Part shown: positions 1-47,766 of the stretch, one piece after another
Layout of the letters: every line of letters starts with the position of its first letter
Numbering within the stretch: position 1 is the stretch's first letter
From: Bacillota bacterium
Lineage (GTDB): Bacteria > Bacillota > Clostridia > Lachnospirales > Lachnospiraceae
Direction of reading: 5' to 3'
Assembly: GCA_023663285.1 (NCBI GenBank)
Contig: JAMPHT010000019.1
Span: 1-47,766, forward strand
Length of the DNA: 47,766 nt
Notes under the pieces: model-generated
Databases searched by the model: none
The model's input: only the letters and a program-made list of their open reading frames with translations
Told to the model about the DNA's origin: nothing
Position numbers and translations under genes: made by a program

Positions 1-12
1 ATAACACACCTC

Positions 13-38
13 AAAGAGGGTGTATAACACACCTCTTT
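13..38. repeat. Imperfect inverted repeat upstream of gltD
   Basis: AAAGAGG(G)TGT pairs with ACACCTCTTT around a 5-nt loop, with one bulged G. The right arm overlaps a 12-nt direct repeat (ATAACACACCTC at 1-12 and 24-35). It lies in the gap before gltD, probably between gltB and gltD. It has no real T-run, so it may be an RNA stability or processing element instead of a terminator. Confidence 0.4.
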
Positions 39-116
39 GTGCAGGCATGACTGGAGTAGGAAAAGGTTTGTGAAGTGGCAGGTGCCGCATGAGCGGCGGA
101 ATGGAGGACAAGACAG

Positions 117-1610
117 ATGGGAAAACCAACCGGTTTTATGGAATATAAGAGAGAGGTCAGCAGGGCGCAGGACCCGAAGAAACGTATAAAGCACTTTCAG
201 GAATTTCATGAGCATCTGGCAAAAGAGCAGCAACAGCTCCAGGGGGCAAGGTGTATGGAGTGCGGCGTGCCTTTCTGCCAGTCGGGCATGATGCTTTGCG
301 GCATGGCAAGCGGCTGTCCCCTGCACAATCTGATTCCCGAATGGAACGATCTGGTGTACACCGGCAATTGGCAGCAGGCATACAACCGCCTGAAGAAAAC
401 CAACAATTTTCCGGAGTTCACCTCCAGGGTGTGTCCCGCCCTTTGCGAGGCTGCCTGTACCTGCGGCTTGAACGGCGACCCGGTGGCCACGAAGGAAAAT
501 GAATACGCTATCATTGAGAATGCATACAAAGAGGGCTATGCGGCGGCAGCTCCGCCCAAGGTGCGCACAGGTAAGACCATTGCCGTTGTGGGCAGCGGAC
601 CCTCCGGGCTTGCGGCAGCAGACCAGCTGAACAGACGGGGACATTCGGTCACGGTCTTTGAGCGGGCGGACCGCATCGGGGGACTACTGATGTACGGCAT
701 TCCCAACATGAAGCTGGAGAAGCAGATCGTAGAGAGAAAGCGGAAGGTCATGGAGGAGGAAGGAGTCACCTTTGTCACTGGCGTGGATGTGGGAAAGGAT
801 ATGAAGGCAGATAAGCTGCTGCGGGAGTTTGACCGGGTCATCTTGGCCTGCGGGGCTTCCAATCCCAGGGACATCGAGGCACCCGGCAGAGACGCTGAGG
901 GAATTTATTTTGCAGTGGATTTTCTGCGGGCAAACACAAAGAGCCTGCTGGATTCCGGCTTTGAGGATAAAAAGTATGTGGAGACGAAGGATAAGAATGT
1001 AGTCATCATCGGAGGCGGGGACACGGGGAACGACTGCGTGGGAACAGCCATCCGCCATGGAGCAAAGAGCGTGACCCAGATCGAGATGATGCCCAAAGCC
1101 CCTGATAAGCGGGCGGAAAATAATCCCTGGCCGGAGTGGCCCAAGGTCTGCAAGACGGATTACGGCCAGGAGGAGGCTATCGCAGTCTATGGTCGTGATC
1201 CCCGCATCTACGAGTCAACGGTGAAGGAGTTCGTCAAGGATAAGGATGGCAGCCTGAAGGCGGTAAAAATCGTGAAGCTTGCCTGGGAGAAGGATGAGGC
1301 CACCGGACGCATGAATAGGAAGGAGGTGTCCGGCAGCGAGCAGGAGTTGCCTGCGGATATTGTGCTCATAGCGGCAGGCTTTCTGGGAACTCAGGGCTAT
1401 ATTGCAGAGGCTTTCGGGGTGGAGCTGAATGAGCGCACCAATGTAAAAACGGAGGCAGGCAGTTATCAGACCAGCAGGGACAATGTGTTCGTCACAGGCG
1501 ATATGCACAGAGGCCAGTCCCTGGTGGTATGGGCTATCCGGGAGGGCAGGGAAGCGGCCAGGGCCGTGGACGAGAGCCTGATGGGGTATTCCAATCTGGT
1601 GGTAGTGTGA
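117..1610 (+). CDS. gltD: Glutamate synthase (NADPH) small subunit
   Basis: The product is 497 aa. It passes electrons from NADPH through FAD and Fe-S clusters to the large subunit GltB, which makes glutamate from glutamine and 2-oxoglutarate in the cytosol. The N-terminal Fe-S domain shows cysteines at about 46, 49, 54, 61 and 67 (CMECGVPFC...CGMASGCP), with further cysteines near 105-117. The FAD-binding GSGPSGLAAA motif is near residue 158 and the NADPH-binding GGGDTGNDC motif near 298. The length is normal for the family. GGAGG 10 nt upstream supports the ATG. gltB is expected just left of the window. Similar domains occur in related oxidoreductase subunits such as the sulfide dehydrogenase alpha subunit, so GltD is the best but not the only reading. 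Confidence 0.9.
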   Translation: MGKPTGFMEYKREVSRAQDPKKRIKHFQEFHEHLAKEQQQLQGARCMECGVPFCQSGMMLCGMASGCPLHNLIPEWNDLVYTGNWQQAYNRLKKTNNFPEFTSRVCPALCEAACTCGLNGDPVATKENEYAIIENAYKEGYAAAAPPKVRTGKTIAVVGSGPSGLAAADQLNRRGHSVTVFERADRIGGLLMYGIPNMKLEKQIVERKRKVMEEEGVTFVTGVDVGKDMKADKLLREFDRVILACGASNPRDIEAPGRDAEGIYFAVDFLRANTKSLLDSGFEDKKYVETKDKNVVIIGGGDTGNDCVGTAIRHGAKSVTQIEMMPKAPDKRAENNPWPEWPKVCKTDYGQEEAIAVYGRDPRIYESTVKEFVKDKDGSLKAVKIVKLAWEKDEATGRMNRKEVSGSEQELPADIVLIAAGFLGTQGYIAEAFGVELNERTNVKTEAGSYQTSRDNVFVTGDMHRGQSLVVWAIREGREAARAVDESLMGYSNLVVV

Positions 1611-1613
1611 ACG

Positions 1614-1661
1614 GAATGAAGATATTCTAAGGTTGGAAAGCTCTCAAGAATATCTTCATTC
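1614..1661. repeat. 15-bp perfect inverted repeat after gltD
   Basis: GAATGAAGATATTCT (1614-1628) is the exact reverse complement of 1647-1661, around an 18-nt loop. It starts 3 nt after the gltD stop codon. It has no T-run, so it may protect the 3' end of the mRNA or be a mobile hairpin element. It is the first of four hairpins in a row. Confidence 0.7.
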
Positions 1662-1663
1662 AG

Positions 1664-1695
1664 GGAAGAATGCCTTGAAATGCAGGCATTCTTCC
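1664..1695. repeat. 11-bp perfect inverted repeat
   Basis: GGAAGAATGCC (1664-1674) pairs exactly with 1685-1695 around a 10-nt loop. It sits 2 nt after the previous hairpin. A weaker AAACGG/CCGTTT hairpin follows at 1706-1726. Confidence 0.65.
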
Positions 1696-1737
1696 GGCCT
1701 TACATAAACGGTTTGTGCCGCCGTTTCCCCGTTGTTA

Positions 1738-1767
1738 CCTGCCCGATCGTGGGCAGGAAATTTTTTT
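1738..1767 (+). terminator. Rho-independent terminator of the gltD transcript
   Basis: CCTGCCC - GATCGT - GGGCAGG is followed by GAAA and seven T. It closes the hairpin train downstream of gltD. Confidence 0.8.
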
Positions 1768-1792
1768 AAAATAGTATATTGCATTATATAAT
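1765..1792 (+). promoter_or_regulatory. Putative promoter of the first PadR operon
   Basis: A -10 TATAAT (1787-1792) lies inside the palindrome ATTATATAAT, with a weak -35 TTTAAA (1765-1770) at 16 nt. Overlap of a palindrome with the -10 box fits PadR-type autorepression, but this is inference. Confidence 0.45.
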
Positions 1793-1847
1793 AGCTTGTG
1801 ATATGATGTTCTTGACAAGAAATAGTATTAAGAAAAGGAGGAGAATT

Positions 1848-2156
1848 ATGAATATGGAAATAAGCGGTAACAGCGCCCACCGGATAGAAGAGGCTGCACT
1901 AAGACAGGATGAGATGCGGCGCAGGACAGAGCTGAAAAGATGTATGGCGGAGATTCGGGAAGAGGCGGAAAAGTGCTGGGGACAGGGAAAACAGCCAGGT
2001 GTGGAGGCGCAGGGAAAGGTCGTGGCGCTGTGGAAAAGAGGGATGGATATTTTGAGAAAAGAAGGTGCAAATATCAGGATGAGAAAGGAGGATAAGAATG
2101 AACACACAGTTCAAGAAGGGAGCATTGGAGCTCTGCGTATTGTCTCAGCTCACTAA
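1848..2156 (+). CDS. Small charged hypothetical protein upstream of PadR
   Basis: I do not recognise this 102-aa protein. It is rich in Glu, Arg and Lys, probably helical, and has no membrane segment. It has a strong ribosome binding site (AAGGAGGAG, 7 nt before the ATG) just downstream of the putative promoter, which is the main reason to believe it is translated. Its 3' end overlaps the start of the PadR gene by 59 nt in another frame. That overlap is unusually long and could mean translational coupling, or that the real product ends earlier through a sequence change. Confidence 0.5.
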   Translation: MNMEISGNSAHRIEEAALRQDEMRRRTELKRCMAEIREEAEKCWGQGKQPGVEAQGKVVALWKRGMDILRKEGANIRMRKEDKNEHTVQEGSIGALRIVSAH

Positions 2157-2406
2157 GGGAGACAAGTACGGCTACGAGTTGACAGAGCGGATATCCGTGG
2201 AAATGTCCATTGCCGGAGGCACACTGTATCCGATCCTGCGGAAGCTGAAGGAGGACGATCATGTGACCACCTATCTGGTGGAGTCGGAGTCCGGGCCCGC
2301 AAGGAAGTATTATCGGCTGACGGACAAGGGGCGGCAGTATCAGAAAAATGTGCAGCAGGAGTGGGAAGAGTTCATAAAAGCGGTAAACGAGTTGATCCGG
2401 AACTGA
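2098..2406 (+). CDS. PadR-family transcriptional regulator
   Basis: 102 aa, the usual size of a short PadR protein (winged helix plus a short dimerisation helix). Residues 5-75 show the family pattern: GALELCVLSQL, then KYGYEL, then GGTLYPILRKLKEDDHV and the wing RKYYRLTDKG. PadR proteins usually repress their own operon and a neighbouring membrane or ABC gene. It starts at an ATG 7 nt after GGAGG and is followed 22 nt later by the HAAS-DUF4097 gene, so the two are one operon. The related pair at 24436-26533 has the same order. The ligand is unknown. Confidence 0.92.
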   Translation: MNTQFKKGALELCVLSQLTKGDKYGYELTERISVEMSIAGGTLYPILRKLKEDDHVTTYLVESESGPARKYYRLTDKGRQYQKNVQQEWEEFIKAVNELIRN

Positions 2407-2427
2407 TTCGGAGAGAAGGAGGAAGTA

Positions 2428-3756
2428 ATGACAAAATCAGAATATATGAAAGCGCTGCAGGAAAAGCTGGAATGCTTTAACAGAGAGCTGCAGCAGGAGA
2501 TCATGGAGGATTATGAGCAGCATTTTGCGGAAGGCATTGCGGCAGGGAAAACAGAGGAAGAGATCGTTGCGGAGCTTGGCAGCATCGAGGACATGATCCA
2601 GGAGCTTCCGGAGGAGGATCTCAGCCGGGATGATATAACCATTCAGGTGCCGGGAGGGCCGGAGGTCCACATAGCAGGCGTAAACGGACTTGAGGACCGG
2701 AGAGAGGGCGCAGGCAGAGAAAACATGGGCAGCAGTCCGGGCAATGACGGCCGCTCAGAATACGCGGACCCGGACAACGTAAGCAGGGAGGAAAGCAGTC
2801 TGAGCAAGACCTATCCTGGCGAATACAAGGGAGCCGTGATCGACGGAGCGGTGGCAGACATCAATGTGGGACCGTCCGACGACGGGCAGATCCATGTGGA
2901 GTATCAAAATAAAGGCGGCGGGGAATACCGTTTTTATCAGTATGAAGAGGGAGGCGTTTTTTATGCCGGAGTAAGGCGGGATAAGGGGGCCAGCGCCAGA
3001 GAGGCAAAGCGTGCGGTGAAGGTCATGTTGTTTGGCAGGACCCTGAATGTGGATATGGATAATTGCTTCGGAAAAAGCTTTACCTGGAGCAGCAGCGACG
3101 AGATCACGCTGAATATCAGGATCCCGGCCGGAATGCCCCGGATGGAGATCAAGACCGTAAGCGGCGATATTTATATGAAGGATATGACGCCGGAACAGCT
3201 GTGCCTGAACAGTACCAGCGGTGACATGGAAATACATCATGTGACAACCGACCGGCTGAAGCTGAATACTACCAGCGGCGACGTTACGGGAAACCGGATA
3301 TACAGCGGTGACGCGGATATGCACACGGCCAGCGGCGACGTGGAGCTGAATGATGCGGAGCTGGGAATGCTTCGTCTGCAGGCGGCCAGCGGTGACTTTT
3401 CGGGAGAGCATATCAGGGGAAACAGTATAGCAGTGGGAACAGGAAGCGGCGACGTGGACCTAAGCAGCTGCTTTGAACGGTATAATATCAGAACGGGAAG
3501 CGGCGACGTGGATCTGAAAGCGGAGTCCGGTGCAATGGAGATCCGCGTGGGAACGGGAAGCGGCGACGTGGATCTGGATCTGACCGCCTTGGAAAGCACG
3601 GAGGTGACCGTGAGTACGGGAAGCGGCGAGGCGGTCATCTGCGGCAGAGACGGCGCGGAACATCAGGTGACCAGGGGCAGCACCACTGTGGGAAGCGGCG
3701 ACTGCAAGGTCTATGTGAGTACCGGAAGCGGGGACGCGGAAGTGCAAATAAGATAG
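2428..3756 (+). CDS. HAAS (DUF1700) - DUF4097 fusion protein
   Basis: The product is 442 aa. Residues 1-65 are the helical HAAS/DUF1700 domain (MTKSEYMKALQ, EDYEQHFAEG, EEIVAELGS), typical of partners of PadR regulators. Residues 80-130 are an acidic, low-complexity linker. Residues 130-442 are a DUF4097 beta-helix with many SGD rungs (SGDIYM, SGDMEI, SGDVTG, then several GSGDVDL). No transmembrane segment or signal peptide is visible, unlike many homologues, so it is probably cytosolic. DUF4097 proteins are often thought to act in envelope-stress signalling; the exact role is not known. GGAGGAAGTA supports the start. It ends 12 bp from the convergent histidine kinase gene, with no terminator between. 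Confidence 0.85.
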   Translation: MTKSEYMKALQEKLECFNRELQQEIMEDYEQHFAEGIAAGKTEEEIVAELGSIEDMIQELPEEDLSRDDITIQVPGGPEVHIAGVNGLEDRREGAGRENMGSSPGNDGRSEYADPDNVSREESSLSKTYPGEYKGAVIDGAVADINVGPSDDGQIHVEYQNKGGGEYRFYQYEEGGVFYAGVRRDKGASAREAKRAVKVMLFGRTLNVDMDNCFGKSFTWSSSDEITLNIRIPAGMPRMEIKTVSGDIYMKDMTPEQLCLNSTSGDMEIHHVTTDRLKLNTTSGDVTGNRIYSGDADMHTASGDVELNDAELGMLRLQAASGDFSGEHIRGNSIAVGTGSGDVDLSSCFERYNIRTGSGDVDLKAESGAMEIRVGTGSGDVDLDLTALESTEVTVSTGSGEAVICGRDGAEHQVTRGSTTVGSGDCKVYVSTGSGDAEVQIR

Positions 3757-3768
3757 GAAGGAGTCCGG

Positions 3769-4800
3769 TCACTCGCCGGGGAATTGCAGGATGATATGCA
3801 GTTCCCCGTTTTCATAGGAGGCGTTTATGGAACCGCCCATGCGCTCGGTGAGCAGTCTGGCAATGGACAGCCCCAGGCCCGTGGAGGGACTGGCTGTCTC
3901 CACAGTGTAGAAGCGGTCAAAAAGCTTTGCGGCAGTGACGGGGGTAAGGCCGGCGGCGTGGTTGGAGAAGGTGATGACGCCATTTTCCGTCAGGGTGACC
4001 TGCAGGTCTCCGTCGCTGTATTTTACGGCATTGCTCAGAATATTGGAAAAGATCCGGGACAGGGAGGAGGTATCCAGAGTCCGCGTGACGGGACTTTCCG
4101 GCATAGAAATAACAGGTGTGATTCCACGCTGCTCCAGAATATCCCAGTATGCCATAAGGCTGTCCTCCAGAATACGGTTCAGGGACAGAGCTACAGGGGC
4201 GATCTCCCGGAAGGACAGGGCGACGGAATAGCGGAACAGCTCTTCCGTCAGCTGCTTCATGGCATCCAGACGGTTTTGCAGGATGGAGAGGTAACGGGCG
4301 GCTTTTTCGGCAGTGCATTCATCGTCTTGCTGCCCGAAAGCTGTTTCACGGTCCGCGGTTTTCACGCCGCTCGACTGCCCGGTGGCGGCCAGCTCCTTCC
4401 GCAGCAGCTCCAGATAGCCTGCCATGGCGGTAAGAGGGGTCCTCAAATCATGGGAAACATTTGTGATGGCCTCCTTTAACTCCCTGTCGCCGTTTTCGTA
4501 TTGAAGCTGTCTGTTGCGAAGCCGGGACAGATGTTCGTTCAATCGGGCGGCCAGCCTGCGGATATAAGGATCCCTGGAGGACACGCACAAAAGAGCGTTT
4601 GTGGAAACGTCCTTTTGAGTGTCCGAACCCAGAATGTGGGATAATCCGCTGCAGATCTCTTCCAGGCTGCGATGGATCAGAAGCAGCCGGGCAGATAGAA
4701 ATATCAGGATGCTCAATAAAAAACCGCATAATAGATACATTTTTAATAGCCATACCTTTCCGTGCCTGCGAATTCCTGACAACGAAAAGCACAGGCGCAA
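3769..4800 (-). CDS. Sensor histidine kinase, OmpR-partner type
   Basis: 343 aa from a TTG at 4800, or 323 aa from the ATG at 4740, which has GGAAAGG upstream and leads directly into the hydrophobic segment; the start is not settled. There is one clear N-terminal membrane helix (about residues 21-45), a HAMP-like linker, a HisKA box with NVSHDLRTPLT (phospho-His), and a HATPase domain with an N-box (NILSNAVKYSDG) and G-boxes (FDRFY, STGLGLSI). It lacks a large extracellular sensor, like the intramembrane-sensing kinases of BceS/LiaS-like systems. It is the last gene of the ABC ATPase-permease-kinase unit; its partner is the regulator at 6672-7403. Likely role: sensing a cell-envelope antimicrobial or transporter flux. 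Confidence 0.9.
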   Translation of the reverse strand: MRLCFSLSGIRRHGKVWLLKMYLLCGFLLSILIFLSARLLLIHRSLEEICSGLSHILGSDTQKDVSTNALLCVSSRDPYIRRLAARLNEHLSRLRNRQLQYENGDRELKEAITNVSHDLRTPLTAMAGYLELLRKELAATGQSSGVKTADRETAFGQQDDECTAEKAARYLSILQNRLDAMKQLTEELFRYSVALSFREIAPVALSLNRILEDSLMAYWDILEQRGITPVISMPESPVTRTLDTSSLSRIFSNILSNAVKYSDGDLQVTLTENGVITFSNHAAGLTPVTAAKLFDRFYTVETASPSTGLGLSIARLLTERMGGSINASYENGELHIILQFPGE

Positions 4801-4803
4801 AAT

Positions 4804-5661
4804 TTATTTCAGGTTCCGTTTTCGGAAAGCCAGAATGCCGCCCCCGGTGGAGGCTGCTGTGACGAAAACAGCGCCCAGGCAGGACTGCAGGGGATTTTCG
4901 GGGGGAAGGCGCTTTATCAGACGCAGTCCCATGCCGGTGGGCAGAAGATCCCGGAACAATTCAAGGGCTTTTCGTCCTGTGCCGGTGAGGTAGAGGGGAT
5001 TGGGCTGAAGCTCCTCGGTTACTACGGTCTCGCCGTCCGCAGTCGTCAGATGGTGTTTGATGCTGATCGTCTCCGGGGCCTTCAGCCGATCCTCCACACT
5101 CATGCTTATGAACAGCAGAGCAATGACGCCTGCCGTGCAGATAACGACGGAGACGGGTCTGTTGGCGATCAGCATGGCAGGCAGGGTAAACAGGGCGCAC
5201 AGGGCGACGATGGGAAACAATGCCAGGCAGTATCTCTGCAGGATGACGAGAGGCGGCGTCTCCGGCAGGCCAAACAGCGGGATGCCCAGGGCAAGGGTGA
5301 TAAGAACGGCGGCTGCGTATACCAGGAGGGAAGCGGCAAGGCATACTGTCAGAGAGGAGAGATAAACGGCTGTTCTGCTGTGTCCCACTGCCAGCTTGTT
5401 GCGCACCGTGCCGTCACTGTACTCCGCTCCCAGGAACAGGGCGCCGAAAACAGAGGCGAAGAGGCCGCTGTACATACAGGCGTTGTACAGAAAGAAGTCC
5501 ATCATATAGACATAGTCAGGAAAGGTTTTTCTCAAGATAGTCATTTCCCAATGATATTCGCACAGTATAAAGGCGATAAAGCCGGGGACTAAAAGCATAC
5601 CCAGCCGGAAGAATTTGTTTTTCCAGAGTCGGGAAAATCCCGCAGACAATAATTTATTCAT
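4804..5661 (-). CDS. ABC transporter permease, antimicrobial-peptide-export type
   Basis: 285 aa from the ATG at 5661, with GGAGGAAAG placed inside the end of the ATPase gene (the genes overlap by 8 nt). It shows about six hydrophobic segments: near 20-38, 55-80, 95-125, 140-165, 170-190 and a final one before the C-terminal FRKRNLK. This is the ABC-2 / lantibiotic-immunity permease layout. It works with the ATPase encoded just upstream. An earlier in-frame ATG at 5676 lacks a good ribosome binding site. The substrate is not visible in the sequence; peptide antibiotic export or immunity is inferred from family and context. Confidence 0.85.
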   Translation of the reverse strand: MNKLLSAGFSRLWKNKFFRLGMLLVPGFIAFILCEYHWEMTILRKTFPDYVYMMDFFLYNACMYSGLFASVFGALFLGAEYSDGTVRNKLAVGHSRTAVYLSSLTVCLAASLLVYAAAVLITLALGIPLFGLPETPPLVILQRYCLALFPIVALCALFTLPAMLIANRPVSVVICTAGVIALLFISMSVEDRLKAPETISIKHHLTTADGETVVTEELQPNPLYLTGTGRKALELFRDLLPTGMGLRLIKRLPPENPLQSCLGAVFVTAASTGGGILAFRKRNLK

Positions 5662-6568
5662 GATGCTTTCCTCCAATCAGATTCATATAGTAGCTTTCCA
5701 GACCCTCATCCCTTTCGTGGAGGTCAGAGATAACGCAGCCCTTTGCGGACAGCATTTCCACCAGGTCGGTGATTCCCACAGCGCCGAAGATCTCCGCCTG
5801 ATTGTCAGATAGCACATGGTATTCTATCTCCTTTTCATCCAGCGCCAGGCAGAGGGCCTGTATATCTGAGACTGTGACGCAAAGGCATTTGCGGCAGGCG
5901 GCTTCCAGCTCTTCCGCGGTAATCTCTTTAAGGAGGGAGCCCCGATCTATAAAGCCGTAATGGGTGGCAAGCCGGGACAGCTCGTCTAAGATGTGGCTGG
6001 AGATGAGGACGGTGATCCCCCTTTCACGGTTCAGCCGTAAAAGCAGCTCTCGCATTTCCACGATTCCCTGGGGGTCAAGGCCGTTGGCGGGCTCATCCAG
6101 TACCAGAAGGTCCGGATTCCCTGCCAGAGCAACGGCGATACCCAGCCGCTGCCGCATACCCAGGGAGAAATGCTTTACCTTCTTTTTGCCCGTATCCTGC
6201 AGACCCACCAGTGCCAGAAGGCCGGGGATGCTTTCAAAGGAAGGAAGTCCCAGGATGCGGTACTGCTCTTTTAGATTGTCCTCCGCAGTCATGTCTGTAT
6301 AAAGGGCGGGAGCTTCCACCACAGAGCCCATACGCATACGGCTTTTGGCAATCTCTCCGGAGGTGTTGGAGATCCCGAAAAGGGAGTATTCTCCCGCCGT
6401 GGGAAACTGCAGGCCGCAGATCAGGCGGATGAGGGTGGTCTTGCCTGCACCGTTTTTACCCACAAAGCCATAGAGGGCGCCTCTGGGAATGTGCATATTC
6501 ATATTGTTCAGGACAGTGGTGCGGCCGTACTTTTTCTGTAATGCGGTGGTTTGTAATACATATTCCAT
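5654..6568 (-). CDS. ABC transporter ATP-binding protein (BcrA/lantibiotic-immunity type)
   Basis: 304 aa. The Walker A motif GKNGAGKT is near residue 37, the signature SLGMRQRLG near 135, Walker B LLVLDEPANGLDPQG near 155 and the H-switch SSHILDEL near 190. The C-terminal ~90 aa extension is typical of BcrA-type ATPases. It is first in the ATPase-permease-kinase unit and follows the regulator gene after a 103-nt gap holding four direct repeats and a -10 box. It energises the permease, probably for export of or immunity to an envelope-active peptide (inference). GAGGT lies upstream of the ATG. Confidence 0.92.
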   Translation of the reverse strand: MEYVLQTTALQKKYGRTTVLNNMNMHIPRGALYGFVGKNGAGKTTLIRLICGLQFPTAGEYSLFGISNTSGEIAKSRMRMGSVVEAPALYTDMTAEDNLKEQYRILGLPSFESIPGLLALVGLQDTGKKKVKHFSLGMRQRLGIAVALAGNPDLLVLDEPANGLDPQGIVEMRELLLRLNRERGITVLISSHILDELSRLATHYGFIDRGSLLKEITAEELEAACRKCLCVTVSDIQALCLALDEKEIEYHVLSDNQAEIFGAVGITDLVEMLSAKGCVISDLHERDEGLESYYMNLIGGKHHE

Positions 6569-6606
6569 ATTGTCGTGTACCTCGCTTCTGAATTTCTATG
6601 AACTTA

Positions 6607-6663
6607 AGTATAGACCCGGAAGGTTAAGAAATCGGTAAAGAAAAGCGTAAAGATTTTGTAAAG
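6607..6663 (-). promoter_or_regulatory. Promoter with four direct repeats (response regulator operator) of the ABC operon
   Basis: Read on the minus strand, CTTTAC occurs at 6663-6658, 6652-6647 and 6640-6635, and CTTAAC at 6628-6623, at 11-12 bp spacing. They lead into a -10 TATACT (6612-6607). The expected -35 position falls in the last repeats. One repeat per helical turn upstream of a promoter with a poor -35 is the usual layout for activation by an OmpR-family regulator. Confidence 0.7.
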
Positions 6664-6671
6664 ATTTGAGG

Positions 6672-7403
6672 TTACTTTCCGGAGTGCAGGCGAAAGCCGA
6701 TGCCCCACACCGAGTCGATGGTCTCCGCCACATCTGCCTCTTTCATTTTCTTTCGCAGATTGCTGATGTGGATCTTCAGGGAGCTTTCCGTGCAGTCGGG
6801 GGTATCTGCGCTGATATCGTCCAGCAGGGCGGACTTGGAGACGGGGCGTCCCGGATTCTGCATCAGTTTTTTCAGAATGGCGGATTCTGTTCTGGTCAGG
6901 TGGACGGAGCCGCCGGGGCCGATCAGCTCACGGGTCTCGGCGTCCAGAGTCAGGCTGCCCAGGGTCAATACTGCCCCGGTCAATACTGCCCCGGTCAATA
7001 CTGCCCCGGTCAATACTGCCCCGGTCAAGATTGACCCGGCAGCCGCTTTATCCCCATGAAGCCGCAGCTGCACGGCAATGCGGGCAAGGAGCTCCCGCAT
7101 TTCAAAGGGCTTGGTAATATAATCCGCTGCGCCGCCCAGCAGCAGGTCCACCTTTTCGTCGAGTCCTACCTTGGCGCTGACAACAATAACGGGTGTATTT
7201 TTAACGCGGGGAAGAAGCTCTTCGCCGGACAGGCCGGGCAGCATCAGATCCAGAAGTATCAGGCTGGGCTGCTGTTTTTCCAGCAGAAGAAGAGCCTCCG
7301 TGCCGGACCAGGCCCGGATGACGCGATACCCTTCTGCAGTCAGGCTTTCCTCCAGCATTTTTCCAATATATTCATCATCTTCAATAACGGCGATGGTATT
7401 CAT
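6672..7403 (-). CDS. OmpR-family response regulator with repeat linker
   Basis: 243 aa. The receiver domain (1-115) has the acidic pair E8 D9 D10, phospho-acceptor D52 (LILLDLMLPG), the switch Ser/Thr in VIVVSAK and the conserved Lys in YITKPF. The winged-helix DNA-binding domain (about 145-240) has LTRTESAILKKL and the SNLRKKM recognition helix, ending in VWGIGFRL. Between them are about 20 residues made of LTGAV repeats, encoded by a 15-nt tandem repeat, a very unusual linker. It starts at an ATG with GGAGGTG and has its own TTGACA promoter. It probably activates the ABC-kinase operon through the four CTTTAC repeats. Confidence 0.92.
   Translation of the reverse strand: MNTIAVIEDDEYIGKMLEESLTAEGYRVIRAWSGTEALLLLEKQQPSLILLDLMLPGLSGEELLPRVKNTPVIVVSAKVGLDEKVDLLLGGAADYITKPFEMRELLARIAVQLRLHGDKAAAGSILTGAVLTGAVLTGAVLTGAVLTLGSLTLDAETRELIGPGGSVHLTRTESAILKKLMQNPGRPVSKSALLDDISADTPDCTESSLKIHISNLRKKMKEADVAETIDSVWGIGFRLHSGK
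6964..7038. repeat. 15-nt tandem repeat, 4 perfect + 1 degenerate copies, inside the response regulator
   Basis: GTCAATACTGCCCCG is repeated at 6964, 6979, 6994 and 7009, and a diverged copy starts at 7024. On the coding strand it encodes LTGAV units in the linker between receiver and DNA-binding domain. Copy-number change would lengthen or shorten the linker by five residues without a frameshift. Confidence 0.95.
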
Positions 7404-7476
7404 ACGGCACCTCCGTGGACAGGTAAATGGTTGGCGGCTCAGATCAGGAAGCAGATAGTTTTCTGTCTTTTATTCG

Positions 7477-7504
7477 ATTATGTCACAATCTGCTCTTTTG
7501 TCAA
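7477..7504 (-). promoter_or_regulatory. Promoter of the response regulator gene
   Basis: On the minus strand TTGACA (7504-7499) and CATAAT (7482-7477) are 16 nt apart, about 75 nt before the gene. It is back to back with the fruK promoter. Confidence 0.7.
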
Positions 7505-7514
7505 TATGGGAAAA

Positions 7515-7550
7515 GCCAAGCTTGGCGTTTCAGCGCTTTTATGCTATCAT
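7515..7550 (+). promoter_or_regulatory. fruK promoter with palindrome over the -35 box
   Basis: TTGGCG (7522-7527) and TATCAT (7545-7550) are 17 nt apart. A perfect 12-bp palindrome GCCAAGCTTGGC (7515-7526) covers the -35 box. Such a site could be a repressor operator, for example of a DeoR/FruR-type sugar regulator; the protein is not in the window. Confidence 0.6.
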
Positions 7551-7617
7551 GGAAGTACAGCAGGCCGGAATATTGGAAATCCGGCAGAGGAAGGGCGGAT
7601 GTAAAGGAGGCGCTGCA

Positions 7618-8517
7618 ATGGTCTATACGGTAACGTTCAACCCTGCCATTGATTATTATGTCCGAATCGAAGAGTTAAAGGCAGGCAGCATAAACCGCGC
7701 CCAATCTGAGGAGCTGTTTTTCGGCGGCAAGGGGATCAACGTTTCCCTGGTGCTGGCGGAGCTGGGCGTTCCCTCAAGGGCGCTGGGCTTTGTGGCGGGA
7801 TTTACAGGAAAGGCCATCAGGGACGGGGTCAGCGCCATGGGTATTGAAACGGATTTTGTGGAGCTGGAGCAGGGCTGTTCCCGCATCAACGTGAAGATCA
7901 GCTCCGGCGTGGAGACGGAGATCAACGGGCAGGGGCCTAAGATTCCGGCGGAGGCCCTAAACAGCCTGTATGAAAAGCTGGATGGGCTGCAGGAGGGGGA
8001 TACCCTGGTGCTGGCGGGCAGCATTCCAGGCGCTCTGCCGGCGGATATCTATGAGAAGATCCTTGCACGCCTGTCCCACAGGAACGTCAGGACAGCGGTC
8101 GACGCCACGGGAGAGCTGCTGTTGAAGGTGCTGAAGTATAGACCCTTTCTGGTCAAGCCTAACCGGCAGGAGCTGGGCGGGCTGTTTGGCGTAAGCCTGC
8201 ATACAGAGGAAGAGATCGTATTTTACGGAGAAAAGCTTCGTGAAATGGGAGCTGAGAATGTGCTGATCTCCCTGGCAGGCGACGGCGCCATTCTGCTGGA
8301 TGAGCAGGGAGAGCTTCACAGATGCGGAGCCTGTGAGGGAAAGCTGATCAATTCGGTGGGAGCGGGCGACTCTATGGTGGCGGGCTTTCTTGCCGGCTTT
8401 GACAGGGGCGGCCGGGAATATGCCCTGAAGCTGGGTACGGCTGCCGGCGGCGCTACGGCGTTTTCCCACGGGCTGGCAAAGAAGGACAGGATCTATGAAC
8501 TGCTGAAGCAGATGTAA
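7618..8517 (+). CDS. fruK: 1-phosphofructokinase (PfkB family)
   Basis: 299 aa. It phosphorylates fructose 1-phosphate to fructose 1,6-bisphosphate with ATP. The N-terminal MVYTVTFNPAIDYYV is characteristic of FruK/LacC-type PfkB proteins; FFGGKGINVS is the PfkB signature 1 region; KPNRQELGGLFG is the usual middle motif; SVGAGDSMVAGFLAG near residue 245 is signature 2 with the catalytic Asp. The start is fixed by GGAGG 9 nt before the ATG; longer upstream ORF sequence is not needed. It is followed by PTS enzyme I and fbp but not by a fructose EII. Tagatose-6-phosphate kinase (LacC) is a less likely alternative. Confidence 0.85.
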   Translation: MVYTVTFNPAIDYYVRIEELKAGSINRAQSEELFFGGKGINVSLVLAELGVPSRALGFVAGFTGKAIRDGVSAMGIETDFVELEQGCSRINVKISSGVETEINGQGPKIPAEALNSLYEKLDGLQEGDTLVLAGSIPGALPADIYEKILARLSHRNVRTAVDATGELLLKVLKYRPFLVKPNRQELGGLFGVSLHTEEEIVFYGEKLREMGAENVLISLAGDGAILLDEQGELHRCGACEGKLINSVGAGDSMVAGFLAGFDRGGREYALKLGTAAGGATAFSHGLAKKDRIYELLKQM

Positions 8518-8545
8518 GGCTGACTTAAGTTATTGATGATAAGAG

Positions 8546-10264
8546 GTGAGAGTTATACAGAGATTTCAGGGAAAGGGCGTATACGGCGGAGTGGCTGCGG
8601 GCAGGATACGGTTGTTTCGCAGAGACAGCGGGACAGTGGAGCGAGTCCCGGTGACAGACCCGGAGAGGGAAAAAGGGCGTTATGAGCTGGCAAAGACACA
8701 GGCAGCCCGGCAGCTGGAGGAAATTTATCATAGGACTCTCAGGGAAGCCGGTGAGGATGGCGCGGCGATTTTTAGAGCCCAGCAGATGATACTGAAGGAT
8801 GAGGATTACAATGCTTCGGTCCATCGAATCATCGAAAGCCAGCGGGTCAATGCGGAGTACGCGGTATCGGTCACGTCGGACCGCTTTGCGGAGATGTTTG
8901 CGGCCATGGAGGACGAGTATATGAGGAACCGTGCGGCGGACGTCAGGGACGTTTCCGGCCGTTTGACGGACAATCTCAGGGAAGTGGTTTTCATGGGCGC
9001 AGACTCTGCGGAAATAAATCATACAGATTCGGACTTCCCGGAAATGGACTTCCCGGAAATGGACTTCCGTGGAATGGACTCCACTATTCTCTGTGCCTCC
9101 GACCTGACCCCCAGTGAGGCGGCGTCCCTTGACCGGGATAGGATCCTTGCTATTGTGACGGAGGGGGGCTCCGTTAATTCCCACACCGCCATTCTTGCCC
9201 GGAGTATGAATATTCCGGCGGTGGTGGGTGTGGGCAGCGGATTTCTGGAGGCTGCCGGGGGCGGTGGAGAGGTCTTTGTAGACGGCGGAACCGGTGAAGT
9301 CTTTGTAGATCCTGACCGGGAGACACGCGAAGGACTTCTTAAGAAGCAGCAGGGAGAACAGGAGAAAAGCGCCGCCTTAAGGGAGCTGAAGGGCAGGGAA
9401 AACAGGACCGCCGACGGGCGGAAAATAGAGATATACGCAAATATCGGAAGCGTCAGCGATATCAGAGAGGTGCTGGAAAATGATGCAGGGGGCATAGGGC
9501 TTTTCCGCAGCGAATTTCTGTATCTGGAAAGCGGCGATTATCCTACCGAGGAACAGCAGCTTGCCGTGTACAGGAAGGCGCTGGAGGATATGGCGGACAG
9601 ACCGGTAATTATTCGTACACTGGATATCGGCGCGGATAAAAAGGCGGATTATTTTGGACTGAAGGCGGAGGAGAACCCGGCGCTGGGTATCCGGGCGATC
9701 CGTATCTGTCTGACCCGGCCGGAGATTTTTAAGACTCAGCTTCGGGCGCTGTATCGGGCTTCCGTATTTGGAAATTTAAGTATTATGTTCCCAATGATCA
9801 CGAGTGTTATTGAACTTGAAAAGATTCTGCAGATCTGCGCTGCGGTCAGGGAGGAGTTGAAGGAGAAGGGGATTGCATATTCTGAGAGCGTGAAGCTTGG
9901 CATTATGATCGAGACGCCTGCCGCAGCCCTTATCAGCCACAGGCTGGCTCCCATGGTCGACTTTTTCAGCGTGGGAACCAACGATCTGACCCAGTACACA
10001 CTGGCCTGCGACAGGCAAAATCCCGATGTGGAGCAGTTTGTTGACACCCACCATGAGGCCGTTCTGCGTCTGATCGAGATGAGCGCAGACAGCGCCCATA
10101 AAAACGGTATCCCCATCGGGATCTGCGGTGAGCTGGGGGCGGACACCGGCCTTACGGAAGCTTTCCTGCGAATGGGGATCGACGAGCTGTCCGTGTCTCC
10201 CCGGCTTGTGCTGAAGGTTCGGGATGTGGTGAGGAAGCTTGACTTATCGGAGCGTCCTGCTTAA
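8546..10264 (+). CDS. ptsI: PTS phosphoenolpyruvate-protein phosphotransferase (enzyme I)
   Basis: 572 aa, the normal length. It takes phosphate from PEP onto a histidine and passes it to HPr. Helical HPr-binding domain at about 1-145. Phospho-His213 is in GGSVNSHTAILARS. PEP-utilising barrel: GIGLFRSEFLYL, RTLDIGADK, GIMIETPAAAL, FSVGTNDLTQYTLACDR and GICGELGAD. The start is a GTG directly after an in-frame stop; the ribosome binding site is weak. Between the HPr-binding and phospho-His domains (about 160-176) there is an unusual DFPEM repeat. No HPr gene is adjacent; a His-less HPr-like gene lies at 19602. Confidence 0.9.
   Translation: MRVIQRFQGKGVYGGVAAGRIRLFRRDSGTVERVPVTDPEREKGRYELAKTQAARQLEEIYHRTLREAGEDGAAIFRAQQMILKDEDYNASVHRIIESQRVNAEYAVSVTSDRFAEMFAAMEDEYMRNRAADVRDVSGRLTDNLREVVFMGADSAEINHTDSDFPEMDFPEMDFRGMDSTILCASDLTPSEAASLDRDRILAIVTEGGSVNSHTAILARSMNIPAVVGVGSGFLEAAGGGGEVFVDGGTGEVFVDPDRETREGLLKKQQGEQEKSAALRELKGRENRTADGRKIEIYANIGSVSDIREVLENDAGGIGLFRSEFLYLESGDYPTEEQQLAVYRKALEDMADRPVIIRTLDIGADKKADYFGLKAEENPALGIRAIRICLTRPEIFKTQLRALYRASVFGNLSIMFPMITSVIELEKILQICAAVREELKEKGIAYSESVKLGIMIETPAAALISHRLAPMVDFFSVGTNDLTQYTLACDRQNPDVEQFVDTHHEAVLRLIEMSADSAHKNGIPIGICGELGADTGLTEAFLRMGIDELSVSPRLVLKVRDVVRKLDLSERPA
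9031..9075. repeat. 15-nt tandem repeat (3 copies) inside ptsI
   Basis: GGACTTCCCGGAAAT at 9031 and 9046, and GGACTTCCGTGGAAT at 9061. It encodes M-D-F-P-E units in a linker of enzyme I. Same unit length and same in-frame behaviour as the repeat in the response regulator gene. Confidence 0.9.
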
Positions 10265-10386
10265 GCAGATGGAAATCTGCGTCCGAATCTGTCGGTTGAA
10301 GGGTGAGAGGGCGCCGTTTTGACTATGAGAAGCAACGCCTTGCAGGCGAGGCCGACGATCCCGGCCAATGGAAATGGAGGATATAT

Positions 10387-12303
10387 ATGGACAGAAAGTA
10401 TCTGGAGCTGCTTTCCGAAAAATTTCCCACGATTGAAAGCGCCGCAAGCGAGATAATCAATCTCTCTGCGATCCGCAGCCTGCCCAAGGGCACGGAATAT
10501 TTTTTCAGCGATCTGCACGGCGAATATGAAGCGTTTCTGTATATGCTGAAAAGCGCATCGGGGATGATCAAGATCAAGATAGACAAGGTGTTCGGAAAGA
10601 CGGTCTCAAGCGCGGAGCGGACAGCGCTTGTGAATCTGATCTATTATCCGGAGAGGGAGCTGAAACGGCTTTCCGAAAACGGCGGATACACGGAGGAATG
10701 GCAGAAGCTTACGATCTACAGGCTGATCCTGGTGTGTGAGGCTATCTCCGCAAAGTACACACGCTCAAGAGTCCGTAAAAGCGTCCCGGAGAAATTCCGG
10801 TATATTGTAGATGAACTTCTGAATGTGACGGATGATGTCAATAAGGACGTTTATTTCGATAAGATCATCAGCTCCATCATGGAGACGGGGATCACAGGAA
10901 GCTTTATCACCGCCCTGTGCAGGCTGATCCAGGCCCTTGCCATTGACAGGCTGCACATTATCGGGGATATTTTTGACAGGGGACCCAGGCCGGATATTAT
11001 TCTGGATGAGTTGATGAACTGTCACGATGTGGATATTCAGTGGGGAAACCACGATATTTCATGGATCGGGGCGGCCTGCGGCAATCCGGCGCTGATCGCC
11101 AATGTGATTCGTATCTCCATCAAATACAATAATTTCGACCTGCTGGAGGACGGTTATGGGCTGAATCTGCGGGCTTTGGCAGTATTTGCCCAGGAGATCT
11201 ACGGCGGGGACGACTGCACAAGTTATTATCCCCATACCTATGACGACAACATTTATGACCCTGTTGATGAAAAGCTGGCGGCGCAGATGCATAAGGCGAT
11301 CACGATCATCCAGCTGAAGCTGGAATCCCGGCTGATCTCGGTTCACGGGGAATGGGAGATGAGCGGCCGGGACCTGTTTTCAAGGGTAGATTTTGAGGCG
11401 GGGACGGTCCGGGTAAACGGTATCAGTTATCCCTTAAGGGACAGGGTTTTTCCCACGGTAGATCCCAAGGATCCCTCCCGGCTTTCTCAGGAGGAGGCGC
11501 AGCTGATGGAGGTGCTTAAGAATTCATTTCTCCACAGTGAAAAGCTGCAGAAGCACATCCGATTCCTGCTGTCCAACGGTGCCATGTACAAGGTCTGCAA
11601 CGGCAACCTGATGTTTCACGGCTGTATCCCCATGGATGAAAATGCCGGGCTGCAGAGTCTGGAGATCGGCGGTAAAAGCTGCCGGGGCAGGGAGCTTCTG
11701 GATGAACTCAACAGGCTTGTGAACATGGCATATTTTTCAAGGGAGAGCTATGCCGTGGACTTTTTGTGGTATCTCTGGTGCGGCGCCAGATCTCCTCTGT
11801 ACGGCAAGGATAAGATGGCGCTTTTTGAGCGATATTTTATCGACGACAAGGCGCTTCAGGAGGAGAACTACAACAGCTATTACAGATTTTCGGAAAGGGA
11901 GGACGTCTGTCGGGATATTTTGCGGATGTTTTCTATCAGCGAGGATAGCGGACATATCATCAACGGCCATGTCCCCGTTAAGATCAAGGACGGGGAGAAG
12001 CCTGTCAAAGCTGAAGGGAAGCTGTATGTCATTGACGGCGGGATCTCCAAGGCTTATCAGAAAACCACGGGAATCGCAGGTTATACTCTGATCTATGACT
12101 CCCACAGTCTGATCCTTGCGGAGCACAAGCCCTTTAAGAGCGGAAGCGCCGAACAGACGCCTGAGATCCATGTGGTGGAGAAGCTGCCTGCCAGGGCGAA
12201 TATCTCCGATACGGATAAGGGGGAGGAGCTGCTGGAACAAATCTTTGATCTGCGGCAGCTGCTGAATGCCTATTTTGACGGCAGCATCAAGGAAAAGCGG
12301 TAA
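10387..12303 (+). CDS. fbp: Fructose-1,6-bisphosphatase class III
   Basis: 638 aa from the ATG at 10387 (TGGAGGA 8 nt upstream); an in-frame upstream extension lacks a ribosome binding site. It hydrolyses fructose 1,6-bisphosphate in gluconeogenesis. It has the calcineurin-like metallophosphatase motifs SDLHGEYEAF near residue 42, GDIFDRGPRPD near 191, QWGNHDISW near 218, SVHGEW near 318 and GHVPVK near 523. The length matches the Bacillus subtilis-type Fbp family (about 640-670 aa). It follows ptsI and fruK, so this block sets the direction of flux at fructose phosphates. The gap to ptsI is about 120 nt with no terminator seen. Confidence 0.95.
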   Translation: MDRKYLELLSEKFPTIESAASEIINLSAIRSLPKGTEYFFSDLHGEYEAFLYMLKSASGMIKIKIDKVFGKTVSSAERTALVNLIYYPERELKRLSENGGYTEEWQKLTIYRLILVCEAISAKYTRSRVRKSVPEKFRYIVDELLNVTDDVNKDVYFDKIISSIMETGITGSFITALCRLIQALAIDRLHIIGDIFDRGPRPDIILDELMNCHDVDIQWGNHDISWIGAACGNPALIANVIRISIKYNNFDLLEDGYGLNLRALAVFAQEIYGGDDCTSYYPHTYDDNIYDPVDEKLAAQMHKAITIIQLKLESRLISVHGEWEMSGRDLFSRVDFEAGTVRVNGISYPLRDRVFPTVDPKDPSRLSQEEAQLMEVLKNSFLHSEKLQKHIRFLLSNGAMYKVCNGNLMFHGCIPMDENAGLQSLEIGGKSCRGRELLDELNRLVNMAYFSRESYAVDFLWYLWCGARSPLYGKDKMALFERYFIDDKALQEENYNSYYRFSEREDVCRDILRMFSISEDSGHIINGHVPVKIKDGEKPVKAEGKLYVIDGGISKAYQKTTGIAGYTLIYDSHSLILAEHKPFKSGSAEQTPEIHVVEKLPARANISDTDKGEELLEQIFDLRQLLNAYFDGSIKEKR

Positions 12304-12361
12304 ACGTCCGGGGAAATAAGGCTTGCTATTTCGGAAAATAATATTGATCAGGAGGAATTTC

Positions 12362-13486
12362 ATGTCCGGGAAAAAACGTATGGCAAATCTGGAGCTGCTG
12401 CGCTGCGTTGCAATGCTGATGGTGATCGTGCTGCATTATCTGGGGAAGGGCGGGCTGCTGCCGGAGCTGACGGGCGGCGGGCTTGACGCCACAGGAGCGG
12501 CAGCCTGGCTTCTGGAGGCATTCTGCATTGTGGCAGTCAACGTATATATGCTTATCAGCGGTTACTTTTTATGTGCCTCTTCTTTTAAGCTGAGCCGTCT
12601 GCTTCAGCTTTTGGTGCAGGTCTGGCTGTATTCCGTTGTGTTTGGGATCCTGGGGGCGGTAACAGGAGTAGTAACAGAGGTGACTGTGGACACCCATTAT
12701 TTCCTGACCCTGCTTTTCCCGATCTCCATGGAGCATTACTGGTTCCTGACAGCATATGTTTTCCTGTATCTGCTTCTGCCCTTTGTGGGAACAGCGGTAA
12801 AGCGGATGTCAAAGCGGCAGCTGCAGCTTGCGCTTTCGCTTCTGCTCATTGCCTTCTGCGTTCTGAAAAGTGTTCTGCCCCTGCGGCTGGAAAAGGATGC
12901 AATGGGCTATGACTGTCTGTGGTATCTGTGTGTGTTTGTGACGGCGGCATACATACGGAGGTTTGGAATCAACTTTCTGGAAAAGCGGCGGCGGGCGGGG
13001 ATACTGTATGTCGTCTGCTGTCTGCTGGCGTACGCCGGCACCATGGGGCTGCGGCTTTTCTATGCCCGCACCGGCAGCCTGGGCAGAATGACGGGAATGT
13101 GCATGGAATATAATCATATCCTTCCTTTTCTGGCGGCAGTGGGGCTGTTTGGATTTTTCAGAAAGATAGAGATAAAAGGTAAAATTGCGGATGTTATTAA
13201 TAAAATTGCCCCCTATACTCTGGGCGTTTATCTGCTCCATGAGAATCTGGGGCTGCGTTACGCCTGGCAGAGCTGGCTTGGGGCGGATCGGATCACCAAT
13301 GTGGGAGAACTGCTGGTGTGGACCCTTCTGGCGGCCTTGAGCGTATTTGTATGCGGTATTCTGGCAGATATGCTGCGGGCAGGGCTGATGAAGGGAATAC
13401 ACGGCCTGCTGTGCAGGGGGAAGGCTTACAGGAAGCTGGTTGAAAGGATAGAGAAGGCGGACAGTTTATTCAGGGAGGCATCATAG
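12362..13486 (+). CDS. Membrane acyltransferase, family 3
   Basis: 374 aa from the ATG at 12362, with AGGAGGAA 6 nt upstream. It has about ten hydrophobic segments and begins with RMANLELLRCVAMLMVIVLHY, the usual start of acyltransferase-3 proteins; the His in LHY is the likely catalytic residue. VNVYMLISGYF and YWFLTAYVFLYLLLP are also family-typical, as is LGVYLLHENL. Such proteins O-acetylate or O-acylate surface sugars at the membrane. The next gene encodes another large polytopic protein, which suggests shared work on a cell-surface polymer; the substrate is unknown. Confidence 0.88.
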   Translation: MSGKKRMANLELLRCVAMLMVIVLHYLGKGGLLPELTGGGLDATGAAAWLLEAFCIVAVNVYMLISGYFLCASSFKLSRLLQLLVQVWLYSVVFGILGAVTGVVTEVTVDTHYFLTLLFPISMEHYWFLTAYVFLYLLLPFVGTAVKRMSKRQLQLALSLLLIAFCVLKSVLPLRLEKDAMGYDCLWYLCVFVTAAYIRRFGINFLEKRRRAGILYVVCCLLAYAGTMGLRLFYARTGSLGRMTGMCMEYNHILPFLAAVGLFGFFRKIEIKGKIADVINKIAPYTLGVYLLHENLGLRYAWQSWLGADRITNVGELLVWTLLAALSVFVCGILADMLRAGLMKGIHGLLCRGKAYRKLVERIEKADSLFREAS

Positions 13487-13490
13487 CGTT

Positions 13491-15413
13491 ATGAGAGGGC
13501 AGCTTGCAAAAGAAACAGGAAAGAAACGCTCTGTAATGGCGAAAAATATGGCGGAGAATCTGTTTATCATCATTCTGGCGTTCTATCCTCTGCGGCATAT
13601 ACAATGGGGTCTGGACCTTACGGACACAGGCTATAATTATGCAAATTACGCTTATATGGGAACAGAGCACATGGATCCCATGTGGCTGTTTTCCACCTGG
13701 CTGTCCAATACGGTGGGACATTTGCTGACAAAGCTGCCAAACGGCGGCCGGCTTGTGGGGATGAATATCTATACCGGATTGTTTGTGAGCTTTCTGGCGC
13801 TTGCCGGGTACTGGTTCTGCACCAGGAAGCTGAGGATCCGTCCCTGGATCGCATTTTTGGGCGAGGTGGCGGCGGTCAGCCTGTGTTGGTGTCCTACCGC
13901 TGTTCTGTATAATTACATGACCTATGTGTTGTTTCTGGGAGGCTTCATTTTATTATACTTTGGTTTGACAAAGGACAAAAAGGGATTTCTGATCGGGGCG
14001 GGGTTTTGTCTTGGCGCCAATGTTCTGGTGCGGTTTTCCAATCTCCCTGAAGCGGCTATGATACTGGCGGTGTGGGTCTATGACTTTTTGTGTGCCGGGG
14101 AGGAGAAGCAAAGCGGCTCGGCATATCAGGAGGGCTTCTGGAAGAAGGCACTGAGGCACACGGGCTGGTGTCTGCTGGGGTATCTGGCGGCGCTGGTGGT
14201 GCTGTTCAGTTACATTGATATTCAGTATGGCTTTGGGGAATATGTGAAGGGGATCTCACGTCTGTTTGCCATGACTGACACGGCTACGGATTACAGGGCA
14301 GCCTCCATGGTGGTCAATATGATCCACGACTATACGGAGAATCTGTACTGGGTGATCCGTATGGGAGTATTCCTGGCGGCGGGAATGGCAGTGTCTGTGC
14401 TGGCAGGACTGGCTAAGGGCAAAGCCGCTCTTCCTTTAAAGCGGGCTGCTCAGGCAGCAAGCGTCCTGTTTGGGGCAGCCATGGCAGGGTGGCTTTATTA
14501 CCGGGATTCGGAGGGCTTGAGAGTTTCCTTTTGTACGCTGGACTTCTGCGACTATTCTTCCATGCGCAGGCCCGCGATCCTGTTTCTGATGCTGACGCTG
14601 TTCATAGCGGCGGTGCGGGTGCTTCATCCCAAAAGCAGGAAAGAGGACAGGCTTGTGGGGGGGATGCTGATCCTGGTCATTCTCCTGACCGCTATCGGCA
14701 GCAATAACAGGACTTTTCCCAGCATCAACAACCTTTTTATCGGAGCGCCTTACACCCTCCAGGCCTGCTGGAGCTTTCTGAAGGAATACAGGGATAAAAA
14801 AATAGCAGGCGTTACAATTCCGGTATTTCCCATAAAGTGTATCCTGTCTGTCTTTTTGCTGCTGTGCTGCTTCCAGTTCGCCGGATTCGGGGCAAAATTT
14901 GCCTTTGCCGAATTTACGGGAGTGAGGGACATCAGCGCGGGGGTGGAAAATAATGAAGTTTTAAAAAATGTGAAAATGTCAGCGGAGAAGGCGGAGTGGA
15001 TGAGTTCTATCAGCGCTTATGTCAATGAAAACGGGCTGCAGGGACAGGAGGTCATACTGTATGGAGCGCCTGACTCTCTGGCAATTCCCGCTTTATCCTA
15101 TTATCTGCAGATGCCTTCGGCATTTAATCCCTGGATAAACTTAAAATCCTACAGTTATACAGCTATGGAAGAGGATATGCGGGAGCTGGAGGGGGAGACG
15201 CCGGTGGTGATACTGGAGAATGTGACGGCATTGTACGCGGAGGGCGCAGCAGAAGCGCTGGCGGAGGCGGGCTTCAGCGAGGGAACCATAGAGACCCTGG
15301 CGTCAGATGAAAAGCTTCAGCTGATATTGGATTTCATGGGGCAGAAGGGCTATGTGCAGACCTTCCGCAGTGAGAAATTCGGTGTGTATCAGTGTGTGGG
15401 AAAAACGGATTGA
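13491..15413 (+). CDS. Large polytopic membrane protein, possible glycosyltransferase
   Basis: 640 aa with about 11-12 hydrophobic segments in the first 470 residues and a soluble C-terminal ~150 residues. FIIILAFYPLRHIQWGLDLTDTGYNYANY, early in the chain, has the D-x-x-D-T/S-G-Y acidic loop seen in GT-C-type glycosyltransferases such as PMT-like and ArnT-like enzymes. I do not recognise a named family. It starts 5 nt after the acyltransferase gene, so the two are probably co-transcribed; ATG 13491 or 13536 could be the start. Inferred role: transfer of a lipid-linked sugar outside the membrane. Confidence 0.6.
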   Translation: MRGQLAKETGKKRSVMAKNMAENLFIIILAFYPLRHIQWGLDLTDTGYNYANYAYMGTEHMDPMWLFSTWLSNTVGHLLTKLPNGGRLVGMNIYTGLFVSFLALAGYWFCTRKLRIRPWIAFLGEVAAVSLCWCPTAVLYNYMTYVLFLGGFILLYFGLTKDKKGFLIGAGFCLGANVLVRFSNLPEAAMILAVWVYDFLCAGEEKQSGSAYQEGFWKKALRHTGWCLLGYLAALVVLFSYIDIQYGFGEYVKGISRLFAMTDTATDYRAASMVVNMIHDYTENLYWVIRMGVFLAAGMAVSVLAGLAKGKAALPLKRAAQAASVLFGAAMAGWLYYRDSEGLRVSFCTLDFCDYSSMRRPAILFLMLTLFIAAVRVLHPKSRKEDRLVGGMLILVILLTAIGSNNRTFPSINNLFIGAPYTLQACWSFLKEYRDKKIAGVTIPVFPIKCILSVFLLLCCFQFAGFGAKFAFAEFTGVRDISAGVENNEVLKNVKMSAEKAEWMSSISAYVNENGLQGQEVILYGAPDSLAIPALSYYLQMPSAFNPWINLKSYSYTAMEEDMRELEGETPVVILENVTALYAEGAAEALAEAGFSEGTIETLASDEKLQLILDFMGQKGYVQTFRSEKFGVYQCVGKTD

Positions 15414-15489
15414 CAGATATTTCGGAAATGTTAAAATAGAGTTAGTTGATCGTATACATTTATATTATTTACATGGAGGATGATACATA

Positions 15490-16074
15490 ATGGGCAGCTA
15501 TTACCAACATACGAGAACAGAAAGCGCGGGATTGACGTATTCCTTCCGGTGCGAGCAGTGCGGGCAGGAGAGCGGACCTCGAAAGGTCACCATAACGGGT
15601 GAGGCGGAGATGAATAACTACCGCAGGCAGCTGAATGACGTGGAGGAGGATAAGCTGCGGCAGAAGGCCCATGTGAGCCTGGTGCAGAGGGTGCAGGAAA
15701 TCTACAAAAACGTTACGGAGAAGCAGATCATTCCCACTGATTTTTCAGATGAGTGTCCCCATTGCCATCAGCCTCAGTCCTGGGGGGTGTCAGGCATGAA
15801 AAAGAAGATGTTCGAGACTCCTATCACCTGTCTTGCCGTGGGCTTATTTTTCAGTCTGATAGGGCTTGGCGGTTACTATTGGGGGGATGTGGATTATATA
15901 ACCATTCCCATAGTGATCGGAATAGCGGCTGCAGGCGCAGGCGTCGGTCTGATCTGCCTTCTGTGGAATATCATAAAGATCCAGTCAAAGCTGAAAAAGA
16001 CTTCCTCCGGTATGCAGGGGGGATTGCCGGTGATCGAATGGGCGTCTGTCCAGGAGCTTCTGGATGAGAAGTAA
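15490..16074 (+). CDS. Zinc-ribbon membrane protein, function unknown
   Basis: 194 aa. Two CxxC pairs (CEQC at about 21-24 and CPHC at about 90-93) make a split zinc ribbon, separated by a charged helical segment of about 60 residues. Two membrane helices follow (about 112-132 and 136-160), then a short cytosolic tail. GGAGG lies 11 nt before the ATG. It has its own terminator hairpin, shared with the convergent asnA. I do not recognise the family. Confidence 0.65.
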   Translation: MGSYYQHTRTESAGLTYSFRCEQCGQESGPRKVTITGEAEMNNYRRQLNDVEEDKLRQKAHVSLVQRVQEIYKNVTEKQIIPTDFSDECPHCHQPQSWGVSGMKKKMFETPITCLAVGLFFSLIGLGGYYWGDVDYITIPIVIGIAAAGAGVGLICLLWNIIKIQSKLKKTSSGMQGGLPVIEWASVQELLDEK

Positions 16075-16093
16075 ATAAAGGGTGAGAAGAAAG

Positions 16094-16132
16094 GGCCTGC
16101 AGCTTATAAAAGCTGCAGACCTCTTTTTTCGG
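16094..16132. terminator. Bidirectional terminator between the zinc-ribbon gene and asnA
   Basis: GGCCTGCAGCTT (from 16094) pairs with AAGCTGCAGACC around a short loop and is followed by TCTTTTTT on the plus strand. The hairpin overlaps the asnA stop codon; on the minus strand the tail is CCCTTTCTT, which is weaker. Confidence 0.75.
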
Positions 16133-17114
16133 CTTCCTTCATGGTCTCTTCAGGCCATAAGGAGCATTGTACCTCTCCGATATGGGCCTTTCGCAGGAAG
16201 AACATACAGATGCGGGACTGGCCGATGCCGCCGCCGATGGTGTAGGGCAGCTCACCCTTCAGGACCGCTTTGTGGAAAGGCAGCTCTGCGCGTTCCGGGC
16301 AGCCTGACTTTTGCAGCTGCTCCTTCAGAGCCTTTTCGTCTACCCGGATACCCATGCTGGAAAGCTCCAGGGCAATGTCCAGAACGGGGTAATAGACGAT
16401 GATATCCGCATTCAGTGACCAGTCGTCATAGTCCGGGGCGCGTCCGTCGTGGGGCTCGCCGTTTCCAAGCACATCCCCGATCTGCATGATGCAGACGGCG
16501 CCCTTTGCCTTTGCGATATAATATTCCCGTTCCTTCGGCGTATAGTCGGGGAACATCTCTTCCAGCTCGGATGTGGTGATAAAGAAGATATCATGGGGAA
16601 GGATCTCTTCTATGTAATCATAATGGATAGACATATATTTCTCGGTCTTGCGCAGCACCTTGTACACGGTGCGCACAGTATCCTGCAGAGTTTCAAGGCA
16701 GCGTTCCTCTTTGGAGATGATCTTCTCCCAGTCCCACTGGTCCACATAGATGGAGTGGATGTTATCGGTCTCCTCATCCCTGCGGATAGCGCTCATATCC
16801 GTATAGAGCCCTTCTCCCGGCTTAAAGCCGTATTTTTTCAGGGCGTAGCGCTTCCACTTTGCAAGAGACTGTACGATCTCTCCCTCCCTGCCGTCCTGAC
16901 ACCTGATGTCGAAGGCGACGGGACGCTCCACGCCGTTTAGGTTGTCGTTTAATCCGGACTCCGGCGCTACAAAGAGAGGAGCGGACACCCGCAGCAGATG
17001 GAGCCGTTCCGCCAGCAGGGCCTGAAAGAAGTCCTTTACCATCTTTATGGCGATCTGGGTGTCATAAAGATTCAGCTCTGACTTGTAATTTTGGGGCAGT
17101 GAAAAATTTTTCAT
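16104..17114 (-). CDS. asnA: Aspartate-ammonia ligase
   Basis: 336 aa from the ATG at 17114, the usual AsnA length. It makes asparagine from aspartate and ammonia with ATP. Family motifs: NYKSELNLYDTQIAIKMVKDFF at the N-terminus, LRVSAPLFV, GLNDNLNGVERPV, LHSIYVDQWDWEK-like segment (NIHSIYVDQWDWEK), and the C-terminal GGGIGQSRICMFFLRKAHIGEVQ. This is the class II aaRS-like fold. A longer N-terminal extension in the same frame (to 17201) is not family-typical and overlaps the promoter. With gltD it is the second nitrogen-assimilation gene of the window. Confidence 0.95.
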   Translation of the reverse strand: MKNFSLPQNYKSELNLYDTQIAIKMVKDFFQALLAERLHLLRVSAPLFVAPESGLNDNLNGVERPVAFDIRCQDGREGEIVQSLAKWKRYALKKYGFKPGEGLYTDMSAIRRDEETDNIHSIYVDQWDWEKIISKEERCLETLQDTVRTVYKVLRKTEKYMSIHYDYIEEILPHDIFFITTSELEEMFPDYTPKEREYYIAKAKGAVCIMQIGDVLGNGEPHDGRAPDYDDWSLNADIIVYYPVLDIALELSSMGIRVDEKALKEQLQKSGCPERAELPFHKAVLKGELPYTIGGGIGQSRICMFFLRKAHIGEVQCSLWPEETMKEAEKRGLQLL

Positions 17115-17152
17115 GATTTTGACCATCTTTCTATATGTAATGTTCCTACTGT

Positions 17153-17182
17153 AGTATACATACTTTGTATCCTGTTTTGCAA
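17153..17182 (-). promoter_or_regulatory. asnA: asnA promoter
   Basis: On the minus strand TTGCAA (17182-17177) and TATACT (17158-17153) are 18 nt apart, about 40 nt before the ATG. Confidence 0.65.
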
Positions 17183-17194
17183 TACTTTTTTTAC

Positions 17195-17242
17195 TTGCCA
17201 AACAAGAACATATGTGCTATTCTGGAATAGAACAAATGTTCT
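17195..17242 (+). promoter_or_regulatory. SOS-type promoter with LexA box upstream of the radical-SAM pair
   Basis: TTGCCA (17195-17200) and TATTCT (17218-17223) are 17 nt apart. AGAACAAATGTTCT (17229-17242) is a perfect Gram-positive LexA/DinR box (GAAC-N4-GTTC) at the expected transcription start. A near-match, GAACATATGTGC (17206-17217), fills the spacer between -35 and -10. This layout implies LexA repression and induction by DNA damage. Confidence 0.8.
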
Positions 17243-17260
17243 GCATGGAGGGAGCAGGAA

Positions 17261-18595
17261 ATGGAATATGCCGTCAGGGAAAATAAAATGTCGATCATGG
17301 ATAAACTGGGTATTCTGGCAGATGCGGCAAAATACGACGTGGCCTGTACCTCCAGCGGTGTGGAGCGCAAGGGCAGCGGCAACAGTATCGGCAACTGTGT
17401 GGCAGCGGGGATCTGCCACAGCTTCAGCAGTGACGGCCGCTGCATTTCCCTGCTCAAGATCCTGCTTACCAACCAGTGCATCTATGACTGTAAATACTGC
17501 CAGAACCGCTGCTCCAATGATATTCCCAGGGCTGCGTTCACCCCGGAGGAAATATGTACCCTGACCATGGAGTTTTACCGCAGGAATTATATAGAGGGCC
17601 TGTTCTTAAGCTCCGGCATCATGGGGAATCCTTCTTTTACCATGGAGCTGATTTTTCGTACCATATGGCTTTTGCGGAACAAATACCGCTTTAACGGCTA
17701 TATCCATGTGAAAGCCATTCCGGGAGCGGATCCACGGTTGATCCGGCAGACGGGGTATCTGGCGGACAGGATGAGTGTGAATCTGGAGCTGCCCACGGCG
17801 GAGGGACTCCGGGCCCTTGCGCCGAACAAGAACAGGAAGAGCATACTGGCGCCCATGCGTCAGATCCAGAACGGAATTCAGGAGAACAAAAATGATTTGG
17901 TCCTGTACCGCAGCGCACCGAAGTTTGTGGCAGGGGGACAGTCCACCCAGATGATCATCGGCGCTACGCCGGAAAGTGATTTTCACATTATCAATGTGGC
18001 GGAGAGCCTGTATCAAAGGTTTGATTTAAAGAGGGTCTTTTATTCGGCATTTGTAAATGTGACGCAGGATAAGGCGCTCCCGGCGCTGCCCGGCGGACCG
18101 CCCCTGCTTAGGGAGCACAGGCTGTACCAGGCGGATTGGCTGCTTCGGTTTTACGGTTTTAAGGCGGCGGAGCTGCTGGATGAAAAGCGACCGTTTTTTA
18201 ATGTGCTGCTCGACCCGAAAGAGGACTGGGCAGTACGGCATCTGGAGCAATTCCCGGTGGAGATCAACAGGGCTCCCATGGAGACTCTGCTTAGGGTCCC
18301 CGGCGTCGGAGTGAAAAGCGCCAGGCGGATCGTGGCCGCCAGGCGCTGGGCAAGTCTGACTTTCGAGGACTTAAAAAAGCTGGGCGTGGTTTTAAAGCGG
18401 GCGGTTTTCTTTGTCACCTGCAGCGGCAGAATGATGTATCCGGTCAGGCTGGATGAGGATTATATTGTCCGGAATCTCACGGACAGGAACGAGAGGATAC
18501 GGTTTGGCACAGACGGCATGACTTACCGGCAGATGTCATTGTTTGACGACGGCAGCTTTGGAGGGAGAGGCGGATATGACGGTTTACAGATGTGA
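17261..18595 (+). CDS. Putative DNA modification/repair radical SAM protein
   Basis: 444 aa. Radical-SAM CxxxCxxC as CIYDCKYC near residues 73-80, with further conserved cysteines around it (CTSSG, GICHSF, CQNRCS). After the SAM barrel comes a helix-hairpin-helix DNA-binding motif near 345-365 (METLLRVPGVGVKSARRI). This matches the conserved family annotated as putative DNA modification/repair radical SAM proteins (TIGR03916-like), which occurs next to the partner encoded downstream. The two genes overlap by 20 nt. The LexA box at its promoter supports a damage-response role. The reaction is not established. Confidence 0.88.
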   Translation: MEYAVRENKMSIMDKLGILADAAKYDVACTSSGVERKGSGNSIGNCVAAGICHSFSSDGRCISLLKILLTNQCIYDCKYCQNRCSNDIPRAAFTPEEICTLTMEFYRRNYIEGLFLSSGIMGNPSFTMELIFRTIWLLRNKYRFNGYIHVKAIPGADPRLIRQTGYLADRMSVNLELPTAEGLRALAPNKNRKSILAPMRQIQNGIQENKNDLVLYRSAPKFVAGGQSTQMIIGATPESDFHIINVAESLYQRFDLKRVFYSAFVNVTQDKALPALPGGPPLLREHRLYQADWLLRFYGFKAAELLDEKRPFFNVLLDPKEDWAVRHLEQFPVEINRAPMETLLRVPGVGVKSARRIVAARRWASLTFEDLKKLGVVLKRAVFFVTCSGRMMYPVRLDEDYIVRNLTDRNERIRFGTDGMTYRQMSLFDDGSFGGRGGYDGLQM

Positions 18596-19325
18596 GGATT
18601 CGCTGGAAAGTATCTTTACGGCCATCTATCTTTCTTATGAGGAGAACAGGGATGCGAAGGACACTTATCTGGCTTTGGATGATGATCCCATGCTCTTTGC
18701 GGAGGATGTGCGGATACAGCCGGACCCGGCCAGGGCAGTGAAGGTGATGCGTACTCTGGAGCGGCGTTTCGGGGAGGAGGATTACCTTAGGGTCTGTGAG
18801 GCCCTTGCTTCCACAGACAGGGAGAAGGCCCAGGCCGTTTATCGGACGGTAGTAAAGGGGCTGGATGAGAGATGCGCCAGGGGACATCTCTTTGACGATC
18901 TGGCGGACTGCTATGTGATGCAGACCTTTTCCATGGCAAGAAAGGCGGACAGGGAGATAAACCACCTGAGAGAATTTTTGCGGTTTCAGGAGCTGGAGAA
19001 CGGTATCCTCTATGCCAGGATTGGACCGAAATGCAACGCCCTTACCTTTTTGATGCCTCATTTTGCAGACAGGCTGCCCATTGAAAATTTTGTGATATAT
19101 GACAGTACCAGAGAGCTTTTCGGTATTCATCCGGCAAGGCAGCAGTGGTATCTGCTCTCAGGGGAGGAGGCGGAACCCAGGCTGCGTTATTCGGAAGAGG
19201 AAATGAGGTATCAGGAGTTGTTCCGCCATTTTTGCAGAACCATTTCCATAAAGGAGCGGGAGAACCTGAAGCTGCAGAGGAATCTGCTGCCGCTGCGGTT
19301 CAGGGAGTATATGATAGAGTTTTAA
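18576..19325 (+). CDS. DUF4130-type DNA metabolism protein, partner of the radical SAM protein
   Basis: 249 aa from the ATG at 18576, which has GGGAGAGGCGG upstream. It begins TVYRCEDSLESIFTAIYLSYE and contains DREINHLREFLRFQEL and NALTFLMPHFADRLPIENFVIYD, the pattern of the family often called probable DNA metabolism protein (TIGR03915-like, DUF4130). In other genomes this family may be fused to or followed by a uracil-DNA glycosylase domain, which is absent here. It overlaps the radical-SAM gene, so both are likely translated together under LexA control. Confidence 0.85.
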   Translation: MTVYRCEDSLESIFTAIYLSYEENRDAKDTYLALDDDPMLFAEDVRIQPDPARAVKVMRTLERRFGEEDYLRVCEALASTDREKAQAVYRTVVKGLDERCARGHLFDDLADCYVMQTFSMARKADREINHLREFLRFQELENGILYARIGPKCNALTFLMPHFADRLPIENFVIYDSTRELFGIHPARQQWYLLSGEEAEPRLRYSEEEMRYQELFRHFCRTISIKERENLKLQRNLLPLRFREYMIEF

Positions 19326-19512
19326 CTGCCGAAATTCTGACTCATAAATCAGCCCGGAAGTTAAAAAAGTATTTCGTTACTATGTCGCGTCAAAGCGTAA
19401 TATAGGCAAAATAGACAAAAAAATCATCGAAACAGGGAGACTGTCGGCAAAAGTGATAAAAAAGCGGGGAAAAACGGCAAAAGAGAAGGAAAAATCTGTT
19501 CACGGAAAACGC

Positions 19513-19541
19513 TTTACATCCTGAATTCTTTTGCATATAAT
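19513..19541 (+). promoter_or_regulatory. Strong SigA promoter of the HPr-like gene
   Basis: TTTACA (19513-19518) and a perfect TATAAT (19536-19541) with 17 nt between. It suggests high expression of the small downstream gene. The gap 19326-19512 before it has no other feature that I can support. Confidence 0.8.
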
Positions 19542-19601
19542 GGTTAATTATAAAGGTGTAGTAAATGGTGTTTGTTGTTATGTGAGAAAGGATGGTTAGA
19601 G

Positions 19602-19826
19602 ATGGTCAAGACGATTCGTATGACTCAGGACGATGTGCAGCATTTCGTCGATGTAACCTCCAGATGCAATTTTGACATCGACATTTCTTACAACAGATAT
19701 GTAGTGGATGCCAAATCATTTTTAGGAGTTTACGGATTGGATTTCAGAGTGCCTCTAAAAGTGTCTTATGAGGGCTATAATGCACAGCTGGAAGAGCTTC
19801 TTGAAAAATATGCGATAGCCTGCTGA
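19602..19826 (+). CDS. HPr-like protein lacking the phospho-histidine
   Basis: 74 aa from the ATG at 19602. Residues 16-50 follow HPr strand-helix order (VDVTSRCNFDIDISYNRYV, then AKSFLGVYGL, then VPLKVSYEG and a final helix). The HPr active-site segment HARPA is missing, so it cannot carry phosphate at His15. The serine corresponding to the regulatory Ser46 of HPr is kept (Ser39 in AKSFLG). It has a strong promoter and its own terminator, so it is monocistronic. It may be a Crh-like regulator (Crh also lacks the His), but the alignment is by eye. Confidence 0.65.
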   Translation: MVKTIRMTQDDVQHFVDVTSRCNFDIDISYNRYVVDAKSFLGVYGLDFRVPLKVSYEGYNAQLEELLEKYAIAC

Positions 19827-19841
19827 TACATTAAGAAATTG

Positions 19842-19885
19842 ACTCCCTGTGAAAGATAGCGTACTATCTTCATGGGGAGTTTTTC
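19842..19885 (+). terminator. Terminator of the HPr-like gene
   Basis: ACTCCC...GGGAGT with an inner GAAAGATAG/CTATCTTC stem, followed by TTTT. It is a two-part long hairpin. Confidence 0.8.
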
Positions 19886-19939
19886 TGTATCCTACAGGAA
19901 CTGGTTTCCTTTTTTGGAGAGAGGGGAGGTGCGGCGGAT

Positions 19940-22615
19940 ATGAAGGAAGAGATTCGGATCTCCGTCCGGAATCTGGTAGAATTTGTGCTTCGATACGGGG
20001 ATATAGATAACCGCCGCCAGGCATCTCCCGATAATGCCATGCAGGAGGGCAGCAGGATCCACCGCATGATCCAGAGGCGGATGGGAGCGGAATATCAGGC
20101 GGAGGTGCCGCTGAAGATATCCTTTGAAGAGAAAGGGTATCTGCTGACGGTGGAAGGGCGCGCCGATGGCATCATTCATCAGGAGGGACGGGTCATCATA
20201 GATGAGATCAAGGGCGTTTACAGGGACCCGGCGAGATGGAAGGAACCCATGCCCCTGCATTTGGCACAGGCAAAGTGCTATGCATATATCTACGGCTTCC
20301 AGCAGGGACTTCAGGAAATACAGGTGAGAATGACCTACTGCCACATTCCTACGGAGGAGTTGCGTTTTTTTTACCTGGATTACACACTTTCGGAACTGAC
20401 GCAGTGGTTTGGCGGCTTGATGGACTCTTACCGCAAATGGGCGGATCACAGCTGGAACTGGAGAAAGACCCGGCAGGCGTCCATTCAGGGTCTGGAGTTT
20501 CCTTTTGTTTACCGCGAAGGGCAGAAGGAGCTTGTAACCGATGTGTACAAAACGATATATCATAAAAAGAAGCTGTTTCTGGAGGCACCCACCGGAGTGG
20601 GAAAAACCATCTCCACGATCTATCCTGCCGTACAGTCTGTGGGGCAGGGCAGAGGGGATAAGATCTTTTATCTGACGGCAAAGACGATCACCAGGACCGT
20701 GGCGGAGGACGCTTTTCGGCTGCTTCGGGAAAAGGGGCTGCATTTTAAGAGCGTCATACTGACGGCAAAGGAAAAGATCTGCTTTATGGAGGAAGCAGAG
20801 TGTAATCCTGATTACTGCCCTTATGCCAGGGGGCATTACGACAGGATCAACGATGCGGTCTATGACCTGCTGACATCCCATGAGAGCTTCAGGCGGGAGC
20901 GGATAGAGGAATACGCGGAGAAACACAGAGTCTGTCCCTTTGAAATGTGTCTGGATATGAGCCTGTTTGCGGATGGGGTCATTTGTGATTATAACTACTT
21001 GTTCGATCCTCATGTATATCTGAAGCGCTTTTTTGCAGACAGCACAGGGGGAGATTATATCTTTCTGATAGACGAGGCACATAATCTTCTGGAACGGGGA
21101 AGGGAAATGTACAGCGCCGTTCTGCTGAAGGAACAATTCCTGGAACTGCGCAGAGAATTAAAGCAGACAGTCCTGTCAGAAATCACTGCAAAAAGCAGGA
21201 AGAATGAGGTTTCCGGGCAGTTGACGTTGGAAATGACAGAGAATATGACAGACGAGTCAGAAGAAGGGGAGGGAGACATAACGTACATATCAGGGGCATC
21301 CAAGGATGCCACGGACCTCCTTGCCACGGACCTCCCTGCCCGTTTAAATCACCTGACAGTTATGCAGGCAGCGCAGCATAAAAGAGGCGGCCGCAGCACC
21401 CTGGTTCGGCAGGGCTATGCGGATAAGATGATATATCAGCTTGAAAAATGTAATCAGAAAATGCTGGCAATGAAGAGGGAGTGTGAGCAGAGCTGTATCG
21501 TGCAGGAGATCGATGATTTTGTGCAGCCTCTGATGCGGCTTCAGGCTGTGATGGACGACTATCTGGCGGAGCAGGAGGAAGAGCCGACTACAGTAAGAGA
21601 GCTGCTGTTGGATTTTTATTTTGAGATTAGTCATTTTCTGGAGATCTACGAGCTGTTGGATGAAAACTATGTGAAGTACACCCGGCTGTGTGATGACGGC
21701 AGCTTTCTGCTGAAGCTTTTCTGTATGGATCCGGCGGAAAATCTGCGCCTTTGTATGGAGCGGGGGCGAAGCAGCATCCTGTTTTCCGCCACGTTTTTGC
21801 CGATACAATATTATAAGAAGCTTCTTGGCGGGGAAGCGGAGGATTATGAGGTATATGCCCGGTCGGTGTTTGATTCGGCAAAACGAGCGTTATTTATCGC
21901 GGGAGATGTGACCAGCAAATACACAAGGCGTTCTGAGGAGGAGTATTTCAACATTGCCAGATATATTGAGGAAATAGTGAAGAACCGCCATGGAAACTAT
22001 ATGGTTTTCTGCCCCTCTTACGCTTTCCTGCAGACAGTTTACGAAATATATAGGGAGAACTTCGGCGGGGAGGGCAGGGAATGTATCATTCAGAGCGAAT
22101 ATATGAAGGAAACGGACAGAGAGAGCTTCCTGGCCCGGTTTCGGAGAAGCGGCGAAGCTGATCTAAAGGCGGAAACGGCAATACGCGCGTCTGTCTCCAT
22201 GGAGATAGAGGAGGAAGAGGAAGAAGATCGTATTCTCATAGGCTTCTGTGTTCTGGGAGGCATTTTCAGCGAGGGAATCGATTTGAAAAATGATGACCTG
22301 ATCGGAGCGATCATTGTGGGGACCGGCCTGCCCCAGGTGTGCTTTGAACGGGAGATATTGAAGGACTTCTTCCATGGAGAGGGGGAGGACGGGTTCGATT
22401 ATTCCTACCGTTATCCGGGCATGAACAAGGTCCTGCAGGCTGCGGGCCGGGTGATACGGACGGTGGAGGATGTGGGAATAGTGGCGCTGCTGGATGAGCG
22501 TTTCCTGCAGTTTTCCTACAGGAGGATGTTCCCCAGAGAGTGGGAGCACTTTTCTATTGTGACGGTGGACACTGTTGCAAAACAGGTGGAACGTTTTTGG
22601 AATGAGTGGCTGTAG
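19940..22615 (+). CDS. PD-(D/E)XK nuclease - Rad3/DinG-type DNA helicase fusion
   Basis: The product is 891 aa. Residues 1-150 look like a RecB/Cas4-type nuclease: RNLVEFVL, EGSRIHRMIQRR, EGRADGIIH, VIIDEIKG with the catalytic D...ExK and QAKCYAYIYG. From about 180 comes an XPD/DinG-like superfamily 2 helicase: Walker A APTGVGKT near 215, cysteines CFMEEAECNPDYCP and CPFEMC for a probable Fe-S cluster (280-340), DEAH (DEAHNLLERG) near 375, then ILFSATFLP, SEGIDLKNDDL and QAAGRVIRT (motif VI). GGGGAGG precedes the ATG. It probably unwinds and trims damaged DNA; the fused domain order is the main clue. Confidence 0.88.
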   Translation: MKEEIRISVRNLVEFVLRYGDIDNRRQASPDNAMQEGSRIHRMIQRRMGAEYQAEVPLKISFEEKGYLLTVEGRADGIIHQEGRVIIDEIKGVYRDPARWKEPMPLHLAQAKCYAYIYGFQQGLQEIQVRMTYCHIPTEELRFFYLDYTLSELTQWFGGLMDSYRKWADHSWNWRKTRQASIQGLEFPFVYREGQKELVTDVYKTIYHKKKLFLEAPTGVGKTISTIYPAVQSVGQGRGDKIFYLTAKTITRTVAEDAFRLLREKGLHFKSVILTAKEKICFMEEAECNPDYCPYARGHYDRINDAVYDLLTSHESFRRERIEEYAEKHRVCPFEMCLDMSLFADGVICDYNYLFDPHVYLKRFFADSTGGDYIFLIDEAHNLLERGREMYSAVLLKEQFLELRRELKQTVLSEITAKSRKNEVSGQLTLEMTENMTDESEEGEGDITYISGASKDATDLLATDLPARLNHLTVMQAAQHKRGGRSTLVRQGYADKMIYQLEKCNQKMLAMKRECEQSCIVQEIDDFVQPLMRLQAVMDDYLAEQEEEPTTVRELLLDFYFEISHFLEIYELLDENYVKYTRLCDDGSFLLKLFCMDPAENLRLCMERGRSSILFSATFLPIQYYKKLLGGEAEDYEVYARSVFDSAKRALFIAGDVTSKYTRRSEEEYFNIARYIEEIVKNRHGNYMVFCPSYAFLQTVYEIYRENFGGEGRECIIQSEYMKETDRESFLARFRRSGEADLKAETAIRASVSMEIEEEEEEDRILIGFCVLGGIFSEGIDLKNDDLIGAIIVGTGLPQVCFEREILKDFFHGEGEDGFDYSYRYPGMNKVLQAAGRVIRTVEDVGIVALLDERFLQFSYRRMFPREWEHFSIVTVDTVAKQVERFWNEWL

Positions 22616-22826
22616 GTTTGCATGAAATGACGCCGTTTTTTTGGCGAATGACATCGAAAAAGGTCGAAGTGACACCTGTGTATAAGTGGATAACTTTGTG
22701 GATTTAGCCACTTTTTGAAAAAATAACATGAAAAATGTGACAGAGTAAATATTGATATCTAAATGCAGGATTTTTGCAAGATATAAATTTTAGTACCAAA
22801 TTGGTCAATGAAAAGGAGAGAGAGTT

Positions 22827-24155
22827 ATGTGGGCGTACGAAAGTGTTTTTTATCAGATCTATCCGTTGGGGTTCTGCGGGGCACCCTTTGAGAATGACGG
22901 AGTGCAGGAGCACCGTATCAGAAAGGTGATCGACTGGATACCGCATATGAAAAAGCTTGGAGTGAATGCGGTCTACTTTTCACCCTTGTTTGAATCGGAT
23001 ACTCATGGCTATAATACAAGGGATTACCGGAAGGTGGATGTGCGGCTGGGCACCAATGAGGATTTCAAGGAGGTATGCGGCGCGCTTCATGAAAACGGAA
23101 TAAAGGTAGTGCTGGACGGCGTGTTCAATCATGTGGGAAGAGGCTTTGGACCTTTTCAGGATGTTCTGCAGAACAGGGAGAGATCTCCCTATGTAAGCTG
23201 GTTTTACCGCATTGCCTTTGACGGTAATTCCAATTATAACGACGGCCTGTGGTATGAGGGCTGGGAGGGAAACTATGACCTGGTAAAGCTGAACCTGCAA
23301 AACGGTGATCTGGTGAATTATCTGCTGGAAAGCGTGAGATTCTGGGTGGAGGAGTTCGGCATAGACGGGCTTCGGCTGGATGTAGCCTACAGTCTGGATG
23401 AGAACTTCGTGCGCAGGCTGCGCTCCTATTGCGACGGGCTGAAGGAGGAATTCCTTCTGGAAGACTTCTTCCTGGTGGGAGAGATGCTGCACGGCGATTA
23501 CAACAGACTGGTGAATGAGCAGATGCTGCATTCCGCCACCAATTATGAATGTTATAAAGGACTATTCAGCAGCTTTAACAGCATGAATCTTTTTGAGATC
23601 AACCACTCCCTGCTCAGGCAGTTCGGACCGGAAAACTGGACTCTGTACAAGGGAAAGCATCTGTTATCCTTTGTGGATAATCATGATGTGACCAGGGTGG
23701 CAAGCATTCTGACCAATAAGGAGCATCTGCCTCTGATCTATGCTCTCGCTTTTGGAATGCCCGGAATACCCTGTATATATTATGGAAGCGAGTGGGGGGA
23801 GAAGGCGGAGAAATCCCAGGGAGATCCGGCGCTGCGTCCCGCATTTGATGAGCCTGTGTGGAATGATTTGACTGACTGGGTCAGCAAGCTGAGCCGGGCG
23901 AAGAAGCATTCGGAGGGGTTAAATTACGGCGGGTTCCGCTCTGTGCTGCTGACGAACCGTCAGTGCATCTTTGAACGGAAGTCGGAGCATGAGAGGATAT
24001 TGGTGGCGATCAATGCGGATGAGAATGATTATATGGCCCACTTTGACGCAGGCTGCGGAAGGGCGGTGGATCTGATCACCGGAGAGGACCATGATTTCGG
24101 AGGCGGCTCGGTGCTTAAAGGGTACAGCGCCTATTTCTGGAAATGCGAGGTATAA
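22827..24155 (+). CDS. Intracellular alpha-amylase-family glycoside hydrolase (GH13)
   Basis: 442 aa, without a signal peptide, so cytosolic. GH13 regions: VVLDGVFNHVG (region I), GLRLDVAYSL with nucleophile Asp (region II), FFLVGEML with the acid/base Glu (region III) and LSFVDNHDVTR (region IV). FYQIYPLGFCG at the start is typical of neopullulanase/cyclomaltodextrinase-like enzymes; FGMPGIPCIYYGSEWG is also family-normal. It lacks an N-terminal CBM34 domain, so it is shorter than classical neopullulanases. Likely substrates are maltodextrins or glycogen. AGGAGAGAGAG precedes the ATG. The 211-nt gap before it (22616-22826) is AT-rich with no clear element. Confidence 0.9.
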   Translation: MWAYESVFYQIYPLGFCGAPFENDGVQEHRIRKVIDWIPHMKKLGVNAVYFSPLFESDTHGYNTRDYRKVDVRLGTNEDFKEVCGALHENGIKVVLDGVFNHVGRGFGPFQDVLQNRERSPYVSWFYRIAFDGNSNYNDGLWYEGWEGNYDLVKLNLQNGDLVNYLLESVRFWVEEFGIDGLRLDVAYSLDENFVRRLRSYCDGLKEEFLLEDFFLVGEMLHGDYNRLVNEQMLHSATNYECYKGLFSSFNSMNLFEINHSLLRQFGPENWTLYKGKHLLSFVDNHDVTRVASILTNKEHLPLIYALAFGMPGIPCIYYGSEWGEKAEKSQGDPALRPAFDEPVWNDLTDWVSKLSRAKKHSEGLNYGGFRSVLLTNRQCIFERKSEHERILVAINADENDYMAHFDAGCGRAVDLITGEDHDFGGGSVLKGYSAYFWKCEV

Positions 24156-24199
24156 ATTGCCGGGACAGACGGCCATACAATAATGCCATGGCATAAAGG

Positions 24200-24236
24200 A
24201 CCGCGGACAGGAACAAACTTCTGTCCGCGGTTTTTT
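24200..24236 (+). terminator. Terminator of the GH13 gene
   Basis: CCGCGGACAG - GAACAAACTT - CTGTCCGCGG followed by six T. The 10-bp stem is perfect. Confidence 0.92.
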
Positions 24237-24337
24237 GAAGTAACAGTTCGCCGGTTGGTGAAAGTGTATATTTTGGCAGCCTATGAATGGTATGGTGGAG
24301 CTGGTACGATTTGAATGTCAGGTCACGAACTTTGTAC

Positions 24338-24406
24338 TTGACATATAATATTATATGTTGTATAGTATCCACAGGAAGGATGCTATACGCTGTATAATAT
24401 TATATG
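24338..24406 (+). promoter_or_regulatory. Promoter and palindromic operators of the second PadR operon
   Basis: TTGACA (24338-24343), 17 nt, TATAGT (24361-24366). The perfect palindrome CATATAATATTATATG (24342-24357) fills the spacer. A near-copy, TGTATAATATTATATG, lies at 24391-24406, downstream of the start. A third inverted repeat, TATAGTATCC/GGATGCTATA (one mismatch), spans 24361-24387. The two copies fit PadR dimer binding with autorepression (inference). Confidence 0.75.
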
Positions 24407-24435
24407 GAATCATATGGAAGATAAGGGGCGATGGT

Positions 24436-24759
24436 ATGATATTTAGCGCAGGAGCTGCTTTGCTGGATGCCATAGTGCTCGCCGTGGTGTCAAAGGAGCC
24501 GGAAGGGACTTACGGGTACAAGATCACTCAGGACGTCCGCCAGGTAATAGAGCTGTCGGAGTCTACCCTGTATCCGGTTCTGCGCAGACTGCAGAAGGAC
24601 GACTGCCTGGAGGTCTACGATATGGAATGTGGAGGCAGGAACAGGCGTTATTATAAGGTTACCGCCAGGGGGTGGGCCCAGCTGCAGTTGTATGAGAGCG
24701 AGTGGCGTCAATATTCAGACAAAATCACAGGTCTGTTTGAGGGGAGGACCGGGCTATGA
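24436..24759 (+). CDS. PadR-family transcriptional regulator (second copy)
   Basis: 107 aa from the ATG at 24436; a longer reading upstream would run through the operators. It has the winged-helix pattern LLDAIVLAVVS, GTYGYKITQDV, SESTLYPVLRRLQKDDCLEV, GRNRRYYKVTARG. It is the first gene of a tightly overlapped operon (ATGA overlap with the HAAS protein, then again with the DUF4097 protein). It probably represses the operon through the palindromes in its promoter. Confidence 0.92.
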   Translation: MIFSAGAALLDAIVLAVVSKEPEGTYGYKITQDVRQVIELSESTLYPVLRRLQKDDCLEVYDMECGGRNRRYYKVTARGWAQLQLYESEWRQYSDKITGLFEGRTGL

Positions 24760-25565
24760 ACAGAACGGAATTTATGAATCAGCTGGCAAGGCTGCTTCAG
24801 ACTATTTCTGATGCGGAAAGAGAAGAGGCGCTGCAGTATTATAATGATTATTTCGATGATGCGGGAGCTGAGAACGAACAGAGCGTCGTTGAGGCCCTGG
24901 GTGATCCTGCCAGGGTGGCGGAGAATATCCGGCGGGAGTTTTTGGAAAACCAGGCCGCGGTAAGCTCCACTGCGGCGGACAGGGCAGTGATAGAGTACGG
25001 AAAGGAGAATGTCCGAGGGGAAACAGGGGAAGCGCCGGCTGTACCGGAGATTGGAGAAAGCAGGGACGCAGGCCGCGGTTTCAATGGCAGCCGGGGTCCG
25101 GACGGGGATCCGGGTGCGGACGGCAGCAGGAATTCCGGCGGAAGCGGAAGCTTTGCCGGAGGAGGCGGCGCCGGAGGCCGGCCGGGTTCACCGGGAAAGC
25201 AGGGTATGTCAGGGGGAATGATCGTGCTGATCACGATCCTGATGGTGTTTGCATCGCCCTTTATCATAGGTCTGCTGAGTATGCTGTTTGGGCTTCTGGT
25301 GATGTGGTTTGCACTGATTTTAAGCTTTGGCGTTGTGGTTCTTTCTATGTTTATTGTACTTTTTGTACTGCTGATCGTGGGAGGGATGTGTATTCCGGCT
25401 GACCCGCTGGTGGGAATGGCATTGATAGGCGGCGGTTTTGTCTGCGGCGGCGTGGGCATTCTGTTCCTGATGCTGACGGTAGCCATGGCGGGAATCGTTA
25501 CCCCTGCTATTTTCAGGGGAATAGGACATTTGTTTCGTCTCGGAAGAAAGGAGGCTGCGGCATGA
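24756..25565 (+). CDS. HAAS (DUF1700) membrane protein
   Basis: The product is 269 aa. Residues 1-65 are the HAAS domain (NRTEFMNQLARLL, EREEALQYYNDYFDD, VVEALGDPARVAENIRRE). Residues 70-150 are a low-complexity Gly/Asp/Ser-rich linker. Residues 153-250 carry about three long membrane helices (GGMIVLITILMVFASPFII, MWFALILSFGVVVLSMFIVLFVL, GGVGILFLMLTVAMAGIV). Its first four bases overlap the PadR stop codon. The counterpart at 2428 joins HAAS directly to DUF4097 instead. Confidence 0.88.
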   Translation: MNRTEFMNQLARLLQTISDAEREEALQYYNDYFDDAGAENEQSVVEALGDPARVAENIRREFLENQAAVSSTAADRAVIEYGKENVRGETGEAPAVPEIGESRDAGRGFNGSRGPDGDPGADGSRNSGGSGSFAGGGGAGGRPGSPGKQGMSGGMIVLITILMVFASPFIIGLLSMLFGLLVMWFALILSFGVVVLSMFIVLFVLLIVGGMCIPADPLVGMALIGGGFVCGGVGILFLMLTVAMAGIVTPAIFRGIGHLFRLGRKEAAA

Positions 25566-26533
25566 AAAGGTTTATGAAGGGCTGCGCCATTACGGCATTG
25601 ATTTTTCTGGCGCTGGGGCTGGCGCTTGTCATAGCGGCAGGGACTGTGCGTGGAAGGACGGCGATCGCACAGGTGGTTGAAAGCGTCACGGGAGGCAGAG
25701 TATCTGTGGATATTGACAGTCTGTTCAAGTGGGGGATCCGGGTGCGGGATAACGTATCGGACCGTCTGCCGGAGCTGGACTATGACATTGACGACGCCAC
25801 CAGCTTTGATTCCCGCCATGATATATGGGGCGGGGATGTGGAGAAGTTCTGTCTGGGTGAGGAGGTGGAGACGCTGAAGATCGAGGCGGGAGGATGTCGG
25901 TTCCTGACACAGGCATCCGGCGACGCTTCCTTTTATGTGGAAGTATCGGATGCCGGAAAATTCCAGGCATATCTGGAAAGCGAAACTCTTTATATCAGAT
26001 CGACGCCCACTTCCGGACGATTGAACTGGGGCGGCTGGGAAAACTGTGTGGTCAGGCTCTATGTGCCGGAGGGCTATCATTACGGGGAGGTGGAGATCGA
26101 GCTGGGAGCAGGCGACATGGAGCTTCAGGGCCTGGATGCGGACAGGATCGCTTTGGGCGTAGGCGCAGGGCGGATCGTTGCAAACGGCATGAAGGCAGAA
26201 TCGCTGGAGCTGGAGGTCGGCGCGGGCCAGATATACATGGAGGACGTGAATGTAAAGGACATGAAAGCGGAGATCGGTATGGGCGAACTCCGCTTAGAGG
26301 GCGCCATTGAAGGCGATGTGGACGCAACCTGCGCTATGGGAAATGTGGAAATGAAGCTTACCGGCAGCCAGAAGGATTTTAATTACAGGTTGAGCGGTGC
26401 AATGGGGAACATTGATCTGGGGGCGGAAAGCTACAGCGGGATCGGCGTGTCGAAAACCATTGATAACGGAGCCCGGAAGGACATGAAGATCGAATGCAGC
26501 GCAGGCAATATCAGAATAATGTTCACGGATTGA
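25562..26533 (+). CDS. DUF4097 family beta-helix protein with membrane anchor
   Basis: 323 aa. One N-terminal hydrophobic segment (residues 8-28) anchors it; the rest is likely outside the cell. From about 110 a repeating beta-strand pattern ends in IELGAGDMELQGL, LGVGAGRIVANGM, LEVGAGQIYMEDV and KAEIGMGELRLEGA, the DUF4097 type of repeat. It overlaps the HAAS gene by 4 nt and ends before a strong terminator. With PadR and HAAS it forms an envelope-stress-like module (inference from family context). Confidence 0.85.
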   Translation: MKRFMKGCAITALIFLALGLALVIAAGTVRGRTAIAQVVESVTGGRVSVDIDSLFKWGIRVRDNVSDRLPELDYDIDDATSFDSRHDIWGGDVEKFCLGEEVETLKIEAGGCRFLTQASGDASFYVEVSDAGKFQAYLESETLYIRSTPTSGRLNWGGWENCVVRLYVPEGYHYGEVEIELGAGDMELQGLDADRIALGVGAGRIVANGMKAESLELEVGAGQIYMEDVNVKDMKAEIGMGELRLEGAIEGDVDATCAMGNVEMKLTGSQKDFNYRLSGAMGNIDLGAESYSGIGVSKTIDNGARKDMKIECSAGNIRIMFTD

Positions 26534-26540
26534 TCAGGTA

Positions 26541-26576
26541 TACGGCGCCTTACAGTCACGTAAGGCGCCGTATTTT
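26541..26576. terminator. Strong terminator after the second PadR operon
   Basis: A perfect 13-bp stem TACGGCGCCTTAC / GTAAGGCGCCGTA with loop AGTCAC, then TTTT. It lies between convergent genes and may serve both. Confidence 0.92.
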
Positions 26577-26584
26577 CGATATGA

Positions 26585-27430
26585 TCATTGCTCAGGCGTT
26601 ACCTGGATGAACAATCCTGCTTTCTTAAGAGCGGGCCGCAGCGCCAGGTAGAATACGGAGGCAGCCGCAACGGCGATTATGGCATTGACTGTGGTAGTCA
26701 GAGCCGCGATCTTGACCAGCGCCTTTGTGATATCCTGGGGAACGCCCAGCAGATATGTCTTATAAAAGTAGCCTACGATGGGGTCGGCAACCACGTTGAA
26801 GGCCATGCCGCAGATACAGGACAGGACAGTGACTCCCGTCACATATTTTGCGGAATGCTCTCTGTCCAGCTTGAAGATCCTGTGAGCTACAAATCCCACG
26901 ATCAGGCCGATGCACAGCTTCAGCAGAAAGGTTTTCGGGGCGCTGGTGACGTAAGAGGTGGTAAAGTCGCCGATGGTCATGCCCACGGCGCCTGCCAGAC
27001 CGCCCCAGTAGCCTCCCAGCAGCAGCGCTCCCAGCACACAGAACACATTTCCGAAGTGGAAGGAAGCCTTCTCCGGCCCAACGGTAAGGTCGATCTTGAA
27101 GAAAGCAAAACCGATGTAGCACAGCGCCGCCATCAGACCTGCCATGGCCAGCCGCTTCACATCCGCTTTGCTGCTGCGGCTAACCCCCCGGACTGCATTC
27201 AGGATGCCTCTGACAGTCAGCGGGAGGGCCAGAAACACAAGCGTCAGTGAATAGGAATAAGGACGCTGCAGCTGCAGTTTTTCTTCCGCGGCAGTCAGGG
27301 ATTCCTGATAACTGGTATGATAGGTGTACACCGCAAGGATAATGCCTGCGATCAGCATGACGGCGCCGATGATCAACAGCCCGCAGCTTTTTTTCTTTTC
27401 CGTGGTATTCTTTTCTGTGCTTTTTTTCAT
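26585..27430 (-). CDS. ECF transporter substrate-binding (S) component
   Basis: 281 aa from the ATG at 27430, with GGGAGG 10 nt upstream; a longer reading lacks support. It has one N-terminal membrane helix (about 14-36), a second pair of hydrophobic segments, and from about 95 the ECF-S core: KRLAMAGLMAALCYIGFAFFKIDL, HFGNVFCVLGALLLGGYWGGLAGAVGMTIGDF, then more helices. The phrase GN-x-F-x-x-L-G-A is typical of vitamin S-components. Which vitamin it binds is not clear (folate, riboflavin or a pyridoxine-like compound). No ECF A/A' or T genes are next to it, so it would use a shared energising module. The leader holds a TCAGAGC/GCTCTGA hairpin just before the ribosome binding site. Confidence 0.8.
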   Translation of the reverse strand: MKKSTEKNTTEKKKSCGLLIIGAVMLIAGIILAVYTYHTSYQESLTAAEEKLQLQRPYSYSLTLVFLALPLTVRGILNAVRGVSRSSKADVKRLAMAGLMAALCYIGFAFFKIDLTVGPEKASFHFGNVFCVLGALLLGGYWGGLAGAVGMTIGDFTTSYVTSAPKTFLLKLCIGLIVGFVAHRIFKLDREHSAKYVTGVTVLSCICGMAFNVVADPIVGYFYKTYLLGVPQDITKALVKIAALTTTVNAIIAVAAASVFYLALRPALKKAGLFIQVTPEQ

Positions 27431-27559
27431 TATTTTGATCCTCCCTATCAGAGCTGCAATCAGCGCAATCCCCGGCTCTGACTCATATATAATTGAATTG
27501 TTGCAAGTGTACTGCAAAACTGGCTTGATAAAAAGTGCCAGATCATAACTTTTTTATCA

Positions 27560-27977
27560 GTCCAGTTGCGGGCGTGGTATTCCGGCGCAAGGGCCGGACG
27601 TATCGGTATTTTACCGGTAAGGTGCTCTATCCCTTCGGATACGGGCTGACCTACGGCAGCGCGGAGCTTGTGGGGGTGCGGGTAAACGGGCGGCCAGTGA
27701 CGGCAGGAGAAGAGGTACGGCTTTCGGAAGGAGAGGATCCGAAGCTGCCGCGCCGGGCGGAAAGCTGTGCGGCTTTGCAGGGGCAGCGGTGAAGGCCGGG
27801 GAAAACCGCACAGTCGTTCCGGTATTGGATGCAGATGCCCTGACAGTGGTGGATCAGGCGGGAAAAAAGGTTTCCGGCGGCAGCAGGTTTGAAGTCAGCG
27901 TGGGCTTCGGCCAGCCTGACGCCAGGACAAAGGAGCTGACGGGACAGGAGACGCTTGTGTTTACGGTGCTAAGATAA
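27560..27977 (+). pseudogene. Remnant of a GH3 beta-glucosidase C-terminus
   Basis: GRTYRYFTGKVLYPFGYGLT is the usual end of the GH3 (alpha/beta)6 domain, followed by an Fn3-like domain start. The reading frame breaks near 27740-27790. The next frame continues with KAGENRTVVPVLDADALTVVD and GFGQPDARTKELTGQ, which fit the Fn3-like tail. No N-terminal catalytic domain and no good start are present. It is a decayed fragment in the gap between the ECF-S gene and the MFS gene. Confidence 0.75.
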
Positions 27978-29153
27978 GCTGTTTTTACGCAGCCCCAACA
28001 CACAGATCACCAGCACAAGGGGGAAGCCGATCCCTGCCAGCACTCCGGCCTGCAGATTTTCTCCCGCCCTCTGGGATACGCTGCCAATGATGGCGGGGCC
28101 TACCGTGCCCCCCAGATCTCCCGCCAGCGCAAGCAGTGCAAACATGGCAGTACCCCCGGTGGGCAGTATCTTTGACGATATACTGATGGAGCCGGGCCAC
28201 ATGATGCCCACGGCAAAGCCGCATAAAGCGCAGCCTGTCAGACCTAAAGCAGGAAGGCCGGACAGTCCTGCCAGCAGGTAGCAGCACAGGCAGAGGATCC
28301 CCGATACCGTCATAAAGACGGTCAGATTCATTTTTTCACCGAATTTTCCGTACAGCGTGCGGCTGATCGCCATAAATACGGCAAAGCCGCATGGCCCGGC
28401 AAGGTCTCCCACAGTCTTGGAAACATGGAGCGCGGACTCTGCAAAGGCGGAGGCCCACTGCGCCATGGCGATCTCGGAGGAACCGGCACATATCATCAGT
28501 ACCATAAGGAGCCAGAATACCTTTGTTTTGAACAGCTGTCCCATGGTCATGCCTTTGCCCTCTTCAACCGGAGTCTCGATGGGACACACACAAAAGTTAT
28601 AAACGTTGTACAGGGGGATGACTGCCCATATGAGAGCCAGTATGCGCCAGTTCTCTATGCCCCATAGGGAAAAGAACAGGGTGGAGCCCAGGATGACTCC
28701 TGCAGAACCCCAGCAGTAAAAGGAATGGAGCAGACTCATCCGGCTTTCCTTGTTTTCAAAGGGGCAGGCTTCCACAATGGGACTGCCCAGGACCTCCGTA
28801 AGCCCGCTGCCCACTGCATATATGATGACGCATATAAGGATTCCCAAAAACGGAGAGGGCATCAGGTCAGGCAGTACCGCCAGCCCTGCCAGCCCTGCGG
28901 CGGAGGCTATTTCCGCTGTCACGATACAGGGTCTGTAGCCGATCTTATCTACCGCCTTTGCACAGAAAAAGTCTGTTACCAGCTGTGTAAAGAAGAAGCA
29001 GGTGGATATCAGCGCCAGCTGGCTGAAGGGTATTCCGTAGGTATGATAAAAGGTCAGATACAACAGCGGAACGAAGTTCGCGCATACAGCCTGGGTAACG
29101 AACCCCAGATAGCAGGCTGTCAATGTCTTGCCGTATTTCTTTTGGGTTTCCAT
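27969..29153 (-). CDS. Major facilitator superfamily transporter
   Basis: 394 aa from the ATG at 29153 (GGAGGAAC upstream); a longer reading to 29261 is unlikely. There are about 12 hydrophobic segments, and the N-half loop reads FCAKAVDKIGYRPCI, close to the MFS motif A position. The layout resembles FucP-like or uncharacterised sugar MFS carriers, but no substrate is visible. Its 3' end overlaps the GH3 remnant by 9 nt. The neighbouring beta-glucosidase remnant hints that this locus once handled an oligosaccharide (inference). Confidence 0.82.
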   Translation of the reverse strand: METQKKYGKTLTACYLGFVTQAVCANFVPLLYLTFYHTYGIPFSQLALISTCFFFTQLVTDFFCAKAVDKIGYRPCIVTAEIASAAGLAGLAVLPDLMPSPFLGILICVIIYAVGSGLTEVLGSPIVEACPFENKESRMSLLHSFYCWGSAGVILGSTLFFSLWGIENWRILALIWAVIPLYNVYNFCVCPIETPVEEGKGMTMGQLFKTKVFWLLMVLMICAGSSEIAMAQWASAFAESALHVSKTVGDLAGPCGFAVFMAISRTLYGKFGEKMNLTVFMTVSGILCLCCYLLAGLSGLPALGLTGCALCGFAVGIMWPGSISISSKILPTGGTAMFALLALAGDLGGTVGPAIIGSVSQRAGENLQAGVLAGIGFPLVLVICVLGLRKNSLS

Positions 29154-29365
29154 TTTCTGTTCCTCCGGCGTAAATGATTCCCGCGGGCAATGAGGAAAAT
29201 AGCCGTGTCTGCATCGGGGTTGCCGACCGGATGTAAAGCTGCCCCTAAACAGGAGCTGCATCAGATGTAATCATACCACTACGATTGGCGGATCGCTATG
29301 GCAGAAACACCGAAAAACATGACAATATCCTTGAAAATTTTGTGACTCGGCAATCGCTTTGGGCT

Positions 29366-29386
29366 GTAATAACTCTTGTTATTTAC
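29366..29386. promoter_or_regulatory. Near-palindrome in the gap between the MFS gene and valS
   Basis: GTAATAAC-TCTT-GTTATTTAC, an imperfect palindrome in the intergenic gap between the divergent MFS gene and the valS leader. It could be an operator for the MFS gene. A second one, GAAATC-GT-GATTTC, lies at 29413-29426, just upstream of the valS promoter. Confidence 0.4.
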
Positions 29387-29431
29387 ATCAACCTATTTCA
29401 TCCGGAAGCCCCGAAATCGTGATTTCCGCTC

Positions 29432-29460
29432 TTGACAAAAGCTGCGTAATAGATTATAGT
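29432..29460 (+). promoter_or_regulatory. valS: Promoter of the valS T-box transcript
   Basis: A perfect TTGACA (29432-29437), 17 nt, TATAGT (29455-29460). Confidence 0.85.
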
Positions 29461-29466
29461 TTCCTA

Positions 29467-29771
29467 AATAAATCATAAAAAGGCTGTGACGAAGAGGAGT
29501 ACACGCTGCCCCTTAAAAGAGAGAGCGGCTGCCGGACAGGTATCCGGCGCTGAAAGGCTGCCTGAAGGAAAGAGCGTGGAAGGTAGCTTCCGAGCCTGGG
29601 GACTGAACGCCGGGAAAAATATGGGAAGTAGGTTCTCACGACTTATCCCCGTTACCGGATAGGACTTTGGATAGAAGTCGCTGAGGCAACGGCTGTGAAG
29701 CTGTTGTAAACAAAGGTGGTACCGCGTTGAAACGCCCTTTGCCGATGGAAGTCGGCAGAGGGCGCTGTTTG
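29467..29771 (+). promoter_or_regulatory. T-box riboswitch leader of valS
   Basis: The T-box sequence AAAGGTGGTACCGCG is at 29712-29726. Upstream is a long stem I with an AGAGAG motif and GAAGAGGAGTAC near its base. A likely specifier GTA (valine) lies near 29583, in the context AAGGTAGCTTCC; the specifier is assigned by eye. Downstream, CGCCCTTTGCCGA (29733-29745) pairs with 29752-29764 over 13 bp as terminator stem. Uncharged tRNA-Val would favour the antiterminator and allow valS expression. The terminator is followed by CTGTTTG, a weak T-run. Confidence 0.9.
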
Positions 29772-29859
29772 CGTGTGTGAACGAGGAACGCAAATAGTTT
29801 TGAGACTGCTTATGGGAGAAGAAGCACAGGTAACAGGAATCGGGAAAGGAGCAGAAAAA

Positions 29860-32586
29860 ATGAGCCGGGAACTTGCAAAAACCTATGACCCCAAAGGAAT
29901 TGAGGACAGACTGTATCAGAAATGGCTGGACAAAAAGTATTTTCATGCGGAGGCGGATCCTTCCAAAACTCCGTTCACTATCGTGATACCGCCCCCAAAT
30001 ATCACGGGACAGCTCCACATGGGACACGCCCTTGACAACACCATGCAGGACATACTGATCCGCTTCAAGCGGATGCAGGGCTACAACGCCCTCTGGCAGC
30101 CGGGGACCGACCACGCTTCCATCGCCACGGAGGCAAAGATCGTGGAAAAGCTGAAGGAGGAAGGCACCGGCAAGGAAGAGCTGGGCAGGGAGAAATTTTT
30201 AGAGCGGGCATGGGCCTGGAAAAAGGAATATGGCGGCCGCATCATCTCCCAGCTGAAGAAAATGGGTTCCTCCTGCGACTGGGACAGGGAACGGTTCACC
30301 ATGGACGAGGGCTGCAACAGGGCAGTCACCGAGGTCTTTGTAAGGATGCACGAAAAAGGCTATATCTATAAGGGCTCCCGCATTGTCAACTGGTGCCCTG
30401 TGTGCAATACCTCCATCTCCGACGCGGAGGTGGAGTACGAGGAGCAGGCCGGACACCTCTGGCACATCAAATATCCCGTGATAGGAGAGGACGGGAAGCC
30501 CAGCGCCACGGAATTCCTCACCTTTGCCACCACCCGGCCGGAGACCATGCTGGGAGATACCGCCGTTGCCATCCACCCGGAGGATGAGCGCTATGCCCAT
30601 CTGATCGGCCGGAGCGTACTGCTGCCCATTGTGAACAGGGTGATTCCCGTTGTCACCGACACCTATGTGGACAGGGAGTTCGGCACCGGCGTGGTGAAGA
30701 TCACACCCGCCCATGACCCCAACGACTTTGAGGTGGGAAAACGCCATGCCCTGCCGGAGATCAACATCATGAACGACGACGCCACCATCAACGCAAACGG
30801 TGGAAAATATGAAGGTATGGACCGCTATGAGGCCAGAAAAGCCATTGTAGAGGAACTGGACAGGCAGGGTCTTTTAGTGAAAATAGAAGATCACAGCCAT
30901 AATGTGGGCACCTGTTACCGCTGCCACAGCACCGTGGAGCCCCTGATCAAGCTGCAGTGGTTCGTGAAGATGGACGAGCTGATCAAGCCTGCGGTGGAGG
31001 CGGTGAAGAGCGGGGAGATCAGGCTGGTCCCCAGGCGCATGGAGAAAACCTATTTTAACTGGACGGACAATATCCGGGATTGGTGCATCAGCAGACAGCT
31101 CTGGTGGGGGCACCGGATCCCCGCCTATTACTGCGACAAGTGCGGAGAGATCGTGGTGGCAAAGGAGACGCCCGAAAAGTGCCCTAAGTGCGGCTGTGAG
31201 CATCTGACCCAGGATCCTGATACCTTGGACACCTGGTTCTCTTCCGCCCTGTGGCCCTTTGAGACCTTAGGGTGGCCGGAGCAGACAGAGGATCTGAAAT
31301 ACTTTTATCCTACGGATGTTCTGGTCACAGGCTATGACATTATTTTCTTCTGGGTCATCAGAATGATTTTTTCGGGCTATGAGCATATGGGTGAAAAGCC
31401 CTTTAAAACCGTGTTCTTCCACGGTCTGGTGCGGGACAGTGAAGGACGCAAGATGTCCAAGTCCCTGGGCAACGGCATCGACCCCCTGGATATTATCGAG
31501 CAGTATGGCGCGGACGCTCTGCGTCTCACGCTGATCACCGGCAACGCCCCCGGAAATGATATGCGTTTTTACTATGAGAGAGTGGAGAACAGCCGGAACT
31601 TTGCAAATAAGGTCTGGAACGCCTCCCGGTTCATCATGATGAACATGGACGGTAAGGAAGCGACGGAGCCGGGGGCGGCAGACCTGCAGCCGGTGGACAG
31701 ATGGATCCTTTCCAGGCTCAATACCCTGGTGAAAGAGGTCACGGACAATATGGAGAGCTTTGAACTGGGCATTGCGGTCCAGAAGGTCTATGACTTCATA
31801 TGGGACGAATTCTGCGACTGGTATATAGAGATGGTGAAGCCCCGTCTGTATGACTCCGATGACGCAGTGAGCCAGAACGCCGCACTGTGGACCTTAAAGA
31901 CCGTGCTGATCGACGCGCTGAAGCTGCTGCATCCCTATATGCCTTTTATCACAGAAGAAATATACTGCACTCTCAGGAGCATGGAGGATGGGTCCCCGAA
32001 GAATGCTTCGCCGCAGGATAGCTTGCCGGAGGACGCCGCCGACCGGGAGTCCATCATGATAAGCGCCTGGCCCACATACCGGGAGGACCGCGTCTTTGCC
32101 AAAGAAGAGAAGGACATTGAGATCATCAAGGAAGCTGTCAGAGGCGTCCGTAACGTGAGGAACGAGATGAACGTGGCGCCTGCCCGTAAGGCGGCTGTGT
32201 ACGTGGTCAGCGGGGACGACAGGCTCCTGTCCACCTTCACGGAGGGTAAACTGTTCTTCGCGTCCCTGGCGTCTGCCAGCCAGGTCATGATACAAAAGGA
32301 CAAGGAAGGCATTGCGCAGGACGCGGTGAGCGTAGTGATACCGGGAGCGACCCTGTACATTCCCTTTGCGGAGCTGGTGGATATTGCCCAGGAGGTTGAG
32401 CGGCTGCAAAAGGAGAAAAAGCGTCTGAATGGGGAGCTTGCCAGAGTCAACGGTATGCTTTCCAATGAAAAATTTATCTCCAAGGCTCCGGAGGCTAAGA
32501 TTGCGGAGGAGAAGGAGAAGCTGGCAAAGTATACCCGGATGATGGAGCAGGTGGAGACCCGGCTGGAGCAGTTGACGAAAGAATGA
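29860..32586 (+). CDS. valS: Valyl-tRNA synthetase
   Basis: 908 aa from the ATG at 29860 with GAAAGGAGC upstream, the usual length for the bacterial enzyme. It charges tRNA-Val. HIGH motif [14 protein letters not shown] near residue 48; editing domain with [21 protein letters not shown] motif [11 protein letters not shown] near 530; C-terminal coiled coil ([19 protein letters not shown]...) that contacts tRNA. Near residues 708-722 a short diverged pentapeptide repeat ([15 protein letters not shown]) sits in the anticodon-binding region. It is preceded by a T-box and followed 13 nt later by folC. Confidence 0.97.
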
Positions 32587-32599
32587 ACCGAGGTGCAGT

Positions 32600-33958
32600 A
32601 TGCAGAAACGCTCCATAACCTCCTTTGAGGAGGCGGAAAATTATATCAACGCAATTCCCCGTTTTACCTCCAAGAATACCATGGAGGACACCAGGGCCTT
32701 TCTGCGCAGGCTGGGCAGTCCGGACAGGCGGCTGCGGATCATCCACGTGGCAGGCACGAACGGCAAAGGCTCCGTCTGTGCCTATATGCGTTCCGTTCTG
32801 GAAGCCGCCGGGTACAGGGTGGCGCTGTTTACCTCTCCCCATCTGGTAGATATACGGGAGCGGTTTGTGGTGGACGGAGAGATGATCTCAAGGGAAGCTT
32901 TCCTGAGGGGGTTTTTACAGGTCTATGACAGGCTGGAGTGGGAGAAAGGGCCGGAGCAGCAGGAAGGGCCGGAGCAGCTGGAGCAGGAGTGTCCGGGCTT
33001 CTATCACCCCTCCTACTTTGAGTATCTGTTTTTTATGGCTATGGTGCTGTTTGCGGAGAAAGAACCGGATTTCTGTATCCTGGAGACAGGGCTGGGAGGA
33101 AGGCTGGACGCCACCAACTCCGTGTCAAAAAAGGAGCTGGCGGTGCTTACCCATATCAGTCTGGACCACGTGGAATACCTGGGAGATACCGTGGAGAAGA
33201 TTGCCTGGGAGAAGGCCTGTATCATGCAGGAGGGAGCGCCTGCGGTCTACTGGGATACAGACAGGCAGGTCAGCGGCGTATTTGAGAAAAAAGCGGCGGA
33301 ACTTGGCGTAAGGGCTTATCCCGTGTCGAAAAAAGACTATCGCTTTCTGGGTTTTCAAAATAAAAGCATTGATTTTTCTGTGTACACTGGGTATTATAGT
33401 TATATTACCCTTACTTTGCACACCATCGCCGCCTATCAGATGGAGAATGCGGCGTTGGCAGTGCGGGCGCTTGAGGTGCTGGATGAGGGCAGGACCGTCT
33501 CTGCGGAGCAGATCCGTCAGGGAATCAGCCGCTGCTTCTGGGCGGGGCGCATGGAGGAAGTGCTGCCGGAGGTCTATGTGGACGGAGCTCACAATGAGGA
33601 CGGGATCAGGGCATTTCTGGAGACTGTGGCAGGGGACGGACACACCGGTCCCAGGGCGCTGCTGTTCAGCGCGGTGAAGGACAAGGACTGCGGCCGTATG
33701 GTGGAAGAGCTGGCGCAGTCGGAACTGTTTGCGCGGGTTTTTGCAGCGCATATGCAGACGGGGCGCGGAATCTCGGAAAATGCTCTGGGAGAGCTTTTTC
33801 GGCGGTATCCCGGATGCAGCTATCAGATGTATGACAAGGTATCCACAGCTTTTCATGAGCTGTTACATAGCCGGAGACAGGATGAGCGCATATACATAGC
33901 CGGCAGCCTGTACCTGGCAGGTGAGATAAAGGAGCTTTTGAGAGATGATAAATTTTGA
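32600..33958 (+). CDS. folC: Folylpolyglutamate / dihydrofolate synthase
   Basis: The product is 452 aa. It adds glutamate to folates (and possibly makes dihydrofolate). Mur-ligase fold: VAGTNGKGSVCAYM P-loop near residue 50, FTSPHLVDIRERF, LETGLGGRLDATNSV, ISLDHVEYLGDTVEKIAWEKACI, and the C-terminal VDGAHNEDGIRAF. GAGG precedes the ATG. It lies 13 nt after valS, so it is probably under the T-box as well; valS-folC order is common in Firmicutes. Between the two halves of the first domain there is an 18-nt in-frame duplication (GPEQQE-GPEQLE). Confidence 0.95.
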   Translation: MQKRSITSFEEAENYINAIPRFTSKNTMEDTRAFLRRLGSPDRRLRIIHVAGTNGKGSVCAYMRSVLEAAGYRVALFTSPHLVDIRERFVVDGEMISREAFLRGFLQVYDRLEWEKGPEQQEGPEQLEQECPGFYHPSYFEYLFFMAMVLFAEKEPDFCILETGLGGRLDATNSVSKKELAVLTHISLDHVEYLGDTVEKIAWEKACIMQEGAPAVYWDTDRQVSGVFEKKAAELGVRAYPVSKKDYRFLGFQNKSIDFSVYTGYYSYITLTLHTIAAYQMENAALAVRALEVLDEGRTVSAEQIRQGISRCFWAGRMEEVLPEVYVDGAHNEDGIRAFLETVAGDGHTGPRALLFSAVKDKDCGRMVEELAQSELFARVFAAHMQTGRGISENALGELFRRYPGCSYQMYDKVSTAFHELLHSRRQDERIYIAGSLYLAGEIKELLRDDKF

Positions 33959-34097
33959 GGAAGAGCTGAAAAAGTTTCATCCCAGTCTTGAGGTGGAAGA
34001 CGCGGAGGATGCCATTTACAATCAGGACCTGACAGATATGGCCGATCTACTTGTAAAAATGATAAAAGAGTCCGAGGAAGAATCGGAAGAGGTGTAG
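33945..34097 (+). CDS. Small acidic protein between folC and the TPR gene
   Basis: 50 aa, not recognised. It is very acidic (about 16 Asp/Glu) and helical, ending in a Glu/Ser-rich tail (ESEEESEEV). It starts 14 nt before the folC stop in another frame and ends one base before the next ATG, so it is packed into the operon. The weak GGAG 12 nt upstream leaves the start uncertain. The tight packing and absence of better readings support that it is real. Confidence 0.6.
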   Translation: MINFEEELKKFHPSLEVEDAEDAIYNQDLTDMADLLVKMIKESEEESEEV

Positions 34098-34098
34098 C

Positions 34099-35514
34099 AT
34101 GTTTTGTTATAACTGCGGATGTCAGCTGTCGGAGCATGATTTTTGCACTGCCTGCGGGGCGGATGTATATCTTTACAAGAGGATTATGTTTGTCTCCAAT
34201 ATGTATTACAACGACGGTCTGGAAAAGGCGGAAGTCAGGGACCTGACCGGTGCGATCACCAGCTTGCGGCAAAGTCTGAAATTTAATAAAAATAATATCG
34301 ACGCCCGGAACCTGCTGGGGCTTGTGTATTTTGAGACGGGAGAGGTGGTGGCTGCGCTCAGCGAGTGGGTCATCAGTAAGAATCTGCGTCCGGAGAAAAA
34401 TATAGCGGACGATTATATCAATCGGCTGCAGTCTAATTCCGGCAGACTGGATTCCATCAACCAGACCATCAAGAAGTACAATCAGGCGCTGGTGTACTGC
34501 CAGCAGGACAGCAGGGATCTGGCTGTCATTCAGCTGAAAAAGGTCCTCTCGCTGAATCCCCGTTTTATCCGGGCCCACCAGCTGCTGGCGCTGCTGTATA
34601 TGGACAGCGAACAGTGGGAGCGGGCGGAGCGGGAGCTTCGCAAATGTATTGATATTGACAGGAATAACACCAAGACTCTGCGTTACATGAAGGAAGTGGA
34701 GCTGATGCTGGTGCCGGACGAGACGGTGAAGCAGTCCGGCGGGAAGCGCAGGAAGGATGAGACTGTGCGCTATGTCAGCGACAACGAGATGATCATCCAG
34801 CCGCTGAATGTAAAAGAGCCCAAAAGCGGCGGCGTGTCCACCCTGGTCAATCTGGGGATAGGTCTGGTGATCGGACTTGCCGTCACCTACTTTCTGCTGG
34901 TGCCTGCAGCTCAGTCCAACACAAAGACCCAGATGCAGGAGGAGACCAGAAAGATCAGCAATGAATCCGACGCCAGAGCCGTCCGTATCCAGGAGTTGGA
35001 GAGTGAGGCGGAGAAGTTAAGCAGCCGGATCGATGAGCTGACGGGGGAAATAGAAAGCTTTACGGGAGCCGGGGGCACGGTACAGACCTATGACAGCCTG
35101 CTGACGGTGGCGGCCGATTACCTGACGAACCAGGACAATATGGCCACCGCTGCGGATCTGGAAAATATTGCCCAGTTGATCGATCTGGGGAGTACCTCCG
35201 AGGGATTTCAGAGCCTGTATCAGACCCTGCGGGGCGTCATCGGGCCGGAGCTGGCGGTGACCTATTACGACGAGGCTTACGAGTATTTCCGGCATGAAGA
35301 ATATCCTGCGGCCATCGAGTCCTTTGAAAGGGCAGTGTATTATGACGAGACCCATGCGGACGCCCTTTATTATCTGGCCAGGGCCTACCATGCGAACGGC
35401 AATGAGGAGGAGGCCGCAGAGACTTATCAGAAGATGCTGGAGCTGTTTCCTGACTCCAACAGGGTGAGCGACATAAGAGCCCGCCTGAGGGAGCTTGGGG
35501 TCACGGTAGATTGA
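34099..35514 (+). CDS. Zinc-ribbon TPR membrane protein
   Basis: The product is 471 aa. The N-terminal zinc ribbon is CYNCG...CTACG (residues 3-19). TPR-like helices run from about 35-205 (KAEVRDLTGAITSLRQSLKFN..., DLAVIQLKKVLSLNP, ERAERELRKCIDID). One membrane helix is at about 252-272 (VSTLVNLGIGLVIGLAVTYFLLV). A coiled coil follows (ETRKISNESDARAVRIQELESEAEKLSSRI) and then two more TPRs at the C-terminus (YFRHEEYPAAIESFERAVYYD, GNEEEAAETYQKMLELFPDS). It is probably anchored with the C-terminal TPRs outside. Function unknown. Confidence 0.75.
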   Translation: MFCYNCGCQLSEHDFCTACGADVYLYKRIMFVSNMYYNDGLEKAEVRDLTGAITSLRQSLKFNKNNIDARNLLGLVYFETGEVVAALSEWVISKNLRPEKNIADDYINRLQSNSGRLDSINQTIKKYNQALVYCQQDSRDLAVIQLKKVLSLNPRFIRAHQLLALLYMDSEQWERAERELRKCIDIDRNNTKTLRYMKEVELMLVPDETVKQSGGKRRKDETVRYVSDNEMIIQPLNVKEPKSGGVSTLVNLGIGLVIGLAVTYFLLVPAAQSNTKTQMQEETRKISNESDARAVRIQELESEAEKLSSRIDELTGEIESFTGAGGTVQTYDSLLTVAADYLTNQDNMATAADLENIAQLIDLGSTSEGFQSLYQTLRGVIGPELAVTYYDEAYEYFRHEEYPAAIESFERAVYYDETHADALYYLARAYHANGNEEEAAETYQKMLELFPDSNRVSDIRARLRELGVTVD

Positions 35515-35575
35515 CTGTTTGTGCCGCTGTGGGCGGCATGACCGGAAGTGCATAAATAAATGTAATTAAGATACA

Positions 35576-35617
35576 AAAGAAAAGGACCTGCGGGATACCG
35601 CGGGTTCTTTTCTTTGT
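35576..35617 (+). terminator. Terminator after the TPR gene
   Basis: AAAAGGACCTGCGG / CCGCGGGTTCTTTT around a 3-nt loop, then a T-rich tail (TTCTTTG). It separates the valS operon from spoIIA. Confidence 0.85.
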
Positions 35618-35669
35618 CTTATAGGAAACATTGTTGCGGAACGCAAAAAAACAGGAAGGGAGAGAGAAT

Positions 35670-35993
35670 ATGGAGCAGATCGCAGCGGAAGATTTTCAGG
35701 TGATAGACAATTGTCTGATGATAAGGCTGCCGGAGGAGGTAGACCATCACAGGGCGGGCTTTATCTGTGAGAATGCGGACAGGCTGTTGTGCAGGGAAAA
35801 TGTGTGCAACGTGGTCTTTGATTTTGAAAACACAAGGTTTATGGATTCCTCCGGCGTGGGGATCATTATGGGGAGACACCGGAAAATAGCCTGCTTTGGC
35901 GGGCGGGTCTTTTGTATTCATGCAGACAGGCAGATCAGGAGGATACTGACTGTCTCAGGACTGGAAAAAATTGTGGAGGTACTGGAATCATGA
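35670..35993 (+). CDS. spoIIAA: Anti-sigma F factor antagonist SpoIIAA
   Basis: 107 aa from the ATG at 35670 with GGGAGAGAG upstream. A STAS-domain protein: the unphosphorylated form binds SpoIIAB and frees sigma F in the forespore. The phosphorylation site is in [13 protein letters not shown] near residue 58. It is first in the spoIIAA-spoIIAB-sigF operon and overlaps spoIIAB by 4 nt (ATGA). Length and order match the family. Confidence 0.95.
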
Positions 35994-36484
35994 AAAATGA
36001 AATGGAGCTTTTGTTTGATGCGGTCTCTGACAACGAGGGATTTGCCAGAGTGGCGGTGTCGGCGTTTGTGGCGGGCGCCAATCCCACCCTGGAGGAGTTG
36101 GCGGACATCAAGACCGCAGTTTCCGAGGCGGTGACAAATTCCATTATCCACGGATATGAAAATCTGTACGGATACGGCGGCGCCAAGGGGCAGCCTGCGG
36201 ACAGATCCCATGTCAACCCCGGCAAGGTGAGAGTTTACTGCCTTTTGGAGGACGCCATGCTACATATCCAGGTCACGGACAACGGCAGGGGAATCGAGAA
36301 CCTGGAGCAGGCCATGGAACCGTTGTATACCACGAAGCCTGAGCTGGAGCGGTCCGGTATGGGGTTTGCCTTCATGGAGGCATTCATGGACGACCTTGAG
36401 GTGGAAAGCCTGCCGGGGAAAGGAACCACGGTGCGGATGAAGAAAAAAATAGGCGTCGGCGACTGGATAGACAGAGAGGACTGA
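35990..36484 (+). CDS. spoIIAB: Anti-sigma F factor / serine kinase SpoIIAB
   Basis: 164 aa, slightly longer than the usual 140-150. It holds sigma F inactive and phosphorylates SpoIIAA. GHKL ATPase motifs: N-box [19 protein letters not shown]1 [12 protein letters not shown]2 [11 protein letters not shown]. An extra loop ([19 protein letters not shown]) sits between N- and G1-box and explains part of the length. It is followed 3 nt later by sigF. Confidence 0.95.
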
Positions 36485-36487
36485 AGA

Positions 36488-36763
36488 ATGGAAGAAACGT
36501 CAGTACTGATTGCAAGGTCACAGGCAGGAGAAAAGGATGCAAGAGAAGTACTGATAGAAAAAAATCTGGGGCTGGTCCACCATATTGTACGGCGCTTTGC
36601 GGGAAGAGGCTACGATACGGAGGATCTGTTCCAGATCGGCACCATCGGCCTGATGAAGGCGATTGACAAGTTTGATCTGAAGCTGGGACTGCAGTTTTCC
36701 ACCTATGCGGTGCCGATGATATACTATAGGGGAGAAACTGGAAAATGGTACAAAACAGGATGA
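36488..36763 (+). pseudogene. sigF: sigF, 5' part only (forespore sigma factor), interrupted
   Basis: The first 78 codons are a clear SigF: RSQAGEKDAREVLIEKNLGLVHHIVRRFAGRGYDTEDLFQIGTIGLMKAIDKFD...FSTYAVPMI. A complete SigF is about 235-250 aa and continues ...GEIKRFLRDDG and regions 2.4, 3 and 4. Here the frame switches after codon 78 (about 36,720) to unrelated residues and stops at 36763. Regions needed for -10 and -35 recognition are missing, so the product cannot be an active sigma factor. Downstream sequence belongs to a phage-like element. Whether the 3' part lies beyond the right end of the element cannot be seen in this window. Confidence 0.92.
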
Positions 36764-36777
36764 TTTTGCTGTATAAT
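36746..36777 (+). promoter_or_regulatory. Element promoter A (TGGTACAA - N18 - TATAAT)
   Basis: TGGTACAA at 36746-36753, 18 nt, a perfect TATAAT at 36772-36777. It drives the first gene of the element and starts 26 nt after the junction. Confidence 0.65.
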
Positions 36778-36798
36778 TGAGATATGGAGGTAGGGAAA

Positions 36799-37065
36799 AT
36801 GGAAAGCAAGAGAAAAGTAACATGGGAAAGCCAGTCCGGCGGTAGCTGGACGGAGAAAATAGGAGCAGTAATTGCAGAAATCCCGGCGGGAGAAAGTGCT
36901 ATTGCTTATGTGCCGGAAACGGTGAAGAAAAGTCATATCAAATTTAAGGACGTGAGCGAAATAGATCGCGTCCTTGTGGCGGTTCCTGCAGGGAAAGACG
37001 GGCAGATCGCACATTACTATTGCCCGGCAAAATCAGTACTTATAATGCAGGGGAACGAATTATGA
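36799..37065 (+). CDS. Small hypothetical protein, first gene of the element
   Basis: 88 aa from the ATG at 36799; GGAGG lies 8 nt upstream. A mixed alpha/beta soluble protein (KVTWESQSGGSWTEKIGAVIAEIP, DRVLVAVPAGKDGQI). It overlaps the next gene by 4 nt. I do not recognise it. Confidence 0.65.
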   Translation: MESKRKVTWESQSGGSWTEKIGAVIAEIPAGESAIAYVPETVKKSHIKFKDVSEIDRVLVAVPAGKDGQIAHYYCPAKSVLIMQGNEL

Positions 37066-37430
37066 ACAGATGGATAAAATACAACCCAAATCCGAAAGAC
37101 CGCCGAGTGGGCGACTGCGCAATCAGGGCGTGCTGCAAGGCGACCGGGAAATCATGGGATAAGGTTTTTGATGAACTAACAGAAATCGCATTTTATCAGA
37201 AAGATATGCCATCCGCTAATAAGGTATGGGGCGATTACTTAAAGCAAAACGGATATGTTAGGGTTGAACCAGATTACCCCATGGATGTCCATAAGTTCTG
37301 CATGAATTTTCCACATGGCACTTATGTGTTGGGACTGGACGGCCATGTTGTGACGGTGGTTGACGGATTTTTTTACGACACATGGGATTCCTCAGAGAAG
37401 AATGTAATATATTACTGGGAGCATAGATAA
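37062..37430 (+). CDS. Papain-like cysteine-protease-fold protein (putative)
   Basis: 122 aa. It has RVGDCAIRACCKATG with a possible nucleophile Cys at about 19, then GHVVTVVDGFFYDTWDS with a possible His and Asp, the order Cys-His-Asp/Asn of C39/papain-like folds. There is no signal peptide. Such small proteins are often annotated only as hypothetical in clostridial phages. The catalytic reading is inference from the spacing of the residues. It starts at the ATGA overlap with the gene before. Confidence 0.6.
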   Translation: MNRWIKYNPNPKDRRVGDCAIRACCKATGKSWDKVFDELTEIAFYQKDMPSANKVWGDYLKQNGYVRVEPDYPMDVHKFCMNFPHGTYVLGLDGHVVTVVDGFFYDTWDSSEKNVIYYWEHR

Positions 37431-37517
37431 TTGCATCAATATTGTAATAGAATTAAAACTAATTGCAACCGCTCCGCGAAAATGATACAATCAAAGAAAA
37501 ATCCTGGAGGAACGGAA

Positions 37518-37820
37518 ATGGAAGAGAACAAAGAAACTTTGAATATTGCAAACGAATTGCTACAAGAAATGAAGCTTGCGGCCAAGCGGGCGCATATCGC
37601 CGTGATAACTGTCGCGGCGCTGTGGTTTTTGACAATCGCGGCCTTTATCTGGTATCTGTATCAGTATGACTTTACGGCGACAATAGAGCAGACCGGGGTA
37701 TATACGCTGCTGGATAGCCGTGGAAACGTCATATCATCCGACTTGACAGCAGATGACATAATCGAGATAGAAAGGATCCTGGAGCATGGCGAAAATCAAG
37801 GTAACGAAGAGCAGAACTAA
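37518..37820 (+). CDS. Small membrane protein of the element
   Basis: 100 aa from the ATG at 37518 (GGAGGAAC upstream). The soluble helical N-terminus has LNIANELLQEMKLAAKRAH; one membrane helix is at about 35-57 (VITVAALWFLTIAAFIWYLY); the C-terminal ~40 residues are acidic. This type is common in phage and integrated elements of Firmicutes, function unknown. Confidence 0.65.
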   Translation: MEENKETLNIANELLQEMKLAAKRAHIAVITVAALWFLTIAAFIWYLYQYDFTATIEQTGVYTLLDSRGNVISSDLTADDIIEIERILEHGENQGNEEQN

Positions 37821-37860
37821 GAAGAACGGAAAGAAAAGAGGGACAGTGAGAAAGAAATAA
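37786..37860 (+). CDS. 24-aa very basic peptide
   Basis: Starts inside the 3' end of the preceding gene (overlap 35 nt, other frame) and ends at a TAA 3 nt before the next ATG. It is about half Lys/Arg (MAKIKVTKSRTKK...). GGATCCTGGAG upstream gives a plausible ribosome binding site. A nucleic-acid-binding or neutralising role would fit the charge, but this is a guess. Confidence 0.45.
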   Translation: MAKIKVTKSRTKKNGKKRGTVRKK

Positions 37861-37862
37861 CC

Positions 37863-38072
37863 ATGGCGAAGAATATTATTCCTGATTTCAGTAGAGAGAA
37901 AAGAGAATATTTCAGACGGGAATGCAATTTTACGCCGCGGGAAGAGCAGCTTTTTGATCTGCGGAATCAGGAGTATTCCCTGGAGGAATGTGCCGTGATT
38001 ATGAATTGCAGTGATTCTACGGTCAGCAGGATTAGCAAGAGGATGCTCTGTAAGATTAAAGAGCAGATTTGA
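37863..38072 (+). CDS. Sigma-region-4-like helix-turn-helix protein
   Basis: 69 aa. LTPREEQLFDLR-like start (FTPREEQLFDLRNQEYSLEECAVIMNCSDSTVSRISKRML) has the layout of sigma factor region 4 / LuxR-like HTH: two helices and the recognition helix at SDSTVSRISKRM. It could read the -35-type element of the TGGTACA promoters found in this element (inference). It is followed by a terminator, so it ends the first operon. Confidence 0.7.
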   Translation: MAKNIIPDFSREKREYFRRECNFTPREEQLFDLRNQEYSLEECAVIMNCSDSTVSRISKRMLCKIKEQI

Positions 38073-38102
38073 CCGATTTTTGAAATATTTTTGAACAGAT
38101 TT

Positions 38103-38136
38103 AGACACTTATCTGACATGGTAAGTGTCTTTTTTA
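38103..38136 (+). terminator. Terminator of the first element operon
   Basis: AGACACTTA (38103-38111) pairs exactly with TAAGTGTCT (38122-38130), followed by TTTTT. Confidence 0.9.
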
Positions 38137-38268
38137 TGCCTTAAAATAGGATTATGGAAGAATTTACAGCAGGACTTTTTAATCTATGGGGCTATGTCCC
38201 AAACTATAAAAGCGCAAGTGACGGCATAATGCTTGATATGTTACTTGTATCTATGGAGGAAAAAGAGA

Positions 38269-38826
38269 ATGGCAGTCCTTACGAACAATCCGGCATTAAA
38301 CCAGCGGCTCATGCAGTTAGACCGGGAATACGAACAGCAGAGGTCTAACCTCATGCAGAGTTTTTACAACCAACCGACACAGATGATGCCGACACAAATG
38401 TCGGGAGCATCACAACAGCCCCCTCAGACAAATCAGGGACTAATCTGGGTGCAGGGAGAAGCGGCGGCACGGTCTTATCTTGTGGCGGCAGATAACACTG
38501 TTCTTTTGATGGACAGTGAGACCCCTGTTTTTTATTTGAAATCTGCTGACCGTTCCGGAATGCCACTTCCGTTAAGGGTATTTGATTACACAGAGCGTAC
38601 GCAGGACGCACCACAAGCAGCACAGAGCGTTCAAACTGACTTGGACGATAAATATGTCACAAGAGAAGAATATGACGCTCTGAACGGCAAATATGCGGAG
38701 ATTTTAGACCGATTAAATAACTTTCCTCCCACTCCTGTATATGCCGAGAATGGAGGAGAGTCAAAGGCGACAACAGCTAAATCAAGAGGCAAGGGAGGAA
38801 ATGCTGATGGCAAGTCCGATATTTAG
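38269..38826 (+). CDS. Hypothetical phage-type protein, Gln/Met-rich
   Basis: 185 aa from the ATG at 38269, with GGAGGAAAAAGAG upstream. It has an N-terminal helix (NPALNQRLMQLDREYEQQRSN), a Q/P/M-rich stretch (TQMMPTQMSGASQQPPQTNQ), a central segment LIWVQGEAAARSYLVAADNTVLLMDSETPVFYLKS and a Gly/Lys-rich tail. I know similar ORFs from clostridial phages, but no function is assigned. The 132-nt gap upstream contains no promoter that I can support. Confidence 0.6.
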   Translation: MAVLTNNPALNQRLMQLDREYEQQRSNLMQSFYNQPTQMMPTQMSGASQQPPQTNQGLIWVQGEAAARSYLVAADNTVLLMDSETPVFYLKSADRSGMPLPLRVFDYTERTQDAPQAAQSVQTDLDDKYVTREEYDALNGKYAEILDRLNNFPPTPVYAENGGESKATTAKSRGKGGNADGKSDI

Positions 38827-39043
38827 TGCTATGGGTGGAAAAATGGGAGGAATGGGCGGCAACAACCCTTTTGCAATGATACAGCAGTTTATTGATTTTG
38901 CAAACAATTTCAAGGGAAATCCCCAGCAGGAAGTCCAGAAACTTTTGCAATCGGGGCAAATGACACAAGAACAACTAAATGCTTTGCAAGGACAGGCAAC
39001 ACAGTTCCAACAGCTTTTAAACAGATTCCCACGACCAAGATAG
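38807..39043 (+). CDS. Hypothetical Gly/Met/Gln-rich small protein
   Basis: 78 aa from the ATG at 38807 (GGGAGGAA 6 nt upstream), overlapping the gene before it by 20 nt. FSAMGGKMGGMGGNNPFAMIQQF, then a helix with EVQKLLQSGQMTQEQLNALQGQATQFQQLL. The low-complexity head and amphipathic tail resemble small virion-associated proteins; function unknown. Confidence 0.6.
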   Translation: MASPIFSAMGGKMGGMGGNNPFAMIQQFIDFANNFKGNPQQEVQKLLQSGQMTQEQLNALQGQATQFQQLLNRFPRPR

Positions 39044-39096
39044 AGAGGTTTGCACTTTGACAACTGAATATTGGCAGTAGTTTGTGTACTTTAGAA

Positions 39097-39129
39097 TGGT
39101 ACAACCGCCGTCCCTATCCATAGTAAAAT
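39097..39129 (+). promoter_or_regulatory. Element promoter B (TGGTACAA - N19 - TAAAAT)
   Basis: TGGTACAA at 39097-39104, 19 nt, TAAAAT at 39124-39129. It lies upstream of the AAA+ ATPase gene. Confidence 0.55.
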
Positions 39130-39133
39130 ATAA

Positions 39134-39188
39134 ATATGGGGATAGTGATTGCAACACGAAAGCGGAAACCCTATCCGTTTCCCCATAT
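39134..39188 (+). promoter_or_regulatory. Structured leader with two competing hairpins
   Basis: ATATGGGGA (39134-39142) pairs with TCCCCATAT (39180-39188), while GGAAAC (39164-39169) pairs with GTTTCC (39177-39182). The two right arms overlap, so only one can form. It lies between promoter B and the AAA+ gene. Confidence 0.5.
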
Positions 39189-39220
39189 AACAATTAGGGG
39201 ATTGCAGAAAGGGGCGCAAT

Positions 39221-40132
39221 ATGGGTATGACAAGCAATATGCTTTCTGTCATACGGTATGTCGCAGAAAACGACTTACAGAAAGCGAAGCAGTATGCACT
39301 TTGTTGTTGTGCAGAGGACACTACACAAAAGAACAGGCACTATGTAGCGAGGTATAAGCAGTTACTTACAACTGGCGGCATGAATATGATTGAATTGCCG
39401 CATACTGTATCAAAATTCGCCACTATGGAAGATGTATCTATGACTTATATTGAGGATAGGTATTATCTGACGGATGGAGAAAAGAAACTGTTTGAACTGA
39501 TACGTGATATGAATGATGTTGCTTTACAGCTTATGGAAAAGCAGATACCGTATCTTAACGCTACCTTACTATATGGGGAAAGCGGCGTTGGAAAGACGGC
39601 TTTTTCAAAATATGTTGCTTACAAGTTGGAAACGCCGTATCTGTATGTGAATTTCTCGAAGATGTTAGACAGTTATTTGGGAGGAACGGCAAAGAACTTG
39701 ACCGCATTGTTTGAATATATCAATCAGCAAAAATGCGTGATTATGCTTGATGAAATAGACTGCATGGCAGGAAACAGGAAGTATTCAGATGGTGGAGCAT
39801 CTGCGGAAGTGTCACGGAGTGCCACTTGCCTATTACAGCTTTTGGATGCTGTTACAAACGACCATGTAATATTGGCGGCTACTAATCTGATTGATGATGT
39901 TGACCCCGCTGTAAAAAGGAGGTTCACGGAAAAACACGAAATGAAAAGGCTGACCGCTGATGAAAATTACTCTTTTATTTGTCAGTACATGGACAGCACG
40001 GGATTTGAGTATAACAAATTATCGGCGTTGGAATACGCAAAACAAAAGCACTCACAAGCGGAAATAATGACACACATAACAAGGTGTATAGCGCAAACGC
40101 TTATAAATAAAAAGTCCATAGTTGAATTTTAA
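39221..40132 (+). CDS. AAA+ ATPase of the element
   Basis: 303 aa from the ATG at 39221. An N-terminal ~50 residues have Cys and Lys in a helical segment. Walker A LLYGESGVGKTAFSKY is near residue 120, Walker B CVIMLDEIDCMAG near 168, sensor 1 VILAATNLIDDVDPAVKRRF near 220 (with the Arg finger region), then a lid domain. The closest general type is the FtsH/ClpX-like classic AAA fold. Partner unknown; in phage elements such ATPases can act in replication, packaging or remodelling. It has its own terminator. Confidence 0.8.
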   Translation: MGMTSNMLSVIRYVAENDLQKAKQYALCCCAEDTTQKNRHYVARYKQLLTTGGMNMIELPHTVSKFATMEDVSMTYIEDRYYLTDGEKKLFELIRDMNDVALQLMEKQIPYLNATLLYGESGVGKTAFSKYVAYKLETPYLYVNFSKMLDSYLGGTAKNLTALFEYINQQKCVIMLDEIDCMAGNRKYSDGGASAEVSRSATCLLQLLDAVTNDHVILAATNLIDDVDPAVKRRFTEKHEMKRLTADENYSFICQYMDSTGFEYNKLSALEYAKQKHSQAEIMTHITRCIAQTLINKKSIVEF

Positions 40133-40140
40133 AGCATAGA

Positions 40141-40174
40141 AACTACTGTCAATATTCGGCAGTAGTTTTTTATT
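40141..40174 (+). terminator. Terminator of the AAA+ gene
   Basis: AACTACTG (40141-40148) pairs with CAGTAGTT (40160-40167), followed by TTTTTATTTT. It overlaps the following promoter D. Confidence 0.9.
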
Positions 40175-40206
40175 TTGTACATAACTTTGCGCAGAGTTTG
40201 TAAATA
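40175..40206 (+). promoter_or_regulatory. Element promoter D (TTGTACAT - N18 - TAAATA)
   Basis: TTGTACAT at 40175-40182, 18 nt, TAAATA at 40201-40206, directly after the terminator of the previous gene. It is the fourth, least perfect copy of the element promoter motif. Confidence 0.5.
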
Positions 40207-40225
40207 AAATTTTTGGAGGTAAATT

Positions 40226-41020
40226 ATGGATTCAGGAATACCTATTACCATGAATGTTGAACCGAGCGGAAGCGGCAACAACGGCGGCGGCTTCGGTTGG
40301 GGCGGAGATGGCGCATGGTGGCTGATTGTGCTGTTTTTGTTCGTTTTTTGTGGCTGGGGAAACGGCGGCACATGGGGCAACAACGGCGGCGGTGCAAACG
40401 GCGCAGGATTCCAAGGGTACGCAACCAGAGCGGACATTAACGAAGGATTCGCTATGAACAACTTGCAGAGCGGAATTAACGCCATTCAGCAGGGTATCTG
40501 TGACGCAAGCTACGCTTTGAACAACGCAATCCAGAGCGGATTCAACACCACGAACATGAACATGATGCAGGGATTCAACGGCGTACAGTCTCAGATTTGC
40601 AATCTGGGCGCACAGCTTCAGCAGTGCTGCTGCAATATCCAGACACTGATTCAGGACGTAAATTACAATATGTCCATGCAGACAAATTCATTGCAGAACA
40701 CCATGAACACGAACACCCGTGACATCATCGACAGCCAGAACAACACCGGGCGTGCGATTCTGGACAAGCTGGCGCAGATGGAATATAACAGTCTGAACGA
40801 CAAATATCAGGCGGCACTTGCAGAGAATCAGGCGTTGCGCTTTGCGGCAAGCCAGACCTCACAGAACCAGTTCATCACGCAGGTCGGAAATGACATTGTA
40901 CAGCAGTTACAGCCAACGCCGAAACCGTGCTGGCTGACCTGTTCGCCGTATCAGAGCGCAACCATGTACGCTAATGCGTTGTCTGGGAATAATTGCAACT
41001 GCGGCGGCTGTGGCTGCTAA
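40226..41020 (+). CDS. Gly/Asn-rich one-TM protein with cysteine clusters
   Basis: 264 aa; GGAGGTAA 6 nt before the ATG. Residues 10-30 are Gly/Asn/Trp-rich, a membrane helix follows (about 32-44, WWLIVLFLFVFCGW), then another Gly/Asn-rich stretch (to 68), then a long Asn/Gln-rich helical region with repeats of LQ-x-x-I-N and FN-x-x-N-M (75-220), containing QQCCCN near 134. The C-terminus is CWLTCSPY ... CNCGGCGC, probably metal-binding or disulfide-forming. It resembles conserved proteins near capsid genes in gut Firmicutes phages; function unknown. Confidence 0.65.
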   Translation: MDSGIPITMNVEPSGSGNNGGGFGWGGDGAWWLIVLFLFVFCGWGNGGTWGNNGGGANGAGFQGYATRADINEGFAMNNLQSGINAIQQGICDASYALNNAIQSGFNTTNMNMMQGFNGVQSQICNLGAQLQQCCCNIQTLIQDVNYNMSMQTNSLQNTMNTNTRDIIDSQNNTGRAILDKLAQMEYNSLNDKYQAALAENQALRFAASQTSQNQFITQVGNDIVQQLQPTPKPCWLTCSPYQSATMYANALSGNNCNCGGCGC

Positions 41021-41103
41021 AAACTGAATAAGGATGTATCTTTCTAACCGTATGGGATTCCAGACGGTATAGAATGTTCGGCTTATGCCGTTATTACAAC
41101 GAT

Positions 41104-41131
41104 AGGGCAGGACATAGTTTCTGCCCTTTTA
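41104..41131 (+). terminator. Terminator after the Gly/Asn-rich gene
   Basis: GGGCAG - GACATAGTTT - CTGCCC followed by TTTT (41105-41130). Confidence 0.8.
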
Positions 41132-41146
41132 TGATTGGAGGGTAAT

Positions 41147-41380
41147 ATGAAAGAATTGATAGAGAAGAAGTTAGAAGAATATGGAAAGAAGATTCTTGCA
41201 AAAAGCGAGATGTCTATGGATGATGTAAATTTCCTTGTATTTTGGATGAATCGTCTGGAGATGAAAGAAAAAGCGGAGGCAGCAAAGGCAAATGAGGAAA
41301 TTCTGCGCGAAAAACAGGAAGCAAACAACAAGGCATGGCGTGAGCATATGTTTGGTATGCTTGAAAAAATGCCTAACTAA
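41147..41380 (+). CDS. Small helical charged protein
   Basis: 77 aa from the ATG at 41147; GGAGGG 5 nt upstream. Nearly all helix and rich in Lys/Glu, with a coiled-coil-like middle (RLEMKEKAEAAKANEEILREKQEANNK). Function unknown. Confidence 0.6.
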   Translation: MKELIEKKLEEYGKKILAKSEMSMDDVNFLVFWMNRLEMKEKAEAAKANEEILREKQEANNKAWREHMFGMLEKMPN

Positions 41381-41394
41381 AGGGGGTAAATAAT

Positions 41395-41820
41395 ATGGCA
41401 GAATTTGTAAATGTCCCTGTACAGACAATACAGGAAAATCAGAACGCTATTTTCACAAGCGAAACAAGCCGTTGCAATTCCGGTTGCGTCCTGCACCGCA
41501 CAGGAAGCGGACAGTTTACTTTGCGTGGGAATACACAGAATTGCAGGGCAAAGTACAGGGTTATCTTTTCTGGCAATATCGCAGTAGCCACAGGCGGCAC
41601 GGCTGGGGCGATTTCCGTTGCAATCGCAATCAACGGGGAATCTGACCTTTCCACTAATGCAATCGTAACTCCGGCGGCAGTTGGTGATTATTTCAACGTG
41701 GCGATGGCTACCGATTTATGGGTGGATAGAGGGTGTTGCGTGGAAGTGTCCGTAAGAAACACATCCGGTCAGGCGATTGACATGCAGAACGCCAACATTA
41801 CGATTAACAGGGAGGGTTGA
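41395..41820 (+). CDS. C1q/BclA-like jelly-roll domain protein (putative surface or fiber protein)
   Basis: 141 aa; GGGGGTAA precedes the ATG. FVNVPVQTIQENQNAIFT, CNSGCVLHRTGSGQFTLRG, KYRVIFSGNIAVATGGTAGAISVAIAINGE and VEVSVRNTSGQAIDMQNANITI give a beta-sandwich pattern like the C-terminal domain of collagen-like exosporium (BclA) and C1q/TNF-type proteins. No collagen repeats are present. It overlaps no other gene but sits in the same operon as the next one. Likely located on the virion or the host surface (inference). Confidence 0.65.
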   Translation: MAEFVNVPVQTIQENQNAIFTSETSRCNSGCVLHRTGSGQFTLRGNTQNCRAKYRVIFSGNIAVATGGTAGAISVAIAINGESDLSTNAIVTPAAVGDYFNVAMATDLWVDRGCCVEVSVRNTSGQAIDMQNANITINREG

Positions 41821-41822
41821 TT

Positions 41823-42359
41823 ATGCATAAACTGAGAGAAAATATTGACAAAGAATTAAAATCCATTGAGGAAAAGGGATTGACTTCCTCTAATCTTGAT
41901 AACGCCTACAAGCTTATCGAGATGAAAAAGGGACTGGACAAAATCGAGATGATGGAGCAGGATGGCGGCAGCTCCTATGGCGACTACAGCCGCGACATGG
42001 AAGATTATTCCAATGATCGCGGAGGACGCGGGAGATATAGCCGGGACGGAGACTATTCCAACGATTACGACAACGGCAATTCCTACCGCCGCGGTAGGAG
42101 TGCGACAACGGGAAGATATGTCCATCGTTCCAATTATTCCCGCCTGTCCGGGGATGATGAGGACATGGAGCGATACATGAAGCGCAAGAGCGAGTATTCC
42201 AACAGCCGGGATGAAGGAACGAAGAACAAGATGTTGGATGCTCTGGAGGATTTTATGTGCGGCGTACAGGCCATGCTGAAGCAGATATACAAGGATTCAG
42301 ATACCGGGGAAGAGCGCGAGATTATCCGCAAATATGCACGTCAGATCGCAGATATGTAA
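41823..42359 (+). CDS. Hypothetical protein with Arg/Gly/Tyr/Ser-rich middle
   Basis: 178 aa from the ATG at 41823 (GGGAGGG upstream), 2 nt after the previous stop. A helical N-terminus (LRENIDKELKSIEEKGLTSSNLDNAYKLIEMKKGL), then a low-complexity middle with YSRD, YSND and RGG/RGR motifs, then a helical C-terminus (MLDALEDFMCGVQAMLKQIY). RGG/YS-rich segments often bind RNA or phase-separate; here that is a guess. This gene type is often found beside the jelly-roll gene in clostridial elements. Confidence 0.65.
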   Translation: MHKLRENIDKELKSIEEKGLTSSNLDNAYKLIEMKKGLDKIEMMEQDGGSSYGDYSRDMEDYSNDRGGRGRYSRDGDYSNDYDNGNSYRRGRSATTGRYVHRSNYSRLSGDDEDMERYMKRKSEYSNSRDEGTKNKMLDALEDFMCGVQAMLKQIYKDSDTGEEREIIRKYARQIADM

Positions 42360-42365
42360 AGACAA

Positions 42366-42390
42366 GGGCGGCAGAAATGCCGCTCTTTTT
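42366..42390 (+). terminator. Terminator before the RNA cluster
   Basis: GGGCGGCA - GAAA - TGCCGCTC (8 bp, one G-T) followed by TTTTT. Confidence 0.9.
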
Positions 42391-42400
42391 GCTTGAAAAT

Positions 42401-42433
42401 TGGTACAAATGGCTTTGGAAAGCATGGTATGAT
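42401..42433 (+). promoter_or_regulatory. Element promoter C (TGGTACAA - N19 - TATGAT)
   Basis: TGGTACAA at 42401-42408, 19 nt, TATGAT at 42428-42433. It is upstream of the 16-aa ORF and the structured RNA cluster. Confidence 0.6.
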
Positions 42434-42463
42434 GAATTTATCAAATCAAAGGAGGATAAGTCC

Positions 42464-42514
42464 ATGAAGAAACGATGTTGCAACTATGCAAAGAATATTA
42501 TTAAGAACATCTGA
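42464..42514 (+). CDS. 16-aa micro-ORF with strong ribosome binding site
   Basis: AAAGGAGGATAAGTCC-ATG, then MKKRCCNYAKNIIKNI and TGA. Basic, with Cys-Cys; a short amphipathic helix is possible. It is the first thing after promoter C, so it may be a leader peptide for the structured RNAs downstream, or a small peptide in its own right. Confidence 0.5.
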   Translation: MKKRCCNYAKNIIKNI

Positions 42515-42528
42515 TCGGCTGCGGCCTG

Positions 42529-42585
42529 CGGCGAAGTGAACGCCGGAAAGTCTACGAAAAGTAGCAAACTGCACAGTCCTTGCAG
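42529..42585 (+). ncRNA. Three consecutive short stem-loops
   Basis: CGGCG-AAGTGAA-CGCCG (42529-42545), CTAC-GAAAA-GTAG (42552-42564) and CTGCA-CAGTCCT-TGCAG (42569-42585). Stem/loop sizes of 5/7, 4/5 and 5/7 look like anticodon, variable and T arms of a tRNA, but the last loop is not TTC-type and no acceptor stem is seen. Confidence 0.35.
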
Positions 42586-42602
42586 ACAAATAAATGGACG
42601 GT

Positions 42603-42716
42603 TGGATAGTAGCTTAATGGTAGAGCCGGAGTAGGGGGCCAACCGAAACGAAAAGGAGCGCAAATCTCCGTGGCTATAGTATGCCTAATATGTGGGTTCA
42701 ATTCCCGCCTATCCAT
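42603..42716 (+). tRNA. tRNA-like gene with a 34-nt anticodon loop (unusual)
   Basis: Acceptor TGGATAG (42603-42609) pairs with CTATCCA (42709-42715), discriminator T. D arm GCTT-AATGGTA-GAGC (42612-42626) is normal. T arm GTGGG-TTCAATT-CCCGC (42692-42708) is normal. The anticodon stem CGGAG (42627-42631) / CTCCG (42666-42670) encloses 34 nt instead of 7. A second GGAG (42655-42658) could pair with CTCC around a 7-nt loop CGCAAAT, giving CAA at the anticodon place without U33. The variable region is long (about 21 nt with a GGC/GCC stem), as in class II tRNAs. No CCA is encoded. It may be a split or intron-bearing tRNA, a decoy, or decayed. Confidence 0.55.
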
Positions 42717-42717
42717 T

Positions 42718-42820
42718 AAAGCATTGAGAATTGGGCACGACAGCCTATAAGTCCTACGGGCATGGAAGATAAACATAGACAGGAACAAATGCGAAGCGCC
42801 TCATGCGGTATCAATGCTTT
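42718..42820 (+). ncRNA. 103-nt structured RNA candidate closed by a 10-bp stem
   Basis: AAAGCATTGA (42718-42727) pairs exactly with TCAATGCTTT (42811-42820). Inside are TGGGC-ACGACA-GCCTA, GCATG/CATGC and GCG-AAG-CGC. It starts 1 nt after the tRNA-like gene and ends 27 nt before the next start codon. No ORF fits. It could be a non-coding RNA, a tRNA trailer or a leader of the next gene. Confidence 0.4.
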
Positions 42821-42847
42821 ATAAAGAAAATCGGGAGGAATAGGAAA

Positions 42848-43063
42848 ATGAAGTGCGTAACTGCGACAACAATAGCGAAATTGATTGAAGCACACATGGA
42901 GCATGACGAACAGAAATTCCTATCCTATGCAAATTTTATCGCTGAATCATACGAAGAACAGGGAGAGGAACGGAAAGCAAGGATAATTCGTTCAAGAATT
43001 GACGGAAGTTATAAAACCAATCCCAAAGTTGTTACACTTGATTCTGGAACGGTAGGAGAATAA
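42848..43063 (+). CDS. Small helical protein of the element
   Basis: 71 aa from the ATG at 42848, GGGAGGAATAGG upstream. KCVTATTIAKLIEAHMEHDEQKFLSYANFIAESYEEQGEERKARIIRSRI resembles the short helical segment found in front of some phage AAA+ ATPases. On its own here. Function unknown. Confidence 0.6.
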   Translation: MKCVTATTIAKLIEAHMEHDEQKFLSYANFIAESYEEQGEERKARIIRSRIDGSYKTNPKVVTLDSGTVGE

Positions 43064-43064
43064 C

Positions 43065-43226
43065 ATGGAATACAAATGGCTGCTCTGTCCCATCTGCCAA
43101 AACAAAACCCGAACAAAACTCCGCCCAGACACCGAGGCGAAAAACCTCATTGTGTTCTGCCCGAAGTGCAAAAGGGAAAGCGTGGTGGATATTAAGGGTA
43201 TGGAGAGTAAGGAAAGCGAGGAATAA
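43065..43226 (+). CDS. Cysteine-rich KTR-type zinc protein
   Basis: 53 aa; it starts 1 nt after the previous stop codon. CPICQ near residue 8 and CPKCK near 32 make a four-Cys zinc ribbon, and NKTRTK and LRPDTEAKNL are the typical KTR signature. This family is common in conjugative and phage-type elements of Firmicutes; its target is unknown. GGAGAA precedes the ATG. Confidence 0.85.
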   Translation: MEYKWLLCPICQNKTRTKLRPDTEAKNLIVFCPKCKRESVVDIKGMESKESEE

Positions 43227-43227
43227 A

Positions 43228-43470
43228 ATGAAAAAGAAAATTATTGCTATTGGCATGGCGGTTATGCTTGCGTTGAGCATGACAGCTTGCGGAGAAAATA
43301 AAGATAATTACACAAAAGATGAAACAATGATAATAAATGTGATTGAGACAGGAAGTGTACACACAGTTTTCGTAGATACAGAAACAGGCGTTATGTATCT
43401 ACGAACATATAACGGCGGTGTGTGCGTTATGGTGAATCCTGACGGTACTCCTAAAATATGGGGAGAATGA
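43228..43470 (+). CDS. Small lipoprotein (DUF6440-like)
   Basis: 80 aa. A signal peptide KKKIIAIGMAVMLALSMTAC with a lipobox ending in Cys at 20 means it is lipid-anchored outside the cell. The mature part has VFVDTETGVMYLRTYNGGVCVMVNPDGTPKI, the DUF6440 pattern. It starts 1 nt after the previous stop. A lipoprotein in a phage-like element could act in superinfection exclusion, as other prophage lipoproteins do (inference). Confidence 0.8.
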   Translation: MKKKIIAIGMAVMLALSMTACGENKDNYTKDETMIINVIETGSVHTVFVDTETGVMYLRTYNGGVCVMVNPDGTPKIWGE

Positions 43471-43507
43471 AAATTAAATAAATCTTAGTGCCAGTCACAA
43501 GTTGCAG

Positions 43508-43548
43508 TGCCAGTAGATACGGAAACGTGTTTGCTGGCATTTTATTTT
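43508..43548 (+). terminator. Terminator after the lipoprotein gene
   Basis: TGCCAG (43508-43513) pairs with CTGGCA (43534-43539), followed by TTTTATTTT. AGTGCCAGT occurs twice just here (from about 43489 and 43507), so an alternative left arm exists. Confidence 0.65.
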
Positions 43549-43573
43549 GACAATATCTAATTTTTGATAAATC
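43547..43573 (+). promoter_or_regulatory. Possible promoter of tRNA-Ser
   Basis: TTGACA (43547-43552) and TAAATC (43568-43573), 15 nt apart, which is short. A 10-bp hairpin GCGTCTGCCC/GGGTGGGCGC (43584-43607) lies between it and the tRNA and may be a processing signal. Confidence 0.45.
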
Positions 43574-43613
43574 TCATTTCCTAGCGTCTGCCCTTATGGG
43601 TGGGCGCACTCCT

Positions 43614-43705
43614 GCCAGCGTACCCAAATGGTTATAAGGGCGAAGTCTTGAAAACTTATGTGCCATGGAGAACATGGTCTGTGGGTTCGAATCCTACCGC
43701 TGGCG
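43614..43705 (+). tRNA. tRNA-Ser (anticodon TGA)
   Basis: 92 nt. Acceptor GCCAGCG/CGCTGGC, discriminator G as expected for Ser. D arm CCC-AAATGGTTATAA-GGG, anticodon loop CTTGAAA giving TGA (43649-43651), long variable arm with CCATG/CATGG as in class II tRNAs, T arm GTGGG-TTCGAAT-CCTAC. CCA is not encoded. One G-A mismatch at the top of the anticodon stem. It decodes UCA/UCN codons and sits just before the virion structural genes. Confidence 0.9.
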
Positions 43706-43781
43706 TTACCCCGGCAAAGGTTTATTTGCCTAAATCCACACAGCGGACACGCTGTTAAAAACCATGTTAGGAGGATAACAC

Positions 43782-44423
43782 ATGAAGAACATTGAACAGA
43801 TTTTGAAAGATGCAGGAATTGAGCTGACGGACGAACAGAAAGCGGCGATCAATGCGGCAGTGACGGAGAATTATCGCACGAAGTCCGACTACGACAAGCA
43901 GTCTAAAAAGCTGGAAGCGGCGGAAACTGACCGCGACACTTACAAAGGGCAGCTTGACACGGCGAATGAAACCTTGGAGAAGTTCAAGGACATTGACCCG
44001 GAGAAGCAGGCGGCGGAGATTGAGAAGTACAAGACTGTCGCAAAAGAGGCGCAGGACACGGCAGCAAAACAGATTTTACAGCGTGACCAGAGGGATTACC
44101 TAAAGGGTGAGTTTGATAAGCTGGAAATCAAGTCCGAGCGCACGCGTAACTCTCTTATGGCTGACATCATGGACGCCGAAAACGGTTTGAAGTGGAAGGA
44201 CGGTGCATTTATGGGGCTTTCTGATTACTTGGCAAAGGAGAATGAGAAAGACCACTTTTACCAGACGGAAGCTGAGAAGGCCGAGGATGCAGCAAAAAAT
44301 GCGGCTGCAGGGAGTGCCCCGAAATTCACGGATAAGTCAGAGGGCAATCCTGCAGGCGGCGATGACAAGCCCACTTTCAATTTCAGATTCACTCCCATTC
44401 GGGATGTTAAGAAAGGAGATTAA
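43782..44423 (+). CDS. Phage minor structural / scaffold protein (Gp20 type)
   Basis: 213 aa; AGGAGG 8 nt before the ATG. KNIEQILKDAGIELTDEQKAAINAAVTENYRTKSDYDKQ... is the start of the phage Gp20 scaffold family. A long coiled coil follows (residues 35-100), then a C-terminal part with EKAEDAAKNAAAGSAPKFTDKSEGNPAGG. It is directly upstream of the capsid gene with a 2-nt gap, as usual for scaffolds, which shape the procapsid. Confidence 0.88.
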   Translation: MKNIEQILKDAGIELTDEQKAAINAAVTENYRTKSDYDKQSKKLEAAETDRDTYKGQLDTANETLEKFKDIDPEKQAAEIEKYKTVAKEAQDTAAKQILQRDQRDYLKGEFDKLEIKSERTRNSLMADIMDAENGLKWKDGAFMGLSDYLAKENEKDHFYQTEAEKAEDAAKNAAAGSAPKFTDKSEGNPAGGDDKPTFNFRFTPIRDVKKGD

Positions 44424-44425
44424 TC

Positions 44426-45337
44426 ATGGCAGATCAGATGAATTATGCGGAAGAGTATGCGCGGGATTTGGCGAACGCCTATCCGCAGGTGCTGCATTTT
44501 GCGGCACTCAGAAACACGGAAAACGATGATAGATATACATTTCTGGATGCGAAGACCATTCATATTCCTCATTTATCCACAACCGGGCGGACAAATGCCA
44601 GCCGTGACGAAATTACGGGATTTTCCCGTAATTTTGAGAACGAGTGGGAGGACAAGACCCTGACGTTCCATCGGGAATGGTCTACACTGGTGCATCCCAG
44701 GGATATTGACGAGACAAACCAGGCGGCAACCATCGCCAATATTACCAAAACATTCAACGAGACAGAGAAGTTCCCGGAGATGGACAATTATCTCGTGTCC
44801 AAGTTGCATTCCGACTGGGTGGAAGCCGGCGGCGAAGATGTTACCGAGGAAATCACGACCCAGAATGTTCTGACGGTATTTGATGATATGATGGAGGGCA
44901 TGGATGAAGAGGACGTTCCGGCAACCGGGCGGCTCCTGTACGTCAATCCCAGAATATCTAAGCTTTTGAAGAACACAAAGGAAATCGGCAGAAGCCTTTC
45001 CGTGGACGGAAAAAGCGACCGGGAAATTGATCGGCTGATCGCAAGGCTTGACGAAGTGGTGATCGAAAAAGTACCTTCAAAGCACATGAAGACTGCCTAC
45101 GACTTCACCATCGGCTCTAAAGTCGGTGCCAGCGCAAAGCAGATCGGTATGTTCATGGTGCATCCGTCCGTGGTGATTACGCCTGATGCTTATGATTTTG
45201 TCGGTCTGTCCGCTCCGACTGCGCAGAGCAAGGGAAAGTGGCTGTACTATGAGGAATCCTATGGGGATGTTTTCATCCTGAATAAGAGGATTGCTGGACT
45301 GAAATTCGCCGTCGAAAGCGGCGGGTTAGGAGGTTGA
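44426..45337 (+). CDS. Major capsid protein
   Basis: 303 aa, the typical size of an HK97-fold capsid protein. It has EEYARDLANAYPQVLHFAALRNTENDDRYTFLDAKTIHIPHL at the start, an N-arm; then GRTNASRDEITGF, EWSTLVHPRDIDETNQ and ending YEESYGDVFILNKRIAGLKFAVE, which fit the capsid domain. It follows the Gp20-type scaffold (2-nt gap) and precedes two head proteins. No prohead protease is visible in between. Confidence 0.82.
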   Translation: MADQMNYAEEYARDLANAYPQVLHFAALRNTENDDRYTFLDAKTIHIPHLSTTGRTNASRDEITGFSRNFENEWEDKTLTFHREWSTLVHPRDIDETNQAATIANITKTFNETEKFPEMDNYLVSKLHSDWVEAGGEDVTEEITTQNVLTVFDDMMEGMDEEDVPATGRLLYVNPRISKLLKNTKEIGRSLSVDGKSDREIDRLIARLDEVVIEKVPSKHMKTAYDFTIGSKVGASAKQIGMFMVHPSVVITPDAYDFVGLSAPTAQSKGKWLYYEESYGDVFILNKRIAGLKFAVESGGLGG

Positions 45338-45339
45338 AT

Positions 45340-45651
45340 ATGGCAGTAGGAAATATGCTTAGAGTGCTTAAGGGAAATCAGGAGATGCTGATTTCCCCTG
45401 CAAACAAAGAAAAGTACCTGAAAATGGGGTACAGTGTAATTGATGAGGACGGCTCTGTTCTGGAGCAGGGAACAAAGTCCGAGGGTACAGTCCGGCACGA
45501 ACTGGAAGCAGCGAACAGGCGCATTAAGGAACTGGAAGAGGAAAACGCAAAGCTGAAGGCCAAAACCTCCAGGCGTGGAAAGAAAGACGGCGAGCAGGAA
45601 GGACAGGAAGAGGATCCCGGCCAGGACGAAAGCAAGCTTACAGGCGAGTAA
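45340..45651 (+). CDS. Small head protein with coiled coil
   Basis: 103 aa from the ATG at 45340 (GGAGG 7 nt upstream). VGNMLRVLKGNQEMLISPANKEKYLKMGYSVIDEDG is a small globular part; the rest is a charged coiled coil with a Lys/Glu-rich tail. Its place between capsid and connector suggests a capsid accessory or head-completion role. Confidence 0.65.
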   Translation: MAVGNMLRVLKGNQEMLISPANKEKYLKMGYSVIDEDGSVLEQGTKSEGTVRHELEAANRRIKELEEENAKLKAKTSRRGKKDGEQEGQEEDPGQDESKLTGE

Positions 45652-45664
45652 AGGGAAGGCAACC

Positions 45665-46156
45665 ATGTACGCAGATTATGACTACTATCAAACTGAATAC
45701 GGTGGAAAAATGTCTGCGGACGACTTCAAGCGATTTGGCAGAAAGGCAGAGCGCAGGATTGACGCTATCACAGGGAATAAACTGCAATTTGCCTTTCCGA
45801 CCAATGAGCGTGACGCACAGGCGGTCAAAGACGCTGTCTGCGAGTTGGCAGACTTCCTCTACCAGATAGACCAGTACAACGCCGCCGCTATGGAGAGCAT
45901 GGGAACGGTGGCACAGGCGGACGGAATGGTAAAGGGCAAGGTTATCACGTCCATTTCAAGCGGTTCGGAAAGTATTGGCTATTCCGCAAGCGGTTCAGCA
46001 TCTACCGCCACTATGGAGGCGGCAAAGGATAAAAAGGTTGCTGATACCATGATTTATGGCATGGTAAGGGATAACCTTAGCGGAATTAGCGACAATAACG
46101 GTGTTCTGCTTTTGTATGCCGGAGCATACCCAAGAAAGCGTGAAATATGGAATTAA
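45665..46156 (+). CDS. Head-tail connector protein
   Basis: 163 aa from the ATG at 45665 (GGAAGG upstream). YADYDYYQTEYGGKMSADDFKRFGRKAERRIDAIT is the usual start of gp6/gp15-like head-tail adaptors; DAVKDAVCELADFLYQ-like helix (AVKDAVCELADFLYQ) follows, and a variable Ser/Gly-rich segment (SISSGSESIGYSASGSAS) near 105-122. It overlaps the methyltransferase gene by 10 nt. Confidence 0.75.
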   Translation: MYADYDYYQTEYGGKMSADDFKRFGRKAERRIDAITGNKLQFAFPTNERDAQAVKDAVCELADFLYQIDQYNAAAMESMGTVAQADGMVKGKVITSISSGSESIGYSASGSASTATMEAAKDKKVADTMIYGMVRDNLSGISDNNGVLLLYAGAYPRKREIWN

Positions 46157-47697
46157 AGGCATTATGTGAAAAGACAACTGAATTATTCGGCATTGAGAAC
46201 ATTTCCGAACTGTCGGACAAACTTCTTTCTATATGCCTTGAAAATCAGAATGAGTACATGGAAAAGTTTGCCGAATGTGTCGGCGATTTGTCGGTAGATT
46301 GGCTACAAAAAATCTTCCAATATTACGAAGCCGACCGCAAGGAGAAAATGCAGGATTACACGCCTTTGACTCTTGCCCGATTTGTCGGAAAACTGACGGA
46401 AACAGACCACGAAAAAGCGGTGTATGACCTATGTGCAGGAAGTGGGGCGTTGACAATCCAAAAGTGGAACTTGAATCACAATTTGTTTTTTGTCTGCTAC
46501 GAGTACGACAAAAAGGTTATTCCGCTGTTACTCTTTAATTTGGCGGTGCGGAACATCAACGCCCTTATTGTAAACGGTGACGCTCTGCAAGATGAAGTAT
46601 TCACACGCTACACGGTAAAGAGCGGAGAGAAATACGGCACGGTTACAGAGCATGAGGACAAAGTATTTTATGACTTGCCCGATTCGTGTATATCGAACCC
46701 ACCGTACAACATGAAATGGAAATTGCCGCCCTTTGCACAGTTACAGCCACGCTTTAATGATTGCGAGTTACCGCCCGAAAGCAACGCCAATTTTGCCTTT
46801 ATTCTGACCGCATTAGACCGTTGCAAAGATAAGGCGGTTATGATACTTCCAAATGGCGTACTATCTACGGATAACCCACAGGAAAAGGCGATAAGGCGGT
46901 ATCTGATAGAGCAGAACCTTGTCGAAACGGTTATCTCATGCCCCGACAAGATGTTTGAAGCCACGAGCATAGCGACTTGCATTTTGGTGCTGAATAAACA
47001 AAAAGCCACAACACATATTGCTTTTGTGGATATGCGGCAGACTTTTGAAACAGAGCAGAGGGAACAAAACGGGCAGTTCGGCGGCGCAAGCCACGAAAAC
47101 CGCACATACAAAAAAGAAGTCAAGATTTTTACTGATGAACAGATACAGAAAGCCATTGACAGTATAAACAATCAATCGGCTATCCCCGAATTTTCAAAGG
47201 CGGTATCTATTCAGACGGTAGCGGAAAATGATTTTATTCTTATTCCCTCACGATACATAGAGTTTCAAGAACAGGATTTCAAGCATAGGGAGTATGAGGA
47301 GATTGTGGCGGATATAAACCGCATAACAGCCGAAAAGAACGCTTGTAAGCTGACAATAAGTGAATCTTTGGCGAAAACGCTTGGATTTGACATTGAACTG
47401 TATAAGCAAGACCAGCAGGACAGCGGATTGAACGACCTTTTGAAATCGCTTGGTGCTGAACCTATAACGAAGCAAGATTATTTTATAACTTCTCCGTACA
47501 AAAATATTATCAAGTTTGAGAACAACAGCAAGGACATTGTTTCAAGCGTTTTGATGATGATTATGAACACATGGCGGCAACATATCTATTATCTGAACAA
47601 TGAGGAAAACCGCTATCTTGCAGAATTAAGGGACGCACTTTTGCCCGACCTTATGAGTGGGAAGATTGACTTAGAGGGGGTGGGCGATTTGGGATAA
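46147..47697 (+). CDS. N6-adenine DNA methyltransferase with HsdM/HsdS-like parts
   Basis: 516 aa. SAM-binding motif I VYDLCAGSGALT near residue 97; catalytic NPPY motif (SNPPYNMKWKLPPF) near 181; helical N-domain of HsdM type. The C-terminal ~150 residues (EQDFKHREYEEIVADINRITAEK..., ENRYLAELRDALLPDLMSGKIDLEGV) look like the end of an HsdS specificity subunit. No restriction subunit is next to it. Likely role: protecting element DNA from host restriction. It begins inside the connector gene, so it is translated with the structural operon, which is unusual. Confidence 0.82.
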   Translation: MELKALCEKTTELFGIENISELSDKLLSICLENQNEYMEKFAECVGDLSVDWLQKIFQYYEADRKEKMQDYTPLTLARFVGKLTETDHEKAVYDLCAGSGALTIQKWNLNHNLFFVCYEYDKKVIPLLLFNLAVRNINALIVNGDALQDEVFTRYTVKSGEKYGTVTEHEDKVFYDLPDSCISNPPYNMKWKLPPFAQLQPRFNDCELPPESNANFAFILTALDRCKDKAVMILPNGVLSTDNPQEKAIRRYLIEQNLVETVISCPDKMFEATSIATCILVLNKQKATTHIAFVDMRQTFETEQREQNGQFGGASHENRTYKKEVKIFTDEQIQKAIDSINNQSAIPEFSKAVSIQTVAENDFILIPSRYIEFQEQDFKHREYEEIVADINRITAEKNACKLTISESLAKTLGFDIELYKQDQQDSGLNDLLKSLGAEPITKQDYFITSPYKNIIKFENNSKDIVSSVLMMIMNTWRQHIYYLNNEENRYLAELRDALLPDLMSGKIDLEGVGDLG

Positions 47698-47702
47698 ATT
47701 AT

Positions 47703-47766
47703 GTGGATTCTGTTGTTGTCTATAACAGATATATCAACGGACTATACGAAACCGAACAGTATTTCG
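47703..47766 (+). CDS. Start of the next structural gene (partial)
   Basis: From a possible GTG at 47703 an open frame runs off the window end: xDSVVVYNRYINGLYETEQYF, a typical start of small clostridial phage head or minor capsid proteins (NRY...). The ribosome binding site is weak; the start codon may differ. Confidence 0.45.
   Translation, partial: MDSVVVYNRYINGLYETEQYF

Follow-up and report, generated by a model that had tools for sequence, protein, structure and literature searches.

The forespore sigma factor gene sigF of a Lachnospiraceae bacterium is divided by a probable prophage at a codon where its paralogue sigG is also split

The forespore sigma factor gene sigF of a Lachnospiraceae draft genome was found in two pieces, the first of which runs directly into phage-like DNA. 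The best explanation, to which we assign a probability of roughly 0.87, is the insertion of a temperate phage into sigF by a large serine integrase, leaving the lysogen with a gene in two pieces that excision would rejoin in frame. The stretch of DNA analysed (hereafter the window) comprises all of contig C10 (47,766 bp) of the source genome, G000, a draft of 90 contigs and 3.07 Mb that is 86% complete. Since the window is the entire contig, the right end of the element cannot lie within it. The features discussed below are listed in Table 1.

The earlier note on this DNA described spoIIAA and spoIIAB as intact, and both are indeed whole by their protein family matches, that of spoIIAA being under the cut-off. 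Its description of sigF as normal for 78 codons, with no match after FSTYAVPMI, also stands. Residues 1-78 are 100% identical to those of SigF (255 aa) from the nearest relative, G036, and the frame then departs from SigF after A-V-P-M-I. The last base in common with the rejoined gene is 36720, beyond which the interrupted ORF enters the element and reaches a stop at 36763. GC content, calculated in 1-kb steps, is 0.516-0.573 at 30-37 kb compared with 0.411-0.511 at 37-47 kb.

Table 1. Positions of sporulation genes, attachment sequences and phage genes in the window.
Feature	Position	Strand	Evidence
spoIIAA, whole	35670..35993	+	TIGR02886, 95.0 bits, under curated cut-off 114.75
spoIIAB, whole	35990..36484	+	TIGR01925, 191 bits, over cut-off
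sigF 5′ part, residues 1-78	36488..36720	+	partial match to NF004052 and TIGR02885
attL core CCGATGAT	36713..36720	+	identical 8 bases at attR on C64
prophage left part, cut by contig end	36715..47766	+	phage gene content; junction alignable with G438 prophage
attP right arm	36715..36738	+	G109 arms complementary 18/24 around CC; G000: 6 bases of other arm, 5/6
conserved phage protein near left end	37062..37430	+	phrog_3754; nucleotide match in G109 and IMG/VR L125
AAA ATPase	39221..40132	+	PF00004; phrog_3757
capsid scaffold protein	43782..44423	+	PF06810, 60.7 bits; phrog_194
major head protein	44426..45337	+	phrog_422, 307 bits; 52.9% identical to Clostridioides phage phiCDKH02 capsid protein
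head-tail adaptor	45575..46156	+	phrog_541; 77% identical to G438 prophage protein over 163 residues
N-6 DNA methylase	46147..47697	+	PF02384, 180 bits

The remainder of sigF, which had been sought to the right of the window, lies instead at one end of a different contig of G000, in frame. A search of G000 with the C-terminal part of G036 SigF located it on the minus strand of contig C64 (L042), where it is open from the first base and shows 90% identity to G036 across the 177 residues used as query; the insert lies within the coding sequence of this sporulation gene, whose halves are on C10 and C64. The C10 junction reads GCGGTG-CCGATGAT-ATACTATAGG and that of C64 reads ATCATT-CCGATGAT and then CACCGGGGAG / CACCGGGG (translation IIPMITGEIKRFLRDDG), the 8-base core CCGATGAT being common to both. 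The crossover dinucleotide is probably the CC at 36713-36714, with which the Pro codon of A-V-P-M in sigma region 2 begins. Joined in silico, the flanks of C10 and C64 read ...FSTYAVPMITGEIKRFLRDDG, in frame. Joining the flanks of five sites by script gave the empty site YAVPMI(T/I)GEI(K/R)R, in frame in 5/5. Only 6 bases of the element are on C64, the rest of the right end being absent from the G000 assembly, and when G000 was searched with ATCATTCCGATGAT (two mismatches or fewer) the sole exact place was C64. Of the one-mismatch matches, the one inspected, on C21, is located in another gene and was rejected as the right end.

The same picture might arise if a phage contig had been wrongly joined to sigF during assembly or binning, and the location of the 3′ half on a separate contig of an incomplete draft would fit such an artefact. 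We regard this as very improbable, given the common 8-bp core, the in-frame join, the same junction geometry in the genome G109 and the contiguous cases in G438 and G425. G109 (98% complete) is a Lachnoclostridium MAG of a second species; it contains both halves of sigF, and at each of the two junctions lie an arm of the element and the core CCGATGAT seen in G000. The join at 36,720 is not an assembly error because this second species has the same split, and the junction can be aligned with one inside the contiguous G438 prophage. The earlier note had also named the absence of the 3′ part, or a second complete sigF elsewhere, as grounds for doubt; the 3′ half is on C64 and no second sigF was found in G000 at its 86% completeness. 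On the attR side of G109, YFIDF* precedes the arm and resembles the integrase end HFIDF of G438. PF07508 had no match in G109, from whose assembly the recombinase end of the element is absent. A search for the sigF attR pattern among the genome contigs returned one match, the G109 record itself.

Across 138 genomes of the genus, sigF is near full-length in 120 (our own count from search tables) and is cut at the A-V-P-M codon in three, namely G000, G109 and G065. The remaining genomes comprise one in which the gene is cut elsewhere by contig ends (G102), nine with a sigG-grade match only and five with none at E<=1e-25. One of the nine, G149, does carry residues 1-100 of sigF, at the end of a contig. 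G065 has the sigF 3′ half only, on contig C168, flush at the CC with zero element bases, which is consistent with a split and was not counted as proof. G102 was rejected as a split sigF case, there being contig ends only, with overlap. A further split sigF was found in G196 beside an integrase of the clade described below, and SigF is the best or co-best NCBIfam model for its 3′ half.

The earlier note called the DNA beyond about 36,720 phage-like, and the gene content bears this out. The 11 kb of the element that are present in the G000 assembly include head, scaffold and head-tail adaptor genes (phrog_422, phrog_194, phrog_541), the capsid and head-tail genes looked for in a temperate tailed phage. 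Two serine integrases were found in G000, both belonging to other elements, and an integrase of the sigF/sigG clade had no match there at E<=1e-90 (4/7 candidates scored). Judging from its relatives, the element would carry a clade-type integrase at its missing right end, and both integration and excision would be the work of an integrase of this clade. We infer that the element is still able to excise. Pattern searches of IMG/VR for the element ends gave 0 matches.

A profile of four integrases was searched against 397 genomes of the family and 18 matched at E<=1e-90. A split sporulation sigma gene lies beside the integrase in 5/18 loci (sigG in G425, G438, G439 and G504; sigF in G196), and tblastn of SigF/SigG halves against those 18 loci gave a sigma match in these five only. 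Among 189 viral loci, SigG-grade halves that end or start at this codon came only from the L178 contig (present three times) and MT839977.1; in the remaining matches the N half was 42-63% similar to other sigma factors. Wherever the recombinase is readable at a sigF or sigG junction it is a large serine integrase (domains PF00239, PF07508 and PF13408) within 130 bases, its stop lying ~20 to 130 bases from the CC in five of the 18 loci and in L178. The expectation of a recombinase at one end of the element thus holds in the relatives, with a large serine integrase beside the junctions; the assemblies of G000 and G109 do not reach the recombinase end, and no clade integrase was found in them.

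For the integrase tree 28 rows were listed, five were dropped by a motif filter (L372, L260, L321, L069, L070) and one outgroup row was kept. Within the resulting tree of 23 integrases, a 12-row clade (100/100) groups the integrases of five sigG cases and one sigF case with three from free phages and three further ones; this clade stands apart from the one outgroup row. The sigF-case integrase is sister to a sigG-case integrase (100/99), so the attachment target seems, from the tree, to have moved between the paralogues sigF and sigG. For three clade integrases, in G480, G494 and G339, the 1.5 kb flanks fetched were free of sigma genes. Each of these (L337, L339 and L340, respectively) follows a similar small ORF, by reading, as if chromosome-resident. 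The clade integrase shares its serine-integrase domains with that of Brochothrix phage BL3, at 37.1% identity, and its best solved-structure match is the TP901-1 catalytic domain.

The CC of the A-V-P-M Pro codon falls at the same place in 15 aligned junctions. The attP arms are inverted about this CC in G109 (18/24), G102 (17/24), G425 (17/24) and the free-phage contigs L256 (17/24), L258 (18/24) and L260 (23/24), each dyad being equalled by three or fewer of 20000 shuffles (G109: 3 of 20000). The sigF attP of G109 therefore has the short core and the inverted arms around 2 bp of a large serine integrase site; in G000 only 6 positions are available, of which 5/6 agree. The dyad is absent from G438 (10/24, with 6139 of 20000 shuffles as good) and from Dulem virus 39 (11/24). 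The latter, a circular phage record, has GTGCCAATGATTATA, codons V-P-M-I-I, at the attP place behind its integrase. From these alignments, the predicted attB of the element clade is the set of codons for A-V-P-M-I in sigF or in its paralogue sigG; a single integrase clade would then dock on the codons of a conserved protein motif in two paralogous genes.

Such codons could be no more than a neutral safe harbour, conserved across hosts and dispensable in growth, with any effects on sporulation being by-products. Free-phage attP sites that resemble the host codons, as in Dulem virus 39, agree with this, as do more distant integrases that lie elsewhere, for example beside a feoB-like gene (by reading of the translation). 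The splits in G000, however, seem to concentrate on sporulation genes (sigF, sigG, spoVT and a SpoIID-like gene), and we find the safe-harbour reading rather doubtful.

Splits of sigG at the A-V-P-M Pro codon were found in G000 and in seven other genomes or records. In G000, contig C43 (L002:1-343) ends in a sigG 5′ half that leaves the family after A-V-P-M, and a sigG 3′ half was not found in this genome. The 5′ halves on G000 C43 and on C116 (L117) of G102, another species, have the same 55 bases from ATG to contig end and both stop at the same base; G102 also has a sigG 3′ half with a matching element arm. The sigG element arm is exact in 2/138 genus genomes. One more match, in G141 with 3 mismatches, was judged to be chance, there being no sigG in the stretch inspected. 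Split sigG genes beside an integrase are those of the IMG/VR contig L178 (whose junction carries a large serine integrase of 453 aa), G425, G438, G439, G504 and MT839977.1, a record from human faeces in a public phage collection, without annotation; SigG is the best or co-best NCBIfam model for their 3′ halves. Two other candidates were set aside: G098 proved to be a contig overlap of the whole gene, and a sigG-like ORF on G058 C38 (L067) departs just after A-V-P, differing from this pattern.

Two of these cases are contiguous. In G438 both sigG halves are in one 323-kb contig, 44,855 bp apart; a distance of 27 bases separates the 448-aa integrase from the CC of attR, and long ORFs, their modules named by reading, run the length of the insert. 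The G438 and window junctions are 80% identical over 92 columns. Relatives of six window ORFs occur in the G438 prophage, the best at 77% over 163 residues. The window major head protein had no match in the G438 prophage at E<=1e-8. G438 is a mosaic relative of the window element, and its length is therefore only an analogy; on that analogy the G000 element would be near 45 kb long. In G425 the sigG halves are 2,514 bp apart in one contig (C82:45,498-48,012, L355), separated by an integrase, a 63-aa ORF and a BMC-domain protein (PF00936). The microcompartment shell (BMC) domain protein is an odd cargo to find beside an integrase. The 63-aa ORF has no Pfam match and is at most a candidate directionality factor, and the operon has, by eye, the promoter TTGACA-17-TATAAT. 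In G015 both sigG halves are flush with contig ends at the CC (C2 and C27) with no element bases, which is consistent with a split and was not counted as proof. Flush ends at the CC in G015 and G065 perhaps reflect an assembly fork at the core in a mixture of excised and integrated cells.

Other sporulation genes of G000 are also split. The 5′ part of spoVT is on C35 (L371) and its 3′ part is on C2 (L043; L069:16269-18563), where it is in one frame with the large serine integrase ORF of another element. The rejoined gene would read ESDPLEIYTD, as in G036, and spoVT is in one piece in 7/8 genomes searched. A third element, bearing a serine integrase of its own, disrupts a SpoIID-like gene on C88 (L070, ~11,619-14,420). 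This element also has a retropepsin-like ORF (by reading). In another species, G102, a serine-integrase element on C91 (L156) disrupts a SpoIID-like gene close to the same point. The mother-cell sigma factors are whole in G000, with SigE at 385 bits (over cut-off) and SigK at 277 bits with NF004471 (over cut-off) and 269 bits with TIGR02846 (under its 298.65). As G000 is a draft, its splits may come from a mixed population and not necessarily from one cell. In G015, a phage-like gene and serine integrase on C39 (L168:1720-3506) run into a polysaccharide-deacetylase-like fragment (by reading).

Under the phage reading, attB would be the host DNA coding for the conserved A-V-P-M-I of sigma region 2, with crossover at the CC of the Pro codon. 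Lysogens would have sigF in two pieces and no whole sigma-F would be expected in them; precise excision by the integrase and a directionality factor would rejoin the gene in frame. Our working view is that ordinary phage excision would occur in some cells before or at entry into sporulation, and that only cells losing the prophage, or carrying it as a circle, could sporulate. In the Bacillus subtilis pathway sigF is produced ahead of septation and is active in the forespore; removal of the element must therefore come earlier than in the sigK case and would be inherited. The separated 3′ half has a dN of 0.130-0.161 against five relatives, compared with 0.131-0.151 for the intact SigF of G036 against the same five. 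Its dN/dS is 0.056 against G036 and 0.166, 0.078, 0.131, 0.114 and 0.179 against the five shared relatives, for which the G036 values are 0.054, 0.124, 0.072, 0.085 and 0.076. The G000 value exceeds that of G036 in 4/5 shared comparisons with dS near or >1, so that selection on the separated 3′ half may be either maintained or relaxed.

A more specific proposal is that insertion acts as a sporulation lock. A lysogen that cannot sporulate would suit the phage, to which a spore is a replication dead end, and only cured or induced cells would return to sporulation. The insertion does part the first forespore sigma factor from everything past region 2, one integrase clade strikes two paralogues at one codon, and three forespore genes are split in one genome. 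Any insertion in a sporulation gene would have the same effect, however, and hence selection for a lock does not follow; moreover, the sporulation genes inspected are open frames. We give the lock somewhat less than an even chance.

A dedicated developmental switch for the sigF element is possible, in which, as with skin, the directionality factor would be made only at sporulation onset, sigF would be rebuilt on schedule and the element would have evolved into a component of the host's own programme. The detached half of sigF has remained an open frame resembling SigF, the 2.5-kb G425 element keeps an intact integrase ORF with no phage structural gene seen, and the forespore regulators sigF, sigG and spoVT are split in G000 while SigE and SigK are whole. 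The anatomy is also that of skin, yin and gin as described in the accessible parts of the sources (PMC5025042, PMC10747680, PMC5595907). Nevertheless, the distribution is patchy (120/138 genus genomes with near full-length sigF and 3/138 cut), resembling a mobile phage and not a fixed switch. The G425 operon promoter is of textbook vegetative type (TTGACA-17 bp-TATAAT, by eye) and no directionality factor was identified, only candidate small ORFs such as the 63-aa ORF of G425. A switch in the spore lineage would also cure the element at every sporulation unless it re-integrated. We consider it unlikely. More improbable still is the broadest proposal, a germ-line version of skin in which the forespore programme would be held by phages or phage-derived elements, sigF, sigG and spoVT each having its own serine-integrase element, and a spore would form only after they leave. 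If true, the elements would either enter the spore as circles and integrate again upon germination, or disappear, and phage excision would be a gate to dormancy.

The earlier note compared the insertion with the skin elements of sigK, and the likeness is one of anatomy: as far as the available text of PMC5025042 goes, skin is also phage-like DNA in a sporulation sigma gene with a large serine recombinase at one junction, and its excision restores the gene. The comparison does not extend to cell fate. In Bacillus subtilis and Clostridioides difficile, according to the same partial source (PMC5025042), skin leaves the terminal mother-cell chromosome; its target is a late mother-cell sigma gene on a chromosome that dies, whereas here the targets are forespore sigF and sigG in a cell that becomes the spore. 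The logic of a doomed mother-cell chromosome is not applicable because sigF serves the spore lineage and its excision is inherited. Nor is this skin in the strict sense of excision from sigK in the mother cell, the target being sigF and the SigK of G000 being whole. The elements yin in yabG, gin in gerE, SPbeta in spsM and vfbin likewise bear recombinases within sporulation genes, but their targets, in the portions of the reports available, are not forespore sigma factors (PMC10747680, PMC5595907, PMC4191935). An Alicyclobacillus prophage (PMC13141910) and a Clostridium perfringens phage whose intervening element lies in sigK are temperate phages for which a sporulation sigma gene likewise serves as attB, but in both, on the passages accessible, that gene is sigK and not sigF or sigG. 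Phages that carry sigF/sigG homologues (PMC9429907, PMC10294663) interfere with the same regulators, but there, from the extracts available, the phage brings its own sigma gene, whereas here the host gene is cut.

In the open literature, as far as its text was accessible and with subscription papers and preprints largely outside it, sigF or sigG was not found named as an insertion site, in keeping with the earlier note's statement that sigF is not known as a described target. A sigF or sigG prophage would decide entry into the spore lineage and any excision would be inherited, unlike the skin elements known from the literature accessible. This offers a testable case of how gut spore-formers combine lysogeny with dormancy, and means that spore-formers could appear asporogenous in genome surveys.

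The major capsid protein of the window is 52-53% identical to those of Clostridioides phages phiC2 and phiCDKH02, a comparison of the capsid protein alone. G162, an IMG/VR prophage of 51 kb whose head module is related, was rejected as the same element; it is a mosaic relative only, because it has a different integrase (of tyrosine type and near a tRNA gene, by reading) and no PF07508 match. In the window, GGTACAA followed ~18 bases on by a TATAAT-like box occurs at 36747, 39098 and 42402 and is perhaps a phage promoter. On the forward strand this pair is present in 8 copies in the 44.9-kb G438 element and in 0 in the 21 kb fetched outside it; in the window, three copies are in the element and one is in the host part.
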